The notes under the pieces were generated by a model, which saw only the letters and a list, made by a program, of their open reading frames with translations, was not told where the DNA came from and did not search any database. A stretch of 63,600 nucleotides of DNA from a virus. The DNA lies in the IMG/VR virus record IMGVR_UViG_3300011430_000011, positions 1 through 63,600 of that record, one strand, 5' to 3'. This document shows, in pieces, positions 1-63,600 of the stretch (the first letter of the stretch is position 1; each line of letters opens with the position of its first letter). A program made the position numbers and the translations under genes.

Positions 1-81
1 CGGACAGAGAGAATAAGCTCTGCTCGGGTACGACCCGTTGTCCGATCAAAGCGACGATCTGGACAAGGAGGAGTAAACCAC

Positions 82-156
82 ATGTCAAATCTGTGGAAGA
101 TGACCCAACACGAGCGTCTCATGAGAGACGCCATCAGCAAAGCCGGAAGGAGATAA
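82..156 (+). CDS. possible 24-residue peptide gene
   Basis: Short reading frame (MSNLWKMTQHERLMRDAI...) starting with ATG 8 bases after a strong AAGGAGGAG ribosome site at 65-73. It ends in TAA inside the ribosome site spacer of the next short frame. No recognisable family. The good ribosome site and compact spacing match the small-gene style of this arm, but a 24-residue product cannot be proven from sequence. Confidence 0.4.
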   Translation: MSNLWKMTQHERLMRDAISKAGRR

Positions 157-158
157 CT

Positions 159-224
159 ATCATCGCCTATCTCAAGAAACTCTGGATCATCATCACCACC
201 CCTCGTAACCGGAAGGACTGGTAA
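159..224 (+). CDS. possible 21-residue amphipathic peptide with ATC start
   Basis: AAGGAG at 147-152 is followed after six bases by ATC ATC GCC, opening a frame that encodes a hydrophobic and basic peptide (IIAYLKKLWIIITT then PRNRKDW) and stops 4 bases before the GTG of the next gene. There is no ATG, GTG or TTG in frame. The peptide would look like a small membrane-associated product. It is listed because two better supported genes (18077 and 59972) also seem to start at ATC; alone it is weak. Confidence 0.28.
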   Translation: MIAYLKKLWIIITTPRNRKDW

Positions 225-228
225 CACA

Positions 229-480
229 GTGGAAGAGCCAGGAGAAGCATATTACGTCGATCTGGCCATTCGGACTGTCCATCACCATATCAAAGACACC
301 GACCTTCCACCGCCACACATTGGCCACCCGCACCGCGAGGCTTATCTCAAAGCCTTCCGCGAGACACGTACCAGCATTAGAGAAAAAGACCTCTCATACT
401 TTTACACCCACTGCTCGAAGTGTGGTGGAGAGTTTGACAGCGAAGGATGGTGCCCCAACTACTGCACAAACGAGGAGTAG
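229..480 (+). CDS. small protein with C-terminal zinc ribbon
   Basis: 83-residue protein of unknown function. The C-terminus has CSKC (about residues 62-65) and later CPNYC, a four-cysteine zinc-knuckle arrangement. The N-terminal half is His-rich (VHHHIKD, PHIGHPHR). Start is GTG at 229; an AAGGA lies rather far upstream, so the start is less certain than the stop. It is followed after 2 bases by the next gene's ATG. Zinc ribbons recur in many small genes of this arm. Confidence 0.7.
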   Translation: MEEPGEAYYVDLAIRTVHHHIKDTDLPPPHIGHPHREAYLKAFRETRTSIREKDLSYFYTHCSKCGGEFDSEGWCPNYCTNEE

Positions 481-482
481 CA

Positions 483-689
483 ATGGAACCAAAGCAGAAA
501 AGCTACGTCACCACGGATCAGCTGCAAGAGCTTGATCTGGTCGGACGCTCTTATTACATCTTCTGTCTCGAGCTGGCTGAGGCAGCCATCTACCAAGCTC
601 GAATGCTTGTGAGAGACGACATCACCGACGAAAATCACGCTCTTGGTCAGATCGAAGCTCTGATCATGCAGGCAATCGAGGCATCATGA
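483..689 (+). CDS. hypothetical protein, helical
   Basis: 68-residue protein, ATG at 483 behind GAGGAG that lies inside the stop region of the previous gene. Sequence is mostly predicted helical (LELAEAAIYQARMLV) and acidic. It overlaps the next start by four bases (ATGA), so it is translationally coupled. No family recognised. Confidence 0.7.
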   Translation: MEPKQKSYVTTDQLQELDLVGRSYYIFCLELAEAAIYQARMLVRDDITDENHALGQIEALIMQAIEAS

Positions 690-1153
690 CCAAACAATAC
701 TTCGAGCACACTGACCACAACGGCACTACCTGGGAGTTCACTTACTTAGTGGACCACTGGGTTGAATCAGAGGACCAAGTCCGTGACTGCATGCTCTATC
801 GTCGCAAAGAAAAAACAGTATGGACCGATGCTGAGATGTGGATCGAGCCGCCTCCTGGCTTCGAGGATTACACCCACGGTGCCAGGATCGAGGACAAGTG
901 GGACAAACTGGACAACCAAACAATAGACCATATCGCTTCGAACTTCGCACCAAGATTCCAACTTGACCGTGAGTTCATCGAGCCCCTCTGGCAAAACGCC
1001 ACTTCTCAGGTAAGAGATCACCGTGAGAGCAGGGTCAACACTGATGACAAGAGCTTCATAGACTGGTACTCGGCCAGAGAAGTTTCGATCAAGCGTGTAA
1101 TCGGTGCAACTGATCTTCTCCTTTACGGTCAAACCTCTATTGAAGCAATCTAA
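686..1153 (+). CDS. hypothetical protein
   Basis: 155-residue acidic, aromatic-rich protein (WVESEDQVRDCMLYRRKEK, MWIEPPPGFEDY). No domain recognised and no membrane segment. Its ATG overlaps the previous stop. It is the last gene before a 370-base repeat-rich spacer. Confidence 0.75.
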   Translation: MTKQYFEHTDHNGTTWEFTYLVDHWVESEDQVRDCMLYRRKEKTVWTDAEMWIEPPPGFEDYTHGARIEDKWDKLDNQTIDHIASNFAPRFQLDREFIEPLWQNATSQVRDHRESRVNTDDKSFIDWYSAREVSIKRVIGATDLLLYGQTSIEAI

Positions 1154-1525
1154 TCGACTCACGCTCGAGCGCATACATGCCCGTCACCGAGCGCATACAT
1201 GCGCTATGCGCGAGTCCAACGAATAGTAAGTAAAAGATGAAAAGAATAAGAACACACAGCCAAAACTGCAACGCGCGTCCCTGCTCTGTCCCCGTACGCG
1301 CGCGCAGGCACAACGCGCATGGGCCGCTAGCTACGTATTGCACTTTTTTTCTTCCCTCGAGCGCATACGTTGTGTCTCTATATGTAGAGAGAACAAAGAG
1401 TATATGGAGACAGAGAAGGTAATGCGCGCATACATGCGCTCGGGAGAGTTTTTCGAAACTAACACCACCCATTTTCGGCTAAAGTGCTTCCCGCTGCGCG
1501 CCTGCGCGAGTCGAAGGAGGAGCCA
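1154..1525 (+). repeat. intergenic cluster of GAGCGCATACATGCGC repeats
   Basis: No convincing gene in this 370-base spacer. It holds four copies of one motif: GAGCGCATACATGC at 1167-1180, GAGCGCATACATGCGCT at 1189-1205, a short GAGCGCATAC at 1359-1368, and GCGCATACATGCGCTC at 1426-1441. The core GCGCAT-AC-ATGCGC is an inverted repeat with a 2-base centre, as expected for a dimeric DNA-binding protein. Between copies are A+T-rich stretches. It probably acts as a promoter/operator or replication site for the operon starting at 1526; the role is inferred. Confidence 0.65.
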
Positions 1526-1852
1526 ATGTACGAACTGACAGTTAAGATCAACAACGACCAACGAACATTTCATCGAAGGAGGATCTCGGCGATCTTGAAG
1601 GCACTGCTAGACCTAATAGAGCAGTACCCGAACCAGATCGAACTCGTGAGCTATAGTCCAGCTGTCGGTGCAGTAGTAACAAACCCAGCAGCAGGTTACG
1701 AGCACGACACCGAACGCATAACCGTGTCTGTGCTCGACCCGGACGACGGTCATGAGGTTTGGTCGGAAGAGATCGACGCGAGCCAGGTCAACGCTTTCAA
1801 AGCGGACGTCAAGCGGAACCCGAAGAAGGGTCTCGTTGTCACCATCAAGTAA
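1526..1852 (+). CDS. hypothetical protein
   Basis: 108-residue protein, ATG preceded by AAGGAGGAGCCA. Predicted to mix strands and helices (MYELTVKINNDQRTF; later ERITVSVLDPDDG). No known family seen. First gene after the repeat cluster and followed by another long spacer, so it may be a stand-alone transcript. Confidence 0.75.
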   Translation: MYELTVKINNDQRTFHRRRISAILKALLDLIEQYPNQIELVSYSPAVGAVVTNPAAGYEHDTERITVSVLDPDDGHEVWSEEIDASQVNAFKADVKRNPKKGLVVTIK

Positions 1853-2205
1853 CGACAACGACTGTCTGTTGCGGACACCTTACCGTAACGAGCATCCGGC
1901 CTATTCGCAAGCAAGGCTCAGGATCAGCTGCGCTACCACAAACTTCCCGAGCGGTGTGCCCGACTCACACCGTGCTCAACACAAAGAAGGAGCGGACGGA
2001 TGTGGCGGGAATGAGGTACCCCGGAACAGCGTGAACTCGTCAGCAGACAGTCGTGGCGGCCGGTATCTCGGGCTCTGTCGGTCGTCAAACTCTTTCAAGC
2101 GTAACACCTTACATAACTTCGAACAACTTCGGGTCCGAAAAGTAGTAGGATCCGTGGGGCGTACAAGGTACGTCGTCTACAAACAAAGAGAAAGGGAGCA
2201 ATCAC
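1853..2205 (+). other. 353-base spacer, no confident gene
   Basis: Contains an ATG at 2000 with AAGGAG seven bases upstream, but this frame meets TGA after four codons (2012-2014) and would only continue to TAA at 2102 if the TGA were read through. The sequence after the TGA looks protein-like, so this could be a broken small gene. The rest is unassigned leader for the gene at 2206. Confidence 0.5.
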
Positions 2206-2784
2206 ATGGCACGCACCCGTCCCAGCGCTACGAAGCCTCAAGCTTCGAAGCCTACCACGGACAACGGCAAGGCCGACGCCGATGCAACGAAGAAGGCGAA
2301 GGCCGACACCGAGGCCAAGCGTCAGCAGCGCGAGAACCAGGAAGCCAGCCACACGCAAGCTCTGCTCAAGCGTGTCGGCAAGCACCCGGCGCTCGGTACC
2401 GAGAACAAGGGAGAGAGTCTCTCTGCAGTAGCCTCAGACCTTTCCATCACCGCAGGCAAGGCGGCATTCCTGCTCATGATCCAGGCGGTCAAGGACGGAG
2501 ACGTTCCGGCCATCACCGGCAAGGATGACGAGACCCTGCTGAAGAACATCAACACAGCGCGTCTCAAGGTCGACCGCTTCAGCTCTTGGGGATGGCTCGC
2601 GGCGAGGGCCAGCAAGAGCGAGGGCTTCATCAAGGTCGGACTCGAGAAGCTCGGACTCTTCACACCGAAGGCCGAGAACATCGCGTCAAAGAGAGCCGAG
2701 CTCAACCCGCCGAAGCCGAAGGCAACCAAGACGGCCAAGCCGGGAACCAAGCGCACCCGGCCGAAGGCGAAGGGAAACGCCTAA
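2206..2784 (+). CDS. Lys/Ala-rich protein with -1 frameshift site at its end
   Basis: 192-residue protein with basic, low-complexity N- and C-terminal tails (K, A, P, T rich; histone-like in composition) and a more ordered middle (about residues 50-150; SLSAVASDLSITAGKAAFL). Start ATG follows AAAGGGAGC. Function unknown; the tails suggest nucleic-acid binding. In its last codons the frame reads G GGA AAC, a classic slippery heptamer, and the next frame has no start codon of its own, so a longer fusion product is likely. Confidence 0.8.
   Translation: MARTRPSATKPQASKPTTDNGKADADATKKAKADTEAKRQQRENQEASHTQALLKRVGKHPALGTENKGESLSAVASDLSITAGKAAFLLMIQAVKDGDVPAITGKDDETLLKNINTARLKVDRFSSWGWLAARASKSEGFIKVGLEKLGLFTPKAENIASKRAELNPPKPKATKTAKPGTKRTRPKAKGNA
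2772..2778 (+). promoter_or_regulatory. probable -1 ribosomal frameshift site GGGAAAC
   Basis: The heptamer sits in the correct phase of the upstream gene (…G GGA AAC GCC TAA), the X XXY YYZ pattern of programmed -1 slippage. Shifting to GGG AAA CGC CTA enters the frame that stays open to 3059. A weak hairpin (CGAGGACCTCG, 2789-2799) follows about 10 bases downstream, in the usual place for a stimulator. Confidence 0.7.
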
Positions 2785-3059
2785 CTCTCGAGGACCTCGG
2801 CGACTTAACCAGGCTGAAAGAGATACTCAAGCCTGGTCGACGTATCTGGGTCTATCACGACCGCTTCGACCCGATCGAGTTGAGAATCGTCGGTACACCA
2901 ACTGTCGTCCCTGCCGGTCCTAAGACTATCAAGGTCTTGGACAAGTGGGGACGGCGGACGGTGGACAAAGTTGTCGGGTATGCAGCACAGCCCTATGTCA
3001 AGGTCTACACAGATCACGGCATGAGGTTTCTCGAGATTAAAGACTTCACAGTAGGGTGA
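2772..3059 (+). CDS. -1 frameshift extension domain (beta-rich)
   Basis: This frame encodes about 95 residues of plausible globular protein (ILKPGRRIWVYHDRF; KTIKVLDKWGRR; YVKVYTDHGMRFLEIKDF) but has no ATG, GTG or TTG near its beginning. The only in-frame start lies about 190 bases inside the preceding gene in what looks like shadow sequence. It is therefore best read as the C-terminal part of a fusion made by -1 slippage at 2772. The start given is the slip site, not an initiation codon. Domain family not recognised; the strand-rich pattern may be SH3-like. Confidence 0.65.
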   Translation, partial: GKRLTLEDLGDLTRLKEILKPGRRIWVYHDRFDPIELRIVGTPTVVPAGPKTIKVLDKWGRRTVDKVVGYAAQPYVKVYTDHGMRFLEIKDFTVG

Positions 3060-3084
3060 CACGACAACAGTCGCCTAACACTGC

Positions 3085-3193
3085 GAAGAGAGCAGCGGCT
3101 CTTCAGTCTGGGTCTGGAGGGCTCGCTGCCTGAAGGGTCTGGCTCCGTCTACTACGTGGCGTGGGCGACAGGGCTGGACCCTTCAGGGAGCGA
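3085..3193 (+). ncRNA. structured leader RNA with a 17-bp stem
   Basis: Positions 3123-3139 and 3177-3193 pair as a 17-base stem with one mismatch, enclosing a 37-base loop. Just upstream, GAAGAG (3085-3090) and CTCTTC (3099-3104) form a smaller hairpin. It lies between the stop at 3059 and the ribosome site of the small gene at 3216. No T-run follows, so it is not an ordinary terminator. A regulatory leader or a separate small RNA is inferred. Confidence 0.5.
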
Positions 3194-3215
3194 CTAGCTG
3201 AAAGGAGGGAGCTAT

Positions 3216-3368
3216 ATGCAGAAAGACTGGTTCGCCTGGTTCTTCTCAGCCAGATACCCAAATCAAAGCTGCTTGACAGCAGTATCAGGTGAGATGATCG
3301 GTCTCGAACCAGTAACGGACGTCTTGGCGCACGCGCTTGGTGTGTGTCTGCCAAAACCAACCCCGTGA
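3216..3368 (+). CDS. small hypothetical protein (50 aa)
   Basis: ATG at 3216 behind a very strong AAAGGAGGGAGC. Encodes MQKDWFAWFFSARYPNQSCL..., aromatic at the N-terminus, ending KPTP. It is sandwiched between two structured RNA segments, so it may be a leader peptide controlled by, or controlling, those structures. No family recognised. Confidence 0.6.
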   Translation: MQKDWFAWFFSARYPNQSCLTAVSGEMIGLEPVTDVLAHALGVCLPKPTP

Positions 3369-3378
3369 GTTCACACCA

Positions 3379-3459
3379 GATGCGGCGCAGGGCTAGCCAG
3401 CAAGCCCGGAGAGGCGACAGAGCCGTGCAAGGGTAGCCAGGCTACCCTGACGCCGCATC
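3379..3459 (+). ncRNA. cloverleaf-like structured RNA
   Basis: A 9-bp closing stem (GATGCGGCG 3379-3387 with CGCCGCATC 3451-3459) encloses a hairpin GGGCT/AGCCC (3390-3407), a weak GGC/GCC arm (3413-3424) and a perfect 9-bp hairpin (AGGGTAGCC 3430-3438 with GGCTACCCT 3440-3448). The overall shape recalls a tRNA, but it lacks a T-loop sequence, an obvious anticodon arm and an intact D-arm, so I do not call it a tRNA. It is probably a structured leader or phage small RNA. Confidence 0.5.
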
Positions 3460-3460
3460 C

Positions 3461-3480
3461 AAACCGCTACAAACCGCTAC
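3461..3480 (+). repeat. 10-base tandem repeat before a ribosome site
   Basis: AAACCGCTAC is repeated twice back to back, followed by AAACAAAGGAG. It lies directly between the structured RNA and the ribosome site of the gene at 3501; possible protein- or RNA-binding spacer. Confidence 0.6.
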
Positions 3481-3500
3481 AAACAAAGGAGTGATTGTCT

Positions 3501-3686
3501 ATGCACACTTCGATCACCACCGAAAGAATCATCGAAGCTGTGAATGAAGACGACAGTCTCGGCTTCTGCACTGCGTGTGGTGAGGAAGCGTACAATGTCG
3601 AGCCAGATGCAAGGAAGTACGAGTGTGAGAGTTGCGGAGCAGAAAAGGTCTACGGAGCAGAGGAACTGCTCCTGATGTTGGTCTGA
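3501..3686 (+). CDS. zinc-ribbon protein (61 aa)
   Basis: Begins MHTSITTERIIEAV and contains CTAC (residues about 22-25) and CESC (about 42-45), a classic pair of CxxC knuckles for one zinc ion. Probably a nucleic-acid- or protein-binding adaptor; target unknown. Start ATG 3501 rather than the in-frame TTG at 3495, because AAAGGAG is correctly spaced for it. The stop overlaps the next ATG. Confidence 0.75.
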   Translation: MHTSITTERIIEAVNEDDSLGFCTACGEEAYNVEPDARKYECESCGAEKVYGAEELLLMLV

Positions 3687-3868
3687 TGTACACCGTAACG
3701 ATCAAGTTCCCGCAAGGTCCGACAATCAGCGACGACGATAGTACTCTTGTCACTGTCGTCAAATGGGTACACACCAAGGAAGAGGCCAACGATCTTCAGC
3801 AAGCTGCCCTCACACTTGGTGCGGACTCAGTCAACATCCAAAAGCCAAAGAAAGGGAGCACATCATGA
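3686..3868 (+). CDS. hypothetical protein (60 aa)
   Basis: MYTVTIKFPQGPTI..., a strand-helix pattern: a beta N-terminus followed by a helix (HTKEEANDLQQAALTLG). It starts on TGATG overlap with the previous gene and overlaps the next start. The fold pattern resembles other tiny proteins of this arm (for example 9019-9183). Function unknown. Confidence 0.7.
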   Translation: MYTVTIKFPQGPTISDDDSTLVTVVKWVHTKEEANDLQQAALTLGADSVNIQKPKKGSTS

Positions 3869-4044
3869 AGAACGTGGACATGAAGGTCACCGGCAACAAG
3901 CTCGTAATCACCGTCGACCTGAGCGAGTCTCAGGGCAAGTCAGCCTCAGGGAAAAGCGAGATCATCGCCACAACCGGAGGCAACCAGGATGTCCCTCAGA
4001 AGGAAGGCGTCAAGATCGGACTCAACATCTACCGCAAGGTATAG
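3865..4044 (+). CDS. hypothetical protein (59 aa)
   Basis: MKNVDMKVTGNKLVITVDL..., starts after AAAGGGAGCACATC. Begins with an alternating beta pattern and has a Ser/Gly/Lys-rich middle. Similar short openings are seen in many phage proteins annotated only as hypothetical. No function assigned. Confidence 0.7.
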   Translation: MKNVDMKVTGNKLVITVDLSESQGKSASGKSEIIATTGGNQDVPQKEGVKIGLNIYRKV

Positions 4045-4051
4045 CAGAGTC

Positions 4052-4339
4052 ATGTACCATCTCGACCTGATAAACAAGCTCAGAGTCGAGGCCGACAAGG
4101 TCGCGGCTGACATCAGCGGAGACAATCCAAGCGTTGATGTCAGCTACGACCTGTGGGTTGAGGAGGAGTTCTCATTCTCCGAAGATCAAACCAAACTCAC
4201 AATCGGCGTCATCGACATGGGCGACTCATTCCAGGCTGTCTATCGCTGGTGCGAAGACCGCTGGGAGAGAGTTGATGGCTGGAGCACTTACGAAATCATC
4301 AACCAACTTGTAGAAATGAGAAGCATGCCAGATGGCTAG
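4052..4339 (+). CDS. hypothetical protein (95 aa)
   Basis: Acidic, aromatic-rich protein (YDLWVEEEFSFSEDQTKLTI; YRWCEDRWERVDGW). No motif recognised. Overlaps the next gene's ATG by eight bases, indicating coupled translation. Confidence 0.7.
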   Translation: MYHLDLINKLRVEADKVAADISGDNPSVDVSYDLWVEEEFSFSEDQTKLTIGVIDMGDSFQAVYRWCEDRWERVDGWSTYEIINQLVEMRSMPDG

Positions 4340-4562
4340 TAACAAGATTGTCGACCGCCGCAGGACCCCAGAGATCGTTGACGGAAAGACCGTCTGGGTA
4401 CACCAGAGAACATCAGCAACACACAGCTTTGGCCGAACAGTAACACGTGAAATCGTTGCACCCGGCCAACGCTCACAGGACCTTGAAGGTGCTCTCTTTG
4501 ACGTGCGTACCAAGTCAGGTCTCAGCAAGATAGGCTACGAGCGAATCAAGAAGGAGGAATAG
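4332..4562 (+). CDS. hypothetical basic protein (76 aa)
   Basis: MASNKIVDRRRTPEIVDGKT..., basic and rich in Arg/Lys with a predicted disordered N-terminus and helical end (SKIGYERIKKEE). Ends with a GAGGAA that serves as ribosome site for the following GTG. No family recognised. Confidence 0.65.
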   Translation: MASNKIVDRRRTPEIVDGKTVWVHQRTSATHSFGRTVTREIVAPGQRSQDLEGALFDVRTKSGLSKIGYERIKKEE

Positions 4563-4709
4563 GTGCCCAACTACGAGATCACCATCGTGATCGACAGCAT
4601 CAGCGCCGCAAACGCAGCAGACACCGTGGAAGCTATTGATAGGCTCTTGAAGGAGGACCTATTGCACAAGGACTTTCACATCGAGTACATCATGGCAGAG
4701 GAGGACTGA
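4563..4709 (+). CDS. small YEI-type protein (48 aa)
   Basis: GTG start directly after the preceding stop, with AAGGAGGAAT upstream. Sequence opens PNYEITIVIDSI, close in style to PTYEIVIGAYAE of the gene at 9019. Both have a beta strand, a helix of Ala/Glu and an acidic end, so the two are probably distant paralogues. Function unknown. Confidence 0.65.
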   Translation: MPNYEITIVIDSISAANAADTVEAIDRLLKEDLLHKDFHIEYIMAEED

Positions 4710-5011
4710 TGGGCAGCATACTTTACATCGAAGTACCAGAGCGCAAGAACAAGGCCATGCAACTGGTCAGCATGCACAGCGCTATCGCCATCATTGGACA
4801 GCCGCTTTTCGAAGCGACACCTGAAGGAGAAGTTCTGTTGTGTGTCGTCGAGAACTCAATGTTTGACGCGATTGCGATTTGCTGCAACTACGACGACTAC
4901 ACCAGACTCCTACCAACGCCCGACGACCTCCGTCCAAGGACGTGGCTTTACCTCGACCGAGCGACAGTCATCAAGCTGCAACCACTGGCTGAGGACTTGC
5001 CTGATGATTGA
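4709..5011 (+). CDS. hypothetical protein (100 aa)
   Basis: MGSILYIEVPERKNKAMQLV..., mixed alpha/beta with a hydrophobic centre (MFDAIAICCNYDD). Start overlaps the previous TGA (TGATG). No recognised domain. Confidence 0.7.
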   Translation: MGSILYIEVPERKNKAMQLVSMHSAIAIIGQPLFEATPEGEVLLCVVENSMFDAIAICCNYDDYTRLLPTPDDLRPRTWLYLDRATVIKLQPLAEDLPDD

Positions 5012-5195
5012 GGACTGTAGATTCAATGGCCTCGAGAGGGAAAACAGATACTTCTTCATGTTCGTTGGGGGAGTCACGCTGGAAGCGGTACTTCACGAGT
5101 TGTTCCCTGACGGAACACTTAAGGTCTCGAACTCGGGTTGGAGTCACTTCCTCAACCCTGACAACATCGTATACGCACGAGATCTCGGGGACTAA
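5004..5195 (+). CDS. hypothetical protein (63 aa)
   Basis: MIEDCRFNGLERENRYFFMF..., starts at ATG 5004 inside the end of the previous gene. Beta-rich (YFFMFVGGVTLEAVL) with a C-terminal NPDNIVYARDLGD. Looks like a small regulatory or structural fold; unassigned. Confidence 0.65.
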   Translation: MIEDCRFNGLERENRYFFMFVGGVTLEAVLHELFPDGTLKVSNSGWSHFLNPDNIVYARDLGD

Positions 5196-5197
5196 TC

Positions 5198-5455
5198 GTG
5201 ATTACAGTCAACGCGCGAGATGTCGTCGGAACAGGAAGAGCTAACGCGCTCGTAGCGGTAGGGAAGCTCGATACCTTACTCAGCGGTGTTGGCGAGCACA
5301 TGTCCGATAGCAGGAGGCTGTCAGGACTTAAGGAAATAGCCGATTTGATCACCGAGGCAGCCAGTGACATCCTGCTTGCTCAACACATGATGTCAGGTGA
5401 TTGGTCTGACACGACTTACGTAGGAAGGTGGAGCAATGACAAAGAAGAAGACTGA
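5198..5455 (+). CDS. hypothetical protein (85 aa)
   Basis: GTG start two bases after the previous stop. Largely helical (ANALVAVGKLDTLLSGVGEHM; GLKEIADLITEAASDILLAQHM). The last 20 bases overlap the next gene, whose ribosome site is inside it (GGAAGGTGGAG). No family recognised. Confidence 0.7.
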   Translation: MITVNARDVVGTGRANALVAVGKLDTLLSGVGEHMSDSRRLSGLKEIADLITEAASDILLAQHMMSGDWSDTTYVGRWSNDKEED

Positions 5456-5735
5456 TCGTCAGTTCCGAGACAGCGCGACTGAGATCAGAACAGCATACCG
5501 ACAAGGTCGGAAATTCATCGAGCTTGACGGCAAGAAGATGAGGATCACCCGTCACAACCACACCGTCAGCAAGATCATGGGAGGTACGTCGTCGGCGCAT
5601 TACACGAAGCGAGAGATGACCCTTGGAGGATACCGCAAGACCTTCAAGGAATCTTGGCTGGTCGTGATGCCCGCCGATGGCAGCTTGATCCCCTGCTATA
5701 ACATCGCTCTCGACTATCACCAAACGAGGGTCTGA
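5436..5735 (+). CDS. hypothetical basic protein (99 aa)
   Basis: MTKKKTDRQFRDSATEIRTA..., positively charged N-terminal half with a beta-rich second half (SWLVVMPADGSLIPCYNIAL). Could bind nucleic acid, judging only by charge. Overlaps the next ATG by one base. Confidence 0.7.
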   Translation: MTKKKTDRQFRDSATEIRTAYRQGRKFIELDGKKMRITRHNHTVSKIMGGTSSAHYTKREMTLGGYRKTFKESWLVVMPADGSLIPCYNIALDYHQTRV

Positions 5736-5896
5736 TGACTCCTGCACAGAAGAATGCTCTGAAAGAGATTATCCTGTGTGTCAACACCGCTCAAATGGAT
5801 GTTGATGAAGTTGTTCTTCAGCTCAAAGAACTTGGTATCTCACAGCAAGAGTTTGAAGATGCGTACGAGGCTGACGCCGCAAGAAAGGAGTGGTGA
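5735..5896 (+). CDS. small helical protein (53 aa)
   Basis: MTPAQKNALKEIILCVNTAQ..., almost entirely predicted helix and acidic (VDEVVLQLKELGISQQEFEDAY). The pattern resembles a small helix-turn-helix or UBA-like bundle, but no specific family can be claimed. Ends in GAAAGGAG that serves the next gene; TGATG overlap. Confidence 0.65.
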   Translation: MTPAQKNALKEIILCVNTAQMDVDEVVLQLKELGISQQEFEDAYEADAARKEW

Positions 5897-6135
5897 TGGC
5901 AAGTGCAGGACTCATCGAGGCGATGCTCAATGCCGTGGCTGAGAAAAGAGACATCCACAGAGAGCAGGTGGCAAAAGCCATCGGGTGTCTAGACTACGTC
6001 ACCAATCAGTACGATGTCGAGCGCAACGGAGCGGCTAAGGACTTTCACGAACATATGGAGAAAGTCTTCATGAACATGCACACCGAGCTTGTTGAGATCG
6101 TTGAGGATGAGCTCGGACCCAACTGGAAGGAGTAA
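5896..6135 (+). CDS. hypothetical helical protein (79 aa)
   Basis: MASAGLIEAMLNAVAEKRDI..., all-helical prediction, acidic C-terminus. ATG 5896 chosen over in-frame GTGs at 5890 and 5893 because AAAGGAG spacing is best and it overlaps the previous stop. No family. Confidence 0.7.
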   Translation: MASAGLIEAMLNAVAEKRDIHREQVAKAIGCLDYVTNQYDVERNGAAKDFHEHMEKVFMNMHTELVEIVEDELGPNWKE

Positions 6136-6136
6136 C

Positions 6137-6496
6137 ATGAAAGCTCGCATCATCATCGAAGTTGAGAGTGACGAGTACCCCGAACCTCTTGGTGCACTGG
6201 AGAACTTCAGAGTCGCACTTGAGATGCTGCTCTCCTGGCAGTGGGATAACGTCATGGTCTCAGTCGAACGCGATCAAGCTGACGAAGCTGATGAGAAGCT
6301 GCTGAGGCGACTGGAGATGAGCGCGGCGGCTTGCGTTACGTGTGGCGGAACCACGTTCGTACGCGACCAATGCATGGACTGTGGACGGCCTCGCGCCTGC
6401 GCGTTCCCTCATTGCGTCTGTCAGCCCGACGTTGGATGCAGCCCAACGTTCGGCGCTAACGCGCTCCCTGCTGCTGGGTCGGCGGGAGACGAATGA
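6137..6496 (+). CDS. mosaic protein with cysteine-rich, GC-rich C-terminal half
   Basis: 119 residues. The first about 60 (MKARIIIEVESDEYPEPLG...) match the style and base composition of neighbours. From about 6310 the sequence becomes clearly GC-richer and encodes a Cys-rich tail (CVTCGG, CMDC, CAFPHC, CQPDVGC) with a zinc-binding look. This suggests a fused or exchanged 3' end. Function unknown. Confidence 0.65.
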   Translation: MKARIIIEVESDEYPEPLGALENFRVALEMLLSWQWDNVMVSVERDQADEADEKLLRRLEMSAAACVTCGGTTFVRDQCMDCGRPRACAFPHCVCQPDVGCSPTFGANALPAAGSAGDE

Positions 6497-6570
6497 GCGG
6501 CGCGAGCCTGACTCTGTTCCTAATCGTCTGCGCGTTCCTCGTCGTGGTCTTTTCGGTGATGGGACGATGA
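6493..6570 (+). CDS. 25-residue single-span membrane peptide
   Basis: MSGASLTLFLIVCAFLVVVF then SVMGR. Starts on an ATGA overlap with the previous gene. One membrane helix fills almost the whole peptide. Tiny membrane peptides like this are common in phage early regions. GC-rich patch. Confidence 0.5.
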   Translation: MSGASLTLFLIVCAFLVVVFSVMGR

Positions 6571-6652
6571 GCGGGAAAGCGAGCGCCTCGACCAGCGTCC
6601 TCTAGTTGACATCTGCCAGACCTGCGGCAGTGGCCAGGGATATCTATGGCCG

Positions 6653-6853
6653 ATGGCAACTAACGGTAACTCAGAGCATGACTTCGTCGAGCGATGTGGC
6701 AACTGCGATCGTTTTTGGGACGATTGGACTGCCTGGTCGTATCTCAGAGAACGGCTGGAGGAAGAGGGTTTTGATTACGACGGTGGAGAACACTTCATCG
6801 AATCCATTAGGCGTAAGGCTCTATACATCGACAATGTAAGACAGGAGGACTGA
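6653..6853 (+). CDS. zinc-ribbon protein, true start probably upstream
   Basis: From ATG 6653 the product is 66 residues (MATNGNSEHDFVERCGNC...). The frame is open back to 6560 and upstream encodes DICQTCGSGQGYLW, giving a CxxC (6614-6625) that pairs with CGNC to make a complete zinc ribbon. No ATG, GTG or TTG lies upstream in frame, so the first knuckle would be lost with a standard start. Either a non-standard start, a frameshift from the ATG at 6567, or a damaged gene. The following gene overlaps by one base. Confidence 0.55.
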   Translation: MATNGNSEHDFVERCGNCDRFWDDWTAWSYLRERLEEEGFDYDGGEHFIESIRRKALYIDNVRQED

Positions 6854-7386
6854 TGGATGTTGTAGTGCTAGGGCCAAACCTGAGAGATCAGAGTAAGGGA
6901 ACTTTCCATGTCCATGCCGCCGACTGCTATGACCTCGGCAAGTACGGCCCAGGGCGGCAGTACGGGGGAGATGTTTATCCTTACGCTGAGCCACACATCA
7001 AGGATGCCAGCGTACTAGAGGTTGTAACCCAAACCTACGCTGACCAGATTGACGAGGAGCCTAGAGATTCACAAGCTGAATACATCAGAATGCTTGTCAA
7101 TGACTTCCACTTCTTCCCTTGTGTCGGATCACTTCCATACGATCCTGCTGTGGCTGAGGAGCAGTCTCTGTCAAGGTACGAACTGATCAGTCACGAAGTT
7201 GGTGACAACATAAGTACCGACGAGCTGAGTAGAATAGCCAGATCAGGCTATCTCTACTTTCGAGCTGTAGACATTGGCGGAGACATGTACGACTATCTCT
7301 GCTCCAAAACCCACGACATCAACGAGATGTCCCAAACTGAGGCCGACCTACTCGCCGGCAAAGTCTACTGCCGTCTGACATCATGA
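6853..7386 (+). CDS. hypothetical protein (177 aa)
   Basis: MDVVVLGPNLRDQSKGTFHV..., acidic, with HVHAADCYDLGKYG near the N-terminus and several Tyr/Asp pairs. Resembles actinophage hypothetical proteins that start with the same HVHAADC-type segment, by memory only. ATG follows AGGAGGAC. Overlaps the next start. Confidence 0.75.
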   Translation: MDVVVLGPNLRDQSKGTFHVHAADCYDLGKYGPGRQYGGDVYPYAEPHIKDASVLEVVTQTYADQIDEEPRDSQAEYIRMLVNDFHFFPCVGSLPYDPAVAEEQSLSRYELISHEVGDNISTDELSRIARSGYLYFRAVDIGGDMYDYLCSKTHDINEMSQTEADLLAGKVYCRLTS

Positions 7387-7661
7387 ATGATCTACCGCCA
7401 GGTGTCAACAGCAACATGATTCCAGGCAATAGGTCAGAAGACTTGGCCTACGACAACTTCTGGACAGACTTCGAGAAACGAATGGAACAGGAAAGTGTCC
7501 CGCTCTGGTCTGAAGTTTTCGAGATCTTCGACGACACCCTCATCAAAGCGGTTGACACGGCTTACGAGATGGGCCAGACTATCGGCTATCTTGAAGGGTA
7601 CGAAGCCGGAAAGGAGGAGAGTAGTGTTGAAGGGATACGCGATCTATCGGAGACCAACTGA
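7383..7661 (+). CDS. hypothetical acidic protein (92 aa)
   Basis: MNDLPPGVNSNMIPGNRSED..., acidic and helical in the second half (FDDTLIKAVDTAYEMGQTIGYLEGYEAGKEE). It contains the AAGGAGGAG for the following gene near its end. No family. Confidence 0.7.
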   Translation: MNDLPPGVNSNMIPGNRSEDLAYDNFWTDFEKRMEQESVPLWSEVFEIFDDTLIKAVDTAYEMGQTIGYLEGYEAGKEESSVEGIRDLSETN

Positions 7662-7938
7662 TAGATCTAAGTCACATCATCCGCGACGTATTGGCTACGT
7701 CGTGGCCCAGAGTGAGGTTCTTGCTCTGAAGAGTTTTGCTGGTGACCAGACGCACGAGGTTCACACAGAGAGAGACATATTCGGTAGCTATAAGACTCTT
7801 TACTTGTCCACTACAGTAGGAGTCTCAAGGCTCTATGCATCCCCTGATGCTCCGAGTGACCGCGAGTGGCGGATGATTCTCAACTTCCCACAGCCGTCAG
7901 AGTCCAACCGAAACAGTCTTGTTTTGACGTTCGGCTAA
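7624..7938 (+). CDS. hypothetical protein (104 aa)
   Basis: GTG at 7624 (TTG 7627 also possible) after AAGGAGGAGAG. Sequence MLKGYAIYRRPTDRSKSHHP..., basic N-terminus then a beta-rich body (YGYVV-like strands, LYLSTTVGVSRLY). Unassigned. Followed by a 64-base gap before the next start. Confidence 0.65.
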   Translation: MLKGYAIYRRPTDRSKSHHPRRIGYVVAQSEVLALKSFAGDQTHEVHTERDIFGSYKTLYLSTTVGVSRLYASPDAPSDREWRMILNFPQPSESNRNSLVLTFG

Positions 7939-8002
7939 CTTCGAGCACAAGACGTGCAGTCCACAGGTAGGGTTGTGCCCTGCCGCTACAAAGGAGCTAC
8001 GA

Positions 8003-8212
8003 ATGAAAGAAGTTGAGAAGGCTCAAGCAGCACAACAAGCGATGCTCAACAGGACCATTTACGTCACCGCTCTAGTTGCAATCACTCTTATCGTCGACGG
8101 AGACATGACCGATGATGAGATCTTTGATCTGGCTGGCAGCACCAGTCATTGGGAGGATTGGCAGTTCGTTGGTGACAGAGTTATCGCAAGGGCTGGCGAC
8201 GATGGTCCCTAA
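8003..8212 (+). CDS. hypothetical protein (69 aa)
   Basis: MKEVEKAQAAQQAMLNRTIY..., helical with one moderately hydrophobic stretch (IYVTALVAITLIV) that could be buried or membrane-associated. ATG follows AAAGGAGCTACGA. Overlaps the next gene. Confidence 0.65.
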   Translation: MKEVEKAQAAQQAMLNRTIYVTALVAITLIVDGDMTDDEIFDLAGSTSHWEDWQFVGDRVIARAGDDGP

Positions 8213-8402
8213 GTTTCCTCATATCAAGGTGACGCTCTTTGGTACAGATGGCAATCATTTTGCAATCATGGGAGTTGTCATCAAGGAGATGAAGCGATCA
8301 GGTGTATCAGCCTCTGTGATAAATGACTTCAGAGCCGAGGCAACAGCTGGTGACTATGACCACCTTCTGCAAACTTGCATGAGGTATGTCGATGTCATCT
8401 AG
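8202..8402 (+). CDS. hypothetical protein (66 aa)
   Basis: MVPKFPHIKVTLFGTDGNHF..., a beta-beta-alpha pattern (KVTLFG, FAIMGVVIKEMKRSGVSASVINDF) of a kind seen in small phage proteins annotated only as hypothetical. ATG in the overlap with the previous gene. Confidence 0.65.
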   Translation: MVPKFPHIKVTLFGTDGNHFAIMGVVIKEMKRSGVSASVINDFRAEATAGDYDHLLQTCMRYVDVI

Positions 8403-8631
8403 ACATCGTTACCCAGCTCAACCACTCGTCTGGCAAGAGGTCACGAGCAGCAATGTCGAGGCTGTCGCGCACCGGGACGGACGTATGTACGTCCGCTTCA
8501 AGGGAGGCGCGGTTTACGAATATCCAGGTGTGAGCAGACAGCGCGCAGTAGCGTGTCGCTGCTCAGCAAGTGTCGGTCACTACATCAATCGACACATCAT
8601 CCCCAACTTCGAGGCGGTGAAGATAACGTGA
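8386..8631 (+). CDS. KTSC-domain protein
   Basis: 81 residues (or 79 from ATG 8392). The body VEAVAHRDGRMYVRFKGG, AVYEYPGVS and SVGHYINRHI matches the KTSC fold: a strand carrying a residue-G motif, a YEY strand, and a Ser-x-G-x-Y-xN-x-I end. KTSC proteins are small and widespread in phages and bacteria; their role (possibly nucleic-acid binding) is not firmly known. Confidence 0.75.
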   Translation: MSMSSRHRYPAQPLVWQEVTSSNVEAVAHRDGRMYVRFKGGAVYEYPGVSRQRAVACRCSASVGHYINRHIIPNFEAVKIT

Positions 8632-8846
8632 TTCAAGTCATCTCAATCAACTACGGACCAGGCAGACCAGTCGTCCTTCAAATACGGGGACACCTGACAG
8701 AAGCGGTTTGTAGAGGCCACAATATCATGTCAGAGATACTCGGTGAAGGCAGATGGCGCATAGCCTCTTGCACCTACTCTCCCCCGTCGGCAGATCGATA
8801 TGCAAGTGACGGAGTTGTAGAGATGATGGCGGTGAGGATCACCTGA
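8628..8846 (+). CDS. hypothetical protein (72 aa)
   Basis: GTG start at 8628 on an overlap with the previous stop. MIQVISINYGPGRPVVLQIR..., with RWRIASCTYSPPSADRYASD later. Compact alpha/beta fold predicted; no family known. The overlapping ATG of the next gene shows coupling. Confidence 0.65.
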   Translation: MIQVISINYGPGRPVVLQIRGHLTEAVCRGHNIMSEILGEGRWRIASCTYSPPSADRYASDGVVEMMAVRIT

Positions 8847-9019
8847 TGGCTAGGAGAGCGATTTGGTACAGGAAGCCTCGGGGCGGTATGCGCCGTGTTC
8901 AAGAGATACCGTGCACGATTGAGAAGGTAATCGGAGACCACACCCAAATCAGAGTATTCTCTTGGCGTGGTCGACCGCGCTACGAAATCGTCAAGTCTAA
9001 AAACGTCAAGGAGGTTTGA
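8846..9019 (+). CDS. small basic protein (57 aa)
   Basis: MARRAIWYRKPRGGMRRVQE..., strongly basic with a beta-rich end (QIRVFSWRGRPRYEIVKS). Likely nucleic-acid binding by charge. TGATG overlaps at both ends. Confidence 0.65.
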   Translation: MARRAIWYRKPRGGMRRVQEIPCTIEKVIGDHTQIRVFSWRGRPRYEIVKSKNVKEV

Positions 9020-9183
9020 TGCCCACCTATGAGATAGTTATCGGAGCATACGCTGAAGGCACAATGGTGATCGATGCCGAAAGTGAAGCCGAGGCTCGGC
9101 AGATAGCAGAAGACGACGGGATTGAAATCTCTGAAGTCTCAGAACTAAGAGACTTCGAGATCATCAGCATCAAGGAGGACTGA
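9019..9183 (+). CDS. small YEI-type protein (54 aa)
   Basis: MPTYEIVIGAYAEGTMVIDA..., strand, then Ala/Glu helix (ESEAEARQIAEDDG), then an acidic end. Resembles the gene at 4563 and the widespread small phage proteins in which a strand is followed by an AEARxxA helix. Function unknown. Confidence 0.65.
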   Translation: MPTYEIVIGAYAEGTMVIDAESEAEARQIAEDDGIEISEVSELRDFEIISIKED

Positions 9184-9290
9184 TGGCTGAGTACGAAGCA
9201 ATACTTGAACGTGTTCGAGTCTTGCTGGCCAAAGCCGCTAGCACCGAGGTCCCTGGACAGCGCAGGAGAACGGTAGAAACTGATGGGTGA
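9183..9290 (+). CDS. 35-residue peptide gene
   Basis: MAEYEAILERVRVLLAKAAS..., a helix followed by a basic tail (QRRRTVETDG). Starts on a TGATG overlap after AAGGAGGAC and overlaps the next ATG, so it fits the operon exactly. The N-terminal helix recalls the start of phage DUF2786-like proteins, but it is far too short for that. Confidence 0.5.
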   Translation: MAEYEAILERVRVLLAKAASTEVPGQRRRTVETDG

Positions 9291-9549
9291 GACACGCGAT
9301 CCGAAGCTTGGAAACTGGGTGGTCTTTGAAGGCGAAGAGAACTGTACTCAGATGACTTACCGTGAGGCATCTCGAGGAAGTTTGTCAATCAACGAGCCAA
9401 TCACTTGGCCGATTACCTTCCGTGTGCATAGGATCAATGGTGACCGCACGATGGAGGCTGTCGACATCATCGTTGATGAAGAGCTCGATGCCAAGATTGA
9501 ATACGGCATCTACGATATGAGGAAGAACAAGAAAATACCAGATCGATGA
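9283..9549 (+). CDS. hypothetical protein (88 aa)
   Basis: MGETRDPKLGNWVVFEGEEN..., beta-rich first half, later strand and acidic segment (TMEAVDIIVDEELDAKIEYG). ATG preceded by the AGGAG at 9264-9268, rather far, so translation may depend on coupling to the previous gene. No family. Confidence 0.65.
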   Translation: MGETRDPKLGNWVVFEGEENCTQMTYREASRGSLSINEPITWPITFRVHRINGDRTMEAVDIIVDEELDAKIEYGIYDMRKNKKIPDR

Positions 9550-9564
9550 CGGAAGGGTCTCCAG

Positions 9565-9583
9565 GCCAGAAACTATTTCTGGC
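9565..9583 (+). promoter_or_regulatory. perfect 8-bp hairpin in intergenic gap
   Basis: GCCAGAAA (9565-9572), loop CTA, TTTCTGGC (9576-9583). No T-run follows, so termination is doubtful; it may protect the transcript end or hide the AAGGAG of the next gene 20 bases on. Confidence 0.45.
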
Positions 9584-9614
9584 GAAATCAGATTTCTAAG
9601 AAAGGAGTCCAGCT

Positions 9615-9863
9615 ATGACAACTGAAGACTGGCTCTTCCTGGCAGGGATAGCATGCTTGATCGTTGCCGCTGTCTATATGCTCGGGAGCTTTATCAGCTC
9701 GCTGCTCAACACGAGAGCTGAGTTGATTGCTGCCGAGAATAAGGAGCGTGGTGAGCTACAAGGAGAAATTCGCAAGTGCATTCTTCGAGCCTGTCGTGGT
9801 GACTTATCTGCAAGTGAAGAACTACCAGGTCTCTTGGCTGTGTATCGCTGGGACGGAAGGTGA
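9615..9863 (+). CDS. single-span membrane protein (82 aa)
   Basis: MTTEDWLFLAGIACLIVAAV and YMLGSFISSLL form one long N-terminal membrane helix, followed by a charged helical cytoplasmic part (RAELIAAENKERGELQGEIRK). Start behind AAAGGAG. No family; GTGA overlap with the next gene. Confidence 0.7.
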   Translation: MTTEDWLFLAGIACLIVAAVYMLGSFISSLLNTRAELIAAENKERGELQGEIRKCILRACRGDLSASEELPGLLAVYRWDGR

Positions 9864-10141
9864 GTTTTCCACAGCACATGGGTGCTTCAGAACCGCAACC
9901 ACAATCGTTGCTAAAGGACTACGACATCATTGCCCGCGATTACGTTGTTGACGAGGAGGGCAACTACTCGAGGCTGCAAGTACAGTGTCCTAGCTGCGAC
10001 GGGATCTTCTGGGTAGACGAAGACTGGTGGTGCCGAACTGTCTACTCAGTCATCAAAAAGGATCTTGTGCTCATCGGTCGCTCTTGCTGCTACTGCTACA
10101 AGACCGCCAAGATTCCCGACAACTACAAGGAGACCATATGA
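9860..10141 (+). CDS. zinc-ribbon protein (93 aa)
   Basis: GTG start overlapping the previous stop. CPSC (residues about 43-46) and, after a long insert, CCYC form two knuckles for one zinc. Between them is an aromatic region (IFWVDEDWWCRTVY). Probably an adaptor or nucleic-acid-binding protein. The AAGGAG before the next ATG lies in its last codons. Confidence 0.7.
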   Translation: MSFPQHMGASEPQPQSLLKDYDIIARDYVVDEEGNYSRLQVQCPSCDGIFWVDEDWWCRTVYSVIKKDLVLIGRSCCYCYKTAKIPDNYKETI

Positions 10142-10353
10142 TCAAGCTGACGAAGCATGTGGAGGTATTTGTTGAGCCTCTCAATGAACCAGAAGTGATT
10201 GGTATTCGTTTGCCCGATGGCTGTGTTTTGTCGATCGAGATGATCGATGATGATGAGATCGGGATATTTCATCAGTATTCTGATGAAGGAAAACTCTGTC
10301 TATGGTCTTCTACTATAGAGAGACACAGAAAGAGAGAAAATGCGACTGACTAG
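10138..10353 (+). CDS. hypothetical acidic protein (71 aa)
   Basis: MIKLTKHVEVFVEPLNEPEV..., beta-rich and acidic (VLSIEMIDDDEIGIFHQYSD). ATG coupled to the previous stop. The C-terminus is basic where it overlaps the next gene. Confidence 0.65.
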   Translation: MIKLTKHVEVFVEPLNEPEVIGIRLPDGCVLSIEMIDDDEIGIFHQYSDEGKLCLWSSTIERHRKRENATD

Positions 10354-10492
10354 CCTCCTATTCAAAATGGCGAGGGTAAGCGCTGACGCCAACGCGATCA
10401 GACGTGGTCCCGCAGCTGTCGCCAAGCGTGCCATCCGCAAGGGCAAGATCAGAGGTCTCGCCCGCACAAACTTCTTCAGAAATCCCAAGTGA
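10340..10492 (+). CDS. small strongly basic protein (50 aa)
   Basis: MRLTSLLFKMARVSADANAI then RRGPAAVAKRAIRKGKIRG and ARTNFFRNPK. GAGAGA precedes the ATG. High Arg/Lys content suggests DNA or RNA binding; it lies immediately upstream of, and overlaps, the helicase gene (AAGTGA), so it may be translated to feed helicase expression. Confidence 0.6.
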   Translation: MRLTSLLFKMARVSADANAIRRGPAAVAKRAIRKGKIRGLARTNFFRNPK

Positions 10493-12387
10493 CTGAGTTC
10501 AGAGGGATCTATGCTGAGCTCGACAAGAGCGAGCGGAGGATCCTTATTGAGATGCCGTACAGTGCCGGAGATACTCGAGCAATCAAGGCTGTGCCCGGTA
10601 GCAGCTGGCGCAAGAAGAGTGCTGTCTGGTCGGTTCCTGCTGAGCTAGAGACTGGTCGGCTGCTGCGAAGACTGTACGGTAGCAGGCTGGTGGTCGGTCC
10701 TCGCATGCTAGCCTGGGGCAAGCTCGAGGCTACCAGGAGTAGAAATCTGTCAAAGATTTCTACAGCTGACGACTATCCACTAGAGCAGATGCGCACTCTT
10801 GATTTGCTGCCTAAGTTGGCTGAATCTCTGTGGCCGCATCAAAGAGCCGATGCCGTTTTTATGTCAAAAACGTCGTGCATCAATGCCAACGAACAGGGGA
10901 CGGGAAAAACACGCGATGTGCTTGCAGCCGTCTACGAAGGCGAGCGCGAGCACATGCCGCAGTTGATCCTATCACCGACCAAGGCCATCGAAGCTACTTG
11001 GGCTGCCGAGCTTGAGCAGTTCATAACTGTTCCCGTACTTGCTCACGAAGAGCTCAAGGACCGTGTCAAGGATGTGGTCGAAGCCTGGCGGCTCTACGAA
11101 GCAGGAGAACCATTCTGGCTAGTCATCAACAAGGATATGGTTCGCTTCGAAGCTGAGTACGAGATGAGATATAGCGAGGCGAAGGGCAAAAAGGTTAGAA
11201 TCGAAACGAATGTTTACGACAAGTATCCAGAGTTATTTGAAATTCTCTGGGGAACTGTAACTGTAGATGAGTTCCACAAGGTTGGACTCTCTAATCTCAA
11301 GACACTAGGTGCTCGAGCTATCGCTTCGCTAGAGCACGAGCGGCTCTACTTCATGTCAGGTACTCCGATGGGTGGTAAAGAGACTAACCTGTTTGGTCCG
11401 TTGCGCTTGCTTGATTCGAAAAACTTTACCAACAAGTCTCGCTGGGAGAACACCTGGCTTGATACTGAGGTCGACTGGGCTGGGTTCAGGAGGGTGGGCG
11501 GTATCAAGAAGGGCAAGGAGCAAGATTTCTATCGCCACCTTGCACCTTACATGGTCAGACGACTCAAGCTCGAGGTCTTTCCAGATCTACCTCCCAAGGA
11601 ATATGAGGATGTCTGGTGCAAGATGACACCCAGGCAGAGAATTCAATATGAATCCTTTGCTCGTGATGCTGAGGTCAAGATTGAAGAGCACCATCTCAAT
11701 GCGACCAACGCATTAGCCGAGTACGCCAGGTTACGCTTCTTCGCAACCGCTCTTTGTCGGGTAGAAGGCAAGGATGTCCCCTGCAAAGAGTGTGAAGGCA
11801 CCGGAGAAGTCAGAGGATACGAGTGCTACGAGTGCATTGGCACTGGAACTATTGAGAAACTCAAACTGTTCCCGACTGAGGACTCTGGCAAGCTACCGTA
11901 CTTGATGGCCAAGCTCGAAGAGTTCGGAGTCGAGCCAGGACAGCACGAACTAAAGGCTCTCATCGGTAGCCAACACAGAGAGACTGTAAATATGGTTTCT
12001 CGATGTCTAGAAGAGAAGGGTTACATAGTCAAGACCATTCTTGGTGGTAGTAAGGAGCCAACTAGAGACATTGTCTCTAGTTTCCAAAGTACCAAGAAGG
12101 GTACTCCTCAGCTTGTGGTGGCTACCTACGGTGCGGGAGGAGTAAGTCTCACACTAGATCGAGCTGATTCAGTTCACCTGCTCGATGAGACATACATTCC
12201 TGATGAGCCTGAACAGTTCGAAGACCGAGCCCACCGTGGCAGCAGGATCCATCGTGTTCGTTGCTGTTACTACCGCAGTCGAAACACAGTAGATGAGGAC
12301 ATCAAAGAGCTGAACGATGAGAAGGGTTTCAGAAACTGGAATATCCTTGACCTACGACGCAAGATGATGAAGAGAGAGGAACAGTGA
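10489..12387 (+). CDS. SF2 (SNF2/DEAD-like) DNA helicase with zinc insertion
   Basis: 632 residues, GTG start overlapping the previous stop. Walker A NEQGTGKT (about 134-141), motif II VDEFHK (about 259-264, a DExH variant), SGTPMGG motif III (about 290), and a C-terminal helicase half with GAGGVSLTLDRAD and motif VI DRAHRGSRIH (about 578), as in SNF2/RapA-type DNA translocases. Between the two halves it carries CKECEGTG and CYECIGTG (about 431-452), two CxxCxGxG knuckles of DnaJ type. Probably acts in replication, fork remodelling or transcription. It heads the replication arm. Confidence 0.9.
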   Translation: MTEFRGIYAELDKSERRILIEMPYSAGDTRAIKAVPGSSWRKKSAVWSVPAELETGRLLRRLYGSRLVVGPRMLAWGKLEATRSRNLSKISTADDYPLEQMRTLDLLPKLAESLWPHQRADAVFMSKTSCINANEQGTGKTRDVLAAVYEGEREHMPQLILSPTKAIEATWAAELEQFITVPVLAHEELKDRVKDVVEAWRLYEAGEPFWLVINKDMVRFEAEYEMRYSEAKGKKVRIETNVYDKYPELFEILWGTVTVDEFHKVGLSNLKTLGARAIASLEHERLYFMSGTPMGGKETNLFGPLRLLDSKNFTNKSRWENTWLDTEVDWAGFRRVGGIKKGKEQDFYRHLAPYMVRRLKLEVFPDLPPKEYEDVWCKMTPRQRIQYESFARDAEVKIEEHHLNATNALAEYARLRFFATALCRVEGKDVPCKECEGTGEVRGYECYECIGTGTIEKLKLFPTEDSGKLPYLMAKLEEFGVEPGQHELKALIGSQHRETVNMVSRCLEEKGYIVKTILGGSKEPTRDIVSSFQSTKKGTPQLVVATYGAGGVSLTLDRADSVHLLDETYIPDEPEQFEDRAHRGSRIHRVRCCYYRSRNTVDEDIKELNDEKGFRNWNILDLRRKMMKREEQ

Positions 12388-12596
12388 TGGCCAAAATCAA
12401 AGAACGCATTCAATGGGGGAGCAAAGTCAGAGTCATAGACTCTGGCTTGATCATGTTCGTTGCTGCTGATCACATCGGGATGAAAGCTCCCTACTTTCTC
12501 CACGAATATCACCCGAGCCAGACGACAGCTCTTCAACGTACAGGAGAACTGAAGGGACCGTTTACACAAGAAGAGATTGAACTGGTGACCGAGTGA
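12387..12596 (+). CDS. hypothetical protein (69 aa)
   Basis: MAKIKERIQWGSKVRVIDSG..., a short beta-barrel-like pattern (KVRVIDSGLIMFVAADH). ATG chosen over the in-frame GTG at 12384; AGAGAGGA precedes. Coupled to the helicase stop and to the next GTG. Confidence 0.65.
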   Translation: MAKIKERIQWGSKVRVIDSGLIMFVAADHIGMKAPYFLHEYHPSQTTALQRTGELKGPFTQEEIELVTE

Positions 12597-12778
12597 AAGT
12601 TTGGGCAGTAATCTTGACAGTCATTCTTCTCTTTACAGGAGATGTGTACGGCTTCGATACAGTAGGAATAATCCTGTTGTGTCTAGTTGCAGGAGCAGTG
12701 CTAGTGGGTATTGCTCAAGGTATCGTCTACTTCATAAGGGAGCACCGTGCCGAAAGTTCACAAAGTTCGGAAGAGTAG
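12593..12778 (+). CDS. two-span membrane protein (61 aa)
   Basis: GTG start overlapping the previous stop. Two hydrophobic helices: VWAVILTVILLFTG and VGIILLCLVAGAVLVGIAQG, then a charged tail. Unknown role; topology is compatible with a small inner-membrane or holin-like protein, though it lies far from the lysis genes. Confidence 0.65.
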   Translation: MKVWAVILTVILLFTGDVYGFDTVGIILLCLVAGAVLVGIAQGIVYFIREHRAESSQSSEE

Positions 12779-13271
12779 TGCAGGTAAAGAGTACATCTGC
12801 GTCAAGTGTCGCAAGCCAATCGTTGCTGGTCAAGAGTATTTCCACTGGACCAAATATCGTTCGGCTACTCAACAGCAACATGTAGATTGCGGATATCCTC
12901 GTCGTAGTCAGCTCAGCAACTCCAAGATGGGTCCTCTTTGGGATGAGGTTGATGCCTTCACTCCCGATGGCCATGAATCTGCAGACGATCTTCAGTCTGC
13001 TCTTGCAGACATCGCTAACGTAGCCAACGATGTGGCAGCCGAGTACAGTGAGGCAGCAGACAACATCGAGTCAGCTTCTGGCAGCGGAGCTCTCACTTCA
13101 GAAGCTTGTCGCACTGTAGCTGAGGAACTCGAGTCATGGGCCAGTGACCTCGAGAACTGGGAACCAACTGCCGATACAGAAGAAGGTGCAAAGCCTGTAG
13201 ATGACTGGTTGCAGGAGGTCCGTGAAGAGGCTTCCGAACTTGTCGGTAACTGTCCAGAGTATCAAGGATGA
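12747..13271 (+). CDS. zinc-knuckle protein with long acidic helical tail
   Basis: 174 residues from GTG 12747 (GGGAGCACC upstream). The N-terminus has CVKCRK and later HVDCG, a possible zinc site like that in PARP-type or treble-clef fingers. The rest is acidic helix (ADDLQSALADIANVANDVAA; AVEELESW-like repeats). This layout recalls phage proteins that bind nucleic acid through the N-terminus. Function not assigned. Confidence 0.7.
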   Translation: MPKVHKVRKSSAGKEYICVKCRKPIVAGQEYFHWTKYRSATQQQHVDCGYPRRSQLSNSKMGPLWDEVDAFTPDGHESADDLQSALADIANVANDVAAEYSEAADNIESASGSGALTSEACRTVAEELESWASDLENWEPTADTEEGAKPVDDWLQEVREEASELVGNCPEYQG

Positions 13272-13281
13272 GGGGGCAATC

Positions 13282-13509
13282 ATGGCACTAAAAGAGTCAG
13301 GCAAACCACACATCGTCGATGAACTACGAGAAGAGATGGCAATCCATGCAAACAGAATAGAGACCTGGAGAGCATTCTCAAGCACTCATGGCGGTGGGCG
13401 GACAGAGTCGATGATCACTAGGTGTCTAGAAGATGCCGGACTGTATATGCTAAAGCTCGAGGCCGAGTATTGTGGCAGCACTCTTGAGGATGGACTGCGA
13501 GGGGTCTGA
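13282..13509 (+). CDS. hypothetical protein (75 aa)
   Basis: MALKESGKPHIVDELREEMA..., helical throughout (AIHANRIETWRAF; TESMITRCLEDAGLYMLKLE). ATG preceded by AGGGGG. Overlaps the following ATG by one base. No family. Confidence 0.65.
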   Translation: MALKESGKPHIVDELREEMAIHANRIETWRAFSSTHGGGRTESMITRCLEDAGLYMLKLEAEYCGSTLEDGLRGV

Positions 13510-13706
13510 TGGGAGAGAAAACCGAGCTGATTTCGAAGTGGAAGACAGCCAAGAAAGAGCGTCGCCGTCGCTCTTGGAAGTGCTTCTGGACTTGGCCTTG
13601 GGGCCACTTGTGGAAGTTAAATCGTTACAGGGCTCGCTGGGAGTGTCTCAATTGCGACAAGACCGCTGACACCATTTGGGGGAGGAATATCTCTGATGCC
13701 TCGTAA
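13509..13706 (+). CDS. Trp-rich basic protein with CxxC (65 aa)
   Basis: MGEKTELISKWKTAKKERRR then a Trp-rich stretch (WKCFWTWPWGHLWKL) and CLNC. Basic N-terminus plus aromatic middle suggests membrane-surface or nucleic-acid contact. Its end overlaps the next gene by eleven bases. Unassigned. Confidence 0.65.
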   Translation: MGEKTELISKWKTAKKERRRRSWKCFWTWPWGHLWKLNRYRARWECLNCDKTADTIWGRNISDAS

Positions 13707-13959
13707 ACGTCCATCAAAGAAGACTCCGACTTATGAATCAGTCTCTACTCAATTCGATGATCAGGACAGACAGACCTCCGAGATGTCCATCGCTATTTGT
13801 GAGCGCTTCGGCAACGCCTTGTTCTACACAGGACTCGCAGTGATGAGGTCAATCGCTACAGGACATACAGACATCGAAGAACACGAGCTAGCCATGGGTC
13901 AGTGGAACTTGTTAGGCAAGCAGCTTGTAACATTCGTCTACGAGACGGGAGATCAGTGA
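13696..13959 (+). CDS. hypothetical protein (87 aa)
   Basis: MPRKRPSKKTPTYESVSTQF..., a basic disordered start followed by helices (SIAICERFGNALFYTGLAVMRSIA split over two turns). Behind GGGGGAGGA. No family. After it the base composition of the operon begins to change. Confidence 0.65.
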   Translation: MPRKRPSKKTPTYESVSTQFDDQDRQTSEMSIAICERFGNALFYTGLAVMRSIATGHTDIEEHELAMGQWNLLGKQLVTFVYETGDQ

Positions 13960-13984
13960 TGAGTGGTCCGTTCAGAGAGTTCTC

Positions 13985-14590
13985 ATGAACGAACGTACAG
14001 ATGTTGAATCGTGGGAGCAGTACGCGAAAAGACTTGAGTGTCGTATCAAGGAACAACGTGATCACATCATATCTTTGCAGGAACTTCGCAAGCCAGGAGA
14101 CAAGGTTGCGAGAAAAAAGCTAGAGACCACTGAACGTGCACTAGGAAAGATGACCCGTCGATGGCAGAACGAGGTTGACAACCGCGATGCGCTTCTGAAC
14201 GACCGCGACCGGCTCGCCGCCGAGCTAGCCGAGGCTGAGCGTTATGCCACGCTAGACCCTGGCATCGACTGGCCCAGCGACCGCAACGACTCAGCAGTGG
14301 ACGCCATCCTCGCTGCGTTCGATGACGAGCGAGACTCGGCTGTGCGGCAGGCCGCCACGCTTAGAGCAGCGCTGCCCGAGGATACGCCCGAACTTCGCCA
14401 CTGGCTTGGTTCGCAAGACGTGATCGGCACCAAGACGACGGCGCAGATTGCTCGCTTCGTGCACACAGGGCTACACGCCCGCGCTGCCCTTGCTGCCGCT
14501 GACAGTGAGGCGACCACATGCTCTACCTGTGGTGCGACTCCGGAAACCGGCCTGACTCGCGACTGCCCTGAGTGCTGGGGTGCTTCGTGA
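13985..14590 (+). CDS. coiled-coil protein with C-terminal zinc knuckles, GC-rich
   Basis: 201 residues. Long coiled coil (about 15-100, KMTRRWQNEVDNRDALLND), a charged helical middle, and a C-terminal CSTC…CPEC pair. From about 14,180 the codons turn GC-rich (GCC, CGC, GAC), unlike the flanking genes. Start ATG 13985. Function unknown; signs of recent acquisition. Confidence 0.7.
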   Translation: MNERTDVESWEQYAKRLECRIKEQRDHIISLQELRKPGDKVARKKLETTERALGKMTRRWQNEVDNRDALLNDRDRLAAELAEAERYATLDPGIDWPSDRNDSAVDAILAAFDDERDSAVRQAATLRAALPEDTPELRHWLGSQDVIGTKTTAQIARFVHTGLHARAALAAADSEATTCSTCGATPETGLTRDCPECWGAS

Positions 14591-14667
14591 GCAGTTGGGA
14601 TAAGGCCCAGGCTGCCATCTTCGTAGCGATCTTCTTCTTTCTGTGGCGACTTTGGAGATCACCATGA
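14587..14667 (+). CDS. 26-residue single-span membrane peptide
   Basis: GTG start overlapping the previous TGA; SSWDKAQAAIFVAIFFFLWR then LWRSP. One membrane helix with basic end. Its stop overlaps the next ATG. Similar in size to the peptide at 6493, and also located in a GC-rich patch. Confidence 0.5.
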   Translation: MSSWDKAQAAIFVAIFFFLWRLWRSP

Positions 14668-15221
14668 CTTCGCGGCCGGAACAGACACACAGCGAGACGG
14701 CCGAACGCCTACGCGACAACGCCGACCTATCCGAAAAGGCGCTTCCGTTCTACGACGACAACGAGTTCGCGGACGAGACAAGTGAGGACATCCTCCTGTG
14801 GAGGACTGCCGCCGATGCGCTCGACGCGCTTGAGGCGCGGCTGGAACGCGCAGAGAAGGAGCGCGATGATGAGCGCGTCCGGGCCAACACGTTTCTGGAT
14901 GTCGCACATCACCACAAGGAGAGAAGGGAACGCGCAGAGACAGCGCTACGGGAGGTTGTTGGATTAGATCATCGACACCTGTCGTATCCCGAAGCGGTTA
15001 CCTCCATGAAGGACATTGCCCGCGCCTACTTCGCTGCCGGGGTTGATGCCGAGAGGCTTCAGTTCAATCCGGGGCCGTTGGAAGTCGTAGAGCGCCGCGA
15101 CAACGTGACGGCGGTGCAGTACATCCTCGGGCGCTCGCGTGAGGATCGCCTGCGCGTATGGCTCGCGCTCGGCGGCACGGAAGCCGACTTCCCGGTTGCT
15201 GCCGAGAGGACACCAGAATGA
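14664..15221 (+). CDS. GC-rich coiled-coil protein
   Basis: 185 residues: acidic N-terminus, then a strong coiled coil (AADALDALEARLERAEKERD; HHKERRERAETALREVV), then a small alpha/beta end (DNVTAVQYILGRSREDRLRV). High-GC codon use like its upstream neighbour. No family recognised. Overlaps the RuvC-like gene start (AATGA). Confidence 0.7.
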   Translation: MTSRPEQTHSETAERLRDNADLSEKALPFYDDNEFADETSEDILLWRTAADALDALEARLERAEKERDDERVRANTFLDVAHHHKERRERAETALREVVGLDHRHLSYPEAVTSMKDIARAYFAAGVDAERLQFNPGPLEVVERRDNVTAVQYILGRSREDRLRVWLALGGTEADFPVAAERTPE

Positions 15222-15763
15222 GTGTTGTCTGTATTTGGGCACTTGATCCAGGACACCACTCAGCTATCGCCCAGGGTAGGGTGTGGGAAGAAGGTTCAGT
15301 AATTGAACGACTGAAGGGTGTTCAAATGTTCGAAAGTGAGACCTTTGAGGGTGACGAGATCGAACAGATGCGAAAGCTACATCGATCCTGGCAAGATTTC
15401 CAGTTCAGGTGCCGAAAGGCAGGATTACCTTATGAGATGGTGATAGAGAACTTCACATTAACTCGGATCAAAAGTTCAGAGCGTGAAGGGCTGAGCCCAG
15501 TAAGGGTCACAGCTGCATTCCTGGGTTACAGACACGGTCTGGCTGACGCTTACAACCGTGCTGGCTTCGGTCCCAGCCGAGTGGCGTCACCAATATTTCA
15601 AGAACCGTCAGCAGCGATGACACATGCTACTGACAAACGTCTGAAAGAATGGGATCTTTGGCTACCCGGTTCTGCCAAGGAGCATGAGCGAGACGCCATC
15701 AGACACTTCTGTCTGAGGGTAGCCAAGAGAGCTCAACGCACGTATGTCCGCGAGCCTAGTTAG
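15218..15763 (+). CDS. RuvC-like Holliday junction resolvase / RNase H-fold nuclease
   Basis: 181 residues, ATG 15218 in the preceding stop. N-terminal strand VVCIWALDPGHHSAIA gives the first catalytic Asp (D10). MVIENF around residue 76 gives the second acid, and SAKEHERDAIRHFCLRVAK near 158 supplies the C-terminal acid, as in RuvC-type phage resolvases. Likely resolves branched replication or recombination DNA before packaging. Last gene before a 260-base spacer. Confidence 0.75.
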   Translation: MSVVCIWALDPGHHSAIAQGRVWEEGSVIERLKGVQMFESETFEGDEIEQMRKLHRSWQDFQFRCRKAGLPYEMVIENFTLTRIKSSEREGLSPVRVTAAFLGYRHGLADAYNRAGFGPSRVASPIFQEPSAAMTHATDKRLKEWDLWLPGSAKEHERDAIRHFCLRVAKRAQRTYVREPS

Positions 15764-16027
15764 TAGTTCGTGTTGCTCCCGCGAGCGCATATACGCGCGC
15801 GAGAGAAGATTGTTAATCACTCGAGCCGTTCATGCGCGCGCGCGAGGGCATTCGAAGTTATGCGTGATTGCTCGAAGTATCAAGCACAGCGGCACGCAGC
15901 GGTCAGCCCCGGTACATAACAGCATGTAACGGTTTAATAGACTCTTTTCACTGGCTAGCGCGACTGTTTATTGTACGCTAGCGTAAGCAACGGCTCTACA
16001 AAATCAAACTACAAAAGGAGCTTTGTG
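15764..16027 (+). promoter_or_regulatory. intergenic control region with inverted repeat
   Basis: No gene seen. Starts with GCGCAT and GCGCGC clusters related to the 1154-1525 repeats (GAGCGCATATACGCGCGC at 15783-15800). Further on, GCTAGCG (15954-15960) and CGCTAGC (15976-15982) form an inverted repeat about 45 bases ahead of the next start, a good operator candidate. Probably a promoter for the replication operon; exact -35/-10 boxes not clear. Confidence 0.5.
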
Positions 16028-16618
16028 ATGAATCGTGAAGTGTATAGTCGGCTCGTCGAGCAGGGCAAGAGACTGATAACTAAAGAGTTTGCACTTCAGT
16101 GGGAGTGGGGAGATCTTGCTTTGAGAGTCGCTCCTATTGTAAGTAAACCGACAAGCCAGAAGGGTATAGCAAATGTCAAGCTTGACTCTACTCTGTCTCT
16201 GGAGAGATGGTTGCTTGACATCGGATACGAGGGAGCTTTCAGAACCATCAGAGAGTATCGCTCAACGTCTTTTGCCTGGCCGAAAGACAAGAGGGTGAAA
16301 GGGGCAAGCTGGAAGGCACACAATATTATTGTGTCTGACAGGAAGAGATTTGAGATTCTCAAGCCAGGCATGACTGTCAATGACACTCTCATTGCAGCCT
16401 CCAGACGACCGAATGCAAATCAACAAGGAACTCATGATGAAGCCTGGGAGTACATTAACGGAGCAGCTCGACTTCTAAAGAGAGCTGCTGTTGTGATCAG
16501 AAATGATCCTGATCTCGATGGTAAAACACTAAGAAAGATTTCAGAGTCCTGTGGCAAAGTGGCTGACGGTCTTGACCTTGTCTATGAAGCAGCTCAGATT
16601 GAGGTTTCGATCGATTAG
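16028..16618 (+). CDS. possible DNA-binding regulator (196 aa)
   Basis: MNREVYSRLVEQGKRLITKE..., ATG behind AAAGGAGC. Helical protein with ALQWEWGDLALRV and a segment ERWLLDIGYEGAFRTIREYR that could form helix-turn-helix; second half also helical (DEAWEYINGAARLLKRAAVV). A stand-alone gene between two spacers is typical of phage regulators. DNA binding is inferred; no family match recalled. Confidence 0.6.
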   Translation: MNREVYSRLVEQGKRLITKEFALQWEWGDLALRVAPIVSKPTSQKGIANVKLDSTLSLERWLLDIGYEGAFRTIREYRSTSFAWPKDKRVKGASWKAHNIIVSDRKRFEILKPGMTVNDTLIAASRRPNANQQGTHDEAWEYINGAARLLKRAAVVIRNDPDLDGKTLRKISESCGKVADGLDLVYEAAQIEVSID

Positions 16619-16704
16619 TAACTTCGAAACTAATTGAGCAATCTTCGAGCTATGTTAGGCTGGCGCTGGGCTAGGGTGCGCTTGCGCCGCTGATGCCTCC
16701 GTTG

Positions 16705-16830
16705 ATGATCCAAGTCGCGCGGCATGGGGAGACGGAGGGATCAGCGAACTACAACAGAGAGGCTACGAATGAGCGCCAAGTCTACTCCGTACATCTCGTC
16801 GTCCGAAAGATCCGCATTTCGTTCATGTAG
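16705..16830 (+). pseudogene. possible remnant of a histidine phosphatase start
   Basis: A 41-codon frame begins MIQVARHGETEGSANYN, close to the RHGET-x-x-N signature at the N-terminus of phosphoglycerate mutase-like phosphatases. It has no clear ribosome site and runs into the out-of-frame start of the next gene at 16769, then stops. May be a chance match; if real it is a fragment left by deletion. Confidence 0.2.
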
Positions 16831-17800
16831 GTATCGCTGGTACTGGCTCTACATGAGACGACTAAAGAGCAAGACAAATGCTCCCCCTCTAAGATTCGGG
16901 TCACTGATTCACAAAGCGTTCGAAGGGTACTATAAGCCAGGGATTAAACGTGGCCCTAGTCCTACGTTGCTCTTTGAGAAAGCATACGAGTCTGAACTAA
17001 AAGAGCAGTCAGCCATAGGCTTTAGAGATGAGGACGGTACATGGAACGATGCAGGCGAGCTCGGTGTTGCCATGCTCGACAGCTATGTGAACACCTACGG
17101 GAAAGATGACGAGTGGGAAGTTCTAGCTACTGAGCAACGCTTCGAAGCTCCTATCAAGTCAAGTCGAGGAACTGTCTTAGGTTGGTACGTCGGTGTAATT
17201 GATCTCATCATGAAGCACCGACCGACCAAGTCTATCGAGTTGTGGGACCACAAGGGTGTCAAGAGTATTGACACCGGGTACCTTACTCTAGACAGCCAGA
17301 AGTCAGGATACTGGACATACGGGGTCGATGCTCTCATCGCTAGTGGTGTTATCAAGAGTACTCTTGGACTACGAACAATGCGCTACAACTTCTTGCGTAA
17401 GGCTAAGCCCGATGAGCGCGAGTTCAGAGTAGGTGAGAAGGGACAGAAGATTTATCTGAATCAGAACGGAACCGACTCCAAGGTACAGCCTAGTGCTCAC
17501 TTTGTGAGACATCCCGTTCCGATGACAGACGCTGAACGAGGGCTTGAGCGAGAAATGGTCCTGGGCGAGCTCCGAGATATGACTCTCGTGAAGGCAGGTA
17601 AGCTCACTATATACAAGAATCCAGGCAAGTTCACTTGCATGTTCTGCGACGTCAAGGACATCTGTGAGATCCACCAGGTGGGTGGCGACCACGAAGAGAT
17701 GGCTCGTCTCATGCTTGTGCCCAAGAGGAAGTGGACTCCTCTGGCATACAAGGAAGAGGCCATTGAGCATGAGATTGAGGACAAAATGACAGGAGGGTGA
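16769..17800 (+). CDS. Cas4/RecB-like PD-(D/E)XK nuclease
   Basis: 343 residues. SSERSAFRSCRYRWYW (Cys about 17) and FGSLIHKAFE near the N-terminus, GVIDL and ELWDHKGVKS (about 150-170) as the PD-(D/E)XK metal site, and a C-terminal CMFCDVKDIC (about 290-300). The single early Cys plus three late Cys match the iron-sulfur cluster layout of Cas4/AddB-type exonucleases. Phage versions process DNA ends for recombination. Start ATG 16769 chosen over an upstream in-frame start because it follows the spacer and gives the family-like N-terminus. Confidence 0.85.
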   Translation: MSAKSTPYISSSERSAFRSCRYRWYWLYMRRLKSKTNAPPLRFGSLIHKAFEGYYKPGIKRGPSPTLLFEKAYESELKEQSAIGFRDEDGTWNDAGELGVAMLDSYVNTYGKDDEWEVLATEQRFEAPIKSSRGTVLGWYVGVIDLIMKHRPTKSIELWDHKGVKSIDTGYLTLDSQKSGYWTYGVDALIASGVIKSTLGLRTMRYNFLRKAKPDEREFRVGEKGQKIYLNQNGTDSKVQPSAHFVRHPVPMTDAERGLEREMVLGELRDMTLVKAGKLTIYKNPGKFTCMFCDVKDICEIHQVGGDHEEMARLMLVPKRKWTPLAYKEEAIEHEIEDKMTGG

Positions 17801-17801
17801 C

Positions 17802-18107
17802 TTGAAGTACATCTGTGGGTGTGATCGAGAGAAGAACATCAACTACAGAATGGATCTAAGCTCGGACGGTAAGACCCTTACAAGCATGCGCAAAGATTCA
17901 GAGGGGTACGAGGTCTGCCCGCAGCACGGAGTGAGACTTATTGGATGGCCTCACTTCAAACGAAAGGATACCAATCTCACTCTAGATTTCTCCGGACGCG
18001 ATCTCAGAGACAATCGTGATCCAGAAGAAATAGGACTAGAGTTTCTAGCTGGTCGGAACGGACAAAAGGAGGGAGCATCGCCAAACCACCCGGAATCAGA
18101 CCGCTAA
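17802..18107 (+). CDS. small Cys/His protein (101 aa)
   Basis: TTG start behind AGGAGGG. KYICGCDREKNINYRMDL and later CPQHGVRLIG supply C-x-C and C-x-x-H, a possible zinc site. Located between the Cas4-like nuclease and the Sak4-like ATPase, so likely part of the recombination set. The end overlaps the next gene. Confidence 0.65.
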   Translation: MKYICGCDREKNINYRMDLSSDGKTLTSMRKDSEGYEVCPQHGVRLIGWPHFKRKDTNLTLDFSGRDLRDNRDPEEIGLEFLAGRNGQKEGASPNHPESDR

Positions 18108-18880
18108 GTGCGGCAGATCACATCTTCATTATGCTGTTTGGGATGATGAGTGTGGGGAAGACAGTGTTCGTTGGTACAACTCCTGGCAGGGTGTTGCTAC
18201 TTCGACCACCGACAGACCACACTGACTCGATTGCCAATCCGCATCCTGGTATAGAGCAGTGGGTGATTAGGGACTGGGATGAAATGACTCAGGCTCATGA
18301 GTACCTCAGAGCAGAAGGGTACAAAGAGTATGACTGGGTCTGGCTTGATTCAATCTCGCTCTGGCAAGACATCGGTCTTGACGACATCTGGCAAGCCACT
18401 AAGGACAATAATCCTGCCCGAGACAACAAATATTCAGGCAAGGACAAAGGCGAATACGGTCGCAACATGGATCGTTTGCTCGAATGGGTTCGTCAAACAG
18501 TAGCGCTCGATCTGTTCAACTTCGGCATCACTGCTCACCCCACAGATAAGCTGAACGATCCGACAGGAGAGCGCAGGATGTTGCCGTGGGTGCAAGGCAA
18601 AGGAATGTCAGTCGGGGTATGTGGAATGATGACGGTTGTTGCGTACTACGAGGTTCGCAGGAAGGATGGCGAAACCTATCGTCTTCTACATACCGAAACG
18701 ACAGATGATGTCTACTGCAAGAATCAGTACGCCCGACCTGGGAAACCCTGGCTTCCTCTAAAGAATCCAGATATGCCGTTCCTCCTCAAGAAGATCGAAG
18801 AGGTTCGGGGCAAGCCAGCAAACCAGCCAGTTCAGAAAGCAAAGACGAGAACTCGTCCAACAAGTAAGAAGGGAGCATAG
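18077..18880 (+). CDS. Sak4-like RecA-fold ATPase, apparent ATC start
   Basis: From ATG 18131 the product (249 aa) would begin only a few residues before Walker A GMMSVGKT and lose the first beta strand. The frame is open upstream and reads IAKPPGIRPLSAADHIFIM before it, beginning with ATC at 18077, four bases after AGGAGG. That gives 267 residues with a complete RecA core: Walker A, Walker B-like YDWVWLDSI, and a basic C-terminal tail. Sak4-type single-strand annealing ATPases sit with Cas4-like nucleases and SSBs in phages, as here. Function well supported, start unusual. Confidence 0.75.
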   Translation: MAKPPGIRPLSAADHIFIMLFGMMSVGKTVFVGTTPGRVLLLRPPTDHTDSIANPHPGIEQWVIRDWDEMTQAHEYLRAEGYKEYDWVWLDSISLWQDIGLDDIWQATKDNNPARDNKYSGKDKGEYGRNMDRLLEWVRQTVALDLFNFGITAHPTDKLNDPTGERRMLPWVQGKGMSVGVCGMMTVVAYYEVRRKDGETYRLLHTETTDDVYCKNQYARPGKPWLPLKNPDMPFLLKKIEEVRGKPANQPVQKAKTRTRPTSKKGA

Positions 18881-19650
18881 TGGCAAAGGTCAAGTATGAC
18901 AACACGAATGTTGAGCCGAGTCAATTCAAGCAGCCGACGCCTGGATTGTACACGGCAAAGATAGATGAAGCGAATCACCGTTCTGATGACGGCCACAATG
19001 ACATCGAGGTTGTCTTCGTCATTGATGGTGGAGAGTTCGATGGAGCCAAGGTCTGGACCTATGTCGGGCTGAGCGAGGCATCTGGTTGGAAGCTGCTCGA
19101 GCTTACTGACGCTCTTGGACTACCCAAGAAGGGTGAGCTAGACACCAACAAGATCGTCAACAAGAAGGTGAAGATCAAGATTAACCCTGATCAGTGGGAG
19201 GGCGAGTACCGTGCCCGCGTTGGTCGTATCTCTCCACTCACTGCCACGCCTGAAGATGACGCCGAGGTTGAAGCTGAGACTGATTCTGAAGAGACAGCAA
19301 CTGAGGAAGCATCTGCCGAAGAGGCTGCTGACTACAGTGAGTGGGAAGTTGCTGAACTGCTCGAGGTCATCACCGATGACTCAGCACTCGCTGAGAAATA
19401 CCCTGGAGGCTACGACGAGGACAGAGATTACCTGACCGGGTTTCTCGAGGCTGCTGACGCCAACGAACTGGATGAGTGGCTTGCCGAGAACAGTGAGACT
19501 GTCGACTACACAACCTGGGACACCGCAGAGCTGAAGGCAGAACTTGAGCGTCGTGGTCTCGATGTCCCGAAGCGTGCTCCGAAGTCAAAGCTCATCGGCC
19601 TGCTCGAAGAGAACGACGGCGACGGGTCAGACCCGTTCGAGTCGGAGTAG
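18880..19650 (+). CDS. probable ssDNA-binding / annealing partner protein
   Basis: 256 residues from GTG 18880 (AAGGGAGCATA upstream). The N-terminal 130 residues (PTPGLYTAKIDEANHRSDDG; EFDGAKVWTYVGLS) look like an OB-fold single-strand binding protein of the kind next to Sak4 in phages (DUF669-like). Then a long acidic Glu/Ala linker, and a C-terminal TAELKAELERRGLDVPKR and KSKLIGLLEE that matches a SAP-type DNA-binding motif. It has two such segments (EVAELLEVI and the SAP motif). Role: coats ssDNA during replication or recombination. Confidence 0.65.
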   Translation: MAKVKYDNTNVEPSQFKQPTPGLYTAKIDEANHRSDDGHNDIEVVFVIDGGEFDGAKVWTYVGLSEASGWKLLELTDALGLPKKGELDTNKIVNKKVKIKINPDQWEGEYRARVGRISPLTATPEDDAEVEAETDSEETATEEASAEEAADYSEWEVAELLEVITDDSALAEKYPGGYDEDRDYLTGFLEAADANELDEWLAENSETVDYTTWDTAELKAELERRGLDVPKRAPKSKLIGLLEENDGDGSDPFESE

Positions 19651-19654
19651 TTCT

Positions 19655-19942
19655 GTGCTCGACGACAATCTCTTCAGGACGCAAGACCTTGCACTAGCCA
19701 CAATCCTTAGTCTTAGTGGCTATAGATACACTCTTGAGTATCAGCTTGGGTCTACTCGTTACGCTGACTTCCTGTTTGATCTCGGCGACGAAGAGTGGGA
19801 GGAACTGGAGAAGATTGTCACAAGGTACGACGAAGGAGAATACGCGGTGGAGCCCAAGGGATTCGTAGAGAGACAGAAGGTAGTTCGTGAAGCTCTCTAC
19901 GATTTCCTTGGCACCCGCGGAAATAGACGCCTCGCTGGCTGA
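19655..19942 (+). CDS. DUF5659-like protein (95 aa)
   Basis: GTG start 4 bases after the previous stop. RTQDLALATILSLSGYRYTL is the pattern of DUF5659, small proteins common in phages near replication genes: a helix 'D-ALAT-L-L-G' then strands (YADFLFDL). Second half has two helices. Function unknown. Confidence 0.65.
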   Translation: MLDDNLFRTQDLALATILSLSGYRYTLEYQLGSTRYADFLFDLGDEEWEELEKIVTRYDEGEYAVEPKGFVERQKVVREALYDFLGTRGNRRLAG

Positions 19943-19945
19943 ACA

Positions 19946-22747
19946 GTGGCGACTCGTCAAGCACACCTAAAGTTGCTCGCTCCGTACTTGATTGGAGAGC
20001 AGCCGAGGGAAAACGGAGAGTGGGATATGTTCTGTCCTACTCATGTGGATACCAGACGAAGTGCCTCATTGAACATCGAGTCTAGTGAGTGGGTCTGTTT
20101 CGGAGGGTGTATTGGAGGGTCAGTTGTAGAGCTGATACAGAAGAAGGATGAATGGGTACCTCCTCCGGGAACCGCAGGATGGAATGGAGCTAGTAGAGGG
20201 AAGCCACGAGGAAGGGTACAAGAGCTACCAAGCGAGGCCACGATGCAAGGGTGGACCCATTCTTTGCTGGGCAGCAGCGAAAGACTAGATTGGTTGATAG
20301 AGCAGCGGATGCTGATGACTGACACCATCGTTCAGTTCGGGATTGGGTGGGATAGAGACAAACGTCTCTACACCATTCCTGTACGTGATGTCTCAGGTGT
20401 GCTTGTGAACATAAGACTGTACGATCCTAACCCGAAGGATCTCAGACGTAAGATATGGGGATATACCGGACATAACGAGACTAGATTGTTTCCGGTTAGT
20501 TCACTGGATCACAACGAACTACTTTGGCTAGAGGGTGAGTGGGATACTCTATTAGCCATCCAGCTAGGCTACAATGCGATCACCAGAACGGGCGCTGCCA
20601 CATCTTGGCAGAATCAATGGAACCCTCTCTTCAAGGGTAAGAGAGTTTCTATCTGTCAAGATCGTGACACCGATGGAGTTAAAGGTGCTCGTAAAGTTCA
20701 GTACTCCATCTCTTCAATAGCCGCCGACGTAAGACAACTTGTGTTGCCTTACGATGTCGCACCGAAAGCTGGGAAGGACTTCACAGACTTCATACGTGAG
20801 CACGGCGAAAAGGAATTTGCAGAGCTATTCAATAAAACCTGGGAGCAGCAAGAGGAGAGCTTACTTCCTGTCTCAGAAGAACCGATCACAGTAATAGACA
20901 GCTTCGATGCTCGTAGAGTTGGCGAACAAGCGACTCTACTTGTCACGATTAAGGGTAAGAAAGAACCTGGTTACACATTGCCCCAACGTGTGCATCTATT
21001 CTGTGATCAGCTGGCAGGAGACAAATGTACGGCTTGCACTCTTAATGGAGCTGCTGGTGACGATGAATTCGATATTGATCCTAGTGATCCTATGGTGCTT
21101 GAGCTTGTAGACAGCTCGCATCAGCAAGTCACCGCAACAATAGCTAGAGCTTACGGTATTCCTGGAGGTAAGTGCAACAGACTCCATGTAGAAGCCACCG
21201 GGCATCAGGCAGTAGAGATACTTTTCGCTCGACCAAGCATTGACCACGCTCAGGGTTGGGATGTGAATCGCACCGGCTCAAACTACACCAACATCAGGAT
21301 TACATCAGTTGGTCGACACAACACGATGCCTAACACCACAGTCAGAGCTAAGGGCGCACTCTATCCTAGTCCTCGCTCTCAATCTAACGAGTGGTTGGCT
21401 CACGAGGTTGACCAGCAAGCCACGAGTGTTGATCACTTCGAGATAACTGATGACACTGTTAAGCTGATGAAGAGATTTCAACCAAAGAAGGGACAACGGC
21501 CACTCTCTAAGCTAGCAGAGATAGAACGTGAGCTAGCTAGACACGTCACTAAGATCTATGGTCGTCCTGAGATGCACGCTCTGATTGATCTTACCTTTCA
21601 TTCGGTCCTTAGTTGGCACTTCGGTGGAGAACTCGAACATAGGGGATGGCTTGAGTGTCTCGTCTTAGGAGATACTAGGACAGGGAAGTCAGCGGTGGCA
21701 TCTAAGTTGGTTCGTCACTTTGGAGTAGGTGAGGTTGTCGGCGGAGAATCAGCTTCGGTGGCAGGACTTCTTGGAGGCTTGCAGTCTTTCGGGCAAGGTA
21801 AAGAGTGGACTGTTACCTGGGGTGTGATGCCTCAGAATAATCGTAGGCTAGTTGTCATAGACGAAGCGAGTGGTCTTTCCAAGGACGAGATAGCCAAACT
21901 TTCTGACGCTCGCTCTAGTGGTGTGGTCAACATCAGGAAGATTCAGAGTGACGTTGCTGAGGCAATGACTCGGCTTCTCTGGTTGAGTAACCCTCGCGAC
22001 GCCAAGATGGCAGACTTCACCTACGGAATTCAGGCCATCTTCGAACTAATCGGAAAGAATGAAGATATAGCTCGCTTCGATCTGGTGATGTGTGTATCAG
22101 TAGCCGACGTGCCTGCCGAGAAAATGAACCGTCCTGATGAACCAGGTGAGCTGCTCTATACCTCAGAAGCCTGCAATACTCTTGTCAGGTGGGTATGGAC
22201 TAGAGGACCTGATAAAGTTATCTGGGCACCTGGTGCTGAGGATGCAATCTACAAGGCTGCTCTCGAGATGGGGAAGCGCTATGTAGAGGAACCTCCGCTT
22301 GTTCAGCCAGCTAATGTAAGAATGAAGATAGGTCGCCTGGCGATCGCACTGGCAGCGCGCTTGTTCTCAACTGATAAGACCTACGAGAATGTATTGGTCA
22401 AGCCAGAGCATGTCATAGACGCTGTGGCATTCATGGACAAGATCTACGGTATGAAAGCGATGGGATATTCTGAGCGTAGCAAAGAAATAATAGGTGACAG
22501 AGAGCTCGCTAAGAAGAACTATGGTGACGTCAAGATCTATCTACACAGTAAACCAGGACTAGCCAAATTCTTGAAGGTAACTGGCTCGTTCAGGAGACAG
22601 GACATTGAAGAAGTCCTTAACATAGACAGAGCCTCGGCCAATGGAGTTGTGAACAAGCTCCTGAACTCGAGGATGGTCAGAAAGGCAGGGGCAGACATCA
22701 AAGTTGAACCTACGCTCCATGAACTACTTCGTACATTCCGCGGATAA
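19946..22747 (+). CDS. primase-helicase: CHC2/TOPRIM primase fused to MCM-like AAA+
   Basis: 933 residues from GTG 19946. A CHC2-type zinc finger (C30, H33, C51, C55) is followed by a TOPRIM domain (LEGEWD about 196, DRDTDG about 240). The middle (about 300-450) has four Cys (LFC, DKC, TAC, GGKC) in a strand-rich stretch. The motor has Walker A GDTRTGKS (about 575), Walker B VVIDEAS (about 637), a sensor-1 LSNPR (about 683) and DIARFDLVM (about 706). Together these match MCM helicases, not DnaB/gp4. A helical winged-helix-like end follows (about 860-925). Unwinds and primes the phage genome; the fusion is the most unusual replication protein here. Confidence 0.85.
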   Translation: MATRQAHLKLLAPYLIGEQPRENGEWDMFCPTHVDTRRSASLNIESSEWVCFGGCIGGSVVELIQKKDEWVPPPGTAGWNGASRGKPRGRVQELPSEATMQGWTHSLLGSSERLDWLIEQRMLMTDTIVQFGIGWDRDKRLYTIPVRDVSGVLVNIRLYDPNPKDLRRKIWGYTGHNETRLFPVSSLDHNELLWLEGEWDTLLAIQLGYNAITRTGAATSWQNQWNPLFKGKRVSICQDRDTDGVKGARKVQYSISSIAADVRQLVLPYDVAPKAGKDFTDFIREHGEKEFAELFNKTWEQQEESLLPVSEEPITVIDSFDARRVGEQATLLVTIKGKKEPGYTLPQRVHLFCDQLAGDKCTACTLNGAAGDDEFDIDPSDPMVLELVDSSHQQVTATIARAYGIPGGKCNRLHVEATGHQAVEILFARPSIDHAQGWDVNRTGSNYTNIRITSVGRHNTMPNTTVRAKGALYPSPRSQSNEWLAHEVDQQATSVDHFEITDDTVKLMKRFQPKKGQRPLSKLAEIERELARHVTKIYGRPEMHALIDLTFHSVLSWHFGGELEHRGWLECLVLGDTRTGKSAVASKLVRHFGVGEVVGGESASVAGLLGGLQSFGQGKEWTVTWGVMPQNNRRLVVIDEASGLSKDEIAKLSDARSSGVVNIRKIQSDVAEAMTRLLWLSNPRDAKMADFTYGIQAIFELIGKNEDIARFDLVMCVSVADVPAEKMNRPDEPGELLYTSEACNTLVRWVWTRGPDKVIWAPGAEDAIYKAALEMGKRYVEEPPLVQPANVRMKIGRLAIALAARLFSTDKTYENVLVKPEHVIDAVAFMDKIYGMKAMGYSERSKEIIGDRELAKKNYGDVKIYLHSKPGLAKFLKVTGSFRRQDIEEVLNIDRASANGVVNKLLNSRMVRKAGADIKVEPTLHELLRTFRG

Positions 22748-22756
22748 GGGAGCAAA

Positions 22757-22978
22757 ATGAAAGTCAAAGATCTCGTCAAGCTGTTGAAGGAGAAAGATCA
22801 AAACGCACTTGTGATGCTAGATGCAGGAGGCAGTGTTCAGCATTCTCACTACAGACCAGTTGGCGGTCTTGGAACTTGGAGCAAAGAGACTCCAGACATC
22901 ATCTTCATCATGACTAACGAAAAAACTCCTCACGTATCAGGAGCGCTCCTCGAAGCTGGTTGGAGACCACCAAAATGA
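22757..22978 (+). CDS. hypothetical protein (73 aa)
   Basis: MKVKDLVKLLKEKDQNALVM..., the start common to small phage proteins with a helix then strand (ALVMLDAGG). AAGGGAGCAAA precedes. Overlaps the next ATG. Function unknown. Confidence 0.7.
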   Translation: MKVKDLVKLLKEKDQNALVMLDAGGSVQHSHYRPVGGLGTWSKETPDIIFIMTNEKTPHVSGALLEAGWRPPK

Positions 22979-23250
22979 TTGGGGCCAAGGAAATAGAAAC
23001 TGCGGAGAGGCTCCTGAGGATAGTCGTCGGCGACGGCATGGATGTGCAGGGACAGTTCAAGCACTACAGAGTGGACCGAATTGCGTACGACAAGTTCCAC
23101 CAAGAGATGATGTCGATTGTTATCAGGAGGGCTCAGCAAACCAGAGTACCAGTTCACGGAGAACTGGTACCTATTCTCAATACCATCATCGCCCATCACT
23201 TCTTGGTTGGTGTAGTCTGCGGCATACAAGAGAGCAAGGTACATCTATGA
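22975..23250 (+). CDS. hypothetical helical protein (91 aa)
   Basis: MIGAKEIETAERLLRIVVGD..., helix rich (DKFHQEMMSIVIRRAQQTRV; LNTIIAHHFLVGVVCGIQE). ATGA overlap upstream and overlap with the next ATG. No family recognised. Confidence 0.65.
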   Translation: MIGAKEIETAERLLRIVVGDGMDVQGQFKHYRVDRIAYDKFHQEMMSIVIRRAQQTRVPVHGELVPILNTIIAHHFLVGVVCGIQESKVHL

Positions 23251-24077
23251 GCAAGGTAGCGATACTCGGTGCAGGACCTTCAGGACTGCTCGCTGCCTAC
23301 GCGGTTGAACGATCGGGTCACGAGCCTGTCATCATCAGCAATGGTCATGGAGCTACTGTCGACAGAAGTATGTTCCTGATGGATAAGATTCCTGGTCTCA
23401 ACTCTCACAACGAGGATTTCGCTCTCGAGGTTGAAGTCAGAGGTACTGCCGAGGGGTACGCACGTCGTGTCTACCGAGACCCTACTGCTCCTGTCTCATT
23501 AGATACCTTTGCCGCTGGGAGTTACATAGTCTGGGGACTACAGGAGACGTACGCAAAGCTCTGGAATATGTACGGAAGTTCTGCTGAGAGACGTAGTGTT
23601 ACTCCCTACGACATCGCAGAGCTTCTCAGTAACTACGAACTTGTGATAAGCACTCTCTACTCACCAGAATTGTGCATCGATGCAGATCATAAGTTCGATA
23701 AGGTAGACACATTCATCGCTCAGCAAGTTGTAACTGAAGAGCCAGACCGCATCTCAACGATGATTTACAACGGCTCTGATGAATGGCAAGAAGGGGTAGC
23801 ACAAACTGCAATCTGGAACTGGTATCGATACTCAGCAATACGGGGTGTAGAAACTTGGGAGTACACACATCTAATTCCTGGGCAGATGAGTATCGGAAAG
23901 AAGCCCATCAGCAACACCTGCGACTGCTGGCAGAGAGCTCCTTCATCTTTTGATAGACCGCAGCAGTTGCACAGAGTTGGCCGATTTGCAAAATGGGAGC
24001 GTGGTGTGATGAACCATCATGCATTCCAGGATACAGTGGCAATCCTCTCAACAGAAGGGATGGGTAGATCAGTATGA
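23247..24077 (+). CDS. FAD-dependent oxidoreductase-like protein
   Basis: 276 residues. The N-terminus VAILGAGPSGLLAAYAVERS is a canonical FAD/NAD Rossmann motif (G-x-G-x-x-G then an acidic/His switch). The rest is shorter than typical oxidoreductases and has a Tyr/Trp-rich end with CDCWQR. It is the first of the nucleotide-metabolism set, so it may act on a nucleotide or flavin, possibly partnering ThyX (30109), which needs FAD. Substrate unknown. Confidence 0.7.
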   Translation: MSKVAILGAGPSGLLAAYAVERSGHEPVIISNGHGATVDRSMFLMDKIPGLNSHNEDFALEVEVRGTAEGYARRVYRDPTAPVSLDTFAAGSYIVWGLQETYAKLWNMYGSSAERRSVTPYDIAELLSNYELVISTLYSPELCIDADHKFDKVDTFIAQQVVTEEPDRISTMIYNGSDEWQEGVAQTAIWNWYRYSAIRGVETWEYTHLIPGQMSIGKKPISNTCDCWQRAPSSFDRPQQLHRVGRFAKWERGVMNHHAFQDTVAILSTEGMGRSV

Positions 24078-24631
24078 GTCCTATGCCCGGATCATTCAGC
24101 GCCTATCTGGCAGCACCCATCTTCGACCAGCATCAACTGGCTGTTGTCGATAGGTTGTACCAAGAGTTACAACTCAGGGACTTCAATGTGTTCAGTCCGT
24201 ATCACGCCAGCCAAGATATCTTCAGAGGTCGTCCTCCGTCAGAATGTACAGCAGAAGAAAGAGCTCTAGTCATTCAAGGGAATATCTCTAACCTGCACTG
24301 CTGGCTGCTGCTTGCATGGGTGGGTGGATATGAAGCAGGCTTCACTGACCCAGGGGTAATATGGGAGATGGGCTATGCAGCCGCACTCAGCGGCGCACCA
24401 GCCGCTTGGAACAACTCTCCCCTCCGACCGCTTACCCTGGCTTACATCGATGAGTCTGACAAGCGACAGAGCATGAATCTGATGCTGTCTGCGACAGTCG
24501 ATGTGGTAGTGAAGGGGATTGCTGATCTTAGAATTGCTCTTCAACTTGCCCGTCTTTGTAAGTACGAAGCTCTAAGGGAGAGATACCATCCGAGAAAAGT
24601 TCTCGGGGGCGAAATGGAGCCAGTTGTATGA
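24074..24631 (+). CDS. nucleoside 2-deoxyribosyltransferase-like protein
   Basis: 185 residues. The N-terminus FSAYLAAPIFDQHQLAVVDR (strand plus acid loop) and GVIWEMGYAAALSGAP (the Glu of the GxxxExGxA motif) match the nucleoside deoxyribosyltransferase fold. Family enzymes swap bases on deoxyribonucleosides or cleave them. Next to MazG-like and HD enzymes it probably edits the dNTP pool. Coupled to neighbours by overlaps. Confidence 0.7.
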   Translation: MSPMPGSFSAYLAAPIFDQHQLAVVDRLYQELQLRDFNVFSPYHASQDIFRGRPPSECTAEERALVIQGNISNLHCWLLLAWVGGYEAGFTDPGVIWEMGYAAALSGAPAAWNNSPLRPLTLAYIDESDKRQSMNLMLSATVDVVVKGIADLRIALQLARLCKYEALRERYHPRKVLGGEMEPVV

Positions 24632-24999
24632 ACGAGGGCATTGACATCGAGATTGACGTTCTTTGCGCTCAGGCATATACGAGATCTGAACGAAACGGTT
24701 TCTGGAAACAATTTCCTGATCGCTTCCAAGACGAGCGTGCATGGATTGGAGAGAAGATAGCACTTGCCCACACAGAGCTCAGTGAGGCAATCGATGCTTC
24801 TCGTAAGACTGGAGATGATGCTGCCAGGTACACCTTCATTCTCAAAGAGCTTGGTGACACGATCTGGCGATGTCTCGATATGGCCTACGTCATTCACCAG
24901 TTCAACAATCTTCCGGTTGAGGTCACACTCGGAAAGTTGATGAAGGAACAAGCCGAGAATATGCCCAATCGCGGAGTTCTACACGGAAAGCGGTGGTGA
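24628..24999 (+). CDS. MazG-like nucleotide pyrophosphohydrolase
   Basis: 123 residues. EKIALAHTELSEAIDASRKT (the E-x-x-E metal site, about residues 45-60) and KELGDTIWRCLDMAYV (E-x-x-D) match the all-alpha NTP pyrophosphatase superfamily. Probably hydrolyses unwanted (d)NTPs to monophosphates during phage growth. Ends one base before the next ATG. Confidence 0.75.
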   Translation: MNEGIDIEIDVLCAQAYTRSERNGFWKQFPDRFQDERAWIGEKIALAHTELSEAIDASRKTGDDAARYTFILKELGDTIWRCLDMAYVIHQFNNLPVEVTLGKLMKEQAENMPNRGVLHGKRW

Positions 25000-25000
25000 G

Positions 25001-25705
25001 ATGAACCTGTTTGAAGCACTTAACGGGAATGTGCGAAGGCTTCGGCACATCAACAGGTACTCAAGCTATCCGTGTATCAAGCCGGAGTCTGTGGCAGAGC
25101 ACTCTTTTCAAGTTGCCTTCATCTCTTTCCTAATAGGGGAAGATCTGTCTCTTGCTCACAACGAGGACATCAACTTCGCCGTACTTCTAGGCAAAGCTCT
25201 GATGCACGACGTTAGCGAATGTATGTCCGGAGATATCATTCGTACTTACAAGTACAGCTCTGAAGAGATGCGCCTCCAGTGTGAGGCAGCAGACGAGCAG
25301 AATATGGGCATTCTCATGGAAGATTTCCACAACATTGGACCATCTGTATATCACGAATGGAAGCACGCCAAGTCTGCAAACATTGAGGGCGATATTGTCC
25401 GTTTTGCAGATCTTGTAGCGGTCGTAATCTACTGCGCTGAGGAGTGGCATCTCGGCAACCGACAGCTTGATGCAACTCTCGAGCGGTGCTACCGCAACAG
25501 CATCCACCAGTATCACAATCATCCTCTCTTTGAGAAGTACGCCGATCAGATGTTTCCGAGCAGGAGTTTGTTGGCTTGGCGAGAGGCATACCGTCTTGAT
25601 ACGACCTACGGGAACGAGCACGATGTGCATCTAGGTGTGCCAGCAAGAGATCTGGCTCTTCGCATGAAAGGTATGATGGATCCTCACTCTGAAGGTCCAA
25701 CATGA
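25001..25705 (+). CDS. HD-domain 5'-deoxynucleotidase-like protein (YfbR/DatZ type)
   Basis: 234 residues. LRHINRYSSYPCIKPESVAEHSFQVAFI-type N-terminus (the HIN motif and AEHS), then ALMHDVSECMSGDI as the HD pair, and DIVRFADLVAVVIYCAEEW with the last metal-binding Asp. Same superfamily as the dNMP phosphatase YfbR and the phage dATP hydrolase DatZ. Which substrate applies cannot be told from sequence. With the MazG-like gene it forms a pool-cleaning pair. Confidence 0.75.
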   Translation: MNLFEALNGNVRRLRHINRYSSYPCIKPESVAEHSFQVAFISFLIGEDLSLAHNEDINFAVLLGKALMHDVSECMSGDIIRTYKYSSEEMRLQCEAADEQNMGILMEDFHNIGPSVYHEWKHAKSANIEGDIVRFADLVAVVIYCAEEWHLGNRQLDATLERCYRNSIHQYHNHPLFEKYADQMFPSRSLLAWREAYRLDTTYGNEHDVHLGVPARDLALRMKGMMDPHSEGPT

Positions 25706-26130
25706 ACGTCGATCAGATAGCCAGACACATTACCACACTATTGCAAGATGAGTTGGCCCTCGATATTGATGAGGGGGATCGTGAACACCTTGAGATGATG
25801 CTTGAGGCATTTCTTCTGTACAAACAGAAAAACGCAAAGTACAAGAACTTGTGGAAAGTTGGAGGTTGGTGGGACTCAGCGCATCACATTCGTCATAAAG
25901 GTCTGCGAATTGGTGGTCTGCTTGAGGGTTTCAAAGAAGATCACAATCCAAGTGAACGAATTGAAGATGCTCTTGATCTTATCAACTACTGTCTCTTCTT
26001 CGTGCGTAACGTAAGGGCTATGCTCAGGGGTGAGCAGGGTTCAGGTCGTAAAGTGACCGGACGTGCAATGAGAAACATTAGTGAAGGCGAGGTATTCGAT
26101 GTGCTTCAAGACATAAGGATCATCGAGTAA
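25702..26130 (+). CDS. DUF1599-like protein
   Basis: 142 residues. LLYKQKNAKYKNLWKVGG then HIRHKGLRIGGLLEG and IEDALDLINYCLFFVRNV match the order of the nucleotide-modification-associated DUF1599 proteins (KxxxY-W, K-RI, D-NY). These were linked to modified bases in phages. Placement between an HD enzyme and the DNA polymerase fits a pool or base modification role; inferred only. Confidence 0.5.
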   Translation: MNVDQIARHITTLLQDELALDIDEGDREHLEMMLEAFLLYKQKNAKYKNLWKVGGWWDSAHHIRHKGLRIGGLLEGFKEDHNPSERIEDALDLINYCLFFVRNVRAMLRGEQGSGRKVTGRAMRNISEGEVFDVLQDIRIIE

Positions 26131-29100
26131 TGGCAGGACATGGCGATCGTCTAGAGAAGTCTGACTTTCATCTAAAGAGTAGAAGGGAACCAGACTGCGA
26201 TCACGACGACCAGCCTGCGTGGATTCGTAAGCGCAAGAAAAGCCGGAGACTTCCAGCTATCTCTCGTCCTATGCGCTTTCAGTCTCTGCACCATCATTCG
26301 ACATACTCACCGCTAGACGGATACCAGATGCCTCAGGCGCACGCTCGGCGTGCAGCCGAGCTGAACATGACACACATCGCAATGACTGAGCACGGGAATG
26401 TATCCTCTCACGTTCCACTCGAGAATTCCTGTACCAAACCGAAGGACAAGTTCGGCAATCCCAATCCAGCCTACGGTATGAAGCCGATCTTCGGAGTCGA
26501 GCTCTATTGTGGATACATTGACGAGGAGCGCCGAACTCAGAAGAAGAATCATCTGACTGTGTTAGCTCAAACCCAAGAAGGTTACTCTAACCTTCTCAAA
26601 CTGGTAGGAGAGACCTATGGAAAAGGATTCTACTACGAACCAACAGCATCAGGACCAATGCTCACCAAACACCGTGACGGACTTATCGTCTTATCGGGCT
26701 GTCAAGGAAGCCTCCTGTTCACCAGTGCCGTCGGAGGTAAACACATCGATATTGATGCTGCTTCCTACAAGCGGGCTCGAGCCGTGGCCAGTCATTTCAA
26801 GCGGAGCTTCGGAGACAACTACTTCATCGAAGTGCAAGCCTTCCCTGAGCTTGAAGCCACGTGTCAAGCGAATCCTCTACTTGCTCAAATCGCCACCGAA
26901 CTAAATATCCCTCTGGTTGCAACACTAGACTGTCATTACACACTTCCTGAGGAGTCTGAGATTCAGCAGGTTCTTCACAACATTCGTGGTGCACACAAGC
27001 AGACACTTGAGGAGCAAGCTCGTTCATGGGGATATACAGCCGAACTCTGCCCTCCTATGACCGATGCTGCTCTGCTCCGCAAGTTGATTGCAACAGGGAT
27101 ATCTAGAGACCAGGCAATAAGAGCGATCACGATCACCGAGGAGATAGCTCAGAGTTGTGATGTTAGGATACCTCAGTTACCGATGCTGAAATTCGAGCTA
27201 CCCTCTGGCTATCTTGATGTCAACCAGCTCTGGAGAGATTGGCTCCGACGCGGTTGGGAAAAAAGGGGAATTAATCGAATGCCCCCTGCGGAACGGGAGC
27301 AGTATCGTCAACGGATGATGCGCGAAGTTAGAGTCATCGAGGAGAAAGAATTCGTCGATTACTTCCTGATTGTCGCCGACGTCGTTCAGTGGGTCAAGAG
27401 CCAAGACGTTACTGTCGGACCAGCTCGGGGTTCAGCTGCTGGAAGCCTAGTGTGTTGGCTGCTCGAGATTACTGAGGTCAACCCAATCAGATATCCAAAC
27501 TTGATCTTCGAGCGCTTCATTGATGAGTCTAGGGCCGACCTACCCGACATTGACTTGGACTTTCCAAGTTGGTTTAGGAACTCTATGACCGACTGGTTGG
27601 CAGCAAAGTACGGACGAGATTGTGTGAACAACATAGGAACCTTCACCACTTGGAAGGCTCCTGCTGCCCTCGATGATGCTGCGCGGGTGCACAAGATTCC
27701 AAAGTGGGAAGTTGAGAAGGTTAAGGACGTTCTTATCGAACGTTCTTCAGGAGACCTTCGTGCTAGTGCTACAATCGAGGATACGGTTGACCAGTTCGAA
27801 GTGGCCCGAGATGTATTCGAACGCAATCCCGGTCTCGGTGTAGCGATGGAACTAGAGGGTAACGTCAAGGGCTTCGGTGTTCACGCAGCAGGCATCGTCA
27901 TCAGCGCTGGCCCGGTCACAGATGTGTGCGCGGTGTACGAGCGAACTGTCAAAGATCAGGTGTACAAAGTCGTGTCGCTCGACAAGTATTCGGCTGAAGA
28001 CAAGAATCTTCTGAAGATTGACTTGCTAGGACTAGCAAATATGTCGTTCATCGACGAGCTAAGAAAGGACATAGGATGGTCACTACACGATCTCTACGAC
28101 TACATTTACCATCACGATGACGACCCAATCGTCATTGATGCATTCAGAAGAAATGATGTCGTTGGCGTCTTCCAGTTTGATGGTAGAGCTTGCAGGTATG
28201 TCTGTGGAGCTTTGGCTCCTGACACCTTTGCAGAAATCTGTGACATTACTGCCCTGGCAAGACCGGGTCCTCTTCATAACGGGGCAGCTAACGAATACAT
28301 CGAGATCAAGCGTGGAAATAAACAACCTGAGGCACAGCACCCCGCTCTGGCTGAGATCACCAAGGACACCTATTATCAGATCGTCTATCAAGAGCAGATT
28401 CTTCGCATCGTTGTCGAGATCGGGCAGTTCGACTGGACGCATGCTGCCGAGATCAGACGCATCATCTCTCGCAAGCATGGAGAGCAGGCCTTCAACCGTA
28501 GACGAGATGATTTTCTACGCGGAGCTTCTACGCTTCACAAGCGATCAGATCACCCTGAGATGGATCCAGAAACTGCCGCCGCCATTTGGGGAGATTGCAT
28601 AACGGCTGGAGCGTATGCGTTCAACGCGAGTCATTCATATTCTTACGGTACCATCGGTTTCTGGGCGCAACGCTTCAAGCAGTACGATCCTGAGCGTTAC
28701 TTTGCTCGAGGTCTCAAATGGATGACAAAAAAGAAGCACACTGATTTGATCCGCGATGCTGTGCGCGGTAACGGACCACGTAGGAAGCTAAAGGTCTTAC
28801 CACCAGAAGCCGGTAAGAGTACCACCACCTGGCGCGTAGAAGACAAGAATACTGTCCGCGCAGGGTACAAGCAGGCTGATGGTATCGCTGAGAAGATCGG
28901 TGGTTTGATTGAGGATTACGAGATTGAGCATTCAATCTCTTCCTGGGACGACCTCCTCAACATCAAAGGTATCGGGCCAAAGACAGTAGACAAGATCAAA
29001 GCTCTTGGCGAAAGCGAGGACCCCTTCGGTGCTCTCTGGATTGACAGAGCAATCGCTGAAGTCAAGAGGTCAATAGACTTTGGTGAACTAGGTGACATCC

Positions 29101-29507
29101 CGAAGCCCACACACACTTCGGTCGATATCCCTTACGCCAAAGGCAAAGATGAAGCGGTGGTATGGCTCGGTGTCGTGCACACCCGAAACGTCAGAGACTT
29201 GTTCGAGTATAATCGTGCTAAGGGAACTGATCTAATCCATGACGAGGAAACTGGAGATTGGTTCTTTCCGGATGGCAAGAAGATTGACCAGCCAGAGTTG
29301 AATGAATGGATGGTCATGGTCGGTGATGATGAACACGACCAGATGGGCCTTCGGGTTGACCGTTACAAGTACCCGAAGTATCGGGACAGACTATGGTCAA
29401 TGCAACCTGGCAGGGATCTACTTCTTGTACAGGGAGTAAAGCCGGGATTCATCAGCACTCGTCAGATTTGGGTACACAATCTCTGGGTGATTGATCCGGA
29501 ATGCTGA
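26130..29507 (+). CDS. dnaE: DnaE-like DNA polymerase III alpha subunit
   Basis: 1125 residues. PHP domain starts FQSLHHHSTYSPLDG (about 54). Family C palm motifs GPARGSAAGSLVCWLL (about 429-444) and PDIDLDF (about 472) carry catalytic acids; the finger segment AYAFNASHSYSYGTIGFWAQ matches the YxFNxSHA motif. A helix-hairpin-helix LLNIKGIGPKTVDKI (about 942-956) precedes the C-terminal OB part. It replicates the phage genome. Phages with their own DnaE exist among actinophages. ATG overlaps the preceding stop. Confidence 0.95.
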   Translation: MAGHGDRLEKSDFHLKSRREPDCDHDDQPAWIRKRKKSRRLPAISRPMRFQSLHHHSTYSPLDGYQMPQAHARRAAELNMTHIAMTEHGNVSSHVPLENSCTKPKDKFGNPNPAYGMKPIFGVELYCGYIDEERRTQKKNHLTVLAQTQEGYSNLLKLVGETYGKGFYYEPTASGPMLTKHRDGLIVLSGCQGSLLFTSAVGGKHIDIDAASYKRARAVASHFKRSFGDNYFIEVQAFPELEATCQANPLLAQIATELNIPLVATLDCHYTLPEESEIQQVLHNIRGAHKQTLEEQARSWGYTAELCPPMTDAALLRKLIATGISRDQAIRAITITEEIAQSCDVRIPQLPMLKFELPSGYLDVNQLWRDWLRRGWEKRGINRMPPAEREQYRQRMMREVRVIEEKEFVDYFLIVADVVQWVKSQDVTVGPARGSAAGSLVCWLLEITEVNPIRYPNLIFERFIDESRADLPDIDLDFPSWFRNSMTDWLAAKYGRDCVNNIGTFTTWKAPAALDDAARVHKIPKWEVEKVKDVLIERSSGDLRASATIEDTVDQFEVARDVFERNPGLGVAMELEGNVKGFGVHAAGIVISAGPVTDVCAVYERTVKDQVYKVVSLDKYSAEDKNLLKIDLLGLANMSFIDELRKDIGWSLHDLYDYIYHHDDDPIVIDAFRRNDVVGVFQFDGRACRYVCGALAPDTFAEICDITALARPGPLHNGAANEYIEIKRGNKQPEAQHPALAEITKDTYYQIVYQEQILRIVVEIGQFDWTHAAEIRRIISRKHGEQAFNRRRDDFLRGASTLHKRSDHPEMDPETAAAIWGDCITAGAYAFNASHSYSYGTIGFWAQRFKQYDPERYFARGLKWMTKKKHTDLIRDAVRGNGPRRKLKVLPPEAGKSTTTWRVEDKNTVRAGYKQADGIAEKIGGLIEDYEIEHSISSWDDLLNIKGIGPKTVDKIKALGESEDPFGALWIDRAIAEVKRSIDFGELGDIPKPTHTSVDIPYAKGKDEAVVWLGVVHTRNVRDLFEYNRAKGTDLIHDEETGDWFFPDGKKIDQPELNEWMVMVGDDEHDQMGLRVDRYKYPKYRDRLWSMQPGRDLLLVQGVKPGFISTRQIWVHNLWVIDPEC

Positions 29508-29540
29508 CCGTAGCTGTCGAACTGCACGGATTGGAGGGCA

Positions 29541-29906
29541 GTGAAAAGAGGCTCCATCACCAGTGGGCTCGTGGCAATCATCTCGGCTTTCTTAGTCATG
29601 CCGGGATATGCGAAGCTCAAGCCGGAAACTATCAGAGCTTGGGAGCGTGTCGCCCAGTGCGAGACAGGCGGGGTTTTAGGATATCCGCTTTGGGATTGGG
29701 GAAAGTATCGACACCGAAGTTCTCTAGAAGGATCCAAATACGAAGGTGGTGTTGGTTTCTACTGGGGAACATGGGATTGGTGGGCAGGAGAACTAGGTCT
29801 GATCAAGAAATATCCTCATGCTTACGACGCACCAAAGCTCGTTCAGATAAGAGTTGCCGACTACGGACTACGAGTCCACAACGGATACTGGGGCTGTCTG
29901 CACTAG
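29541..29906 (+). CDS. secreted Rpf-like transglycosylase
   Basis: 121 residues from GTG 29541 (GGAGGGCA upstream). A signal peptide (VKRGSITSGLVAIISAFLVM, cleavage near YA-K) precedes WERVAQCETGGVLGY, the catalytic-Glu motif of Rpf/transglycosylase domains, then GGVGFYWGTWDWWAGELG and a tail. Cuts peptidoglycan glycan strands outside the cell. Rpf-type domains point to actinobacterial hosts. Insertions in the W-CE-G region are longer than typical. Confidence 0.75.
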   Translation: MKRGSITSGLVAIISAFLVMPGYAKLKPETIRAWERVAQCETGGVLGYPLWDWGKYRHRSSLEGSKYEGGVGFYWGTWDWWAGELGLIKKYPHAYDAPKLVQIRVADYGLRVHNGYWGCLH

Positions 29907-29924
29907 CCCCCGAAAGGGAGCGCA

Positions 29925-30095
29925 ATGGATCTATTCGTTTACATCACTGAAGATGGGCTTATTCGGTTCTTCACCAAAGAGCTGACGATTGAAGAGATTG
30001 AAAACTTCGGGGGAGAGCCGTGGGCTTTCGAGGGAAGAACATCAATCTCACTCACAAAGACCACCAACTGGCCAGCTCGGCCAGAGACTGAGTAA
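29925..30095 (+). CDS. hypothetical protein (56 aa)
   Basis: ATG behind AAAGGGAGC. MDLFVYITEDGLIRFFTKEL followed by TIEEIENFGGEPWAFEG and TKTTNWPARPETE. Beta-rich with an acidic middle. Fits exactly between the Rpf-like and ThyX genes. No family. Confidence 0.65.
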   Translation: MDLFVYITEDGLIRFFTKELTIEEIENFGGEPWAFEGRTSISLTKTTNWPARPETE

Positions 30096-30108
30096 CAGAG
30101 GAGCTGAT

Positions 30109-31083
30109 ATGTCTGAAGAGGTTGTACGGTGGGCCGACGAATCACAGTACGTCGCAGCCCCGATCAAAGTAACACCAGAAGTGCACTTGCTCTGGGCGAC
30201 TCCTGATCCGTTGGGAGCTATCGCAGCCATCTGCAGAATGTTCGAGGGCAAGCCTACCTACAACCTCTCAGAGATCACTGACGAAGAGCGTCATCATTAC
30301 TACAAGGAGTCCTTCAAGTCGCACCTTCGAGCTCCTCATGAGTTCGTGCAGTTCCACTTCTACATCGAAGGTGTCACACGTTCTCATACTCACCAGGCTG
30401 TCCGACAACGTACTGCCACCTTCGCGCAGGAGAGTTTGCGATTCGCGGTAAAGGAGAATCTGGTCGAGGAAGTATGCCTTCCTCCTACTATCATGGCAGA
30501 GAACGATCCAGCTATCGATCCAGCCTCAGTCATATGGCATCAGACCGTTAAGCAGATCGGTGCTGCTTACACCGCGCTGGTCAATGCTGGAATTCCTGCA
30601 GAAGACGCTAGAGGATTGTTGCCCCATGCTGTGGCAACGCGGCTGCACTATCGCACCAACCTCAACGACCTGATCCACCACGCCGGCAATCGTCTCTGCA
30701 CTCAAGCCCAGTTCGAGTGGCGCCACGTGATGGTCGGCATCATGAAAGCGATCAGTGGGTACAGCACAGGGAAGATGATGGGCTACCAGTATCGTCAAGA
30801 CGACAGCTGGCAGTTCGAGCTTCTGGGCAGTCCGATGGCACAGACCTTCTCACCCATTTGCTACAAGACAGGCAAGTGTGAGTTCGAGGCTATCTTCGAT
30901 CGTGACTGCACGATACGTTCGCGAGTTAAGGCATTCAGCAAGGCTGGGATCTCTAGCGACAGATGGGACAAGCTGAATGCTGTTCTTGCTCCTGATCCTC
31001 CTCTGGACAGAATCAAACCTCACGAGTGGCTAGCCGATCCTGCGGCAGCGAGGAGTGGTGATGCAAACAAGAGCCCAGACTAG
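30109..31083 (+). CDS. thyX: flavin-dependent thymidylate synthase ThyX
   Basis: 324 residues; ATG 30109 behind GAGGAGCTGAT, chosen over an upstream in-frame TTG. The motif RQRTATFAQESLR (about 96-108) corresponds to the ThyX signature RHR-x7-S, with Gln replacing His. RLHYRTNLNDLIHH and downstream acid residues also match. Makes dTMP from dUMP using FAD, NADPH and methylene-tetrahydrofolate. Longer than the usual 220-260 residues because of an N-terminal and C-terminal extension. Confidence 0.88.
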   Translation: MSEEVVRWADESQYVAAPIKVTPEVHLLWATPDPLGAIAAICRMFEGKPTYNLSEITDEERHHYYKESFKSHLRAPHEFVQFHFYIEGVTRSHTHQAVRQRTATFAQESLRFAVKENLVEEVCLPPTIMAENDPAIDPASVIWHQTVKQIGAAYTALVNAGIPAEDARGLLPHAVATRLHYRTNLNDLIHHAGNRLCTQAQFEWRHVMVGIMKAISGYSTGKMMGYQYRQDDSWQFELLGSPMAQTFSPICYKTGKCEFEAIFDRDCTIRSRVKAFSKAGISSDRWDKLNAVLAPDPPLDRIKPHEWLADPAAARSGDANKSPD

Positions 31084-31363
31084 GGTGAAACCGATGTGCA
31101 ATGCGATCACAGTGCTGCCCTCACCTGTGGAAGAGGCTGTTAGGGATAGTGGGATCATTGTACCATTCAGTGTTGAGGGAGATCGTGATCCGATTCATCG
31201 TGGTATCATCATCGACATTGGCGCTTCTCCTTGTGAGTCTTGGGGAGAACTACAGCCGGGAATGGTGGTTTACTTCACCAGAAGCACTCGTGTCGCAGAT
31301 GTAGAAATAGTTTTCCACGATCATATACTTGCCTACGAGGAGTCTGATGATGAATCCACTTGA
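31061..31363 (+). CDS. GroES-like co-chaperonin
   Basis: 100 residues. VLPSPVEEAVRDSGIIVP (mobile-loop side), RGIIIDIGASP, LQPGMVVYFTRS and FHDHILAYEE follow the GroES beta-barrel order, ending in the typical I-L-A-x-E. ATG 31061 (in-frame GTGs at 31055, 31058) lies inside the thyX end with AGGAG five bases upstream. No GroEL is in this window, so it would work with the host chaperonin, as T4 gp31 does. Confidence 0.72.
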   Translation: MQTRAQTRVKPMCNAITVLPSPVEEAVRDSGIIVPFSVEGDRDPIHRGIIIDIGASPCESWGELQPGMVVYFTRSTRVADVEIVFHDHILAYEESDDEST

Positions 31364-31622
31364 GTGCACAATCGATCAGCTTCAAGGATTTGATGTCAAC
31401 GAGAGGATCTCTCAACTTAAAGAAAAGGTTAGTAGTCTAGAACTAGACCTTGAAGATTCACAGAAGGAGTTGATAGAGCTTCGGGAGAGTCACAAAGCTG
31501 AGTTGATCAATATTCTTCAAATAAACGCAGACTTCAAACGAGGCATCAGGACTCTGGGTGAAGTTCTTCAAGCAGGTAAAGATGCTGCTGCAAAGGTTGA
31601 TATAGATACTTATGTGCTATGA
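31347..31622 (+). CDS. coiled-coil protein (91 aa)
   Basis: MMNPLECTIDQLQGFDVNER then a long heptad coiled coil (LKEKVSSLELDLEDSQKELI) and a short amphipathic end. ATG pair at 31347/31350. Overlaps the co-chaperonin end. Could be a partner or scaffold; unassigned. Confidence 0.65.
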   Translation: MMNPLECTIDQLQGFDVNERISQLKEKVSSLELDLEDSQKELIELRESHKAELINILQINADFKRGIRTLGEVLQAGKDAAAKVDIDTYVL

Positions 31623-31635
31623 GCAGCGCGCTGAC

Positions 31636-31717
31636 AGCCCTGGAGAAGTCACGGCAGTGGCTAAGGGTTAGCCTGATACCCCCAGGGCTACTCCATCGCC
31701 TGCTGTGGCGGCACAGC
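31636..31717 (+). ncRNA. three-stem structured RNA in intergenic gap
   Basis: Outer stem AGCCCTGG (31636-31643) with CCAGGGCT (31682-31689) encloses the hairpin GGCTAA-GGG-TTAGCC (31659-31673). A third hairpin GCTGTG-gcgg-CACAGC (31702-31717) ends five bases before the GTG of the next gene, which has no visible ribosome site. This placement suggests translational control of that gene. No T-run. Confidence 0.5.
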
Positions 31718-31721
31718 TAGC

Positions 31722-32171
31722 GTGACACGCTATCTTGATGAGCGGTACGACCCAGCGCTAGTCATTGACCCTGACCTTATCGCAGACAAGATTGTTTCTG
31801 AGGAGATAGATCGTCTTCAGACAGTCTGCGGGGTGGTGTCTACGACACTCCTTCTTCCACGTAGGCTTAGTGAGGCTAGCCCTGCGGAGCTAGTGTTGGA
31901 TAAGAAACGCGCTAGGCGCGTTCTTCACGTAGCAAGGAAGTGTCTTGCGTCCTGGGGTGGCGAGGAGCGCGAGGCTACTGATGAAGAGAAGATCAAAGGA
32001 GCCCAATTAGATTGGCTACTTTGGTTCGAAGATGTATTGCCCAAGCTTGAGCGCAAGGTTCGCTATCTAGCGACCTGGGGAAAGAAGACTCAAGAGTTGA
32101 AGTTCGCTAAGAGTGCAGTAGTAAAGCTAGAGCAAGAGATATCTTGGTTGCGCTACGCTATGCGCGAATAG
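31722..32171 (+). CDS. hypothetical helical protein (149 aa)
   Basis: GTG start directly after a hairpin, without a clear ribosome site. Helical, charged: MTRYLDERYDPALVIDPDLI; KKRARRVLHVARKCLASWGG; ends with a long helix KLEQEISWLRYAMRE. Last gene of the + arm. Its TAG lies in the terminator stem. No family recognised. Confidence 0.65.
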   Translation: MTRYLDERYDPALVIDPDLIADKIVSEEIDRLQTVCGVVSTTLLLPRRLSEASPAELVLDKKRARRVLHVARKCLASWGGEEREATDEEKIKGAQLDWLLWFEDVLPKLERKVRYLATWGKKTQELKFAKSAVVKLEQEISWLRYAMRE

Positions 32172-32189
32172 CGAGTGATATACTCGCTA
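32169..32189. terminator. bidirectional hairpin containing both stop codons
   Basis: TAGCGAGT (32169-32176), loop GATAT, ACTCGCTA (32182-32189). The first three bases are the TAG stop of the + strand gene and the last three, read on the other strand, are the TAG of the - strand gene, so both operons end in one palindrome. Little T-run on either side; termination is inferred from the convergent context. Confidence 0.6.
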
Positions 32190-32585
32190 CTTGCTCGTCG
32201 GCACTCTAGGTGAAACACACCTGCTCGGAGCGTACCTCATTCTCTTGAGGTCTCTGGCCTCCCTGGCGATACGGATGATCTCGAGAGTGGGAGTAATTCT
32301 CAAGACCCGTAGATTTTTTCCCAGACTCTTGAAGTTTTCATTGGCTTCATCACGAACGATCTTCTTGAGTGACTCAATCTGCTTACAGTTCTTGACTGAG
32401 AGCTCAGAGATGTTGTTGTTCTGATGTTCAATCTTTGCTGCCTGAGCAGCGAGTCTCTTATTCTGATTTTCCAGTTTGCTTGCTTGATTGTGGAAACTTA
32501 TAAGCAAGACAGCAAACGAAAATGCTGCACAGAGCAAGAGAAATAGGTAGATCCAATGGATATTCTTCTTTATCCAATTATCCAT
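32187..32585 (-). CDS. membrane-anchored coiled-coil protein, spanin-like
   Basis: 132 residues. MDNWIKKNIHWIYLFLLLCA has one N-terminal membrane helix, then LISFHNQASKLENQNKRLAA and a long coiled coil, then a basic end (EARDLKRMRYAPS). This plan resembles i-spanin/Rz-like or tail-associated proteins. ATG 32585 is chosen over an upstream start by GAGGAAGGA spacing. Adjacent to two other small membrane genes, so probably part of a lysis group. Confidence 0.6.
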   Translation of the reverse strand: MDNWIKKNIHWIYLFLLLCAAFSFAVLLISFHNQASKLENQNKRLAAQAAKIEHQNNNISELSVKNCKQIESLKKIVRDEANENFKSLGKNLRVLRITPTLEIIRIAREARDLKRMRYAPSRCVSPRVPTSK

Positions 32586-32775
32586 TCCTTCCTCCATTTC
32601 CGTTTTTCCGCCGCCGAGCAGCATCACCAAAGATGACACCGATCACAGCGACCATCACGGGAGTGGTGATTGTCAGGGCTGTGTAATCCCTTGTGTAGAT
32701 GCTAGCCAGAGCAACAACTGCCCATACTCCGCCCACAAGTAGTGCGATGAATGCGCTGACACTACTCAGTTCCAT
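32578..32775 (-). CDS. putative holin-like membrane protein
   Basis: 65 residues from ATG 32775 (MELSSVSAFIALLVGGVWAV). Two membrane helices: AFIALLVGGVWAVVALASIY and ALTITTPVMVAVIGVIFGDA, then a basic tail (ARRRKNGNGGRNG). This is the class II/III holin layout. The 5' end overlaps the neighbouring small gene. Holin role inferred from topology and place. Confidence 0.55.
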   Translation of the reverse strand: MELSSVSAFIALLVGGVWAVVALASIYTRDYTALTITTPVMVAVIGVIFGDAARRRKNGNGGRNG

Positions 32776-32884
32776 GATGCCTACGATCACGCCATCCACG
32801 ACTAAACCAACCAGCCGCAAAGCCCGCCATGCCGATGACGAGATAAAGCGTGATCAGGCAAGGACTTAGCTGACAGCAACACAT
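32762..32884 (-). CDS. Cys-rich membrane peptide (40 aa)
   Basis: ATG 32884 behind GGGAGCTATC. MCCCQLSPCL then a membrane helix LITLYLVIGMAGFAAGWFS and a basic tail. Four cysteines near the N-terminus could be acylated or cross-linked. Overlaps the holin-like gene. Probably part of the lysis set; unassigned. Confidence 0.5.
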   Translation of the reverse strand: MCCCQLSPCLITLYLVIGMAGFAAGWFSRGWRDRRHHGTE

Positions 32885-32895
32885 GATAGCTCCCA

Positions 32896-33912
32896 TCACA
32901 ACTTCGCTATCTTGGAGCAGGTGATGAAACCGATCTGATCCTCAGGACGTGTTCCGCCAGGACCACCATCAAGTGATCCAATTGCTGGTGCTCCCGAAAC
33001 TGCCAGAGACCCGAGGCCCGGTGCACCAGTAACCGTCAGAGCTTGTGTGGCAGACGGAACACCAGATGTAAAGGTGCCATCTTGTCCTACGGGAACAACG
33101 CCACCTGAGTCGTGGGCGTCCTCGGTAGGTATAGCGACGTCGTGTGTATGTGAAGAAGAAGCCACAGGGCTTCCGCCCACAGCTAGAGAACCTACTGATG
33201 GAGCGCCAGACACAGCCAGCGAACCTATAGCTGGTGCTCCTGTCACCGTGGTGTTGTGCTTCGGGGAGCGACTAGCCGCTGCTAGACCGTCGCTATCACC
33301 AATAGCATCAACATCGGTATGCGTCCCCTTGCCAATTGTTGAACGACCTTGAGTGTCGGGTTTGACAAGCGTGTTACCAAGATGAGCGTAGAGATCTGCG
33401 TAGATACCAGTTGATGCTGGAAGATTCCCTCCATCGTACAGAACCCACCCCGTCGGCACCGCAGCATCTGGCTTGAACCAGTCAGCTGTTATACCGGCTG
33501 GCGTACTCGTTCTAATCCAGCTGGCCCCGTCTGAGATGTAATCGACCACTTGATCTGTGGCGAAGTATTTTGTCCCTGAGACCACAGCAGCAGCAGCAGG
33601 ACGATCAGCCAGAATTCCGATCCTGTTGATGTTAGACACCACTGTCGTGTGCAGCTTTGCGAAAACTATCGAGTTATCAGCAATCGTCGTAAGATCGCGC
33701 CATGCCGTGTCCCAGAAGTACATTGCCCCTGTGTCAGTCGCTCGATAGAAGTGACCAGCCACAGTAGAGCCTGGACGTGCGGCAAAGGTGCCAAAGCTGT
33801 AAATCGCGACCACCAGATCCAGAGCCTCTGCAAGCTCCTGGATATCCTGCGGAACGTCTGCAGAATCGGTGTCGGCTGGCCATGGCAGGGCAAGTCTTGT
33901 TGTGGCTGGCAT
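32896..33912 (-). CDS. tail fibre / collar-domain protein
   Basis: 338 residues. The N-terminus MPATTRLALPWPADTDSADV resembles actinophage minor tail proteins. After it come PTGWVLYDGGNLPASTGIYA (tail-collar type) and a region of TVTGAPAIGSLAVSGAPSVG repeats, low complexity and probably fibre shaft. Ends in LDGGPGGTRPEDQIGFI. Likely contacts the host surface. Confidence 0.75.
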   Translation of the reverse strand: MPATTRLALPWPADTDSADVPQDIQELAEALDLVVAIYSFGTFAARPGSTVAGHFYRATDTGAMYFWDTAWRDLTTIADNSIVFAKLHTTVVSNINRIGILADRPAAAAVVSGTKYFATDQVVDYISDGASWIRTSTPAGITADWFKPDAAVPTGWVLYDGGNLPASTGIYADLYAHLGNTLVKPDTQGRSTIGKGTHTDVDAIGDSDGLAAASRSPKHNTTVTGAPAIGSLAVSGAPSVGSLAVGGSPVASSSHTHDVAIPTEDAHDSGGVVPVGQDGTFTSGVPSATQALTVTGAPGLGSLAVSGAPAIGSLDGGPGGTRPEDQIGFITCSKIAKL

Positions 33913-33922
33913 CTACCCTCCT

Positions 33923-34540
33923 TTATGTGTCGTCGCGAGCATCTTGATAGTTGCTGTAATTGGCAAGTACGTTTGTGTACAGGGGATTCCCTGAGAGCAA
34001 TGAAGCGTAGTCTTGTCCACTGAGCGCACTATAGAGCAGGATAAGCCCTGCGGGCTTCTGAGAGACCAGAGCTGCCTCCGTCGCAGCGGGTGAAGGAGTC
34101 TCAGCTGTGTAAGTGACCACCGAGATCTGATATGCGTTTCCATTGAAACGCTCTCTGAACACGATCGTCTTGTCTCCAGTAAGAGTATGCTGCGCTGCCG
34201 AGATCATGGAAGCTGCGGTTCCTCTTTTCCAGTTTGCAGTACCAGCGATATAGTCTCGCTGCTCCTGCTCTGTCAAGCCACTAGGAATCCGAGTGCCTAC
34301 AAACTGAGCGAGCCAGGGGAGCGCTTTCGTTGGGCATCGCTCTATGTCCAGCAGCAGAGACCAGCCAGGGTCATCGTCTTCTGTATCTCTGACCCAAGTA
34401 TTAATCTCCTCGATGGTCATCCCTAGCGTCTCGCAGAAGACCATCAGTGGCCAACCGAGGCTTTCATCAGCCTCAGTCACAGGCTCTAGGTCTGCGTATA
34501 GTGCCTCAGCGACCTCACCTATAGTTGGAGCGGGGCTCAT
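33923..34540 (-). CDS. baseplate/tail protein, P2 gpI-like
   Basis: 205 residues. LYADLEPVTEADESLGWPLM, LPWLAQFVGTRIPSGLTEQE and WKRGTAASMISAAQHTLTGD follow the order of P2 gpI-type baseplate proteins that attach fibres. Overlaps the gpJ-like gene. Sits downstream of gpJ as in P2-like phages. Confidence 0.7.
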   Translation of the reverse strand: MSPAPTIGEVAEALYADLEPVTEADESLGWPLMVFCETLGMTIEEINTWVRDTEDDDPGWSLLLDIERCPTKALPWLAQFVGTRIPSGLTEQEQRDYIAGTANWKRGTAASMISAAQHTLTGDKTIVFRERFNGNAYQISVVTYTAETPSPAATEAALVSQKPAGLILLYSALSGQDYASLLSGNPLYTNVLANYSNYQDARDDT

Positions 34541-36222
34541 GCCGGAGTCACCGTGCCAGTGATCACACCAACGGTCGGCACCGGAACTACACCAGGAAGA
34601 GTGATATCAGTTGTTCCCATGGAACCGACAACCAGACCAATAGTTAGTGTGATTATCCTGTCTACCTCAGCAACTGAACCGATTACTTGAACCATCTCCC
34701 AGAAGTAGACTTTTGTACTGTTGATCCAGTCTTGGCTAGAGCCAAAGTTTGACCCAGGAGGCGGGACACCCCAGGTTGTAGGATCAAGATATGATCCTAT
34801 CGCAGCGTCCACTCGAGTCTCGAGATCTGTAATATCTGCACCCTCTAGAGCCAACACATCGTAAGTGACACTGACTGCTGCGAAGTTCGGCTCAGAGACA
34901 AAGACGATGAAATTGACCTCTCTGTTCTCTTCAAGAAATGCATCAAGAATCGCTTTCTCACCAGCTGACAGAGCAGTTCCATCTTCGTTAATCGGGAAGA
35001 CAGTGATCATTCTCTCATTGTCGGTCTCTACAGTTCCACCCGCAGACCAGACAGTCGAGTCACCCTTGTGGAGTGTCGCTTTATCAACGTAGTGAACTTC
35101 ACCGATTCCTGGCCCGGTCACGAATGACTGAATAGAGATCCAAGCTGTATTCGCTGGTGCAGTTCCAGTCACTGTATAGACAGTCCATGCAGTATTGCTG
35201 TCAGAAGCAGCAGAACCGTCGATGGTACCACCAGAGACTATTGAACCTCCAGAATCTCTGAACACCAGCTGAGCTTTGCAAGACCTTGTTGTAGCATTGG
35301 CTCTGATGCTCAGCACACCAGTCCACTTCTGCCCCGGCAACGCAGCAAGTGTCTGTCCTGTTGGGGTCCGAGCTGCCATATCGGCGGCTGCGATCGCTGT
35401 CAGAGATACACTCTTAGTTCCCTCAGCAGCCTGCGCAGAAGAAGATGCGAGAGTAGCGTTGGCGGCATTCCCCCATCCGGTCGCATCAGTTTCGGCGCTA
35501 GCCTGGTTAGCAGTGAGAGCATTATAGTCTGCGTTATAGCCATCGATGGTAACAGCTCTCGCGACATTTGCCCCTTCTACTAGCCTTGCCATCGTTGAGA
35601 AGTCAGCAGGAATGATCGGGCGAGGCGCAACGATTGACATGCGCTCAGCCAAACGATCGAGATACTCGTCAGCTGTCTCCGCATCAGCACCGCCAGCTGT
35701 CGCCGCTACCAAGATCACTGTTGTGACAAAGTCCAATGGCGTAATCAGCTCAGCGACCGCGGAAGGAGCTCCTAGTGCATTGAACTGAGTTCCAGTCTCG
35801 ATAGCGATGAGAGTCACACCACCTGTAGTAGTGACAGTCTGACCTGGAGGAACGACATAGTCAATCAGAACCTCGAAGGTGACAAGCTCGTCACCTGCGG
35901 TGCGGATGCCTACCAGCGTTCCCGCTGGTATCGTATAGCCGAGGCTGTTGATCATTGTCCAGGTAGAGTTGACCGTGGCCTTAGCCCCCTCGAGCGCGGC
36001 AAGACCCACGATAGAGCCAAGATACCGGAAGATATCTTTAGGTACACGAGACGCTAGCCCACGTATCTCAGCGTCAATTCGAGACTTGCTGTCGATCATC
36101 ACGGTTTCGAGGTTTCCTTCTTGAGGAACCCAGCCCGGTATTTGCGACTGAAGATAATCGTACGAGTCCTGGGCTAGATCGTCAGGATTCGTATCTACAG
36201 GAATTCCGATATACCCTGGCAC
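34537..36222 (-). CDS. baseplate J-like protein with inserted carbohydrate-binding-like domain
   Basis: 561 residues. The N-terminus (DYLQSQIPGWVPQEGNLETV; GAKATVNSTWTMINSLGYTI) and C-terminus (FIVFVSEPNFAAVSVTYDVL; DWINSTKVYFWEMVQVIGSV) match the gpJ core of contractile tails. Between them, around residues 230-390, a separate region reads DYNALTANQASAETDATGWG, then a strand-rich part and VHYVDKATLHKGDSTVW, as in carbohydrate-binding jelly rolls. It would display a binding domain on the baseplate. Confidence 0.85.
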   Translation of the reverse strand: MPGYIGIPVDTNPDDLAQDSYDYLQSQIPGWVPQEGNLETVMIDSKSRIDAEIRGLASRVPKDIFRYLGSIVGLAALEGAKATVNSTWTMINSLGYTIPAGTLVGIRTAGDELVTFEVLIDYVVPPGQTVTTTGGVTLIAIETGTQFNALGAPSAVAELITPLDFVTTVILVAATAGGADAETADEYLDRLAERMSIVAPRPIIPADFSTMARLVEGANVARAVTIDGYNADYNALTANQASAETDATGWGNAANATLASSSAQAAEGTKSVSLTAIAAADMAARTPTGQTLAALPGQKWTGVLSIRANATTRSCKAQLVFRDSGGSIVSGGTIDGSAASDSNTAWTVYTVTGTAPANTAWISIQSFVTGPGIGEVHYVDKATLHKGDSTVWSAGGTVETDNERMITVFPINEDGTALSAGEKAILDAFLEENREVNFIVFVSEPNFAAVSVTYDVLALEGADITDLETRVDAAIGSYLDPTTWGVPPPGSNFGSSQDWINSTKVYFWEMVQVIGSVAEVDRIITLTIGLVVGSMGTTDITLPGVVPVPTVGVITGTVTPA

Positions 36223-36585
36223 CTAGACCTCCTCGTGCGGTTCGGTTCCGCTGTCCTCTGATCGGGACGATACGGTAAACAAGATTCTGTGAATGAGTTC
36301 GTCTACAGTGTCATCGATATGCTCGACACTGAGATCAGCTCTGGACTCCCACTCGTTGATCTCTTCTATGATCTTATCTTTGTCGAAGTCAGGGCTAAAG
36401 AAGATCTGGTCAGTTACTCCGAAGGTCGGTAGGGTTAGTCTAAACCCTCTCTTGTACCTCAGCACCAGTTCAACGCAGGAGAAGATGTCATCCTCTGAGT
36501 CTTGCTCAGCCACAGCAGCTACAATCTGTCCACCGCCGAATGCTCTGAACTTGAAGGGCAGTGTGAAGTGCGGAATATCAGTCAT
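36223..36585 (-). CDS. baseplate wedge protein, gp25/gpW-like
   Basis: 120 residues. FTLPFKFRAFGGGQIVAAVA then LVLRYKRGFRLTLPTFGVTD and IIEEINEWESRADLSVEHID match the gp25-like family (short N-terminal strand, helix, strand). Sits directly before the gpJ-like gene as in other contractile-tail phages. Confidence 0.8.
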   Translation of the reverse strand: MTDIPHFTLPFKFRAFGGGQIVAAVAEQDSEDDIFSCVELVLRYKRGFRLTLPTFGVTDQIFFSPDFDKDKIIEEINEWESRADLSVEHIDDTVDELIHRILFTVSSRSEDSGTEPHEEV

Positions 36586-36847
36586 CGAATGGCCACCACG
36601 AGATCACCCACCACTCTCCTCGGTTGCTTCTCATCGCTAATGCAGTGTCTCCTCTAGCTGGCAATGCCGTATCTGATCTTGCCTGCCAGCGACATGGCCC
36701 CCACTGTAGCGTATTTGAGAACTCCGGGATAGTGATGTAAATCCTCTCATCTTGGTCACCTGGATCGCTAGCAATGATTGCATGCCAGGCACCACCCTGC
36801 ACCTGCGGAGCTCTCTCCGCAAGTATATCGTCTCTAACCGAACTCAC
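36578..36847 (-). CDS. small baseplate protein (89 aa)
   Basis: RIYITIPEFSNTLQWGPCRW then QARSDTALPARGDTALAMRS gives an OB-like strand pattern often found in short gpV-like baseplate or spike-associated proteins. No repeat spike region, so it is a bare OB module. Overlaps both neighbours. Confidence 0.55.
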   Translation of the reverse strand: MSSVRDDILAERAPQVQGGAWHAIIASDPGDQDERIYITIPEFSNTLQWGPCRWQARSDTALPARGDTALAMRSNRGEWWVISWWPFDD

Positions 36848-38925
36848 CCTACTTCCCCCTGTCCCTTATAGCTGCGCTCACCTAGCTTGAAGTAATCCTT
36901 GAGGTCAACTTCGTCCTTCAGGACCCTCACAGGATCAAGCATGTTCTCGTAGTCGTATCCACCCTCCTCAGTCTTCCAGACCTCGATGTGAGCATGAGTG
37001 CTTCCAGGAGCTTTGTCCCACTCAGAGACGTAACCAATAACAGTTCCCTGCAGAACTCTAGCACCTACTTTTCTCTCGGTAGGTTCAACATGTCTGAACA
37101 GCCAAACGATACCGTTGTCTTGCTTCATTGCAACAACGCCGCCAAAACTCTGACTTGTGTGATCTCCGCCACTGTCCTCAGATCGAATGATTGTACCACC
37201 AATCGGGGCAACAACAGGTGTCTTTGCAGGTGCATACCAGTCTTTACCAGCGTGATGATGACGACCAAAGTCATCGGGAGCTCCTTCTTCACCATCAAGC
37301 ATTGTGAATTCACTGACCTCGAGATTTCCGTCAGTCGGAAGAGGGGCAACATAGCCACTAGCCAATGCAGCCGTAGAAGCGCTCTGGTCTGTGCTCTCAC
37401 CGAACTCGTCAAATGCTTCAGCCTGCGTAGGCTCAGGCAAGATTGGTCTTGGCTTCTTCATAGTGATCGTCGCTATCGGACTGAAGAGAGATCTTTTGAT
37501 TGTTGTCACCAGCCATCGACCTCTCAGTACACCGATGTCATCGATCTGCACTATGCTGCCGGGTGGTGCTGCCCAGCGCTTGGCGAATGCAGTCACTGTA
37601 ACCTCAGCATTTGCCTGACCAATTTCGTATCTGAAGTTGAGACTGATGATGGACTCATCGTATTCGTCCTTGATCACCAATCTTGGTCTGCTCTTGAACA
37701 GGAAGGGCTCACTGACGTAGTAGAAGTCTCCGTTTACGATGAAGCGTCTCCAGTTCACTTCATCAGCCATCCGCCCAGAAGCTGACCAAGTGTCCTCTCT
37801 CTTTACCTTCTGACGACCAGTCTGACCTTGCGAGAACTGTCCTCTCGTGAACTGATAGTCAGCTCCAGCTGCTCCTCCTAGGAAGAGAGTTCCATCTTCA
37901 GCTACCAACACACCCTGGCTATTCTCGGTCTGACTTGAGGTCTCACCGTCTGACCCAGCTACACCGAAATTCTTTACTGTATGATTCGCCTCAGTCAACC
38001 ATTGTTGGTAGGCTTCTGGGAAAGCTGATCTCTGAACCGACTGGCAGAGATCTCCATATTGAGCCCACGGTGACTGCAAATCAGCATCCTTAGCCGCATC
38101 ATAGAACTTACCAGCTGCGTATTCAGGACGCATTCTTTCAGCTTTTGTCCCCCAGCTCGAGCGCTGTTGAAAGAGTCCTACGCTATCTAGATCGCCGTGA
38201 TCAAGGTTACGAGCATTACTCTCCACTGTGATCGTCATGACGGCACAGACAAGGAGTTTGCGTCTGACCTTCATTGCCACGCCAACATTGAGGACTCTTG
38301 AGATCATCTCCATTTGCTCTCGGTCTGCTGGAACATTCTTCACAGTTACGCGAGCATTAGCTCGGTCATGAGCGTCTGCGAATCCTGGCTTCCTGTTCAG
38401 GTCGGCAGCAATGTCAGTAGAAGTGTCCGTTCCGATAGGTTTGAGAAGCCCTATCTCTGGACAAATGAAGTCAATCTTGACTTCTTTAACCTCTCTGACC
38501 ATGTCACGAATGAACTTAGCTCTAGTGGTTTTGCCCCACACTGCTGTCTTAGGCTTGTTATACTTTCGAAGAATGTATACTTCACGATCCTCCCAGATGA
38601 GAGTCACGAAGTCGCCACTCTTGTCTACACCGACAAGGGCGAACCAGAGCCCGTCGAGCTCGGTATACACATCAGAGGCGAGATAAGGACTGTTGATTAA
38701 CACTCGATCACGATCAAGCGCGGTAATGGATAGAGTGCTCGCACCTTCACAAGTACGTTCCACAACTGCTTCAGTTATGGCCTCGATGATCCATTCACTC
38801 GCATAACCCTTCAAGGAAAGATTCAACGACTTCAAATCTACGTCGTTGATGATCGCATTGAGCTGACTCTCTTGCAACTTAGGTGCAGGAGTTCTAGGTG
38901 TTTTGGTCTTGTCTACAGCACTCAT
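36844..38925 (-). CDS. baseplate hub with transglycosylase-like and M23 peptidase domains
   Basis: 693 residues. N-terminal 200 residues (GDFVTLIWEDREVYILRKYN) look like the gpD/hub fold. Then VCAVMTITVESNARNLDHGD and LDSVGLFQQRSSWG, a lysozyme-like transglycosylase core (Glu in ESNA, GLFQQR). The C-terminus HHHAGKDWYAPAKTPVVAPI (H-x3-D) and STHAHIEVW (HxH) are an M23 metallopeptidase. Hub plus two wall hydrolases: a device to cut the wall as the tail contracts. Confidence 0.85.
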   Translation of the reverse strand: MSAVDKTKTPRTPAPKLQESQLNAIINDVDLKSLNLSLKGYASEWIIEAITEAVVERTCEGASTLSITALDRDRVLINSPYLASDVYTELDGLWFALVGVDKSGDFVTLIWEDREVYILRKYNKPKTAVWGKTTRAKFIRDMVREVKEVKIDFICPEIGLLKPIGTDTSTDIAADLNRKPGFADAHDRANARVTVKNVPADREQMEMISRVLNVGVAMKVRRKLLVCAVMTITVESNARNLDHGDLDSVGLFQQRSSWGTKAERMRPEYAAGKFYDAAKDADLQSPWAQYGDLCQSVQRSAFPEAYQQWLTEANHTVKNFGVAGSDGETSSQTENSQGVLVAEDGTLFLGGAAGADYQFTRGQFSQGQTGRQKVKREDTWSASGRMADEVNWRRFIVNGDFYYVSEPFLFKSRPRLVIKDEYDESIISLNFRYEIGQANAEVTVTAFAKRWAAPPGSIVQIDDIGVLRGRWLVTTIKRSLFSPIATITMKKPRPILPEPTQAEAFDEFGESTDQSASTAALASGYVAPLPTDGNLEVSEFTMLDGEEGAPDDFGRHHHAGKDWYAPAKTPVVAPIGGTIIRSEDSGGDHTSQSFGGVVAMKQDNGIVWLFRHVEPTERKVGARVLQGTVIGYVSEWDKAPGSTHAHIEVWKTEEGGYDYENMLDPVRVLKDEVDLKDYFKLGERSYKGQGEVG

Positions 38926-39581
38926 GGAAGCCTGATCCTTCTGTTCGCCAGGCTCTTGCTAGGATCACGAATGTCATTGAGTTCACCAATCTCAGCCCAG
39001 CGTGAGATGTCACCTAGCTGTGTAGCAGCGATGCTGGCGAGTGTATCACTCGCTTTTGCTACATAGATTCTCTTGCCAGACTTTGCCTCTACTACACGAC
39101 CATTCATCGTAGTAGAACGAGCTCTAGCAGAGGCTTTCTGCTCCCTCAAACGGTCTTCTTTGTTGTATCGGATCAGTGTGACAGTTGCAACTTGTCGCAA
39201 CCTTCGTCCTGACCCGTTTCTGATCGCTTCTCCCCAGGCAATATTCTCTACTACCCAGGGAAGCCCCGGACGAGGAATCTGGACCCCAGTCACCTTCACC
39301 ACAGGAGGCTCTTCACTCTCGTTTGGAGGCAATGCAAGCCGCTCAAGAGAGCTACACAGAATCTCGATTGGATCAAGCTTCTTAAGACCATCGAAGATGA
39401 TGTCGAGAGTCATCGTAAACGGAGGACGACCTGTCCAGAGTGTAACTCCCTGACGACGAGGTCTCTCAACTATCTCCCAACCACCGTAACCGTCAGTGAT
39501 TCGAGCACCGTCAGGACCGAGCAGCCCAGTTACAGAGATAACCGGGTCTTCAGACCTGATCGTTACCTGTGAGGGCTTCAA
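38922..39581 (-). CDS. LysM-containing tail assembly protein
   Basis: 219 residues. N-terminal part (VKVTGVQIPRPGLPWVVENI; FTMTLDIIFDG) is typical of contractile-tail XkdP/gp53-like proteins. The C-terminus RIYVAKASDTLASIAATQLG and WAEIGELNDIRDPSKSLAN is a LysM motif. Anchors baseplate parts and may touch peptidoglycan. Confidence 0.78.
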   Translation of the reverse strand: MKPSQVTIRSEDPVISVTGLLGPDGARITDGYGGWEIVERPRRQGVTLWTGRPPFTMTLDIIFDGLKKLDPIEILCSSLERLALPPNESEEPPVVKVTGVQIPRPGLPWVVENIAWGEAIRNGSGRRLRQVATVTLIRYNKEDRLREQKASARARSTTMNGRVVEAKSGKRIYVAKASDTLASIAATQLGDISRWAEIGELNDIRDPSKSLANRRIRLP

Positions 39582-41626
39582 TCTCTTGCTCTCTTAGAGA
39601 GTTTGATCTTGGCAACAGCTTCAGCCAATACTCCTGAGTCTAGCATCACCTGTACCGGCGCTGGAATCTCAATAGAAAACTCACCTAGCCCTGACATGCT
39701 CGGGGAAGAATCCAAAGGCACCACAGTAGCGCCACGCGGCATCCACATCATCTCTGGCCCTTGCTCACCTACCATACCCCATCCTGACCAGGGCATCACT
39801 CCACCCTTAGCGAAATGAGGGACTGTAATCAACCCAGACCAGAAATTATCCTCTCCTGGAGCAACGCGCTGTCCACCAGTTATCTGTCTAGCTGCCCATG
39901 ATGGAATACTCTTGATTTTGTCAAGATTCCTGATGATGAAGGCAAGCGCATCGGCAGCAAGAATGATTGGTCTAAACATTGGAATCAGGGCAAGCGCGAT
40001 GGTGTGCCAGTTATCCCTGATGAAGTTGAATGTCCTGTTCACCAGGTTATGGAAAGCTTCCCACTTGAAGTACAAGATTGTAAGAGCTGCAATTGCCAGG
40101 ATGGCCCAGCCAACTGGATTCGTCAAGAAGAATGATAGGACAGCCATCGCAAGAAGCCTAAACGCAGCAGTAAGTCCAAACAATTCAGCTGTCAGCGCGA
40201 ATGCCCCTACGCGCGCCAAACCGAACTTAATCGCGAGTAGTGTCAACGATCTTACCACTGCCCCTCTGATCAGGATAACCATTACCCTCAGAACTCTGAT
40301 TACTCTGGTTACATTCGGGAACAGCAACACAAGTGCTGCTCTTAGCCCTCCGGCTGCTAGAAGAATTCTTGCAAGTGTGATCGTCCCTGTGATCAAACCA
40401 AGAGTAAACATAGCTAACGAGAAAGTTCTGGCTGCAACAGCTGCTGTGAGAAGAGACATTCTTGTCAGAGTGAGATATATGATCAGACCAGCCAGTGCGT
40501 ACCTCAAGATCGTAGTGTGATTAGCCGCAAAATCAAGAGTGTAGGCCAGTAGCAGGAACAGCGGTATCAGCACAGGACCGAGGACTCTCCAGGCAATCGT
40601 GAATGCAGGAATGATCGTCTCTGTAAACAGAACAGCCATTGCTCTACCCGAGATCATCAGGAACATCCATGTTGCTAGCAACCGACCGCTTGCACCGACA
40701 ATGCCATCGAGTGTTGTAATCATTGCAGTGAAGCCTTTACGCTGCATCGTTTCGTCTAGGACCACTAGAGCATCGTTGGTCGCCTCGAGCTTGGTACCAA
40801 AGATCTCAAATGGTCTAGTTAGGATGCGCCCGAACAAACGACTGATGTAGTCCTGGAATGTGGTGAGTCTACCCTGCGCCGTTTGTTGCAGAGCCTCAGC
40901 TGCTCCTGTAAATCTCGGGTCGAGGCTGATACCTCTGACAATTGCCTCGATTGCAACGTCAGCACCTAATCCCAAGCGTCCTATGTTTTGCAGTTGAGCG
41001 TCAGTGAGTCCAAAGGCTCTACGCAGATATTCAGTGGCGTTCACACCAGCCTCGAAGAGCTGGTTGAGTTCCTGCTGCATCACCCGACCCTTAGCTCGCA
41101 TCTGGCCGAATGCCCTGACGATACGCTCGATCACTGTGGTGTCTCCACCAAAACCAGCCACAATATCTGAGAAGGTTGCCAGGTACCTGTTGGTCTGGTC
41201 TAGCGAGAATCCGTAGTTAAGAAGCTTCCTCGCAGCGTCTTGCACACCAGGAAAGTCGAACGGTGTCTTAGCAGCGAGCTCAAAGAGATACTCGAGCTCC
41301 TGAACCGCAGCTTGCTCACTGCCGAGCAGCACGCGGAAGGAGACTCGAGCAGTCTCCATCATCATGTTGAATCTGAATCCAAGGAATCCGACCGCAACAG
41401 CGGCTGCCCCGATCGCGAGTGTGAAGCCGTACACCAGACGACGAACTGTGAAGAGAGCCTGGTTCATCAGCCAGGTACGACGAGTGGTCTCCGCTTGTGA
41501 GTCGCCTAGCTTCTTGGTTGAGTCATCAATCCTGTCCACAGATTTGGCGGCGGCAGCAGCATCAGCCTGGAATTTTCGGCGATTCTGCAACTCAAGACGG
41601 ATGATTGCCCACTCATCGGCTGACAT
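39578..41626 (-). CDS. tail tape measure protein
   Basis: 682 residues. Has the tape measure signature (VRRLVYGFTLAIGAAAVAVG; FRVLLGSEQAAVQELEYLFE; AKTPFDFPGVQDAARKLLNY; RGQMRAKGRVMQQELNQLFE-like), several hydrophobic helical stretches, and a C-terminal GGVMPWSGWGMVGEQGPEMM. Located after the frameshifted chaperone, which is the standard order. Sets tail length, and membrane-type helices are ejected at infection. Confidence 0.9.
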   Translation of the reverse strand: MSADEWAIIRLELQNRRKFQADAAAAAKSVDRIDDSTKKLGDSQAETTRRTWLMNQALFTVRRLVYGFTLAIGAAAVAVGFLGFRFNMMMETARVSFRVLLGSEQAAVQELEYLFELAAKTPFDFPGVQDAARKLLNYGFSLDQTNRYLATFSDIVAGFGGDTTVIERIVRAFGQMRAKGRVMQQELNQLFEAGVNATEYLRRAFGLTDAQLQNIGRLGLGADVAIEAIVRGISLDPRFTGAAEALQQTAQGRLTTFQDYISRLFGRILTRPFEIFGTKLEATNDALVVLDETMQRKGFTAMITTLDGIVGASGRLLATWMFLMISGRAMAVLFTETIIPAFTIAWRVLGPVLIPLFLLLAYTLDFAANHTTILRYALAGLIIYLTLTRMSLLTAAVAARTFSLAMFTLGLITGTITLARILLAAGGLRAALVLLFPNVTRVIRVLRVMVILIRGAVVRSLTLLAIKFGLARVGAFALTAELFGLTAAFRLLAMAVLSFFLTNPVGWAILAIAALTILYFKWEAFHNLVNRTFNFIRDNWHTIALALIPMFRPIILAADALAFIIRNLDKIKSIPSWAARQITGGQRVAPGEDNFWSGLITVPHFAKGGVMPWSGWGMVGEQGPEMMWMPRGATVVPLDSSPSMSGLGEFSIEIPAPVQVMLDSGVLAEAVAKIKLSKRARD

Positions 41627-42375
41627 CTATTTCTTCACAGCTCCCCAGATTGCATTGGCTATTTGACGAGCTCGATTCTGATCCAGTCTCTGGGACAACG
41701 ATGAGACACGAACGGCGACTGCTTGCATAGCCAGCCGCCGGTCGGAATCTGTGGTTGTTAGGAACTCAATCGGATCCATCCCGGCTAGAGCTACCTGAGC
41801 AGCCACTTCAATCTCATCGCGTCCCTCTAGGATTCCCCCAGGAGATCCTCATCGGCTTCTCGGCTCGTATTCATGAACCATCGCTGCAATCTCATCGCAT
41901 GTCCTGCGATGGCTGCGTCGTTGTCGCCGAATAGTCCGAACACAACCTTGCGAGCTGAGTCGGCCGAGAAGCCGAGAAACTCAGCAAGAGCTGGTTCGTA
42001 CTTCAGAGGGAATCCCTGACGGTTTGGATCGAATGGGACATATGCCCCTTCACGCTCGAGATAGAGTCCCTCGCACGCCTCTATGAAAGTATCGACAGCA
42101 GTAAACATACCTCTGTCGACCTTATTCTTGACTTGACGCCTGACCTTCTCAGCGATGCGATCCATCTCTTTACTGTCGAGCAGCTTGTACTGGCAAACGA
42201 GACCTAGATCCTCATAGCCAGTGATCGAGATGTAAGCCGATCTGTTTTCGAACAGCTCCTTACGACGCTGACGGAGCTGCTCGAGCAGGTTCTGGTCTAT
42301 GACCTCGTCCTGCTCGAGCGCCACCGATGGCTCTTCGAGCAAGGCATCTCTTGTTTCTTCATCAATCTCTTGCAT
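41627..42375 (-). CDS. tail assembly chaperone fusion made by -1 frameshift
   Basis: The upstream chaperone frame (41827-42375) ends …EDLLGES. At GGGGGAA (41839-41833, read on the - strand as G GGG GAA) a -1 slip continues as GGILEGRDEIEVAAQVALAG to a stop at 41627, adjacent to the tape measure ATG. The extension has no start of its own, and this G/GT layout sits just before tape measure genes in most tailed phages. The full product would be about 250 residues. Confidence 0.78.
41827..42375 (-). CDS. tail assembly chaperone, short form
   Basis: 182 residues without frameshift. Acidic N-terminus (MQEIDEETRDALLEEPSVAL), then helical core (YISITGYEDLGLVCQYKLLD; AKKVRRQVKNKVDRGMFTAV-like). Binds and guards the tape measure during tail building. 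Start ATG behind AGGAGGGAGCGAAC. Confidence 0.8.
   Translation of the reverse strand: MQEIDEETRDALLEEPSVALEQDEVIDQNLLEQLRQRRKELFENRSAYISITGYEDLGLVCQYKLLDSKEMDRIAEKVRRQVKNKVDRGMFTAVDTFIEACEGLYLEREGAYVPFDPNRQGFPLKYEPALAEFLGFSADSARKVVFGLFGDNDAAIAGHAMRLQRWFMNTSREADEDLLGES
41833..41839 (-). promoter_or_regulatory. slippery site GGGGGAA of the tail chaperone
   Basis: In the chaperone frame this reads CTG GGG GAA TCC TAG. A -1 step gives GGG GGA ATC CTA, entering the extension frame. G-run slippery sites are common for this gene pair. Confidence 0.7.
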
Positions 42376-42398
42376 GTTCGCTCCCTCCTATTACTTGT

Positions 42399-42842
42399 TT
42401 AGACTACGACCGGATCGTTGGTCGGTGAAATCACCAGCTCGATGAATGCGGGATCATTCGACTCTGAGTCATGTTCCGGAGGAGTCGTGGTCTTCAGCTT
42501 CCCGCGCCAGACGATCGGGCTTCCGAACACATTCCCATCAACATCCAAGATGAACTGAGATACGATACACTCAGCTCGCCCTGTCCAATTGATGAGATTC
42601 TGGAACCGAAGGTGATCACGCTCGTGACGGTAGAGCCTAGTGAGTGTGACATCCTCGATGTTCCTGGTACCACCGAGAGACACTTGAGCAGCCATCCCTC
42701 CGGGCTTGTACTTGTAGTCCTCTGAGTCAACAGAACCACCCGTCTTCTTGTCCCAGACTCCGTAGTCCTTCCAGACATTGTTCGCAGGGTCCTGGAGCAT
42801 CAGAGTGATCCGCTGAGTGTCTTGACGAGTCGGGCCAGCCAT
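42399..42842 (-). CDS. tail tube protein
   Basis: 147 residues. DPANNVWKDYGVWDKKTGGS, GGTRNIEDVTLTRLYRHERD, CIVSQFILDVDGNVFG and IELVISPTNDPVVV follow the beta-barrel order of contractile-tail tube proteins. Lies between sheath and chaperone, the conserved position. Polymerises into the inner tube. Confidence 0.8.
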   Translation of the reverse strand: MAGPTRQDTQRITLMLQDPANNVWKDYGVWDKKTGGSVDSEDYKYKPGGMAAQVSLGGTRNIEDVTLTRLYRHERDHLRFQNLINWTGRAECIVSQFILDVDGNVFGSPIVWRGKLKTTTPPEHDSESNDPAFIELVISPTNDPVVV

Positions 42843-42844
42843 GA

Positions 42845-44296
42845 CTAGACCACCGCCTCATTGATTGCACGCTTCACGATGATGAGTTCGATGTACTCAG
42901 CAAACGGTGACATCCTCACAGAGATCACCGCATGCAACTCATTGTTCGCTAGCGTTGCTGGAGTGTTGACCTGAGCTCCCACATCGACATAGAATGCCTG
43001 ATCAGGAGTCTCACCGAACAGCGATCCCTGTTGGTAGTAGTCTGTAAGGAGCCCAACAAGTGCTCCCTTGAGCTCGTTGATCGTGTAGTTACGACCATCA
43101 ATCTCTCTGAACAAGAACGACTCGAGGATATCACCAGCCTCGGCTGTGATCGCCATTCTCAGACGAGAGTTGCCGAAGTTCTTCCAAGCCGGGTTTGCGA
43201 CTGAGTCGACGAGAGAGCGCCAGCCGTAAGCTCTGATGCCACCGAAGATTGTCCTGATGACATCAATGCCTGCTGTGTTGAGCTGATCACGAACTTGAGC
43301 ACTCGGGGTGTTTGGCCCCTCGACACTAAGTCCAACGCAGTACAGTGACTCTCCATTTTGTCCAGCTGCCGGTACGTTGGCTGAGTTCTGAGCATCACTG
43401 CGTGCAATCAAACCAGCGATCAGAGCAGACGGAGGAACGATTCTGTAAGTCCCTGAAGTCAGACCAGGGATTCTGACCCACGGCCACCACATCGATCCGA
43501 AGTCACCGTTGCTCCTGGCAGCAACAGCGTCTGCAAGAATGGTTGCTGTTGTAGAAGTATCGGTTGCATCAAGCAAGGACACACGGTTGTTGTTCATCGC
43601 GTGAGCGTTCAGCTGGACGTAACCGACATCAGTGACCCTGCCGGGTGCTGCGACCTGACCAGGACCGAGATCAGCGGTGAAACGATCAAGTGCTGCTAGC
43701 CAGTTCGAGTCGACGATGCTAGCTCTATCGTCGCTTCCTGCTGAAAGCACACCAGTTTGCACTCGAGGGTTCTCAGGAGAAACACCTAGTGTAAATCTGA
43801 TCCAGCTCGAGTTAGCAGCCCAAGCAATTGCGTCTGCCTGCGTAGCTAGATCTGGTGAAGTCTCGACTATGACCGCCGATACGGTGATCTGAACTCTGAA
43901 GCCAGCAACCAGAGGCGCGATGATGTCGACCGTGATTGTGCTGCTGTACGCTCCTGGACCTAGAGCCGTTGCTGTGAGAGAGACATCGGTGCCTGTGCTA
44001 CCAGCGGCGTCATAAATATCCTTGAAACCGATCGAAGCGGCAGGGCCGACAACTCTACTGAGGTATGCCTCGTTCCCTCCCTCACGGAAGTAGAGCTCGA
44101 TTGCATCGTACAACATTCCGTACGAGACTCTCGCTCCAAACTTGCTTGTGTACTCTGAAAGGCTTCTGATCAGCTCAGCTGATAGTGGACCCTTCTCGGT
44201 GAGGCCAACGACAAAGAACACCCCTGTGTCCGTCGGAGAACTTCTCGGCGGAGGAGTAGTCTGAGTGATGACCTTTGTTCCTGGACGATACGACAT
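42845..44296 (-). CDS. tail sheath protein
   Basis: 483 residues. Typical sheath start (YRPGTKVITQTTPPPRSSPT; GVFFVVGLTEKGPLSAELIR; FGARVSYGMLYDAIELYFRE), a variable middle, and a conserved end with INELKGALVGLLTDYYQQGS and ISVRMSPFAEYIELIIVKRA. Contraction of this sheath drives DNA delivery; proof of a myovirus-type tail. Confidence 0.92.
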   Translation of the reverse strand: MSYRPGTKVITQTTPPPRSSPTDTGVFFVVGLTEKGPLSAELIRSLSEYTSKFGARVSYGMLYDAIELYFREGGNEAYLSRVVGPAASIGFKDIYDAAGSTGTDVSLTATALGPGAYSSTITVDIIAPLVAGFRVQITVSAVIVETSPDLATQADAIAWAANSSWIRFTLGVSPENPRVQTGVLSAGSDDRASIVDSNWLAALDRFTADLGPGQVAAPGRVTDVGYVQLNAHAMNNNRVSLLDATDTSTTATILADAVAARSNGDFGSMWWPWVRIPGLTSGTYRIVPPSALIAGLIARSDAQNSANVPAAGQNGESLYCVGLSVEGPNTPSAQVRDQLNTAGIDVIRTIFGGIRAYGWRSLVDSVANPAWKNFGNSRLRMAITAEAGDILESFLFREIDGRNYTINELKGALVGLLTDYYQQGSLFGETPDQAFYVDVGAQVNTPATLANNELHAVISVRMSPFAEYIELIIVKRAINEAVV

Positions 44297-44484
44297 CAGT
44301 CCTCCTTACCACGGGTCGGGACCTTGATCAACTTACCATCTTCGATCAGACCCTTGTTGTGGCTGTCCTTCTGATCCTCTGCTGAGAGATCAGCGAACTC
44401 ACCGACTCCGACCACACCGCCGTCGGCGAGGTTCTCGGGGTGATCTCCTACATTCCTGAACTTATCCACTAACCCTCCCTTCAT
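44296..44484 (-). CDS. small acidic protein (62 aa)
   Basis: MKGGLVDKFRNVGDHPENLA, then GGVVGVGEFADLSAEDQKDS. Overlaps both the sheath gene and the tail terminator-like gene by a few bases. Resembles short head-tail fillers; unassigned. Confidence 0.65.
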   Translation of the reverse strand: MKGGLVDKFRNVGDHPENLADGGVVGVGEFADLSAEDQKDSHNKGLIEDGKLIKVPTRGKED

Positions 44485-45122
44485 ACCTCGTCGACCTTCT
44501 CGACAAGAACTGAGCCACTCTCAAACTCTTCCCAGCTCGAGCCGGGTTGGGTGTCAGGATCGGCGGGTGAAGTTGGACCGCCGTACCTGTTGACAACTTC
44601 GTGGACCATCACACTGAAGAGCTGTAGCCCAGCGAAGAGCGACCGCTCCAAGTCCCCGGTGACGTCAGGGTATTGCTCGTCGTACCACTGAGTTCCCATG
44701 CCAAGAGGTTCAGCATCAGGATCAGCCCAGTCGCGGAGCGATTGCTTCTGCAACAGGATCATCCTGATAACTGGAAGATACACGTCCTTGACGATGAACT
44801 CTGCATCCTCTATTGTACTAGCTTCTACGACAATCCCAACATTTATTCGCCATTCGGCTCTGAGACCGCCCTCACCGTCTTGCAAGGGCTCGTCGACAAG
44901 TCCGTCACTAACGATGGCGATAAATGGAGTAGCGTGCTCAGGATTCTTGTCGTCCCAAGCGTTCACGATTTTGTATGATCTCGGTCTGGCATAGAATCCT
45001 TCTTCTTTTCCCAGACTGATCTCACGATCTCTGAGATAGGTCTCAAGCCAGTATTGAAGGGTTCCTTGGACAGCCCACTCAACAGTCCTGGCCGAGATAA
45101 CATTCCCGAAGATAGTGCTCAT
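44481..45122 (-). CDS. tail terminator-like protein
   Basis: 213 residues. TLQYWLETYLRDREISLGKE, FIAIVSDGLVDEPLQDGEGG and LRAEWRINVGIVVEASTIED recall tail completion/terminator proteins that close the tube. Position before the sheath supports this. Confidence limited by lack of a clear signature motif. Confidence 0.55.
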   Translation of the reverse strand: MSTIFGNVISARTVEWAVQGTLQYWLETYLRDREISLGKEEGFYARPRSYKIVNAWDDKNPEHATPFIAIVSDGLVDEPLQDGEGGLRAEWRINVGIVVEASTIEDAEFIVKDVYLPVIRMILLQKQSLRDWADPDAEPLGMGTQWYDEQYPDVTGDLERSLFAGLQLFSVMVHEVVNRYGGPTSPADPDTQPGSSWEEFESGSVLVEKVDEV

Positions 45123-45616
45123 GGATTCCTTTTCGTTCTGGCTCTACCGGAATATTCCTTCTTCACAAACTTGGCAATCTTCTTTGCCCAGCGCTTCTTG
45201 TCTCCCTGGGTGAATGTGATCACCGGACGCTTAGGCATTCCATGAAGACCCTTAGCATGCATCTCAGCATACGGAACTTTGGTGCCAAAGCGGATTGTTC
45301 CCTCGAGTGGTCTGACATCTTGGATCATTTCAGGGTCACCACGATATGTAAGAGACCTGCGAAGTCTCTTTGTAGCATGCATTGTTCTTGCATCGAGACC
45401 CTTTGCTGCCTTCCTTCTTTGCCATCTCGGTGTTACCCTCTTCCAAGATCCTCCAGCGCGACGACCACCTGAGTTGAATACAGTCTCTTCAATCTCAGTG
45501 ATGTCGTCTACAATCTCGTCCAGTGGATCTTTCATTGACAGCATAGCGTCCCTGCCCATCTTGCGGAGATTGGCAGCGGACTGTTTGAATCCGAATGCTA
45601 CAAAGTGGACACTCAC
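45119..45616 (-). CDS. phage virion morphogenesis (gpS-like tail completion) protein
   Basis: 165 residues. MSVHFVAFGFKQSAANLRKM, GRRAGGSWKRVTPRWQRRKA, IRFGTKVPYAEMHAKGLHGM and PKRPVITFTQGDKKRWAKKI: the YAxxH-x-G-x-x-MPxRP order is characteristic of this family. Needed to join head and tail. Next to a connector-like gene. Confidence 0.82.
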   Translation of the reverse strand: MSVHFVAFGFKQSAANLRKMGRDAMLSMKDPLDEIVDDITEIEETVFNSGGRRAGGSWKRVTPRWQRRKAAKGLDARTMHATKRLRRSLTYRGDPEMIQDVRPLEGTIRFGTKVPYAEMHAKGLHGMPKRPVITFTQGDKKRWAKKIAKFVKKEYSGRARTKRNP

Positions 45617-46071
45617 CAGATTAATTCCTTGGTCGGAGGGAAGGTACCAGTAGGCTTCGGAAGATGAGTCACAACATCTACTGTTCCATCTTCAGCTGCA
45701 TTGATCACAGCCAGGACTAGCGATCCTGGCTCTTCCCTCGTGCCTATCAGCTCTTCGTAGAGCTCTTTATACTCTGCGTACGCTGATTTCTGAGCTGCCA
45801 CCTGCTCGGGATAGAAGCTGAGTTCGATCATCATCGCAGTAAGGAGTGTCACTGCGTGCTTCGCTTCCGAAAAGAGGGCAGCGGGGATGTCATCTCCAAT
45901 AGACAGAAATACTGTCCCCGCTGCCTTCTCAATGATTCCCAGAACTTGCTGGTCAGTTGGACGAGTCTCCTCAGTGAATGTACCGAGTTCCTGTCCGCCT
46001 GTAGTGAATGTTCGGGCGCGCAGAAGATCTCCGACATCATCGATCCCTGGGGTGTACTCGCTGACCGGCAT
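45613..46071 (-). CDS. head-tail connector-like protein
   Basis: 152 residues. Helical: YTPGIDDVGDLLRARTFTTG, QVLGIIEKAAGTVFLSIGDD, EAKHAVTLLTAMMIELSFYP. This all-helix layout is that of adaptor proteins between portal and tail. Position next to the morphogenesis protein supports it. Confidence 0.6.
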   Translation of the reverse strand: MPVSEYTPGIDDVGDLLRARTFTTGGQELGTFTEETRPTDQQVLGIIEKAAGTVFLSIGDDIPAALFSEAKHAVTLLTAMMIELSFYPEQVAAQKSAYAEYKELYEELIGTREEPGSLVLAVINAAEDGTVDVVTHLPKPTGTFPPTKELIW

Positions 46072-46075
46072 CTAA

Positions 46076-46528
46076 CTAGGCGTCGCCAACGATGGCTGTC
46101 AAGCCCTGAACAAGACCCTTACGAGGCTCATTCCCTGTTGCCTGGTTCTCAGCTTCGAGAACCTTCTTGGCCAGATCCTTGTCGTTGCCGACGTACTCGA
46201 GCAACTCGTTGATCGTCGGCTCATCGCCTTCGATCCACTCGGCCAGCTGAGCAATCGTCATCTCACCGATCGGCTCCTCGCTGGTTGGCTCGTTTAGGTC
46301 TAGTACCGCTGTGTCTACACCAGGGCGATTGACCTGCGCTTCGCCCTCTTTGTAGAACACATCGAACTCCTCAGCCCGAGCTCTGTCCTTCGGGATCAGA
46401 TCATCCCACTCGACCTGCTCACCACGACTGGCAACCATTCTTGTGTGGCTGACCTGGCCCTCGAGATACGGGTGAGGAACCACACGAGCGTACACGAATG
46501 CTCTGACCTTGACTGTCTTCAGTGACAT
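46076..46528 (-). CDS. hypothetical structural-region protein (150 aa)
   Basis: N-terminal strand part (KTVKVRAFVYARVVPHPYLE; GQVSHTRMVASRGEQVEWDD) typical of short head proteins just after the capsid, and a C-terminal acidic helical part (AQLAEWIEGDEPTINELLEY) like a small FF/SAP-type helix pair. Between capsid and connector genes, probably a head-completion protein. Confidence 0.65.
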   Translation of the reverse strand: MSLKTVKVRAFVYARVVPHPYLEGQVSHTRMVASRGEQVEWDDLIPKDRARAEEFDVFYKEGEAQVNRPGVDTAVLDLNEPTSEEPIGEMTIAQLAEWIEGDEPTINELLEYVGNDKDLAKKVLEAENQATGNEPRKGLVQGLTAIVGDA

Positions 46529-46538
46529 GTCATCCTCC

Positions 46539-47483
46539 TTACGCTGCGAGCCCGGTGACCTTGTACACCGAGTAAGGGTTGGTGACGAACATCACAGGGG
46601 ACACCGAGGTCTGAACCCATGTGCGTTGACGCAGTGTCGGAGCACCCTCGACTGCTGTCTCGGTTTCCAGCGGGAACTCGACCCTCATCTCTCCAACCAT
46701 GCCTGAAGCGAGCGCGTAAGCCTCACCAGCTGTGACACGCGGAGACACGAAGATAGAGAGTCCTGCCGAGGCCAGGATGTCCAGAAGTCCCTGGCCATAG
46801 ATCGATCCAAGCCTGAGCCATTCCTGCGGATTCAGAAGCCAGAGATCGATGACAACACCAAGCTCGTCATTGTCCGACAGAGTCTGGATGTTCATGAAGT
46901 CGAATGCCGGCCACAGGTTGAAGTTCGATGCGCTTGAACCTGCGGTGATGACATCAGCCCAGCTGTTTCCCACGACCGACTGGCCATAGGTTGTGATCGC
47001 AGCATCGAGTTCAGCAATCGCGATCTGGTTGATCTTGCGAACGACTGTGTTGCCGAGCTGGCGAGTTCTCATCGTGAACTGCGAGACGTTGTTACGCTTG
47101 ATTGCCTCACGAGTCATGAAGTATTTCCCGCCCCACTTCTCAGGCTCAGCGACCTTGGGAGCCAAGCGAGTACCTGTGACGAGAGGGAACTCATCGCCAG
47201 GAGCAACTTGCTTGACATCACGATCGAGGTAGAGCTCGTTGGTGGTCAGAACGTCGTACACCACTGCGCCGCCAGTGACTCCCCCAGCCGATGTGAAGAC
47301 TCTGTCAGCGATGAACCGCTGAAGAGTCAGATCCATGATCATTTGTGTGATCCTGGTCGGTTGGTTGAGGGCAATGTCGACGGTATAGCTGGTACCGCTG
47401 ACAGTCGGAGGACCGAGAGGATGCTCGACTGCTTGCGCGAACGAAAGCTTCGACATCGACTCGTAGCTCAGAATGCCTTCCAT
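46539..47483 (-). CDS. major capsid protein
   Basis: 314 residues from ATG 47483 (GAGGAGGAAATC upstream). Segments typical of actinophage HK97-type capsids: VDIALNQPTRITQMIMDLTL, WGGKYFMTREAIKRNNVSQF, MRTRQLGNTVVRKINQIAIA, GVVIDLWLLNPQEWLRLG. Forms the head shell. Sits directly after the decoration and protease/scaffold genes. Confidence 0.85.
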   Translation of the reverse strand: MEGILSYESMSKLSFAQAVEHPLGPPTVSGTSYTVDIALNQPTRITQMIMDLTLQRFIADRVFTSAGGVTGGAVVYDVLTTNELYLDRDVKQVAPGDEFPLVTGTRLAPKVAEPEKWGGKYFMTREAIKRNNVSQFTMRTRQLGNTVVRKINQIAIAELDAAITTYGQSVVGNSWADVITAGSSASNFNLWPAFDFMNIQTLSDNDELGVVIDLWLLNPQEWLRLGSIYGQGLLDILASAGLSIFVSPRVTAGEAYALASGMVGEMRVEFPLETETAVEGAPTLRQRTWVQTSVSPVMFVTNPYSVYKVTGLAA

Positions 47484-47506
47484 GATTTCCTCCTCTCTAC
47501 GAGTCA

Positions 47507-47959
47507 TCACGCCGCCGGTCCGAGATGCGAGTGGCCATGAATCTTGACGACAGCAATTGCGCCGATCCCTGTACAGTCAGCAAGAGCAATGCCGACTGAG
47601 TAACGGTTGGCAGCCACTGCGAAAGTGATCACACGACCAACTGAGTCAACCATCACTTCCACACCAGCTGAGATCGCCGCTCCACCTTCGCAGGGAAGAA
47701 CGAGACCAGGAGTTGCAAGAACTCCTACCTTACCCCCTGAGGCTGCATCTCTGTTTGCGACACCGAGGACTCTCTCAGCAGTCGCTGTGCAAGGACCGAC
47801 AACGATGTTACCGCCAAGCGCATCAGAGTCTAGACCGATGAAGCCACCACCCTGTGCATCTGCTGTGAGCTTCACAAATCTACGACCTGTGACTGCGCCC
47901 GAGCAATGAGCGGTGATGGTACCGCCAGGCTCGTAGATCGGGATGCAATCGTTTGCCAC
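47507..47959 (-). CDS. head decoration-like protein
   Basis: 150 residues, Gly/Ala-rich and strand-dominated: ITAHCSGAVTGRRFVKLTAD; GLDSDALGGNIVVGPCTATA; AISAGVEVMVDSVGRVITFA. Composition and place (between protease/scaffold and capsid) match DUF2190-type capsid decoration proteins. Confidence 0.75.
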   Translation of the reverse strand: MANDCIPIYEPGGTITAHCSGAVTGRRFVKLTADAQGGGFIGLDSDALGGNIVVGPCTATAERVLGVANRDAASGGKVGVLATPGLVLPCEGGAAISAGVEVMVDSVGRVITFAVAANRYSVGIALADCTGIGAIAVVKIHGHSHLGPAA

Positions 47960-49492
47960 TTAGATCACCCTCTCGTTGTAGACACGAACACCCTGGTGAC
48001 CGTGTTCTGCCTCATGCTTCAACTTCGCTTCTCTGGCCGCGAGCTCAGGGAACCAACCTCTGGGATAAGCTTCCCCTCCAGCTGCCAGCTCGGACGGTGT
48101 CTGAGTGCCACGCTCTTCGACGGGAATCAGACCAGGAGACAGAGCTTCAATCGCCGTACGAGCACCTTCGCGATCTGACTTCATGTAGCTCTGCCAGTGT
48201 TCCATCCTGGCAGGAGGAAACTTACCCTCCTTTAGTGCAGCAGACAGGAATGCACCGTCTTCTGACTCGAGCTGAGTGGCACGAGCTGCTCTGCCATCGG
48301 CGGCACCTGCTCTGAGCTCTTCATACGCTTTCTTGTCGAGTGTTACCGTGTCCGCTGCCGAGTGCGACACCACCGGCTTCTTACCGGCCTCGGTCTCTTC
48401 ACCGTCGCCGTTATCAGTATCGTCTTCGGTATCGTCTTCGGTACCGTTACCGTTACCGTTACCGGCTTCGGTATCGGGATCAGTTCCTGCTGGCGTATCA
48501 CCGAGTGCCTGAGTCTGGAGCTTCGAATTGATCTGCTCCAGCGTCGCGTCCTCGGCGAGACCCAGCTTGGCAGCGAGATTCTTTCGCTTCTCTTCGTCCA
48601 TGCTCTGGCCTCCTTCGGGTCTTGTGACGCGACCAGACTCTTCGGCGGTCGCGTAGCTGGCCATGACCTTACGTCCTGCTTGCTCGATCCCCGCCACTAG
48701 ATAGCTGGCAGCATTCGATTTCTCTGTCTTCGTCTTCGGAACTGGGACGTACTTGACCTTGACTTCCTTCGGCTTCCCGAAGCTGATCTCATCATCGTCC
48801 CCGATGGTGAAGTCGACGAGATACAGTTCACCCTCCCACTCGTCTTCCACCACCAGCTGGTCGGGCTCGAGAAGAACCGCCTTGCACCACCATGAATAGT
48901 TCCCCTCGGACTCGAGCAGCTCGTAGTACGCCCGACGAACATCATCGACATTGACTGACATCAGGCTTCTTGACAACTGCTCTCCTCCCTTCACCATCGC
49001 TGTGCCTAGTTTGAGCACAACATCTTTTGGCTTCTTGTCGCCGTAGTACAGCGGAAGATCCTCTAGCGACATGCAACCTGGCCATTCAACTCCAAGAAGC
49101 TGGACTGCTGTGATTACAGCTTGCCAGGTTCCTCCTGAAGCAGTCTTGACTCCGTGAACTATCTCAACTGACCGACTAGGATATGCAGCCGGTAGAACTT
49201 CAGCGAGCCAAGCAGGAACTCCCTCGAAGTCTCCGTAAACCGTCTGTTCGTCCTCATCAAAACGCATGTTAGTGACACGACCGAAGCAAGGTTCAGTAAT
49301 TGCATCGCCGTGAGTATCTTCACTGTACGTCAACTTCAAACGAGGACTGGGTAGGGTCGGATCGTTATTCGCAGCCGCTACTGCATCCACGAGATCCTCT
49401 CGTGTGAAGGTTACTGGACCGTTCATCGCTGGCCACTTGTATCCGACCTCGACGAGAGGAACATTCGGGATGGTTACTAGCGACGGAGGCAT
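47960..49492 (-). CDS. prohead protease / scaffold protein
   Basis: 510 residues. N-terminal half (VGYKWPAMNGPVTFTREDLV; GRVTNMRFDEDEQTVYGDFE; AAYPSRSVEIVHGVKTASGG) resembles Mu-type head maturation proteases. After about residue 290 comes a scaffold-like region: MDEEKRKNLAAKLGLAEDAT, an acidic low-complexity linker of GNGNGNG and EDDTEDDTDN, then a helical end. The two functions are often fused in phages. Start ATG 49492. Confidence 0.7.
   Translation of the reverse strand: MPPSLVTIPNVPLVEVGYKWPAMNGPVTFTREDLVDAVAAANNDPTLPSPRLKLTYSEDTHGDAITEPCFGRVTNMRFDEDEQTVYGDFEGVPAWLAEVLPAAYPSRSVEIVHGVKTASGGTWQAVITAVQLLGVEWPGCMSLEDLPLYYGDKKPKDVVLKLGTAMVKGGEQLSRSLMSVNVDDVRRAYYELLESEGNYSWWCKAVLLEPDQLVVEDEWEGELYLVDFTIGDDDEISFGKPKEVKVKYVPVPKTKTEKSNAASYLVAGIEQAGRKVMASYATAEESGRVTRPEGGQSMDEEKRKNLAAKLGLAEDATLEQINSKLQTQALGDTPAGTDPDTEAGNGNGNGTEDDTEDDTDNGDGEETEAGKKPVVSHSAADTVTLDKKAYEELRAGAADGRAARATQLESEDGAFLSAALKEGKFPPARMEHWQSYMKSDREGARTAIEALSPGLIPVEERGTQTPSELAAGGEAYPRGWFPELAAREAKLKHEAEHGHQGVRVYNERVI
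48415..48475. repeat. short tandem repeats inside the scaffold linker
   Basis: Two copies of a GTATCGTCTTCG-like unit (48417-48440) followed by ACCGTT repeated three times (48443-48462). They encode the acidic TEDDTEDD and the GNGNGNG linker. Repeat number could vary between related phages. Confidence 0.7.
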
Positions 49493-49494
49493 TG

Positions 49495-49659
49495 CTACGC
49501 CTTCTTACCTCCGTTTGCTCCAGGCTGCTTGTAGTACGGACCCATTGCAGGCAAGTTCTGGATCAGCTTCGGAGGATGAGCACCATCGCTTGATCCTTGC
49601 GGAACTTCGGTCTTGTCTCCGATCGGCTTGGCATTCGTACCTTCGACTTTGCTTGCCAT
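49495..49659 (-). CDS. small hypothetical structural-region protein (54 aa)
   Basis: ATG 49659 behind GGGAGGCCAGA. MASKVEGTNAKPIGDKTEVP then SSDGAHPPKLIQNLPAMGPY and KQPGANGGKKA. Pro/Gly/Ala-rich with little predicted structure, so perhaps a flexible head component. It abuts the protease gene. Confidence 0.6.
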   Translation of the reverse strand: MASKVEGTNAKPIGDKTEVPQGSSDGAHPPKLIQNLPAMGPYYKQPGANGGKKA

Positions 49660-49713
49660 TCTGGCCTCCCTTGGTTGCTGGGCACTATAGCTGGCCTGTC
49701 GGCCGTTGGCTAC

Positions 49714-50004
49714 TTACGGCGCTATCACCCGCTCAGGGCCGACAACAAAGCTCCTCTCGATTCTCACCGGAATAGGCAGTGTACACTGGATTTCATACCA
49801 GTGTGTACCCTCCAATGTTATGAGGAAACTTCCTTCGTACACACCTGGATCAAGTGTTGCATCAAGAGTTACTGCTGTGTAGGTTATTCCATCTGGGTGC
49901 TTCACATTGCACTCTGGATCAGTAGGAATCAGAGGGGTTTTGTCACGTTGTCTGAATACCCCCTGAAGGATCACAAGATTTCCGGGCTCATACATCTTTG
50001 TCAT
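49714..50004 (-). CDS. hypothetical beta-rich protein (96 aa)
   Basis: MTKMYEPGNLVILQGVFRQR, then VTLDATLDPGVYEGSFLITL and HWYEIQCTLPIPVRIERSFV. Looks like one immunoglobulin-like or similar beta-sandwich found in phage head additions. Overlaps the repeat protein gene by four bases. Confidence 0.65.
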   Translation of the reverse strand: MTKMYEPGNLVILQGVFRQRDKTPLIPTDPECNVKHPDGITYTAVTLDATLDPGVYEGSFLITLEGTHWYEIQCTLPIPVRIERSFVVGPERVIAP

Positions 50005-51236
50005 ATCAGGGAGTCCTTTGCCTCGATTGATGGTCCCTCAAAGTCTTCAGCATCAATTGTCGCAGCACTGAGGGTCGTTGACTCTATGGTACCTACTGCT
50101 TCATCTGAAGCTCGCACAGTCCCAAATCTGATCGCTGCGATCAGAGTCCTTATTCCACGAGCGAGCGCTCCAGCAATAGCAGTTCCAGTCTTACCAATAT
50201 TGATGTTCCTGAAACCTATTGCGAGCGCCCCTGCTATCGCTGCCCCCTGTCGGACAAACTCCAAAGCTTTTGCACCAGACCCTCTTGCACCAGCTATGGC
50301 TGTTCCCGCTTTGCTACGCTCCTCCATGTCTGCTCCTGACGCCGTTGCTCCAGAGACAGCAGTTCCTGTTTCATAATACTCTTCCTGAGCGACCCCTGTC
50401 GCTGACGCTCCTGAGCGAGCAGTACCTGTCTTCGTTCCTTCAGCACTACTCTGGCCAGAGCCTTGTGCACCAGAGACAGCAGTGCCAGTCTCAGAGTATT
50501 CAGCAACATCAGCACCAGCAGCGACTGCCCCTGCAATCGCTGTTCCTTCTTTCGGAGCAGACTCCTTTGCACTAGCTCCAGATCCTTGCACACCTGCAAC
50601 AGCTGTACCCATTTCAGAGAACTCTGAAATATCAGCGCCAGTAGAAGTTGCTCCCGCAATGGCCATGCCGCTCTTACCAGCAGATTCTTTGATACCGATC
50701 CCTGCACTCATTGCACCAGCTATCGCTGTTCCAGTCTCTGAGTGCTCAGCAACATCTGCACCTTGAGATTGCACTCCAGCACGGGCAGTACCAGCCTCTA
50801 CCGCTTCAAAGACATCTGTCCCAGTACTCTGCGCGCCGGCAATAGCAGTACCGCCACGGCCTATCTCCTTTTGCTGATCGCCGGTTCCTTGCGCTCCAGC
50901 CATTGCAGTCCCCGCTTCAACGGCCTCAAAAACATCCGCTCCAGAGCCTTGAACTCCAGCTATCGCCAATCCATTCTTAGACTTCTCTGTCGTCCTTGAT
51001 CCTGTGGCGGTCGCACCAGAGAAAGCTGTACCGGCTTCTACAGCTTCCCAAGCTCCCTCCCCTGCTCCAAGCCCAACTGCCCTCGCGGTCCCAAACTCTA
51101 CGAACTCAGAAACATCTGCGCCAGCCGCAGTTGCACCAGACATCGCTACGCCAGATTTGTTGTAAGTCTCCGGAGGTTGGCTGAAACCTTTACGAATAAT
51201 TGGTGGTGCTGGCTGTGCGCGACCGAGACGTGACAT
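50001..51236 (-). CDS. protein of about 17 twenty-residue repeats (virion fibre candidate)
   Basis: 411 residues. After a 25-residue start (MSRLGRAQPAPPIIRKGFSQ) come about 17 copies of GTA-x-AGA-xxx-G-xx-x-x-E-xxE-x, each about 20 residues, for example GTAIAGAQSTGTDVFEAVEA and GTAVSGAQGSGQSSAEGTKT. Such short G/A-rich repeats are expected to stack into a beta-solenoid or fibre shaft. The end departs from the repeat and is acidic (AEDFEGPSIEAKDSLI). Not a known family to me. Among head genes, so likely a capsid fibre. Confidence 0.65.
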   Translation of the reverse strand: MSRLGRAQPAPPIIRKGFSQPPETYNKSGVAMSGATAAGADVSEFVEFGTARAVGLGAGEGAWEAVEAGTAFSGATATGSRTTEKSKNGLAIAGVQGSGADVFEAVEAGTAMAGAQGTGDQQKEIGRGGTAIAGAQSTGTDVFEAVEAGTARAGVQSQGADVAEHSETGTAIAGAMSAGIGIKESAGKSGMAIAGATSTGADISEFSEMGTAVAGVQGSGASAKESAPKEGTAIAGAVAAGADVAEYSETGTAVSGAQGSGQSSAEGTKTGTARSGASATGVAQEEYYETGTAVSGATASGADMEERSKAGTAIAGARGSGAKALEFVRQGAAIAGALAIGFRNINIGKTGTAIAGALARGIRTLIAAIRFGTVRASDEAVGTIESTTLSAATIDAEDFEGPSIEAKDSLI

Positions 51237-51707
51237 CTAACAGCGACTCACACTCATGGTTGCTCGAATATCTACACCTGCTGGAGCATTCGCACGGATT
51301 GCCCAACCTTCTGCTAGCGCACAGTCGTACTCATCACCAAGAGGAATGTCGTACCACAGTACTCCCATGAAAGCGGCGATTGTAGCCTCGTCGATGACTG
51401 TAAGAGTTGTGGGCTCAGCAGTCCAGGTCTTTCCAGCAGTGAACCCAGCCGTGAGCACACGACCATTCTTCTGAACTGGTGTGACCGATGTCGAGTTAGT
51501 TCCTGGCGAGTTGGTGGCCCAGGTTGAGTAGCAGATTTCGATGAGCACCGGAACAGCTGAGGCAGAGACACCAAGCACTCCTATCTTCAGCTTTCTGAGC
51601 AAAAGACCTGAGTTCGCATGTGCCTTCGCTCCCAAAATCGACTTTGCTGTGGCAGCAGTCAGAGTGATCGCGCCACCAGTGGGAATTGAATACTCAGGAG
51701 CTGACAT
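51237..51707 (-). CDS. hypothetical structural beta-rich protein (156 aa)
   Basis: ATG 51707 (AGGAGTGGTCAA upstream). MSAPEYSIPTGGAITLTAAT, LLLRKLKIGVLGVSASAVPV, TTLTVIDEATIAAFMGVLWY and GWAIRANAPAGVDIRATMSV. Strand-rich and Thr/Ala-rich, like jelly-roll capsid accessory proteins. Its stop lies next to the repeat protein start, so the two may be assembled together. Confidence 0.65.
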   Translation of the reverse strand: MSAPEYSIPTGGAITLTAATAKSILGAKAHANSGLLLRKLKIGVLGVSASAVPVLIEICYSTWATNSPGTNSTSVTPVQKNGRVLTAGFTAGKTWTAEPTTLTVIDEATIAAFMGVLWYDIPLGDEYDCALAEGWAIRANAPAGVDIRATMSVSRC

Positions 51708-51906
51708 TTGACCACTCCTCCAAAAGATCGTTATTTCTTGCTTCTGACTCTTGCTCAGAGAACACACCAACAACATCAAGATTTCCAAGAGATTGGTCGT
51801 GTGCAAATTGGGTCTCAGCATCTTCCTTGCTGTACGGCCCTAGACGACGTTCACCTGGCCACGGTGGAATCTTGAAATGTTCGTCTCGAACGTGAATGTA
51901 ATACAT
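51694..51906 (-). CDS. hypothetical acidic protein (70 aa)
   Basis: MYYIHVRDEHFKIPPWPGER then RLGPYSKEDAETQFAHDQSL. The layout strand, Pro-rich turn, helix fits small proteins like PepSY-free SPOR-like modules, but no family is firmly matched. Overlaps the next gene's start. Confidence 0.6.
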   Translation of the reverse strand: MYYIHVRDEHFKIPPWPGERRLGPYSKEDAETQFAHDQSLGNLDVVGVFSEQESEARNNDLLEEWSNVSS

Positions 51907-51915
51907 GATCCTCCT

Positions 51916-53691
51916 TTACCAGCGCGAAGCGCGCGTGACAGCGGGGCTAGGAACAATTATCGGTGGTGGTGGTACAGTGACAAGAGATTGCTCAGTGATT
52001 GTCTGGGTGAAGGTGATGAATGAATCTCCAGCCGCACCACCTGTTGTACCATCAAATGAAATCTGAGCATTGTGCCCTGAGATCATAGAAGTATTTCCAC
52101 AATCATCGAGGTAAAGACGCAATCGTATTCTTTTCCCAGCAGTAACAGAGACATCATCGCCAGAAATCCACGCTTCGTAAGCACCATCCGAAGTTCCTAT
52201 TTCACCAACAGAGCCATTGGTCGTAAGGGCTTCTATGTTAGCGATTCCCCATGTTGAGGCGTTCCCTCCATCACTGTCACAAACTGCTATCTCAGCCTTT
52301 AGACTCGCATTGGCGCCAGCATTGCTGACGAAGGCTCTGATATTCGCCAACACAAGAGAGCCAAGGGTGAAAGCCTCTACTGTTTTTGAATACCACTCTA
52401 CAAGAAGTTGTCCAGGATCACCAGACGACGATCGCTTGAACTGAACCGGAGTTGCCCAACCCGCCACGGTGTCACAACCAATATTAGCTGCGCCTCCATT
52501 TCCTCTTGCGGTCCACATTTCATAGGGTTGCCCATTTCCTAGAGTGTAGTAGACCTTTACACGAACTCTGTCTATGCTAATAGCTATGTCGGATCCTGAC
52601 GGAAATGAAATGCGAACACCAAAGTCAACATCTTCCACAATCGCTTCTGTCAAAATCTGAGTGAAATATTCGGAAGAGAACAGTATAGTAGCTACTGACT
52701 CAGCTGTTCCCAGCGGAAGCGACAGAGTTTGAGAAAGAGCGGTCGTTCCGTCAGCCCCAACAAAAACAACATCGGCAAAATCAGTCCCGGCGTCTACTTT
52801 TCCTTCTATTTCAGCCTCTAGAGCAAATGGCACAGCACCAGCAGGTAAGGCAAGACCAAGTTGCTTCCCATACAAGTAATCAGTCGGAAGAGTAGGGGTC
52901 GTGACCGAGGTTGTGTATACATCATCACTCGATGCAGCATTGCTTGGACTTGCCCATGCGGCACCGCCGCCATTATCAGCACTTGAAAACGCACCTGGAA
53001 CTACCCATCCCGTATCTTGAACGAATCCTTCACCTGGTTCATTGTTTTTCAAGTAGAGAGTTGAACCTGTTGGAGTAGTTGTTATGAATCCAAACGTCTC
53101 AGTGAAGGTGATGAAGCTGTCACCATCAGCCCCACCAACATCATCATCGAATCCAAGGCTAAAGTTGAATCCAGAGCCCATTGTTCCAGCATCATCACCG
53201 AATACTCGAACTCTGATTCTGTCACCTTTGAGGAATGAAACATCGGTGTAGTCGGCATCAGTCATTCCAGTTGTGAAGTTGTTGACAGCCCTGGTTGTAA
53301 CCGCAACTTCTGTCACCCGAGTGCTTTTCACAACATTGGTAATTGCACCGTTTAGGGCAGCTACCTTGTCGATTACGACGTTAATTGCCACATTCGCATT
53401 CATGCTGCTTTCAGAGGCCCATAAGTTTGCGGTGATCGTCCCAGACATTGTAAAGTCCTGGTCTACAGGCTCAGACAAAAATTCGAATGGCAAACCACCT
53501 ATACCTTCAGTAACCTCGATGCCAAGAGTTGCCCCACCAACAGTAGCCGTAGAATGAGCAACCAAAGTTGTCCCGGCCGTAGGAGACAGCAATTTGGCAA
53601 TCCACCCAGATGCAGCTCCGGCGAGGTTGGCAGTATTTGTGCCTCGGTGGGCAGATGCTGGCGCAATTCGAAGAAAAGTAGTTGTTGACAT
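51916..53691 (-). CDS. large virion protein with duplicated beta module
   Basis: 591 residues. Two copies of one module: KGDRIRVRVFGDDAG…GGADGDSFITFTETF (about 155-200) and AGKRIRLRLYLDDCG…GGAAGDSFITFTQTI (about 525-570). In between are strand-rich Thr/Ala/Gly parts (TPTGSTLYLKNNEPGEGFVQ). Typical of phage surface appendages or capsid fibres. No catalytic motif seen. Confidence 0.65.
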   Translation of the reverse strand: MSTTTFLRIAPASAHRGTNTANLAGAASGWIAKLLSPTAGTTLVAHSTATVGGATLGIEVTEGIGGLPFEFLSEPVDQDFTMSGTITANLWASESSMNANVAINVVIDKVAALNGAITNVVKSTRVTEVAVTTRAVNNFTTGMTDADYTDVSFLKGDRIRVRVFGDDAGTMGSGFNFSLGFDDDVGGADGDSFITFTETFGFITTTPTGSTLYLKNNEPGEGFVQDTGWVVPGAFSSADNGGGAAWASPSNAASSDDVYTTSVTTPTLPTDYLYGKQLGLALPAGAVPFALEAEIEGKVDAGTDFADVVFVGADGTTALSQTLSLPLGTAESVATILFSSEYFTQILTEAIVEDVDFGVRISFPSGSDIAISIDRVRVKVYYTLGNGQPYEMWTARGNGGAANIGCDTVAGWATPVQFKRSSSGDPGQLLVEWYSKTVEAFTLGSLVLANIRAFVSNAGANASLKAEIAVCDSDGGNASTWGIANIEALTTNGSVGEIGTSDGAYEAWISGDDVSVTAGKRIRLRLYLDDCGNTSMISGHNAQISFDGTTGGAAGDSFITFTQTITEQSLVTVPPPPIIVPSPAVTRASRW

Positions 53692-53907
53692 CTAACTCAC
53701 CCACCACCGACGCCACGGACGCCATCTAGGTTTTTGAGCGACTGTCCACCACGGAGGCCACCCGTCAAGGCGGAACAGAAGACGCTTCCACCAAGGGCTT
53801 GAAAGTGTATCTAGTCTTTTTGCCCACAACACGAGAGTGTCTGCGTGCTGATCTTTGTTTACAGTCAGCGAGACGATCTCTGCACGCAAATTCTCGATAT
53901 CAGTCAA
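53692..53907 (-). CDS. coiled-coil protein with Trp-rich basic tail (71 aa)
   Basis: Start is uncertain: TTG 53907 behind AGGGG, or GTG 53925. TDIENLRAEIVSLTVNKDQH is a short coiled coil; then WWKRLLFRLDGWPPWWTVAQ and RWRPWRRWWVS, an Arg/Trp tail like a membrane-contact or antimicrobial peptide. The place beside a secreted protein suggests a membrane role. Unassigned. Confidence 0.5.
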   Translation of the reverse strand: MTDIENLRAEIVSLTVNKDQHADTLVLWAKRLDTLSSPWWKRLLFRLDGWPPWWTVAQKPRWRPWRRWWVS

Positions 53908-54575
53908 CTTGCCCCTAGACGCCACGCGGGGTCATACCCGAATCGTTGACCAAGAAGACAATCGCCGCCACCCGGCCCTTGGTTGACGTAGAAGCCATAG
54001 TAGGCGTATCCGTACGAGTGTTGCTTCTTGCGTCCAGTATTCGTAGCCGTGAACGTCACGTAAGAGAGGACGGCCTTGCCCCACAGGGCGGGGTCGGCGT
54101 TCGACCCTTCGATCGGTTGCATGTCGTCGCCGTCAAGGTCGTAGTCCGGGCCGAGGATGCAGGCGACATGCTCCCCGGTAACGGTCTGAGTATGCGGACC
54201 AGATCTGACCGTCACCGTTACCTCGATGTCTTCAGTGGCAGACCGGGCGTAGTGGATGTCCTCCCCAGTGTCGGCGTAAAAGCACTTCGTGATCGACGCC
54301 GTGTGGCCTGGCTCGAACACACCTGAAAATGACATCTCCATGTGATCGTCAGAGTCCCACAAGCACCACTCGTAATTGAAGCCGTGGAATGATGGGTTCA
54401 CGACCCACAGAGAGAAGTCTCGCTGCAACGCACCACCTTGCGTCCACTGCTCGACAGGCTCGTTGAAATTCTGTGAGTAGGTGCGCCAGGAGCCATCTGT
54501 CGGTTTCGCGGGTGCTGCTGACGAGGCAAGAGCCAACCCCGTCAGCAGAGACAAGATGACTAGAGATTTCTTCAT
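53904..54575 (-). CDS. secreted protein of unknown function, higher GC
   Basis: 223 residues. Sec signal peptide MKKSLVILSLLTGLALASSA with cleavage near APA-KP. The mature part has four Cys (EWC, TKC, HVAC, GGDC) that could form two disulfides, and much Tyr/Gly near the end (SYGYAYYGFYVNQGP). Its codons are GC-richer than neighbours. A secreted, disulfide-bearing product among structural genes looks like a 'moron' gene, perhaps blocking superinfection or coating the host surface. Confidence 0.6.
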   Translation of the reverse strand: MKKSLVILSLLTGLALASSAAPAKPTDGSWRTYSQNFNEPVEQWTQGGALQRDFSLWVVNPSFHGFNYEWCLWDSDDHMEMSFSGVFEPGHTASITKCFYADTGEDIHYARSATEDIEVTVTVRSGPHTQTVTGEHVACILGPDYDLDGDDMQPIEGSNADPALWGKAVLSYVTFTATNTGRKKQHSYGYAYYGFYVNQGPGGGDCLLGQRFGYDPAWRLGAS

Positions 54576-54576
54576 T

Positions 54577-55143
54577 CTAGTGAAGTAGTTCGATTGCAGG
54601 TGTCACCTTGATGATGTCGTTCTGAGCGAGCACGACTGCCGTCAGATCATCGAAGTTCACTTGGGCAACGCACTTGTCGCCTGTGGTTGAGAGGATATCA
54701 GAGTAGAAGAAACCGTTTACCGTCCCACCTGTAGCACCGACAGTCGGAAATGTGACCTGCGGATAGGTCGTCTTCCTACCTGTCGTCCCATCATCAGCAA
54801 TCGCTCCCCAGGTAGCTGTTGCAAGCTCCTGACGCACATAGTTCGTCCAGGCTGACTCTGTGATGTTCGCCATCGTCTGAGCCTCGGTGATGACTGTCGA
54901 GGCAGTCTGAGATGAGAACAAACACAAATAAATCGATGTCAGCCGTGTATCGTTCTTTGGGAACTGGCCAAGATAGATGTTAAGCCCTTCCTCTGGGAAG
55001 ATCTCAGCCATGAATTCATGAAGCATCTTGTCGATCTTGCTTGACCTGGCATAACCATTCCTTCGAACAGCCCTTGCGATCTTTAGAGCTTCAAAGAAAT
55101 GCCACTGCTGACCGGGAAGAATCACTCCACCGTTACTCCGCAT
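54577..55143 (-). CDS. hypothetical structural-region protein (188 aa)
   Basis: ATG 55143. MRSNGGVILPGQQWHFFEAL, then helical KIARAVRRNGYARSSKIDKM, then a strand-rich second half (TYPQVTFPTVGATGGTVNGF). Reminiscent of cement or head-auxiliary proteins. Starts inside the stop region of the zinc protein gene. Confidence 0.65.
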   Translation of the reverse strand: MRSNGGVILPGQQWHFFEALKIARAVRRNGYARSSKIDKMLHEFMAEIFPEEGLNIYLGQFPKNDTRLTSIYLCLFSSQTASTVITEAQTMANITESAWTNYVRQELATATWGAIADDGTTGRKTTYPQVTFPTVGATGGTVNGFFYSDILSTTGDKCVAQVNFDDLTAVVLAQNDIIKVTPAIELLH

Positions 55144-55555
55144 CACTGACCTCCTCGAATGCTTTGGCCTCAGTCTCTGCATGCAACCGAGCTTCAACAG
55201 CACTCTTCAAGATCTCTTGAGAGTCAACTGCTGTTAGAGGGTCTTTCTTGTCGAGAACTCTGGTGTTGATCTCGTCGTGAAGATCCTGATGTGGGTCTCC
55301 TACCTTTTCGACAACTTTGTGCACTTGGATGTTACCATCTTCATCAGCTGTCGATAGCCCGAGCACACCACAATTCGGACAAACCCCCTCGCCGAAGTGA
55401 ACGCCCTCTTCGAAGCTCTCGACAGGCTCACCTGTGAGAAGAGCTCGACCTTCAGGAGTCATCCCTCCAGCAAATCTCCCCTCCTGTTTGCGTGATCCCA
55501 GTGTACACATCGTGTTCTGACACAGGAATACCGCTCTCTCTTCGATCACACTCAT
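55133..55555 (-). CDS. zinc-ribbon protein (140 aa)
   Basis: CQNTMC (about 12-17) and CPNC (about 59-62) form a zinc site, followed by an acidic helical tail (KAFEEVSDAE end). Between portal and head-fibre genes. No family known to me. Confidence 0.65.
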   Translation of the reverse strand: MSVIEERAVFLCQNTMCTLGSRKQEGRFAGGMTPEGRALLTGEPVESFEEGVHFGEGVCPNCGVLGLSTADEDGNIQVHKVVEKVGDPHQDLHDEINTRVLDKKDPLTAVDSQEILKSAVEARLHAETEAKAFEEVSDAE

Positions 55556-55806
55556 GAAATAACTCCTTTCGGCTCAGGAATTGGACCGGCCGGTAGGTGA
55601 ATCGGGAAACCACCACAACTGTCGCATTGTCTGGGTGTGTCGTCAACTGTCGTGAAGAGATTCTCACAACAGGGACAGAGCTGCACCTTCTCTTTTGAGC
55701 GGTCGAAGGTCAGATCAGCAACCTTACGCTTGGCTCGACCATGAACGCAGCAAACTACGACAGCCCCTGATGCCTTGAATCTAGCTCCTGCTGTCCCACC
55801 TGGCAT
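55552..55806 (-). CDS. zinc-ribbon protein (84 aa)
   Basis: ATG 55806 behind AAGGAGGGAGCGAAC. CCVHGRAKRK, CPCCENLF and CDSCGG give multiple knuckles that could bind two zinc ions. Basic between them. Directly downstream of portal in transcription order; role unknown. Confidence 0.65.
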   Translation of the reverse strand: MPGGTAGARFKASGAVVVCCVHGRAKRKVADLTFDRSKEKVQLCPCCENLFTTVDDTPRQCDSCGGFPIHLPAGPIPEPKGVIS

Positions 55807-55822
55807 GTTCGCTCCCTCCTTA

Positions 55823-57169
55823 TCAGTCGGACGGAGGGGTAGCGGAGGGAGCATTCACCGACTCCCCTCCATCCGACGTCGCTCCGCCGCTGCTCGTCGA
55901 CGAAGATTGAATTCTTGGATTTGTACCACGAGGCGGAAGTTTCTTTTGCTTTCTGAGTGTGTCCTCAAGCTCGTCATCAGCAATCAGGACACCAGCATCG
56001 ACGAGCGCTACCAAGTCTACTGTTGGGAGTGCTTCATCGACTTGCTTGTCGTAGACGAGCAGGGGGACGAGCGGATCTTCAGGACCGTAGTTCCAGTCCC
56101 AGTAATCCTCGATGAAGTATGCCTGTGTAGTGTCGCGATACCAGTTGGCGATAGCTTCCTGGCCCAGCGAGAAGAAATCGCTGAAGACTTCACCGAGAGA
56201 GTACGACCCAAGTGTCGTACCACCTTGAGCCAACATCGCGACCATCATCAGGACTCTTCTGGCCATCGCCTCATCGTGATAGCGGATAGAGGCGATCACA
56301 TCACTTCCGCTACTTCTGATCTGATTCCAGGTAGTACCGGGAGGAAGTGCTCCTCCTGCGTCCTCACCAACTCTGATCCTTGAGGCGAGTGCTGCCAGAG
56401 CATCGACATCATCCTGATTCGCATCATCAGCGGCAGTCGGCATAGGAATTCCACCGGCGCGCTCGTGATTGATGGCATCGATACGAAGGAGTCTGTCTTT
56501 GATGAGCCAGTTCTTGTAACACTCTCTGAACAAGCTCCTTCCAACCCAGTTACCGCCATCTCCGTCCCAGACATAGGCGACAAGGTTGTCAACAGGGATC
56601 TCCTTTGCCTTCGGATCCCACTGCTTGATCGAGACCAAACCCCCATCGGGAGCTACATTGATCTGCTGAATGGTCTCTGGCATTCTCTCACGAAGATGCT
56701 TGAGAGTCCAGAGACTATCCAGATCAATGAATCCGATGTCTTCGAAGAACATGTGACCGTAGAAGAGCGCGAGTAATGAGCGACGTAGGTGCGCATCGTG
56801 ACTGAAACGGTCTTTCATACGCCCGCGCGGGAGTGGCTCCTCGTCTTTGATGTCCAGGTTCATGTTATTAGCAAGTCTCTGAACTCTGTCAGGGCTCGCT
56901 CCGTTGGCATCAATCAGCCACTTGTAGCGTCGAATCGGCATTGTGATCCCAAAGAACAGAGCCGCGATCTGTGCATCAGTCCTCATCTCGTTGTATACTC
57001 GTACAGAGTTCGGCCAAGTGATGTCAGGGACATACTCCTTGGTGTCTACGTAGGCGGACCAAGCAGGAGTAGCTCCACCGAAGCCACCGCCCATCACAGT
57101 ACCCATCGTCCCCAATTCATTGACTGGAGGCTTAGAGCCTGCTGTGGTTGTGATTCTTGGCCTAGCCAC
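55823..57169 (-). CDS. portal protein
   Basis: 448 residues. WPNSVRVYNEMRTDAQIAAL, ITMPIRRYKWLIDANGASPD, FFEDIGFIDLDSLWTLKHLR and DNLVAYVWDGDGGNWVGRSL match the DUF935/Mu gp29-type portal order. Ring at the packaging vertex. Ends in an acidic Pro/Ser tail. Confidence 0.85.
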   Translation of the reverse strand: MARPRITTTAGSKPPVNELGTMGTVMGGGFGGATPAWSAYVDTKEYVPDITWPNSVRVYNEMRTDAQIAALFFGITMPIRRYKWLIDANGASPDRVQRLANNMNLDIKDEEPLPRGRMKDRFSHDAHLRRSLLALFYGHMFFEDIGFIDLDSLWTLKHLRERMPETIQQINVAPDGGLVSIKQWDPKAKEIPVDNLVAYVWDGDGGNWVGRSLFRECYKNWLIKDRLLRIDAINHERAGGIPMPTAADDANQDDVDALAALASRIRVGEDAGGALPPGTTWNQIRSSGSDVIASIRYHDEAMARRVLMMVAMLAQGGTTLGSYSLGEVFSDFFSLGQEAIANWYRDTTQAYFIEDYWDWNYGPEDPLVPLLVYDKQVDEALPTVDLVALVDAGVLIADDELEDTLRKQKKLPPRGTNPRIQSSSTSSGGATSDGGESVNAPSATPPSD

Positions 57170-57377
57170 GCTTCTTCACTCCAATATTAGGCTCAACCTG
57201 AGGAATGAGAGCTCCCAGTCCCAGATATCCCCCGAAAGTTCCGACAGCAGCATAAACCAGATCAACCCATTCAGCTGATGTCAGACCTTCACCGATGCTG
57301 GCCTTCAAAACAGCAAGTACCGCGAGTGCTGCCGCCACGGTGGCTCTAAGCACGTATCTGACTCTGACTGAGTCCAT
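57162..57377 (-). CDS. holin-like small membrane protein (71 aa)
   Basis: MDSVRVRYVLRATVAAALAV then two membrane helices (ATVAAALAVLAVLKASI; VDLVYAAVGTFGGYLGLGAL) and a basic end (GVKKRG). Immediately after the M23 endolysin in transcription order, so a holin role is plausible. It would be the second holin-like candidate in the window. Confidence 0.6.
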   Translation of the reverse strand: MDSVRVRYVLRATVAAALAVLAVLKASIGEGLTSAEWVDLVYAAVGTFGGYLGLGALIPQVEPNIGVKKRG

Positions 57378-58192
57378 CACAGTTCTCTCTTTCCTTCGTG
57401 GATGTGTGAAGAGCTTGTTGGCATCCCAGCAACCGCTGCATCACAGATCGTGCCAATCAGCTGACCCTTCTTGACCTCCTGGTTCAGAGAGATAGCTCTT
57501 GAACCGAAGTGAGTCAGATAGTAGTCAGCATGGTCTGCGACGATATACATGCTCCATCCGTAGGCTGAACCCGGAACACCGCCCTCAATCGGATCTCGAC
57601 CTGACAGTCTCCTGACTGAACCGTCAGAGGGGCAGAGGACTTTCTGTCCGGCTTTGCCGAAGACATCTATGGCAGGATATCCGTCCAGACCGGCAGTCAT
57701 GTGAGTCGCTGTGAAATTGGTCGGAAGCTGAATCGCTGTGGGGTCTGGATGCGGCTCAGGAAGAGTTGAAGGGTGCCAGATCTTGTATGCCTCATTGATC
57801 AAACTGATAGCAACAGAGTCCATTGCCATCTGTCCTTCATTTGGCCCTGTGGGTACTCTGATCGAGCGAAGCAAGTTAAATGTACTTGCTCCAATCCATC
57901 CTGTCGGCTCGATTCCTTGCTGCCGCTGAACGCCCGCAACGCCAGAATCTTTGACCATTCCCGTACCTCGGCCGTGTGAAAACTTGTTGTTGAAATATTC
58001 GTCCCAGTTATCAGGATCCCATGGCAGCCAGCGTTGGGCACGACAGACTGTGCGCTTGTACGCCATCACATCAGGTCCTGGTGGAGAGGGTGCCTTATTC
58101 TCGTCAACAGCGTCTGGTGGATAAAGTGATCGTGGGAAACCGTCCACCACAACCATCGGACCACCCTTATACGGCTCTTCGTACCATTCCAT
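57377..58192 (-). CDS. endolysin-like protein: peptidoglycan-binding plus M23 peptidase
   Basis: 271 residues from ATG 58192 (AAGGGAGCAAAG upstream). The middle SGVAGVQRQQGIEPTGWIGA and STFNLLRSIRVP matches peptidoglycan-binding domain type 1. The C-terminal part (YPAIDVFGKAGQKVLCPSDG; ISLNQEVKKGQLIGTICDAA; SSSHIHEG) is an M23 peptidase, although the usual first His is not obvious (Tyr at that place). Probably cuts the peptide stem at lysis. Beside TerL and a holin-like gene, as in many actinophages. Confidence 0.75.
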   Translation of the reverse strand: MEWYEEPYKGGPMVVVDGFPRSLYPPDAVDENKAPSPPGPDVMAYKRTVCRAQRWLPWDPDNWDEYFNNKFSHGRGTGMVKDSGVAGVQRQQGIEPTGWIGASTFNLLRSIRVPTGPNEGQMAMDSVAISLINEAYKIWHPSTLPEPHPDPTAIQLPTNFTATHMTAGLDGYPAIDVFGKAGQKVLCPSDGSVRRLSGRDPIEGGVPGSAYGWSMYIVADHADYYLTHFGSRAISLNQEVKKGQLIGTICDAAVAGMPTSSSHIHEGKREL

Positions 58193-58203
58193 CTTTGCTC
58201 CCT

Positions 58204-59760
58204 TCACATGACCATGTCTAGAAGGTCACCGGCGATTGAATTGTTCTTTTTCTTTCCTCCGAGCTTGTGCTCGTCTTCCTTGATTGAACCACGCTTGACG
58301 ATGCTAAGGACACAAGCGTCAGCACGGTCTGGGGACGGCAATCCCCTATCCCTCATGTCGTCCTTACTCTCGATCACAATCTGCCCGGCGTCGTTCTCCC
58401 ACCACTTGATGGAGCCTAGCTGATTGATCAGAAGCTCGTCATCAGGGTCTAGATCGATCAAACCGTCATCCATCAGCACTCTGAAGGTCCAATAGATCTC
58501 TGCGCGACGATTGCGGAATCGCTTCGCATTTCTAGGCTTCTCAGAACCGTAAATCGCTCTGACATTAAGCCCTCGGTGCTTGAGCTTGTCGAAAACACCA
58601 GCACCTACGCCAATGGCGTCGATATTGGCTGCGAGCTTCTTAGCACCATGACTTCTAAGAATCTTCTCGATTCTATCAGCACTTTCTTCAGTATCGAGCT
58701 TTGCCCAGTCATCTTCAAGTCTGATATGGAAGCCACGATTTCGATAGACCACGCTGCGATCTGTGCCGAATCGAGCGATGTCTACACCATACTGGCCAGG
58801 CTCGAGGCCCGGCTGCTGGCAAGCAATCGCCTTCTTGATCATTCTAGGACTGAGTAGAGTATCATCGGTGACCTCTGGAAATTCAGCCTCGATCTTTCCT
58901 TGCCAGCTAGGAGAGCCAATCCCCCAGTCCTTAGCACGATCTTTGACCCAGTTAGGGGATATTAGTTCCTTACTGATGTCTTCAGGAACTGATTCCTCTG
59001 GTCCTATGCGTACTCGCTCGAAGAGCTCGCAGACAGCCTGGGTGAAGTTCGGAGTGCACCAGGCCGGAATTGTGATGACATTCCATCCTGATCCTGGCTT
59101 ACACACTTCAGCGAAGTGTGAACTGGGGTCTTCAGGGTTTCCGATAGCGATTACACGACTGTCGTCGTTGGTGGTAATTGACAAGATTGCATCGAAGAGT
59201 TGTTTGGGAACTCCGTTAGCCTCGTCGATCACCCCGAGCACATAGCGTGCGTGGATTCCCTGAAGAGAGTCTTCATCGTAATCAGCAGGCTTCCGACCCA
59301 TAGCAATGAGTTCCTCAGTGCTATCTCCGATCTTCCGTTTAGCGTGAGCTTCTGCCATGTGCCACTGACAATCTCCCGCGATACGACCTGGCAGCTTACC
59401 CTTCGAGTGAACCCTCTTGAGGTAGCGCCACAGGATCGCTTCAATCTGTGGCCAGCTGGGCGCGGTAGTGAGTGAGAATGCACTGCCCAGCTTGTGTACT
59501 CGCGGATCCATCCACCAACCAATTGCGCGACTGACGATAAAGCTCTTCCCGCTCGCGTGGCAGCTCTTGACTGCTGTTTGCTTATGATCTCTGATGGACT
59601 CTATGACCTCGAGCTGTTTCGACCAGATGAACTCTCCGAGGACATCTTCCATCCACATCTTTGGATTCTCGAGGTACATACTAGAGCGCGGATAGAGCCT
59701 ATCAGCAGCATTCTGCCCTGTTCCCGGTGGAAGACCTGGGCGGGAAGTTATGACTGACAT
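58204..59760 (-). CDS. terL: terminase large subunit
   Basis: 518 residues. Walker A SCHASGKS (66-73), Walker B VLGVIDEANG (about 172-180) and GVDIARFGTDRS (about 320), the first Asp of the RNase-H-like nuclease, with a later VRAIYGSEKPRNAKRFRNRR and DADADE-type acidic end. ATPase motor and nuclease that packages DNA. Starts just inside the HTH gene end. Confidence 0.93.
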   Translation of the reverse strand: MSVITSRPGLPPGTGQNAADRLYPRSSMYLENPKMWMEDVLGEFIWSKQLEVIESIRDHKQTAVKSCHASGKSFIVSRAIGWWMDPRVHKLGSAFSLTTAPSWPQIEAILWRYLKRVHSKGKLPGRIAGDCQWHMAEAHAKRKIGDSTEELIAMGRKPADYDEDSLQGIHARYVLGVIDEANGVPKQLFDAILSITTNDDSRVIAIGNPEDPSSHFAEVCKPGSGWNVITIPAWCTPNFTQAVCELFERVRIGPEESVPEDISKELISPNWVKDRAKDWGIGSPSWQGKIEAEFPEVTDDTLLSPRMIKKAIACQQPGLEPGQYGVDIARFGTDRSVVYRNRGFHIRLEDDWAKLDTEESADRIEKILRSHGAKKLAANIDAIGVGAGVFDKLKHRGLNVRAIYGSEKPRNAKRFRNRRAEIYWTFRVLMDDGLIDLDPDDELLINQLGSIKWWENDAGQIVIESKDDMRDRGLPSPDRADACVLSIVKRGSIKEDEHKLGGKKKNNSIAGDLLDMVM

Positions 59761-59972
59761 GGCTCTAGAATCCCCTTGTGGTAGGCGAGCGCTACCGCGT
59801 GGGAGCTGTTCCTTGCACCGAGAGCTCTCATTGCACTCCTGCGACGAGATTTGATCGTGTCAGGACCAACATGGCTCTCAGCGCACGACTCAGCAATTGA
59901 CAGACCTTCCGCCAGCTGTAGCAACGCTCCAAGCTCTAGCTCAGAGAGACCCTTCTTAGTTTCAGTAGCGAT
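59748..59972 (-). CDS. LuxR-type helix-turn-helix protein, apparent ATC start
   Basis: 74 residues. LSELELGALLQLAEGLSIAE and GPDTIKSRRRSAMRALGARN-type sequence matches the GerE/LuxR HTH (L-x-x-x-E, TVK-like). There is no ATG, GTG or TTG ahead of the domain: the frame opens with ATC GCT, in a TGATC overlap with the previous stop and 7 bases after AGGAG. It may regulate late genes or be a small-terminase-type DNA binder, since it directly precedes terL. Confidence 0.65.
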   Translation of the reverse strand: MATETKKGLSELELGALLQLAEGLSIAESCAESHVGPDTIKSRRRSAMRALGARNSSHAVALAYHKGILEPCQS

Positions 59973-60268
59973 CAGAAGTCTCCTGTACTCGTCTCTGGAT
60001 CGACATTCGGTGTGGTGTCGTCGGGGTTGTGACCTACGATACGTCTGAATGATCTTGTCGCTGCTGGGAAAATGGGTACGAGGCTGTCCTTCTTGGTGAC
60101 GTACAGATCCATTGGGCCCGGATCGAAGGCGTTGCAGTTCAGACAGTAGCGTGCGTTGGGTTTCGGGTCTCCTGTGCCTGCCTGCTGGACTGCTACCCAC
60201 TCGTGTGTGCCGTCAAGTTCCCGCTCTGTGCAAGGGGTGAGCGGGTCACCCATCCTGATGCTACTCAT
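59972..60268 (-). CDS. hypothetical protein with CxxC (98 aa)
   Basis: MSSIRMGDPLTPCTERELDG, EWVAVQQAGTG and ARYCLNCNAFDPG. A His/Cys set (C13, CLNC) suggests a zinc site. Acidic/Pro end. Next to the HTH gene; probably not catalytic. Confidence 0.7.
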   Translation of the reverse strand: MSSIRMGDPLTPCTERELDGTHEWVAVQQAGTGDPKPNARYCLNCNAFDPGPMDLYVTKKDSLVPIFPAATRSFRRIVGHNPDDTTPNVDPETSTGDF

Positions 60269-60272
60269 GAGA

Positions 60273-60446
60273 TCACGCTGTCAGCTCGACCTTCAGCTCT
60301 TCGTCGAAGAGCAGCAGTCGAGCAAAGTATCTAGTACGACCATGCTCCAGCGCTAGGGAGACACCCAGGAGACAACAACCTAGCTGATCAGCTAGTTGTT
60401 CGGCTCTTGCTCTCGCTTTACTCCAGTCATTCCGGTTCATGATCAT
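60273..60446 (-). CDS. hypothetical protein (57 aa)
   Basis: ATG 60446 behind GGAGGGTAGTAAAG. MIMNRNDWSKARARAEQLAD then QLGCCLLGVSLALEHGRTRY and FARLLLFDEELKVELTA. Helix-strand-strand pattern. Starts the packaging end of the operon; no family. Confidence 0.6.
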   Translation of the reverse strand: MIMNRNDWSKARARAEQLADQLGCCLLGVSLALEHGRTRYFARLLLFDEELKVELTA

Positions 60447-60451
60447 CTTTA

Positions 60452-60538
60452 CTACCCTCCTTCGGCTCTGTTTGGTACCTTCTGGAGATCTATGGACTTG
60501 GCTGTTAGACTCTTGGTGGCCGAGGACACCCTCCGCAC
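60452..60538 (-). CDS. possible 28-residue peptide gene
   Basis: GTG frame MRRVSSATKSLTAKSIDLQK then VPNRAEGG, with its stop in the ribosome site of the gene at 60446. No good ribosome site of its own and no family; listed because the 115-base gap is otherwise empty. Confidence 0.2.
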   Translation of the reverse strand: MRRVSSATKSLTAKSIDLQKVPNRAEGG

Positions 60539-60560
60539 TCACCGTAGAGTCATTGTGCTG

Positions 60561-60773
60561 CTACTCTTTCTCGAAGGTGACTGTGTACGCCTGTCCCTCT
60601 TCGAACTGATCAGCAGCTAGCTCGTTCTTGATGGTCAAACGAATCATGCCTGCGGGTGTCGCTGCAGCCCACTCGGCATTACGGCCTTCGCCGTAATCAG
60701 GAACTAGCTCAACTTCGTGAGCCCAGTTCATATTCGACTTTCTTGCCACCTTGAACTTCGCTGTCACAGCCAT
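60561..60773 (-). CDS. hypothetical protein (70 aa)
   Basis: MAVTAKFKVARKSNMNWAHE then VELVPDYGEGRNAEWAAATP and RLTIKNELAADQFEEGQAYT. Beta-rich with an acidic end; resembles short phage proteins next to terminases. ATG after AGAGGAG. No family. Confidence 0.68.
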   Translation of the reverse strand: MAVTAKFKVARKSNMNWAHEVELVPDYGEGRNAEWAAATPAGMIRLTIKNELAADQFEEGQAYTVTFEKE

Positions 60774-60824
60774 TCCATTACTCCTCTCTTGGTTGACGGT
60801 GGTGAAGCCTAGCTGAGCGGTCGG

Positions 60825-60992
60825 CTAGCGTGCGCCAGCCCGCTGTCTGAGCTGTTTGCGCTTGGTCATGTGGTAGAACCCGCAATACATGCAGAGGTAT
60901 AGTCCGCGGTACACACCTGGCTTGAGGTCTCCTGCTGCTTTACCGGCGTCGAGGTACTTCTTCTTCCCGGTCTTTTCGCATCGCTTAGCCAT
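60825..60992 (-). CDS. small zinc-knuckle basic protein (55 aa)
   Basis: MAKRCEKTGKKKYLDAGKAA then GVYRGLYLCMYCGFYHMTKR. CEK and CMYC with surrounding Lys/Arg make a possible one-zinc ribbon. Overlaps the small terminase end; probably a nucleic-acid binder. Confidence 0.6.
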   Translation of the reverse strand: MAKRCEKTGKKKYLDAGKAAGDLKPGVYRGLYLCMYCGFYHMTKRKQLRQRAGAR

Positions 60993-61959
60993 GCTCGATG
61001 ACTGGTAGACTCGGGTCGCCGAGTTGTGGCTGGGTGTTGTCGAGCATCATCAACTTCTGTGGTACGATGATCGCTGCCTGATCACGGAGCTTGTTGCGTA
61101 GGGTCTGTGGAATATTCGGGTTGTCCCAGATTAGGGTTGTTAGGATGCCCTCCACAAGTCTACTGATTAGTTCTCCGTACATCTCGGCAGCTCGCACTAG
61201 ACGTTCATTCAGCCCGACATCGAGCGCCATCTTGGCGTGCTTCGCTAGCCGCTCTTGAGCCTGCTCGTACTTCTTGGCAGCGAGCACGAGCTGCTGCCCC
61301 ATGATGGTCTCTTCGGCGTACCACGGGTTGTCGTCTGTATTTGTAACGGTAGCCGTTTTACTCTTACCGTTGGTCTGTTCGTGGATTGTCTGCAAGCGCA
61401 CAACCTCTTGACGCCAATAAAGTGTGTCTCCTGCCGACATCCGTATCAGCCACAAGAGCGCATTTAACGGGTCGATCTCGAATTCTGCTCCTAGTAGTCG
61501 GTTCAGCTCGTCGTTCCAACTCTTTCTGAGGTGCGTCGGAGCATTTCCCCCATGGTATTTGCACCGTCCTGTTCCGGGGTGAGGCGTTCCCCACCCTGGC
61601 GGCATACCGCAAGCTCCGCCTCCGTTCTTTGCCCTCTTCTTGGCCCCACAGATTTCACCTACCATTCTCGCTGCTCCCTTCGGCTTTCTTACTTCATAGA
61701 ATGTTGGGCGATTCTCCATGCTTTCAGGATTGTCCGGGTCCTTCCAGCGTTCTGGTCCGTATGGCCCGTTTTCTTTCGTGCTCTTTTTCTTGATTTTGAT
61801 GCTGGGGAGAGTCCTGGTTTTTGGCCGCGAGGCTTTTATTCTTTCACGTTTGCGGTTCTTTCGATTGTTTCGTAGAGCGTTATCCGATTTTGTTAGATTT
61901 TCTTGTTGTTCCTTTGTTGGATTTTTAATTTTCTGTCCGGGACCGAGGCTGTTGGGCAT
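60985..61959 (-). CDS. probable terminase small subunit / packaging protein
   Basis: 324 residues from ATG 61959 (GGGAGCAAGACA upstream), preferred over an upstream in-frame start. Basic N-terminal 90 residues. Then ICGAKKRAKNGGGACGMPPG, a cysteine turn W-TPHPGTGRCKYHGG, then a helical body (GTLYWRQEVVRLQ-like; ERLVRAAEMYGELISRLVEG). The C-GxP-G-x-C-HGG motif is known from small-terminase-like phage proteins. Begins the structural arm, upstream of terL. Confidence 0.6.
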   Translation of the reverse strand: MPNSLGPGQKIKNPTKEQQENLTKSDNALRNNRKNRKRERIKASRPKTRTLPSIKIKKKSTKENGPYGPERWKDPDNPESMENRPTFYEVRKPKGAARMVGEICGAKKRAKNGGGACGMPPGWGTPHPGTGRCKYHGGNAPTHLRKSWNDELNRLLGAEFEIDPLNALLWLIRMSAGDTLYWRQEVVRLQTIHEQTNGKSKTATVTNTDDNPWYAEETIMGQQLVLAAKKYEQAQERLAKHAKMALDVGLNERLVRAAEMYGELISRLVEGILTTLIWDNPNIPQTLRNKLRDQAAIIVPQKLMMLDNTQPQLGDPSLPVIEHG

Positions 61960-62000
61960 TGTCTTGCTCCCTTCTCTTCGTAACAGGGTACTGTAGCTCA

Positions 62001-62028
62001 TCTATATTGATGTGCAAAATGCGAGTAA
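62001..62028 (-). promoter_or_regulatory. possible late-arm promoter
   Basis: On the - strand TTACTC (62028-62023) and TATAGA (62006-62001) are 16 bases apart, a fair sigma-70-like pair 42 bases ahead of the ATG at 61959. The -35 box is weak and phage late promoters may look different. Confidence 0.3.
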
Positions 62029-62103
62029 TTTACCGAGAAGATAACAGAGCTCCAAAAGGATGGACGCGTGTCACACCGCAATAGGGGACCCTTCGCGTAT
62101 TTT

Positions 62104-62159
62104 CGTAGCCTAACTAGTAAACGTTTACTAGGCGGTAAACGTAGCCTAACTAGTAAACG
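62104..62159. repeat. 20-base direct repeats with central palindrome
   Basis: CGTAGCCTAACTAGTAAACG occurs at 62104-62123 and 62140-62159 (period 36). Inside the first, CTAGTAAACGTTTACTAG (62114-62131) is a perfect 18-base palindrome. These are iteron- or operator-like. Confidence 0.75.
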
Positions 62160-62365
62160 CGGCCGGTACCCCCTAAGGGTACCCGCAAACATCCTAGCCG
62201 GGGGTTCGAGGGTATACCGTAGAGCCCTACGTTTTCCCCGCTAATAGGGGCTTTTTACCGCCCCGTCGGGCTATACCCTCCCCCGGTATTCGGTCGGTAC
62301 CCCTTAGCCCGACGGGGCGTATACGAAGTTTACCGTTTAGGCTACGCCCGGCGGCCGTTTACCGC

Positions 62366-62393
62366 TTAGGCTACTAGTAGCCTAACTAGGCTA
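62366..62393. repeat. 20-bp perfect palindrome with related inverted repeat
   Basis: TTAGGCTACTAGTAGCCTAA (62366-62385) is perfectly palindromic. It overlaps TAGCCTA-AC-TAGGCTA (62378-62393), and GTAGCCTAACTAG (62377-62389) is a third copy of the start of the 20-base repeat. Possible protein-binding cluster. Confidence 0.7.
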
Positions 62394-62634
62394 CGGACCT
62401 TTACTACTTAGAAGTCGGTATAACCCCTTATACCCCCGGGGGGTAACCCCGCGGCTAAACTACCGGGGCGCGGCCGGAGTTACCTAACCGGCGGCGGCGG
62501 TAAGGGGTACCCGTAAGGGGTCCTAAAAATCCGGTCTAACTAAAGCGCGCTACGCGGCGGTCGCCCCCGCCTCCGGACTATAAGCCTAGCTACCCTAAGG
62601 GGACGGTATAACCTACCCCTAAGGAGGCACTAAG

Positions 62635-62853
62635 GTGCTAAGCTGCGACGCCGTAAGTAAGCCTACGGTACGCTACCTAAGACGGTACCGTAAAACAGCT
62701 ACGGCTAACGGCCCGGCGGGTAGTTCCTACCTAAGCCGGATCGTAAGCGGGGAGCGCTGCCTAAGTGAAGCCGTAGTAACTAAGACCATAAACGGCCATA
62801 CCGTAAGGCGCTGCCTAACCCACCTAAGTAGCTACGGGATCGGCCCGCAGTAA
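62635..62853 (+). CDS. small basic protein with TG-avoiding codons (72 aa)
   Basis: GTG start behind TAAGGAGG (62620-62627), 7 bases. MLSCDAVSKPTVRYLRRYRK then TATANGPAGSSYLSRIVSGE and a C-terminal RRCLTHLSSYGIGPQ. Basic, with three Cys; no family recognised. Every Leu is CTA except none CTG, and all Val are GTA, unlike other genes here, which mix CTC, CTG and GTC. Cysteine codons (TGC) account for most TG. Either a real gene with odd pressure or a relic. Confidence 0.55.
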   Translation: MLSCDAVSKPTVRYLRRYRKTATANGPAGSSYLSRIVSGERCLSEAVVTKTINGHTVRRCLTHLSSYGIGPQ

Positions 62854-62895
62854 GCGGACCGTCCCCTTAGGGTAGCGGGGCTAGCCTAAAGGGAC

Positions 62896-62925
62896 CTTTC
62901 GGGTAAGACATCACCCACCCGAAAG
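62896..62925 (+). promoter_or_regulatory. 9-bp hairpin in the leader of the 62939 gene
   Basis: CTTTCGGGT (62896-62904) pairs with ACCCGAAAG (62917-62925), 12-base loop, just ahead of AAAGGAGCC. The loop starts AAGACAT; the same GGGTAAGA sequence is found in the hairpin after the gene. Could hide the ribosome site or end the island transcript. Confidence 0.5.
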
Positions 62926-62938
62926 AAAGGAGCCAATC

Positions 62939-63211
62939 ATGGCCCTGAAGATGACTCCCAGCGAGGCTGCCGAGGTAAAGCAGACGAGCGGCACCTACAT
63001 CGAGGCGCAGTACCGCGCACCGATCGAGCAGGCACTCAAGGAGAAAGCCGACCTCAAGCACATCGAGCTCGACTTCCCTGCCGTCCGCCCAGCTCACGTT
63101 CACTTCAAGCTGAAGCGACTTCTCAGCGAGGAGGACGCAAAGCAGGTCCGCGTCGGCAAGCACGAGACTCACGGCGTCTGCCTCATCTACATGAATGGCA
63201 CCGGCAGCTAG
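62939..63211 (+). CDS. hypothetical protein (90 aa)
   Basis: MALKMTPSEAAEVKQTSGTY then EQALKEKADLKHIELDFPAV and VHFKLKRLLSEEDAKQVRVG. Helix-strand mix, Lys/Glu rich; ATG after AAAGGAGCCAATC. First ordinary gene of the + operon beyond the island. No family. Confidence 0.7.
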   Translation: MALKMTPSEAAEVKQTSGTYIEAQYRAPIEQALKEKADLKHIELDFPAVRPAHVHFKLKRLLSEEDAKQVRVGKHETHGVCLIYMNGTGS

Positions 63212-63223
63212 CGACTAGCAACA

Positions 63224-63253
63224 GGGTAAGATACCAACGACGGTGTCTTACCC
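63224..63253 (+). promoter_or_regulatory. 12-bp hairpin after the 62939 gene
   Basis: GGGTAAGATACC (63224-63235) and GGTGTCTTACCC (63242-63253) pair over 12 positions with one G-T, loop AACGAC. It follows the stop by 12 bases. No T-run follows; attenuator or 3' stabiliser. Confidence 0.5.
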
Positions 63254-63306
63254 GAAGGGTCCCAAAGCGAAAAGCGAACAAAGCTCTGCTTCGTGAGGAG
63301 CTCTGG

Positions 63307-63363
63307 GTGGACATAGAGCGGGAACAGACCGGTAAGCCGGAATGGGAACGCGGCAAACCGTAA
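63307..63363 (+). CDS. possible 18-residue leader peptide
   Basis: GTG 63307 after GAGGAGCTCTGG opens MDIEREQTGKPEWERGKP. Its end overlaps the start of the next frame, as coupled leaders do. The same frame is open further upstream without a start codon. Confidence 0.3.
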   Translation: MDIEREQTGKPEWERGKP

Positions 63364-63518
63364 ACCCCGACACCCGTCCCAGGGTAGCAGCGAACCATAA
63401 GCCGAAGCTGAAGGAGCTCAAGAGGCTGAGAGGTAGCAAAAAGCCAAGCGCAGCCCCGAGCTTCTCACCAAGCAGAGATCGAAAGGAGCCGAAAATGAAG
63501 AACGGCTTGCACTGGTAA
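63342..63518 (+). CDS. small basic protein (58 aa)
   Basis: ATG 63342, MGTRQTVNPDTRPRVAANHK then PKLKELKRLRGSKKPSAAPS and a tail ending KMKNGLHW. Strongly basic and low complexity, so possibly nucleic-acid binding. No strong ribosome site (AGCCGGA), so translation may depend on the leader peptide. An internal ATG at 63495 with AAAGGAG could make only seven residues. Confidence 0.5.
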   Translation: MGTRQTVNPDTRPRVAANHKPKLKELKRLRGSKKPSAAPSFSPSRDRKEPKMKNGLHW

Positions 63519-63528
63519 GCAGAGAAAC

Positions 63529-63600
63529 ATGTCTCAACCCATGACACAACAGGATAAGTTAGACTTCCTGCAATCCGAAAAGCACCAAAACCACCGTACC
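63529..63600 (+). CDS. partial gene running off the window
   Basis: ATG 63529 begins MSQPMTQQDKLDFLQSEKHQ..., open to the last base (24 codons). No strong ribosome site directly before it. The rest lies outside the window. Confidence 0.45.
   Translation, partial: MSQPMTQQDKLDFLQSEKHQNHRT

Follow-up and report, generated by a model that had tools for sequence, protein, structure and literature searches.

A conserved island nearly free of TpG and CpA between the divergent gene arms of a phage and several of its relatives

What could banish TG and CA from less than one kilobase of a phage genome that otherwise uses them normally? The question arises in a 63,600-base virus record (hereafter the window, meaning the whole stretch of DNA analysed), in which a rightward early/replication arm, encoding a primase-MCM helicase, DNA polymerase III alpha, an SNF2 helicase, an exonuclease, Sak4 and a flavin-dependent thymidylate synthase (ThyX), diverges from a leftward structural arm with terminase, tape measure and further virion genes. 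The island lies in the noncoding space that separates these arms. On one side of it, the first structural-arm gene (60985-62001, minus strand) encodes a 338-aa protein assigned by family search to PHROG 3678, with the terminase (58204-59760, minus strand) farther along the same arm; on the other, the first gene of the early/replication arm (62939-63211, plus strand) encodes a 90-aa protein without a family match in this search. As the closest named relatives of the polymerase, at about 40% identity, belong to Streptomyces, Arthrobacter and Microbacterium phages, the host is likely actinobacterial.

Direct counting bore out the original observation that TG is missing from 62071-62635 (0 occurrences) and that CA is rare there (6 occurrences, four of them at the edges, at 62072, 62074, 62079 and 62628). 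The depletion remains significant after correction for base composition, with 2 TG and CA seen in 62085-62627 against 66.1 expected (Poisson P ~4e-26), and among 2000 shuffles of the 565 bases from 62071 to 62635 the lowest TG count was 17. In 200-base windows the TG/CA ratio reaches a minimum of 0.0 in the island, compared with a genome median of 1.16 (sd 0.21), and the lowest value anywhere else in the 63.6-kb genome is 0.53, in keeping with the earlier remark that no other part of the window looks like this. The extent first given, 62071-62890, was corrected in two respects: the clean zone starts abruptly only at 62085, and its right-hand part is relaxed. On the basis of the dinucleotide table, the sharp edges and the stops in six frames, we place the whole island at 62085-62890, with a strict core at 62085-62627 (TG 0; CA 2, at 62186 and 62190) and a relaxed, still TA-rich part at 62628-62890 (TG 5, CA 6), ordinary composition being back at about 62905. 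The longest run free of both dinucleotides spans 438 bases, and the island holds no open reading frame. The same sequence is carried at 99.97% identity by IMGVR_UViG_3300012175_000032, which rules out an assembly error in a single contig.

TA is indeed common in 62071-62890 (observed/expected 2.82) and the CC/GG runs are long, as had also been pointed out, but these features proved to be secondary. GA (0.37), TC (0.42) and AT (0.47) are scarce in the same interval, and a shuffle model forbidding only TG/CA left the shortfall of GA and TC unaccounted for (19 of each seen versus 63 and 53, respectively). When avoidance of both TG/CA and GA/TC was modelled, 94 TA were expected and 101 seen (z 1.3), with z values of 0.3 for CC and 1.5 for GG; the fitted penalties were 2.75 (TG/CA) and 1.48 (GA/TC) for the window island, and 7.8 and 2.3 for that of its relative G006. 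The TA excess and the CC/GG runs are thus by-products of strong TG/CA and moderate GA/TC avoidance, and the primary facts in the window are a strict avoidance of TG/CA and a moderate one of GA/TC.

The island opens with GGGACCCTTCGCGTA (62085-62099, plus strand), just as that of G006 opens with GGGGACCC. Its right edge, GGGACCTTTCGGGTAAGACA (62891-62910, plus strand), resembles the left edge at 62085 and has a 20-bp inverted copy (95%) at 63244-63263, so that this inverted repeat flanks the 90-aa early gene on both sides. Repeat searches identified two identical copies of the 20-base repeat CGTAGCCTAACTAGTAAACG, 36 bases apart from start to start (62104-62159, plus strand), a perfect 15-bp inverted repeat (62259-62273 with 62305-62319, together 62259-62319), and a 25-bp inverted repeat of 92% complementarity (62583-62607 with 62858-62882, together 62583-62882), while a perfect 18-bp palindrome, CTAGTAAACGTTTACTAG (62114-62131), was read directly. 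A terminator-like element, CCCC-GCTAATA-GGGG-C-TTTTT (62236-62256, plus strand), is too short for the terminator scan and was identified by reading; it is kept in G006 with an altered stem. No named phage or plasmid matched the island by blastn, and exact-pattern scans of viral and bacterial collections with two conserved island words gave, beyond known relatives, chance matches only.

We then asked whether relatives, all of them metagenome contigs, avoid TG at the same place, and several do. G006, whose terminase is 79% identical to that of the window phage, shows an island of this kind immediately 5' of the same gene; the contig ends within the island, and its final 269 bases are without TG or CA. 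The aligned part of the island comprises 255 bases, of which 96 differ between the window and G006, yet TG was gained in neither. Weaker noncoding islands are found at the same place in G012 (L111) and G013 (L117 with L114 and L115), where the TG and CA ratios are 0.14-0.46 and TA is 2.0-2.3. The contig of G005, a more distant relative, ends inside the island like that of G006; both breaks may be coincidental, may stem from a stretch that is hard to assemble, or may mark a physical end.

In the more distant relatives G002, G003, G005 and G007, which are syntenic with the window phage, the point where the arms diverge is occupied by a gene for a protein of 155-161 aa, 53-62% identical to the G003 protein. 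When the protein was kept and synonymous codons were resampled with each phage's own usage, 42, 38, 36 and 24 TG+CA were expected in the island genes of G002, G003, G007 and G005, whereas 1, 2, 1 and 3 are seen; the G005 gene is cut by the contig end, and with G003 usage its expectation is 27. In other genes of G002 and G003 the TG+CA ratio is about 1.05-1.09. Over 626 bp of G002 and 658 bp of G007, TG remains only in the ATG start and in a single conserved Trp codon; beyond those sites, one additional CA is present in G003 and two are present in G005. Codons for identical amino acids differ in 31-53% between the island genes, and therefore the ban has outlasted extensive synonymous divergence. 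The suggestion that the island is DNA from a genome of very different composition fails, since the ban persists across proteins only 53-62% identical in syntenic phages that are otherwise normal. Of the 74 codons that precede A in three island genes, none (0) ends in C, and G (28, 14 and 16) is far more frequent at the third position than T (5, 2 and 3), indicating that the sites are avoided by any route and not mutated to TA. TA is not raised in the coding islands and their GC content equals or exceeds that of the genome. Only TG/CA is avoided in this clade, not TC/GA, and in the noncoding flanks of the island genes a shuffle model forbidding TG/CA alone suffices. TG and CA disappear 80-125 bases 5' of the ATG and stay away until no more than 20 bases past the terminator, intrinsic terminators (those of G003 and G007 identified by eye) lying 0-20 bases before TG/CA reappears. 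In its coding form, the avoidance hence spans one unit, from 5' of the gene to just past the terminator, and the upstream part would be the site of the promoter. A second, weaker TG/CA-poor segment (0.26-0.38), noncoding, is located beside early genes in the same four genomes (G002:14381-14760, G003:33481-34000, G007:46221-46560 and G005:1001-1680).

Two close relatives, G004 and G010, possess the core genes and lack the island, their longest TG/CA-free runs being 56 and 57 bases. In G004 both arms point one way. G010 (L125 start, L128 end) is probably a complete circular assembly, because about 120 bases recur at its two ends. No gene was found that is common to all island-bearing genomes yet missing from G004 and G010.

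Taken together, the avoidance is conserved and under selection: it is confined to one region, affects both strands in noncoding and genic DNA, and is kept while the sequence diverges. Because TG and CA are avoided symmetrically, in coding and noncoding DNA alike and from upstream of the gene to the terminator, we infer that the responsible agent recognises this two-base step on the DNA duplex. Our preferred reading, to which we assign a probability of about 0.4, is that of an exempt zone: the first transcription unit lacks TG/CA and is left untouched by an undescribed, genome-wide, dinucleotide-specific mark or attack, and would thereby reveal an undiscovered modification or defence system. 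The region would hold the immediate-early unit and would escape an agent that recognises nothing but a dinucleotide. In a more specific form, which we put at roughly one chance in three, the island is a control region between the divergent arms, strongly selected on double-stranded DNA for the lack of TpG and CpA (and, in the window clade, for few TpC and GpA) and thus exempt from modification. The agent, encoded by phage or host, would most likely modify the T of TG, and to a smaller degree that of TC, or just as well the A of CA, and to a smaller degree that of GA; with the remainder of the genome modified in this way, it would leave the TG/CA-free region unmodified and transcribable by host RNA polymerase upon DNA entry.

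This form of the exempt-zone reading is suggested by phage thymidine hypermodification, as in M6, ViI and phiW-14, where the 5-hmdU DNA kinase acts at TG/TC with a strong preference for TG and a weaker one for TC (PMC6449724, PMC7653180). According to work cited in PMC7653180, E. coli RNA polymerase transcribes less when 5hmdU is phosphorylated, and the two points together suggest that the first unit is kept unmodifiable. The same order, TG over TC, is met in the window island, where it is a property of the avoidance and not proof of an enzyme; in the coding clade TC/GA is not avoided, which counts against modification. Moreover, homologues of the thymidine modification genes were not found in these phages. 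Pfam and NCBIfam scans of the early-arm proteins returned no known DNA-modification gene; dUMP hydroxymethylase, 5-hmdU DNA kinase and transferases were missing from these scans and from BLAST comparisons with M6 and phiW-14 proteins, in which M6 and two thirds of phiW-14 had no modification protein in common with these phages. PADLOC gave only SNF2-helicase and primase homologies among the 25 families listed for early-arm proteins. The lack of any gene that tracks the island against G004 and G010 likewise weighs against modification, as does the absence of a comparable island from the TS-modified phages phiW-14 and M6 in the parts scanned: the lowest TG/CA ratio in two thirds of phiW-14 is 0.77, and M6 falls to 0.18-0.4 in two short intergenic repeats. 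These TG/CA-poorest regions of M6 (L103:29560-29740 and 3450-3570) carry GGTAAGTAAGTTAAGTAAGTTAAG.

Other phage systems offer partial parallels. In phage CAjan, deazaguanine bases are introduced at the short motifs GA and GGC, which illustrates that phage modification can have a specificity of two to three bases, although the motif differs from TG/CA; the 50 kb of CAjan scanned contain no comparable island, and no Que/TGT (DpdA) genes were detected among the early-arm proteins scanned. Phage DNA that enters the cell early can be depleted of restriction sites regionally, an example being the first-step-transfer region of T5; as in the island, the avoidance is local and concerns a region presumed to be the first to act. 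However, T5 avoids sites of 4-6 bp, whereas the island excludes a whole dinucleotide, even inside codons. Our literature searches, of incomplete coverage, did not turn up a zone like this. When a single dinucleotide is banned strictly and locally on both strands, even within codons, and the ban is conserved, this is a strong fingerprint of an enzyme or protein that reads two bases, and finding the reader of TG/CA would expose either a phage modification with an exempt early zone or a host defence, neither of them described hitherto. Zones empty of one dinucleotide also make it possible to look for systems of this type with nothing more than sequence data.

Since no modification genes were found and M6 and phiW-14 are without such zones as scanned, an agent on the host side is a serious alternative, albeit one that we consider unlikely. 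A nuclease, restriction complex or silencer reading TG/CA would hit the incoming DNA, and the region entering or expressed first would have to be free of sites. The lineage-specific presence of the island, with no phage gene tracking it, and its nature as a self-contained unit at the arm divergence would fit such an attack. Nevertheless, the other 60 kb bear a normal TG/CA load that this model leaves unexplained, and the retained Trp TGG means that single sites are tolerated. To our knowledge, there is no defence enzyme with 2-bp specificity.

Alternatively, a DNA-binding protein of the phage, be it the helical island protein or a different one, might coat or silence the DNA through TG/CA sites, which its own unit would avoid, with motifs in the flanks as binding sites. 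The flanks are TG- or CA-rich on both sides and contain repeats: on the plus strand, L062:4200-4750, L068:4200-4830, L088:5300-5880 and L076:5300-5890 are TG-rich with repeated TTGAGTTG/ATGAGTTG-like words, become CA-rich nearing the island, and past the island gene the plus strand is CA-rich. The repeated words are possibly iterons or operators. The island protein was modelled at pLDDT 79 and predicted to be all-helical, which would suit DNA binding by self-exclusion; a Foldseek search of the model in PDB and viral models gave no match at E < 0.001, comparison with phrogs, pfam and PDB sequences nothing significant, and tblastn in named phages no hit. We consider such self-exclusion quite improbable, as a binding motif would exceed two bases and selection would purge the motif only, and as the window phage has an island without the island-protein gene, of which no degenerate copy was found there either.

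A constraint at the RNA level, by which a structured leader or other RNA must lack UG and CA, for instance against cleavage or mispairing, is a little harder still to credit. The window island folds better than its shuffles (z -3.2 and -2.8), its inverted repeats exceed the Markov expectation, and 12 of 57 consensus pairs are changed on both sides between the window and G006, although two sequences are too few to prove RNA structure. But the equal avoidance of UG and CA in the coding islands is not predicted by one RNA specificity, and the avoidance begins upstream of the gene and extends beyond the terminator. The island gave nothing at gathering score in an Rfam scan, a tRNA/tmRNA scan found no tRNA genes, and comparison with the VIPR repeat RNA (PMC13142463) found the window to be without GGY/NN repeats.

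It is very unlikely that the island is an origin without primase sites, in which TG or CA would belong to the start site of the phage primase and the zone would go unprimed on either strand. The position at the arm divergence and the strand-asymmetric flanks would suit this reading; a few priming sites in 0.6-0.8 kb, however, would cost little, which fits poorly with near-absolute exclusion, and the primase-helicase is also present, at about 50% identity, in the island-free G004 and G010. The island contains direct and inverted repeats, and the more general suggestion of a structural DNA element or origin may hold. In the window phage the primase-helicase, a Toprim primase fused to an MCM-type AAA+ helicase that is conserved across the phage family, is encoded at 19946-22747.

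Translation-silent DNA, proposed for the window island with its many stops and lack of start codons, is contradicted, as the island is a gene in four relatives and the avoidance there is as strong for CTG, a triplet not normally used to start translation, as for ATG, GTG and TTG (2 CTG seen, both Trp codons, versus 31 expected). The least probable of all is a mutation of CpA to TpA akin to fungal RIP, which leaves TA in place of CA and so resembles the window in its low TG/CA and high TA, but is contradicted by the G before A, the unraised TA and the high GC of the coding islands, and the TA gain of the window itself vanishes once TG/CA and GA/TC avoidance is modelled.

Elsewhere in the window phage, a gene cluster at 24074-25705 encodes nucleoside deoxyribosyltransferase-like, MazG-like (by reading) and HD dATP-hydrolase-like proteins and resembles a nucleotide-pool remodelling set; the Pfam scan contained no PurZ-type family. 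A gene at 23247-24077 encodes a protein with the N-terminal FAD/NAD-binding motif GAGPSGLLAAYA and is kept beside the primase gene in complete relatives.
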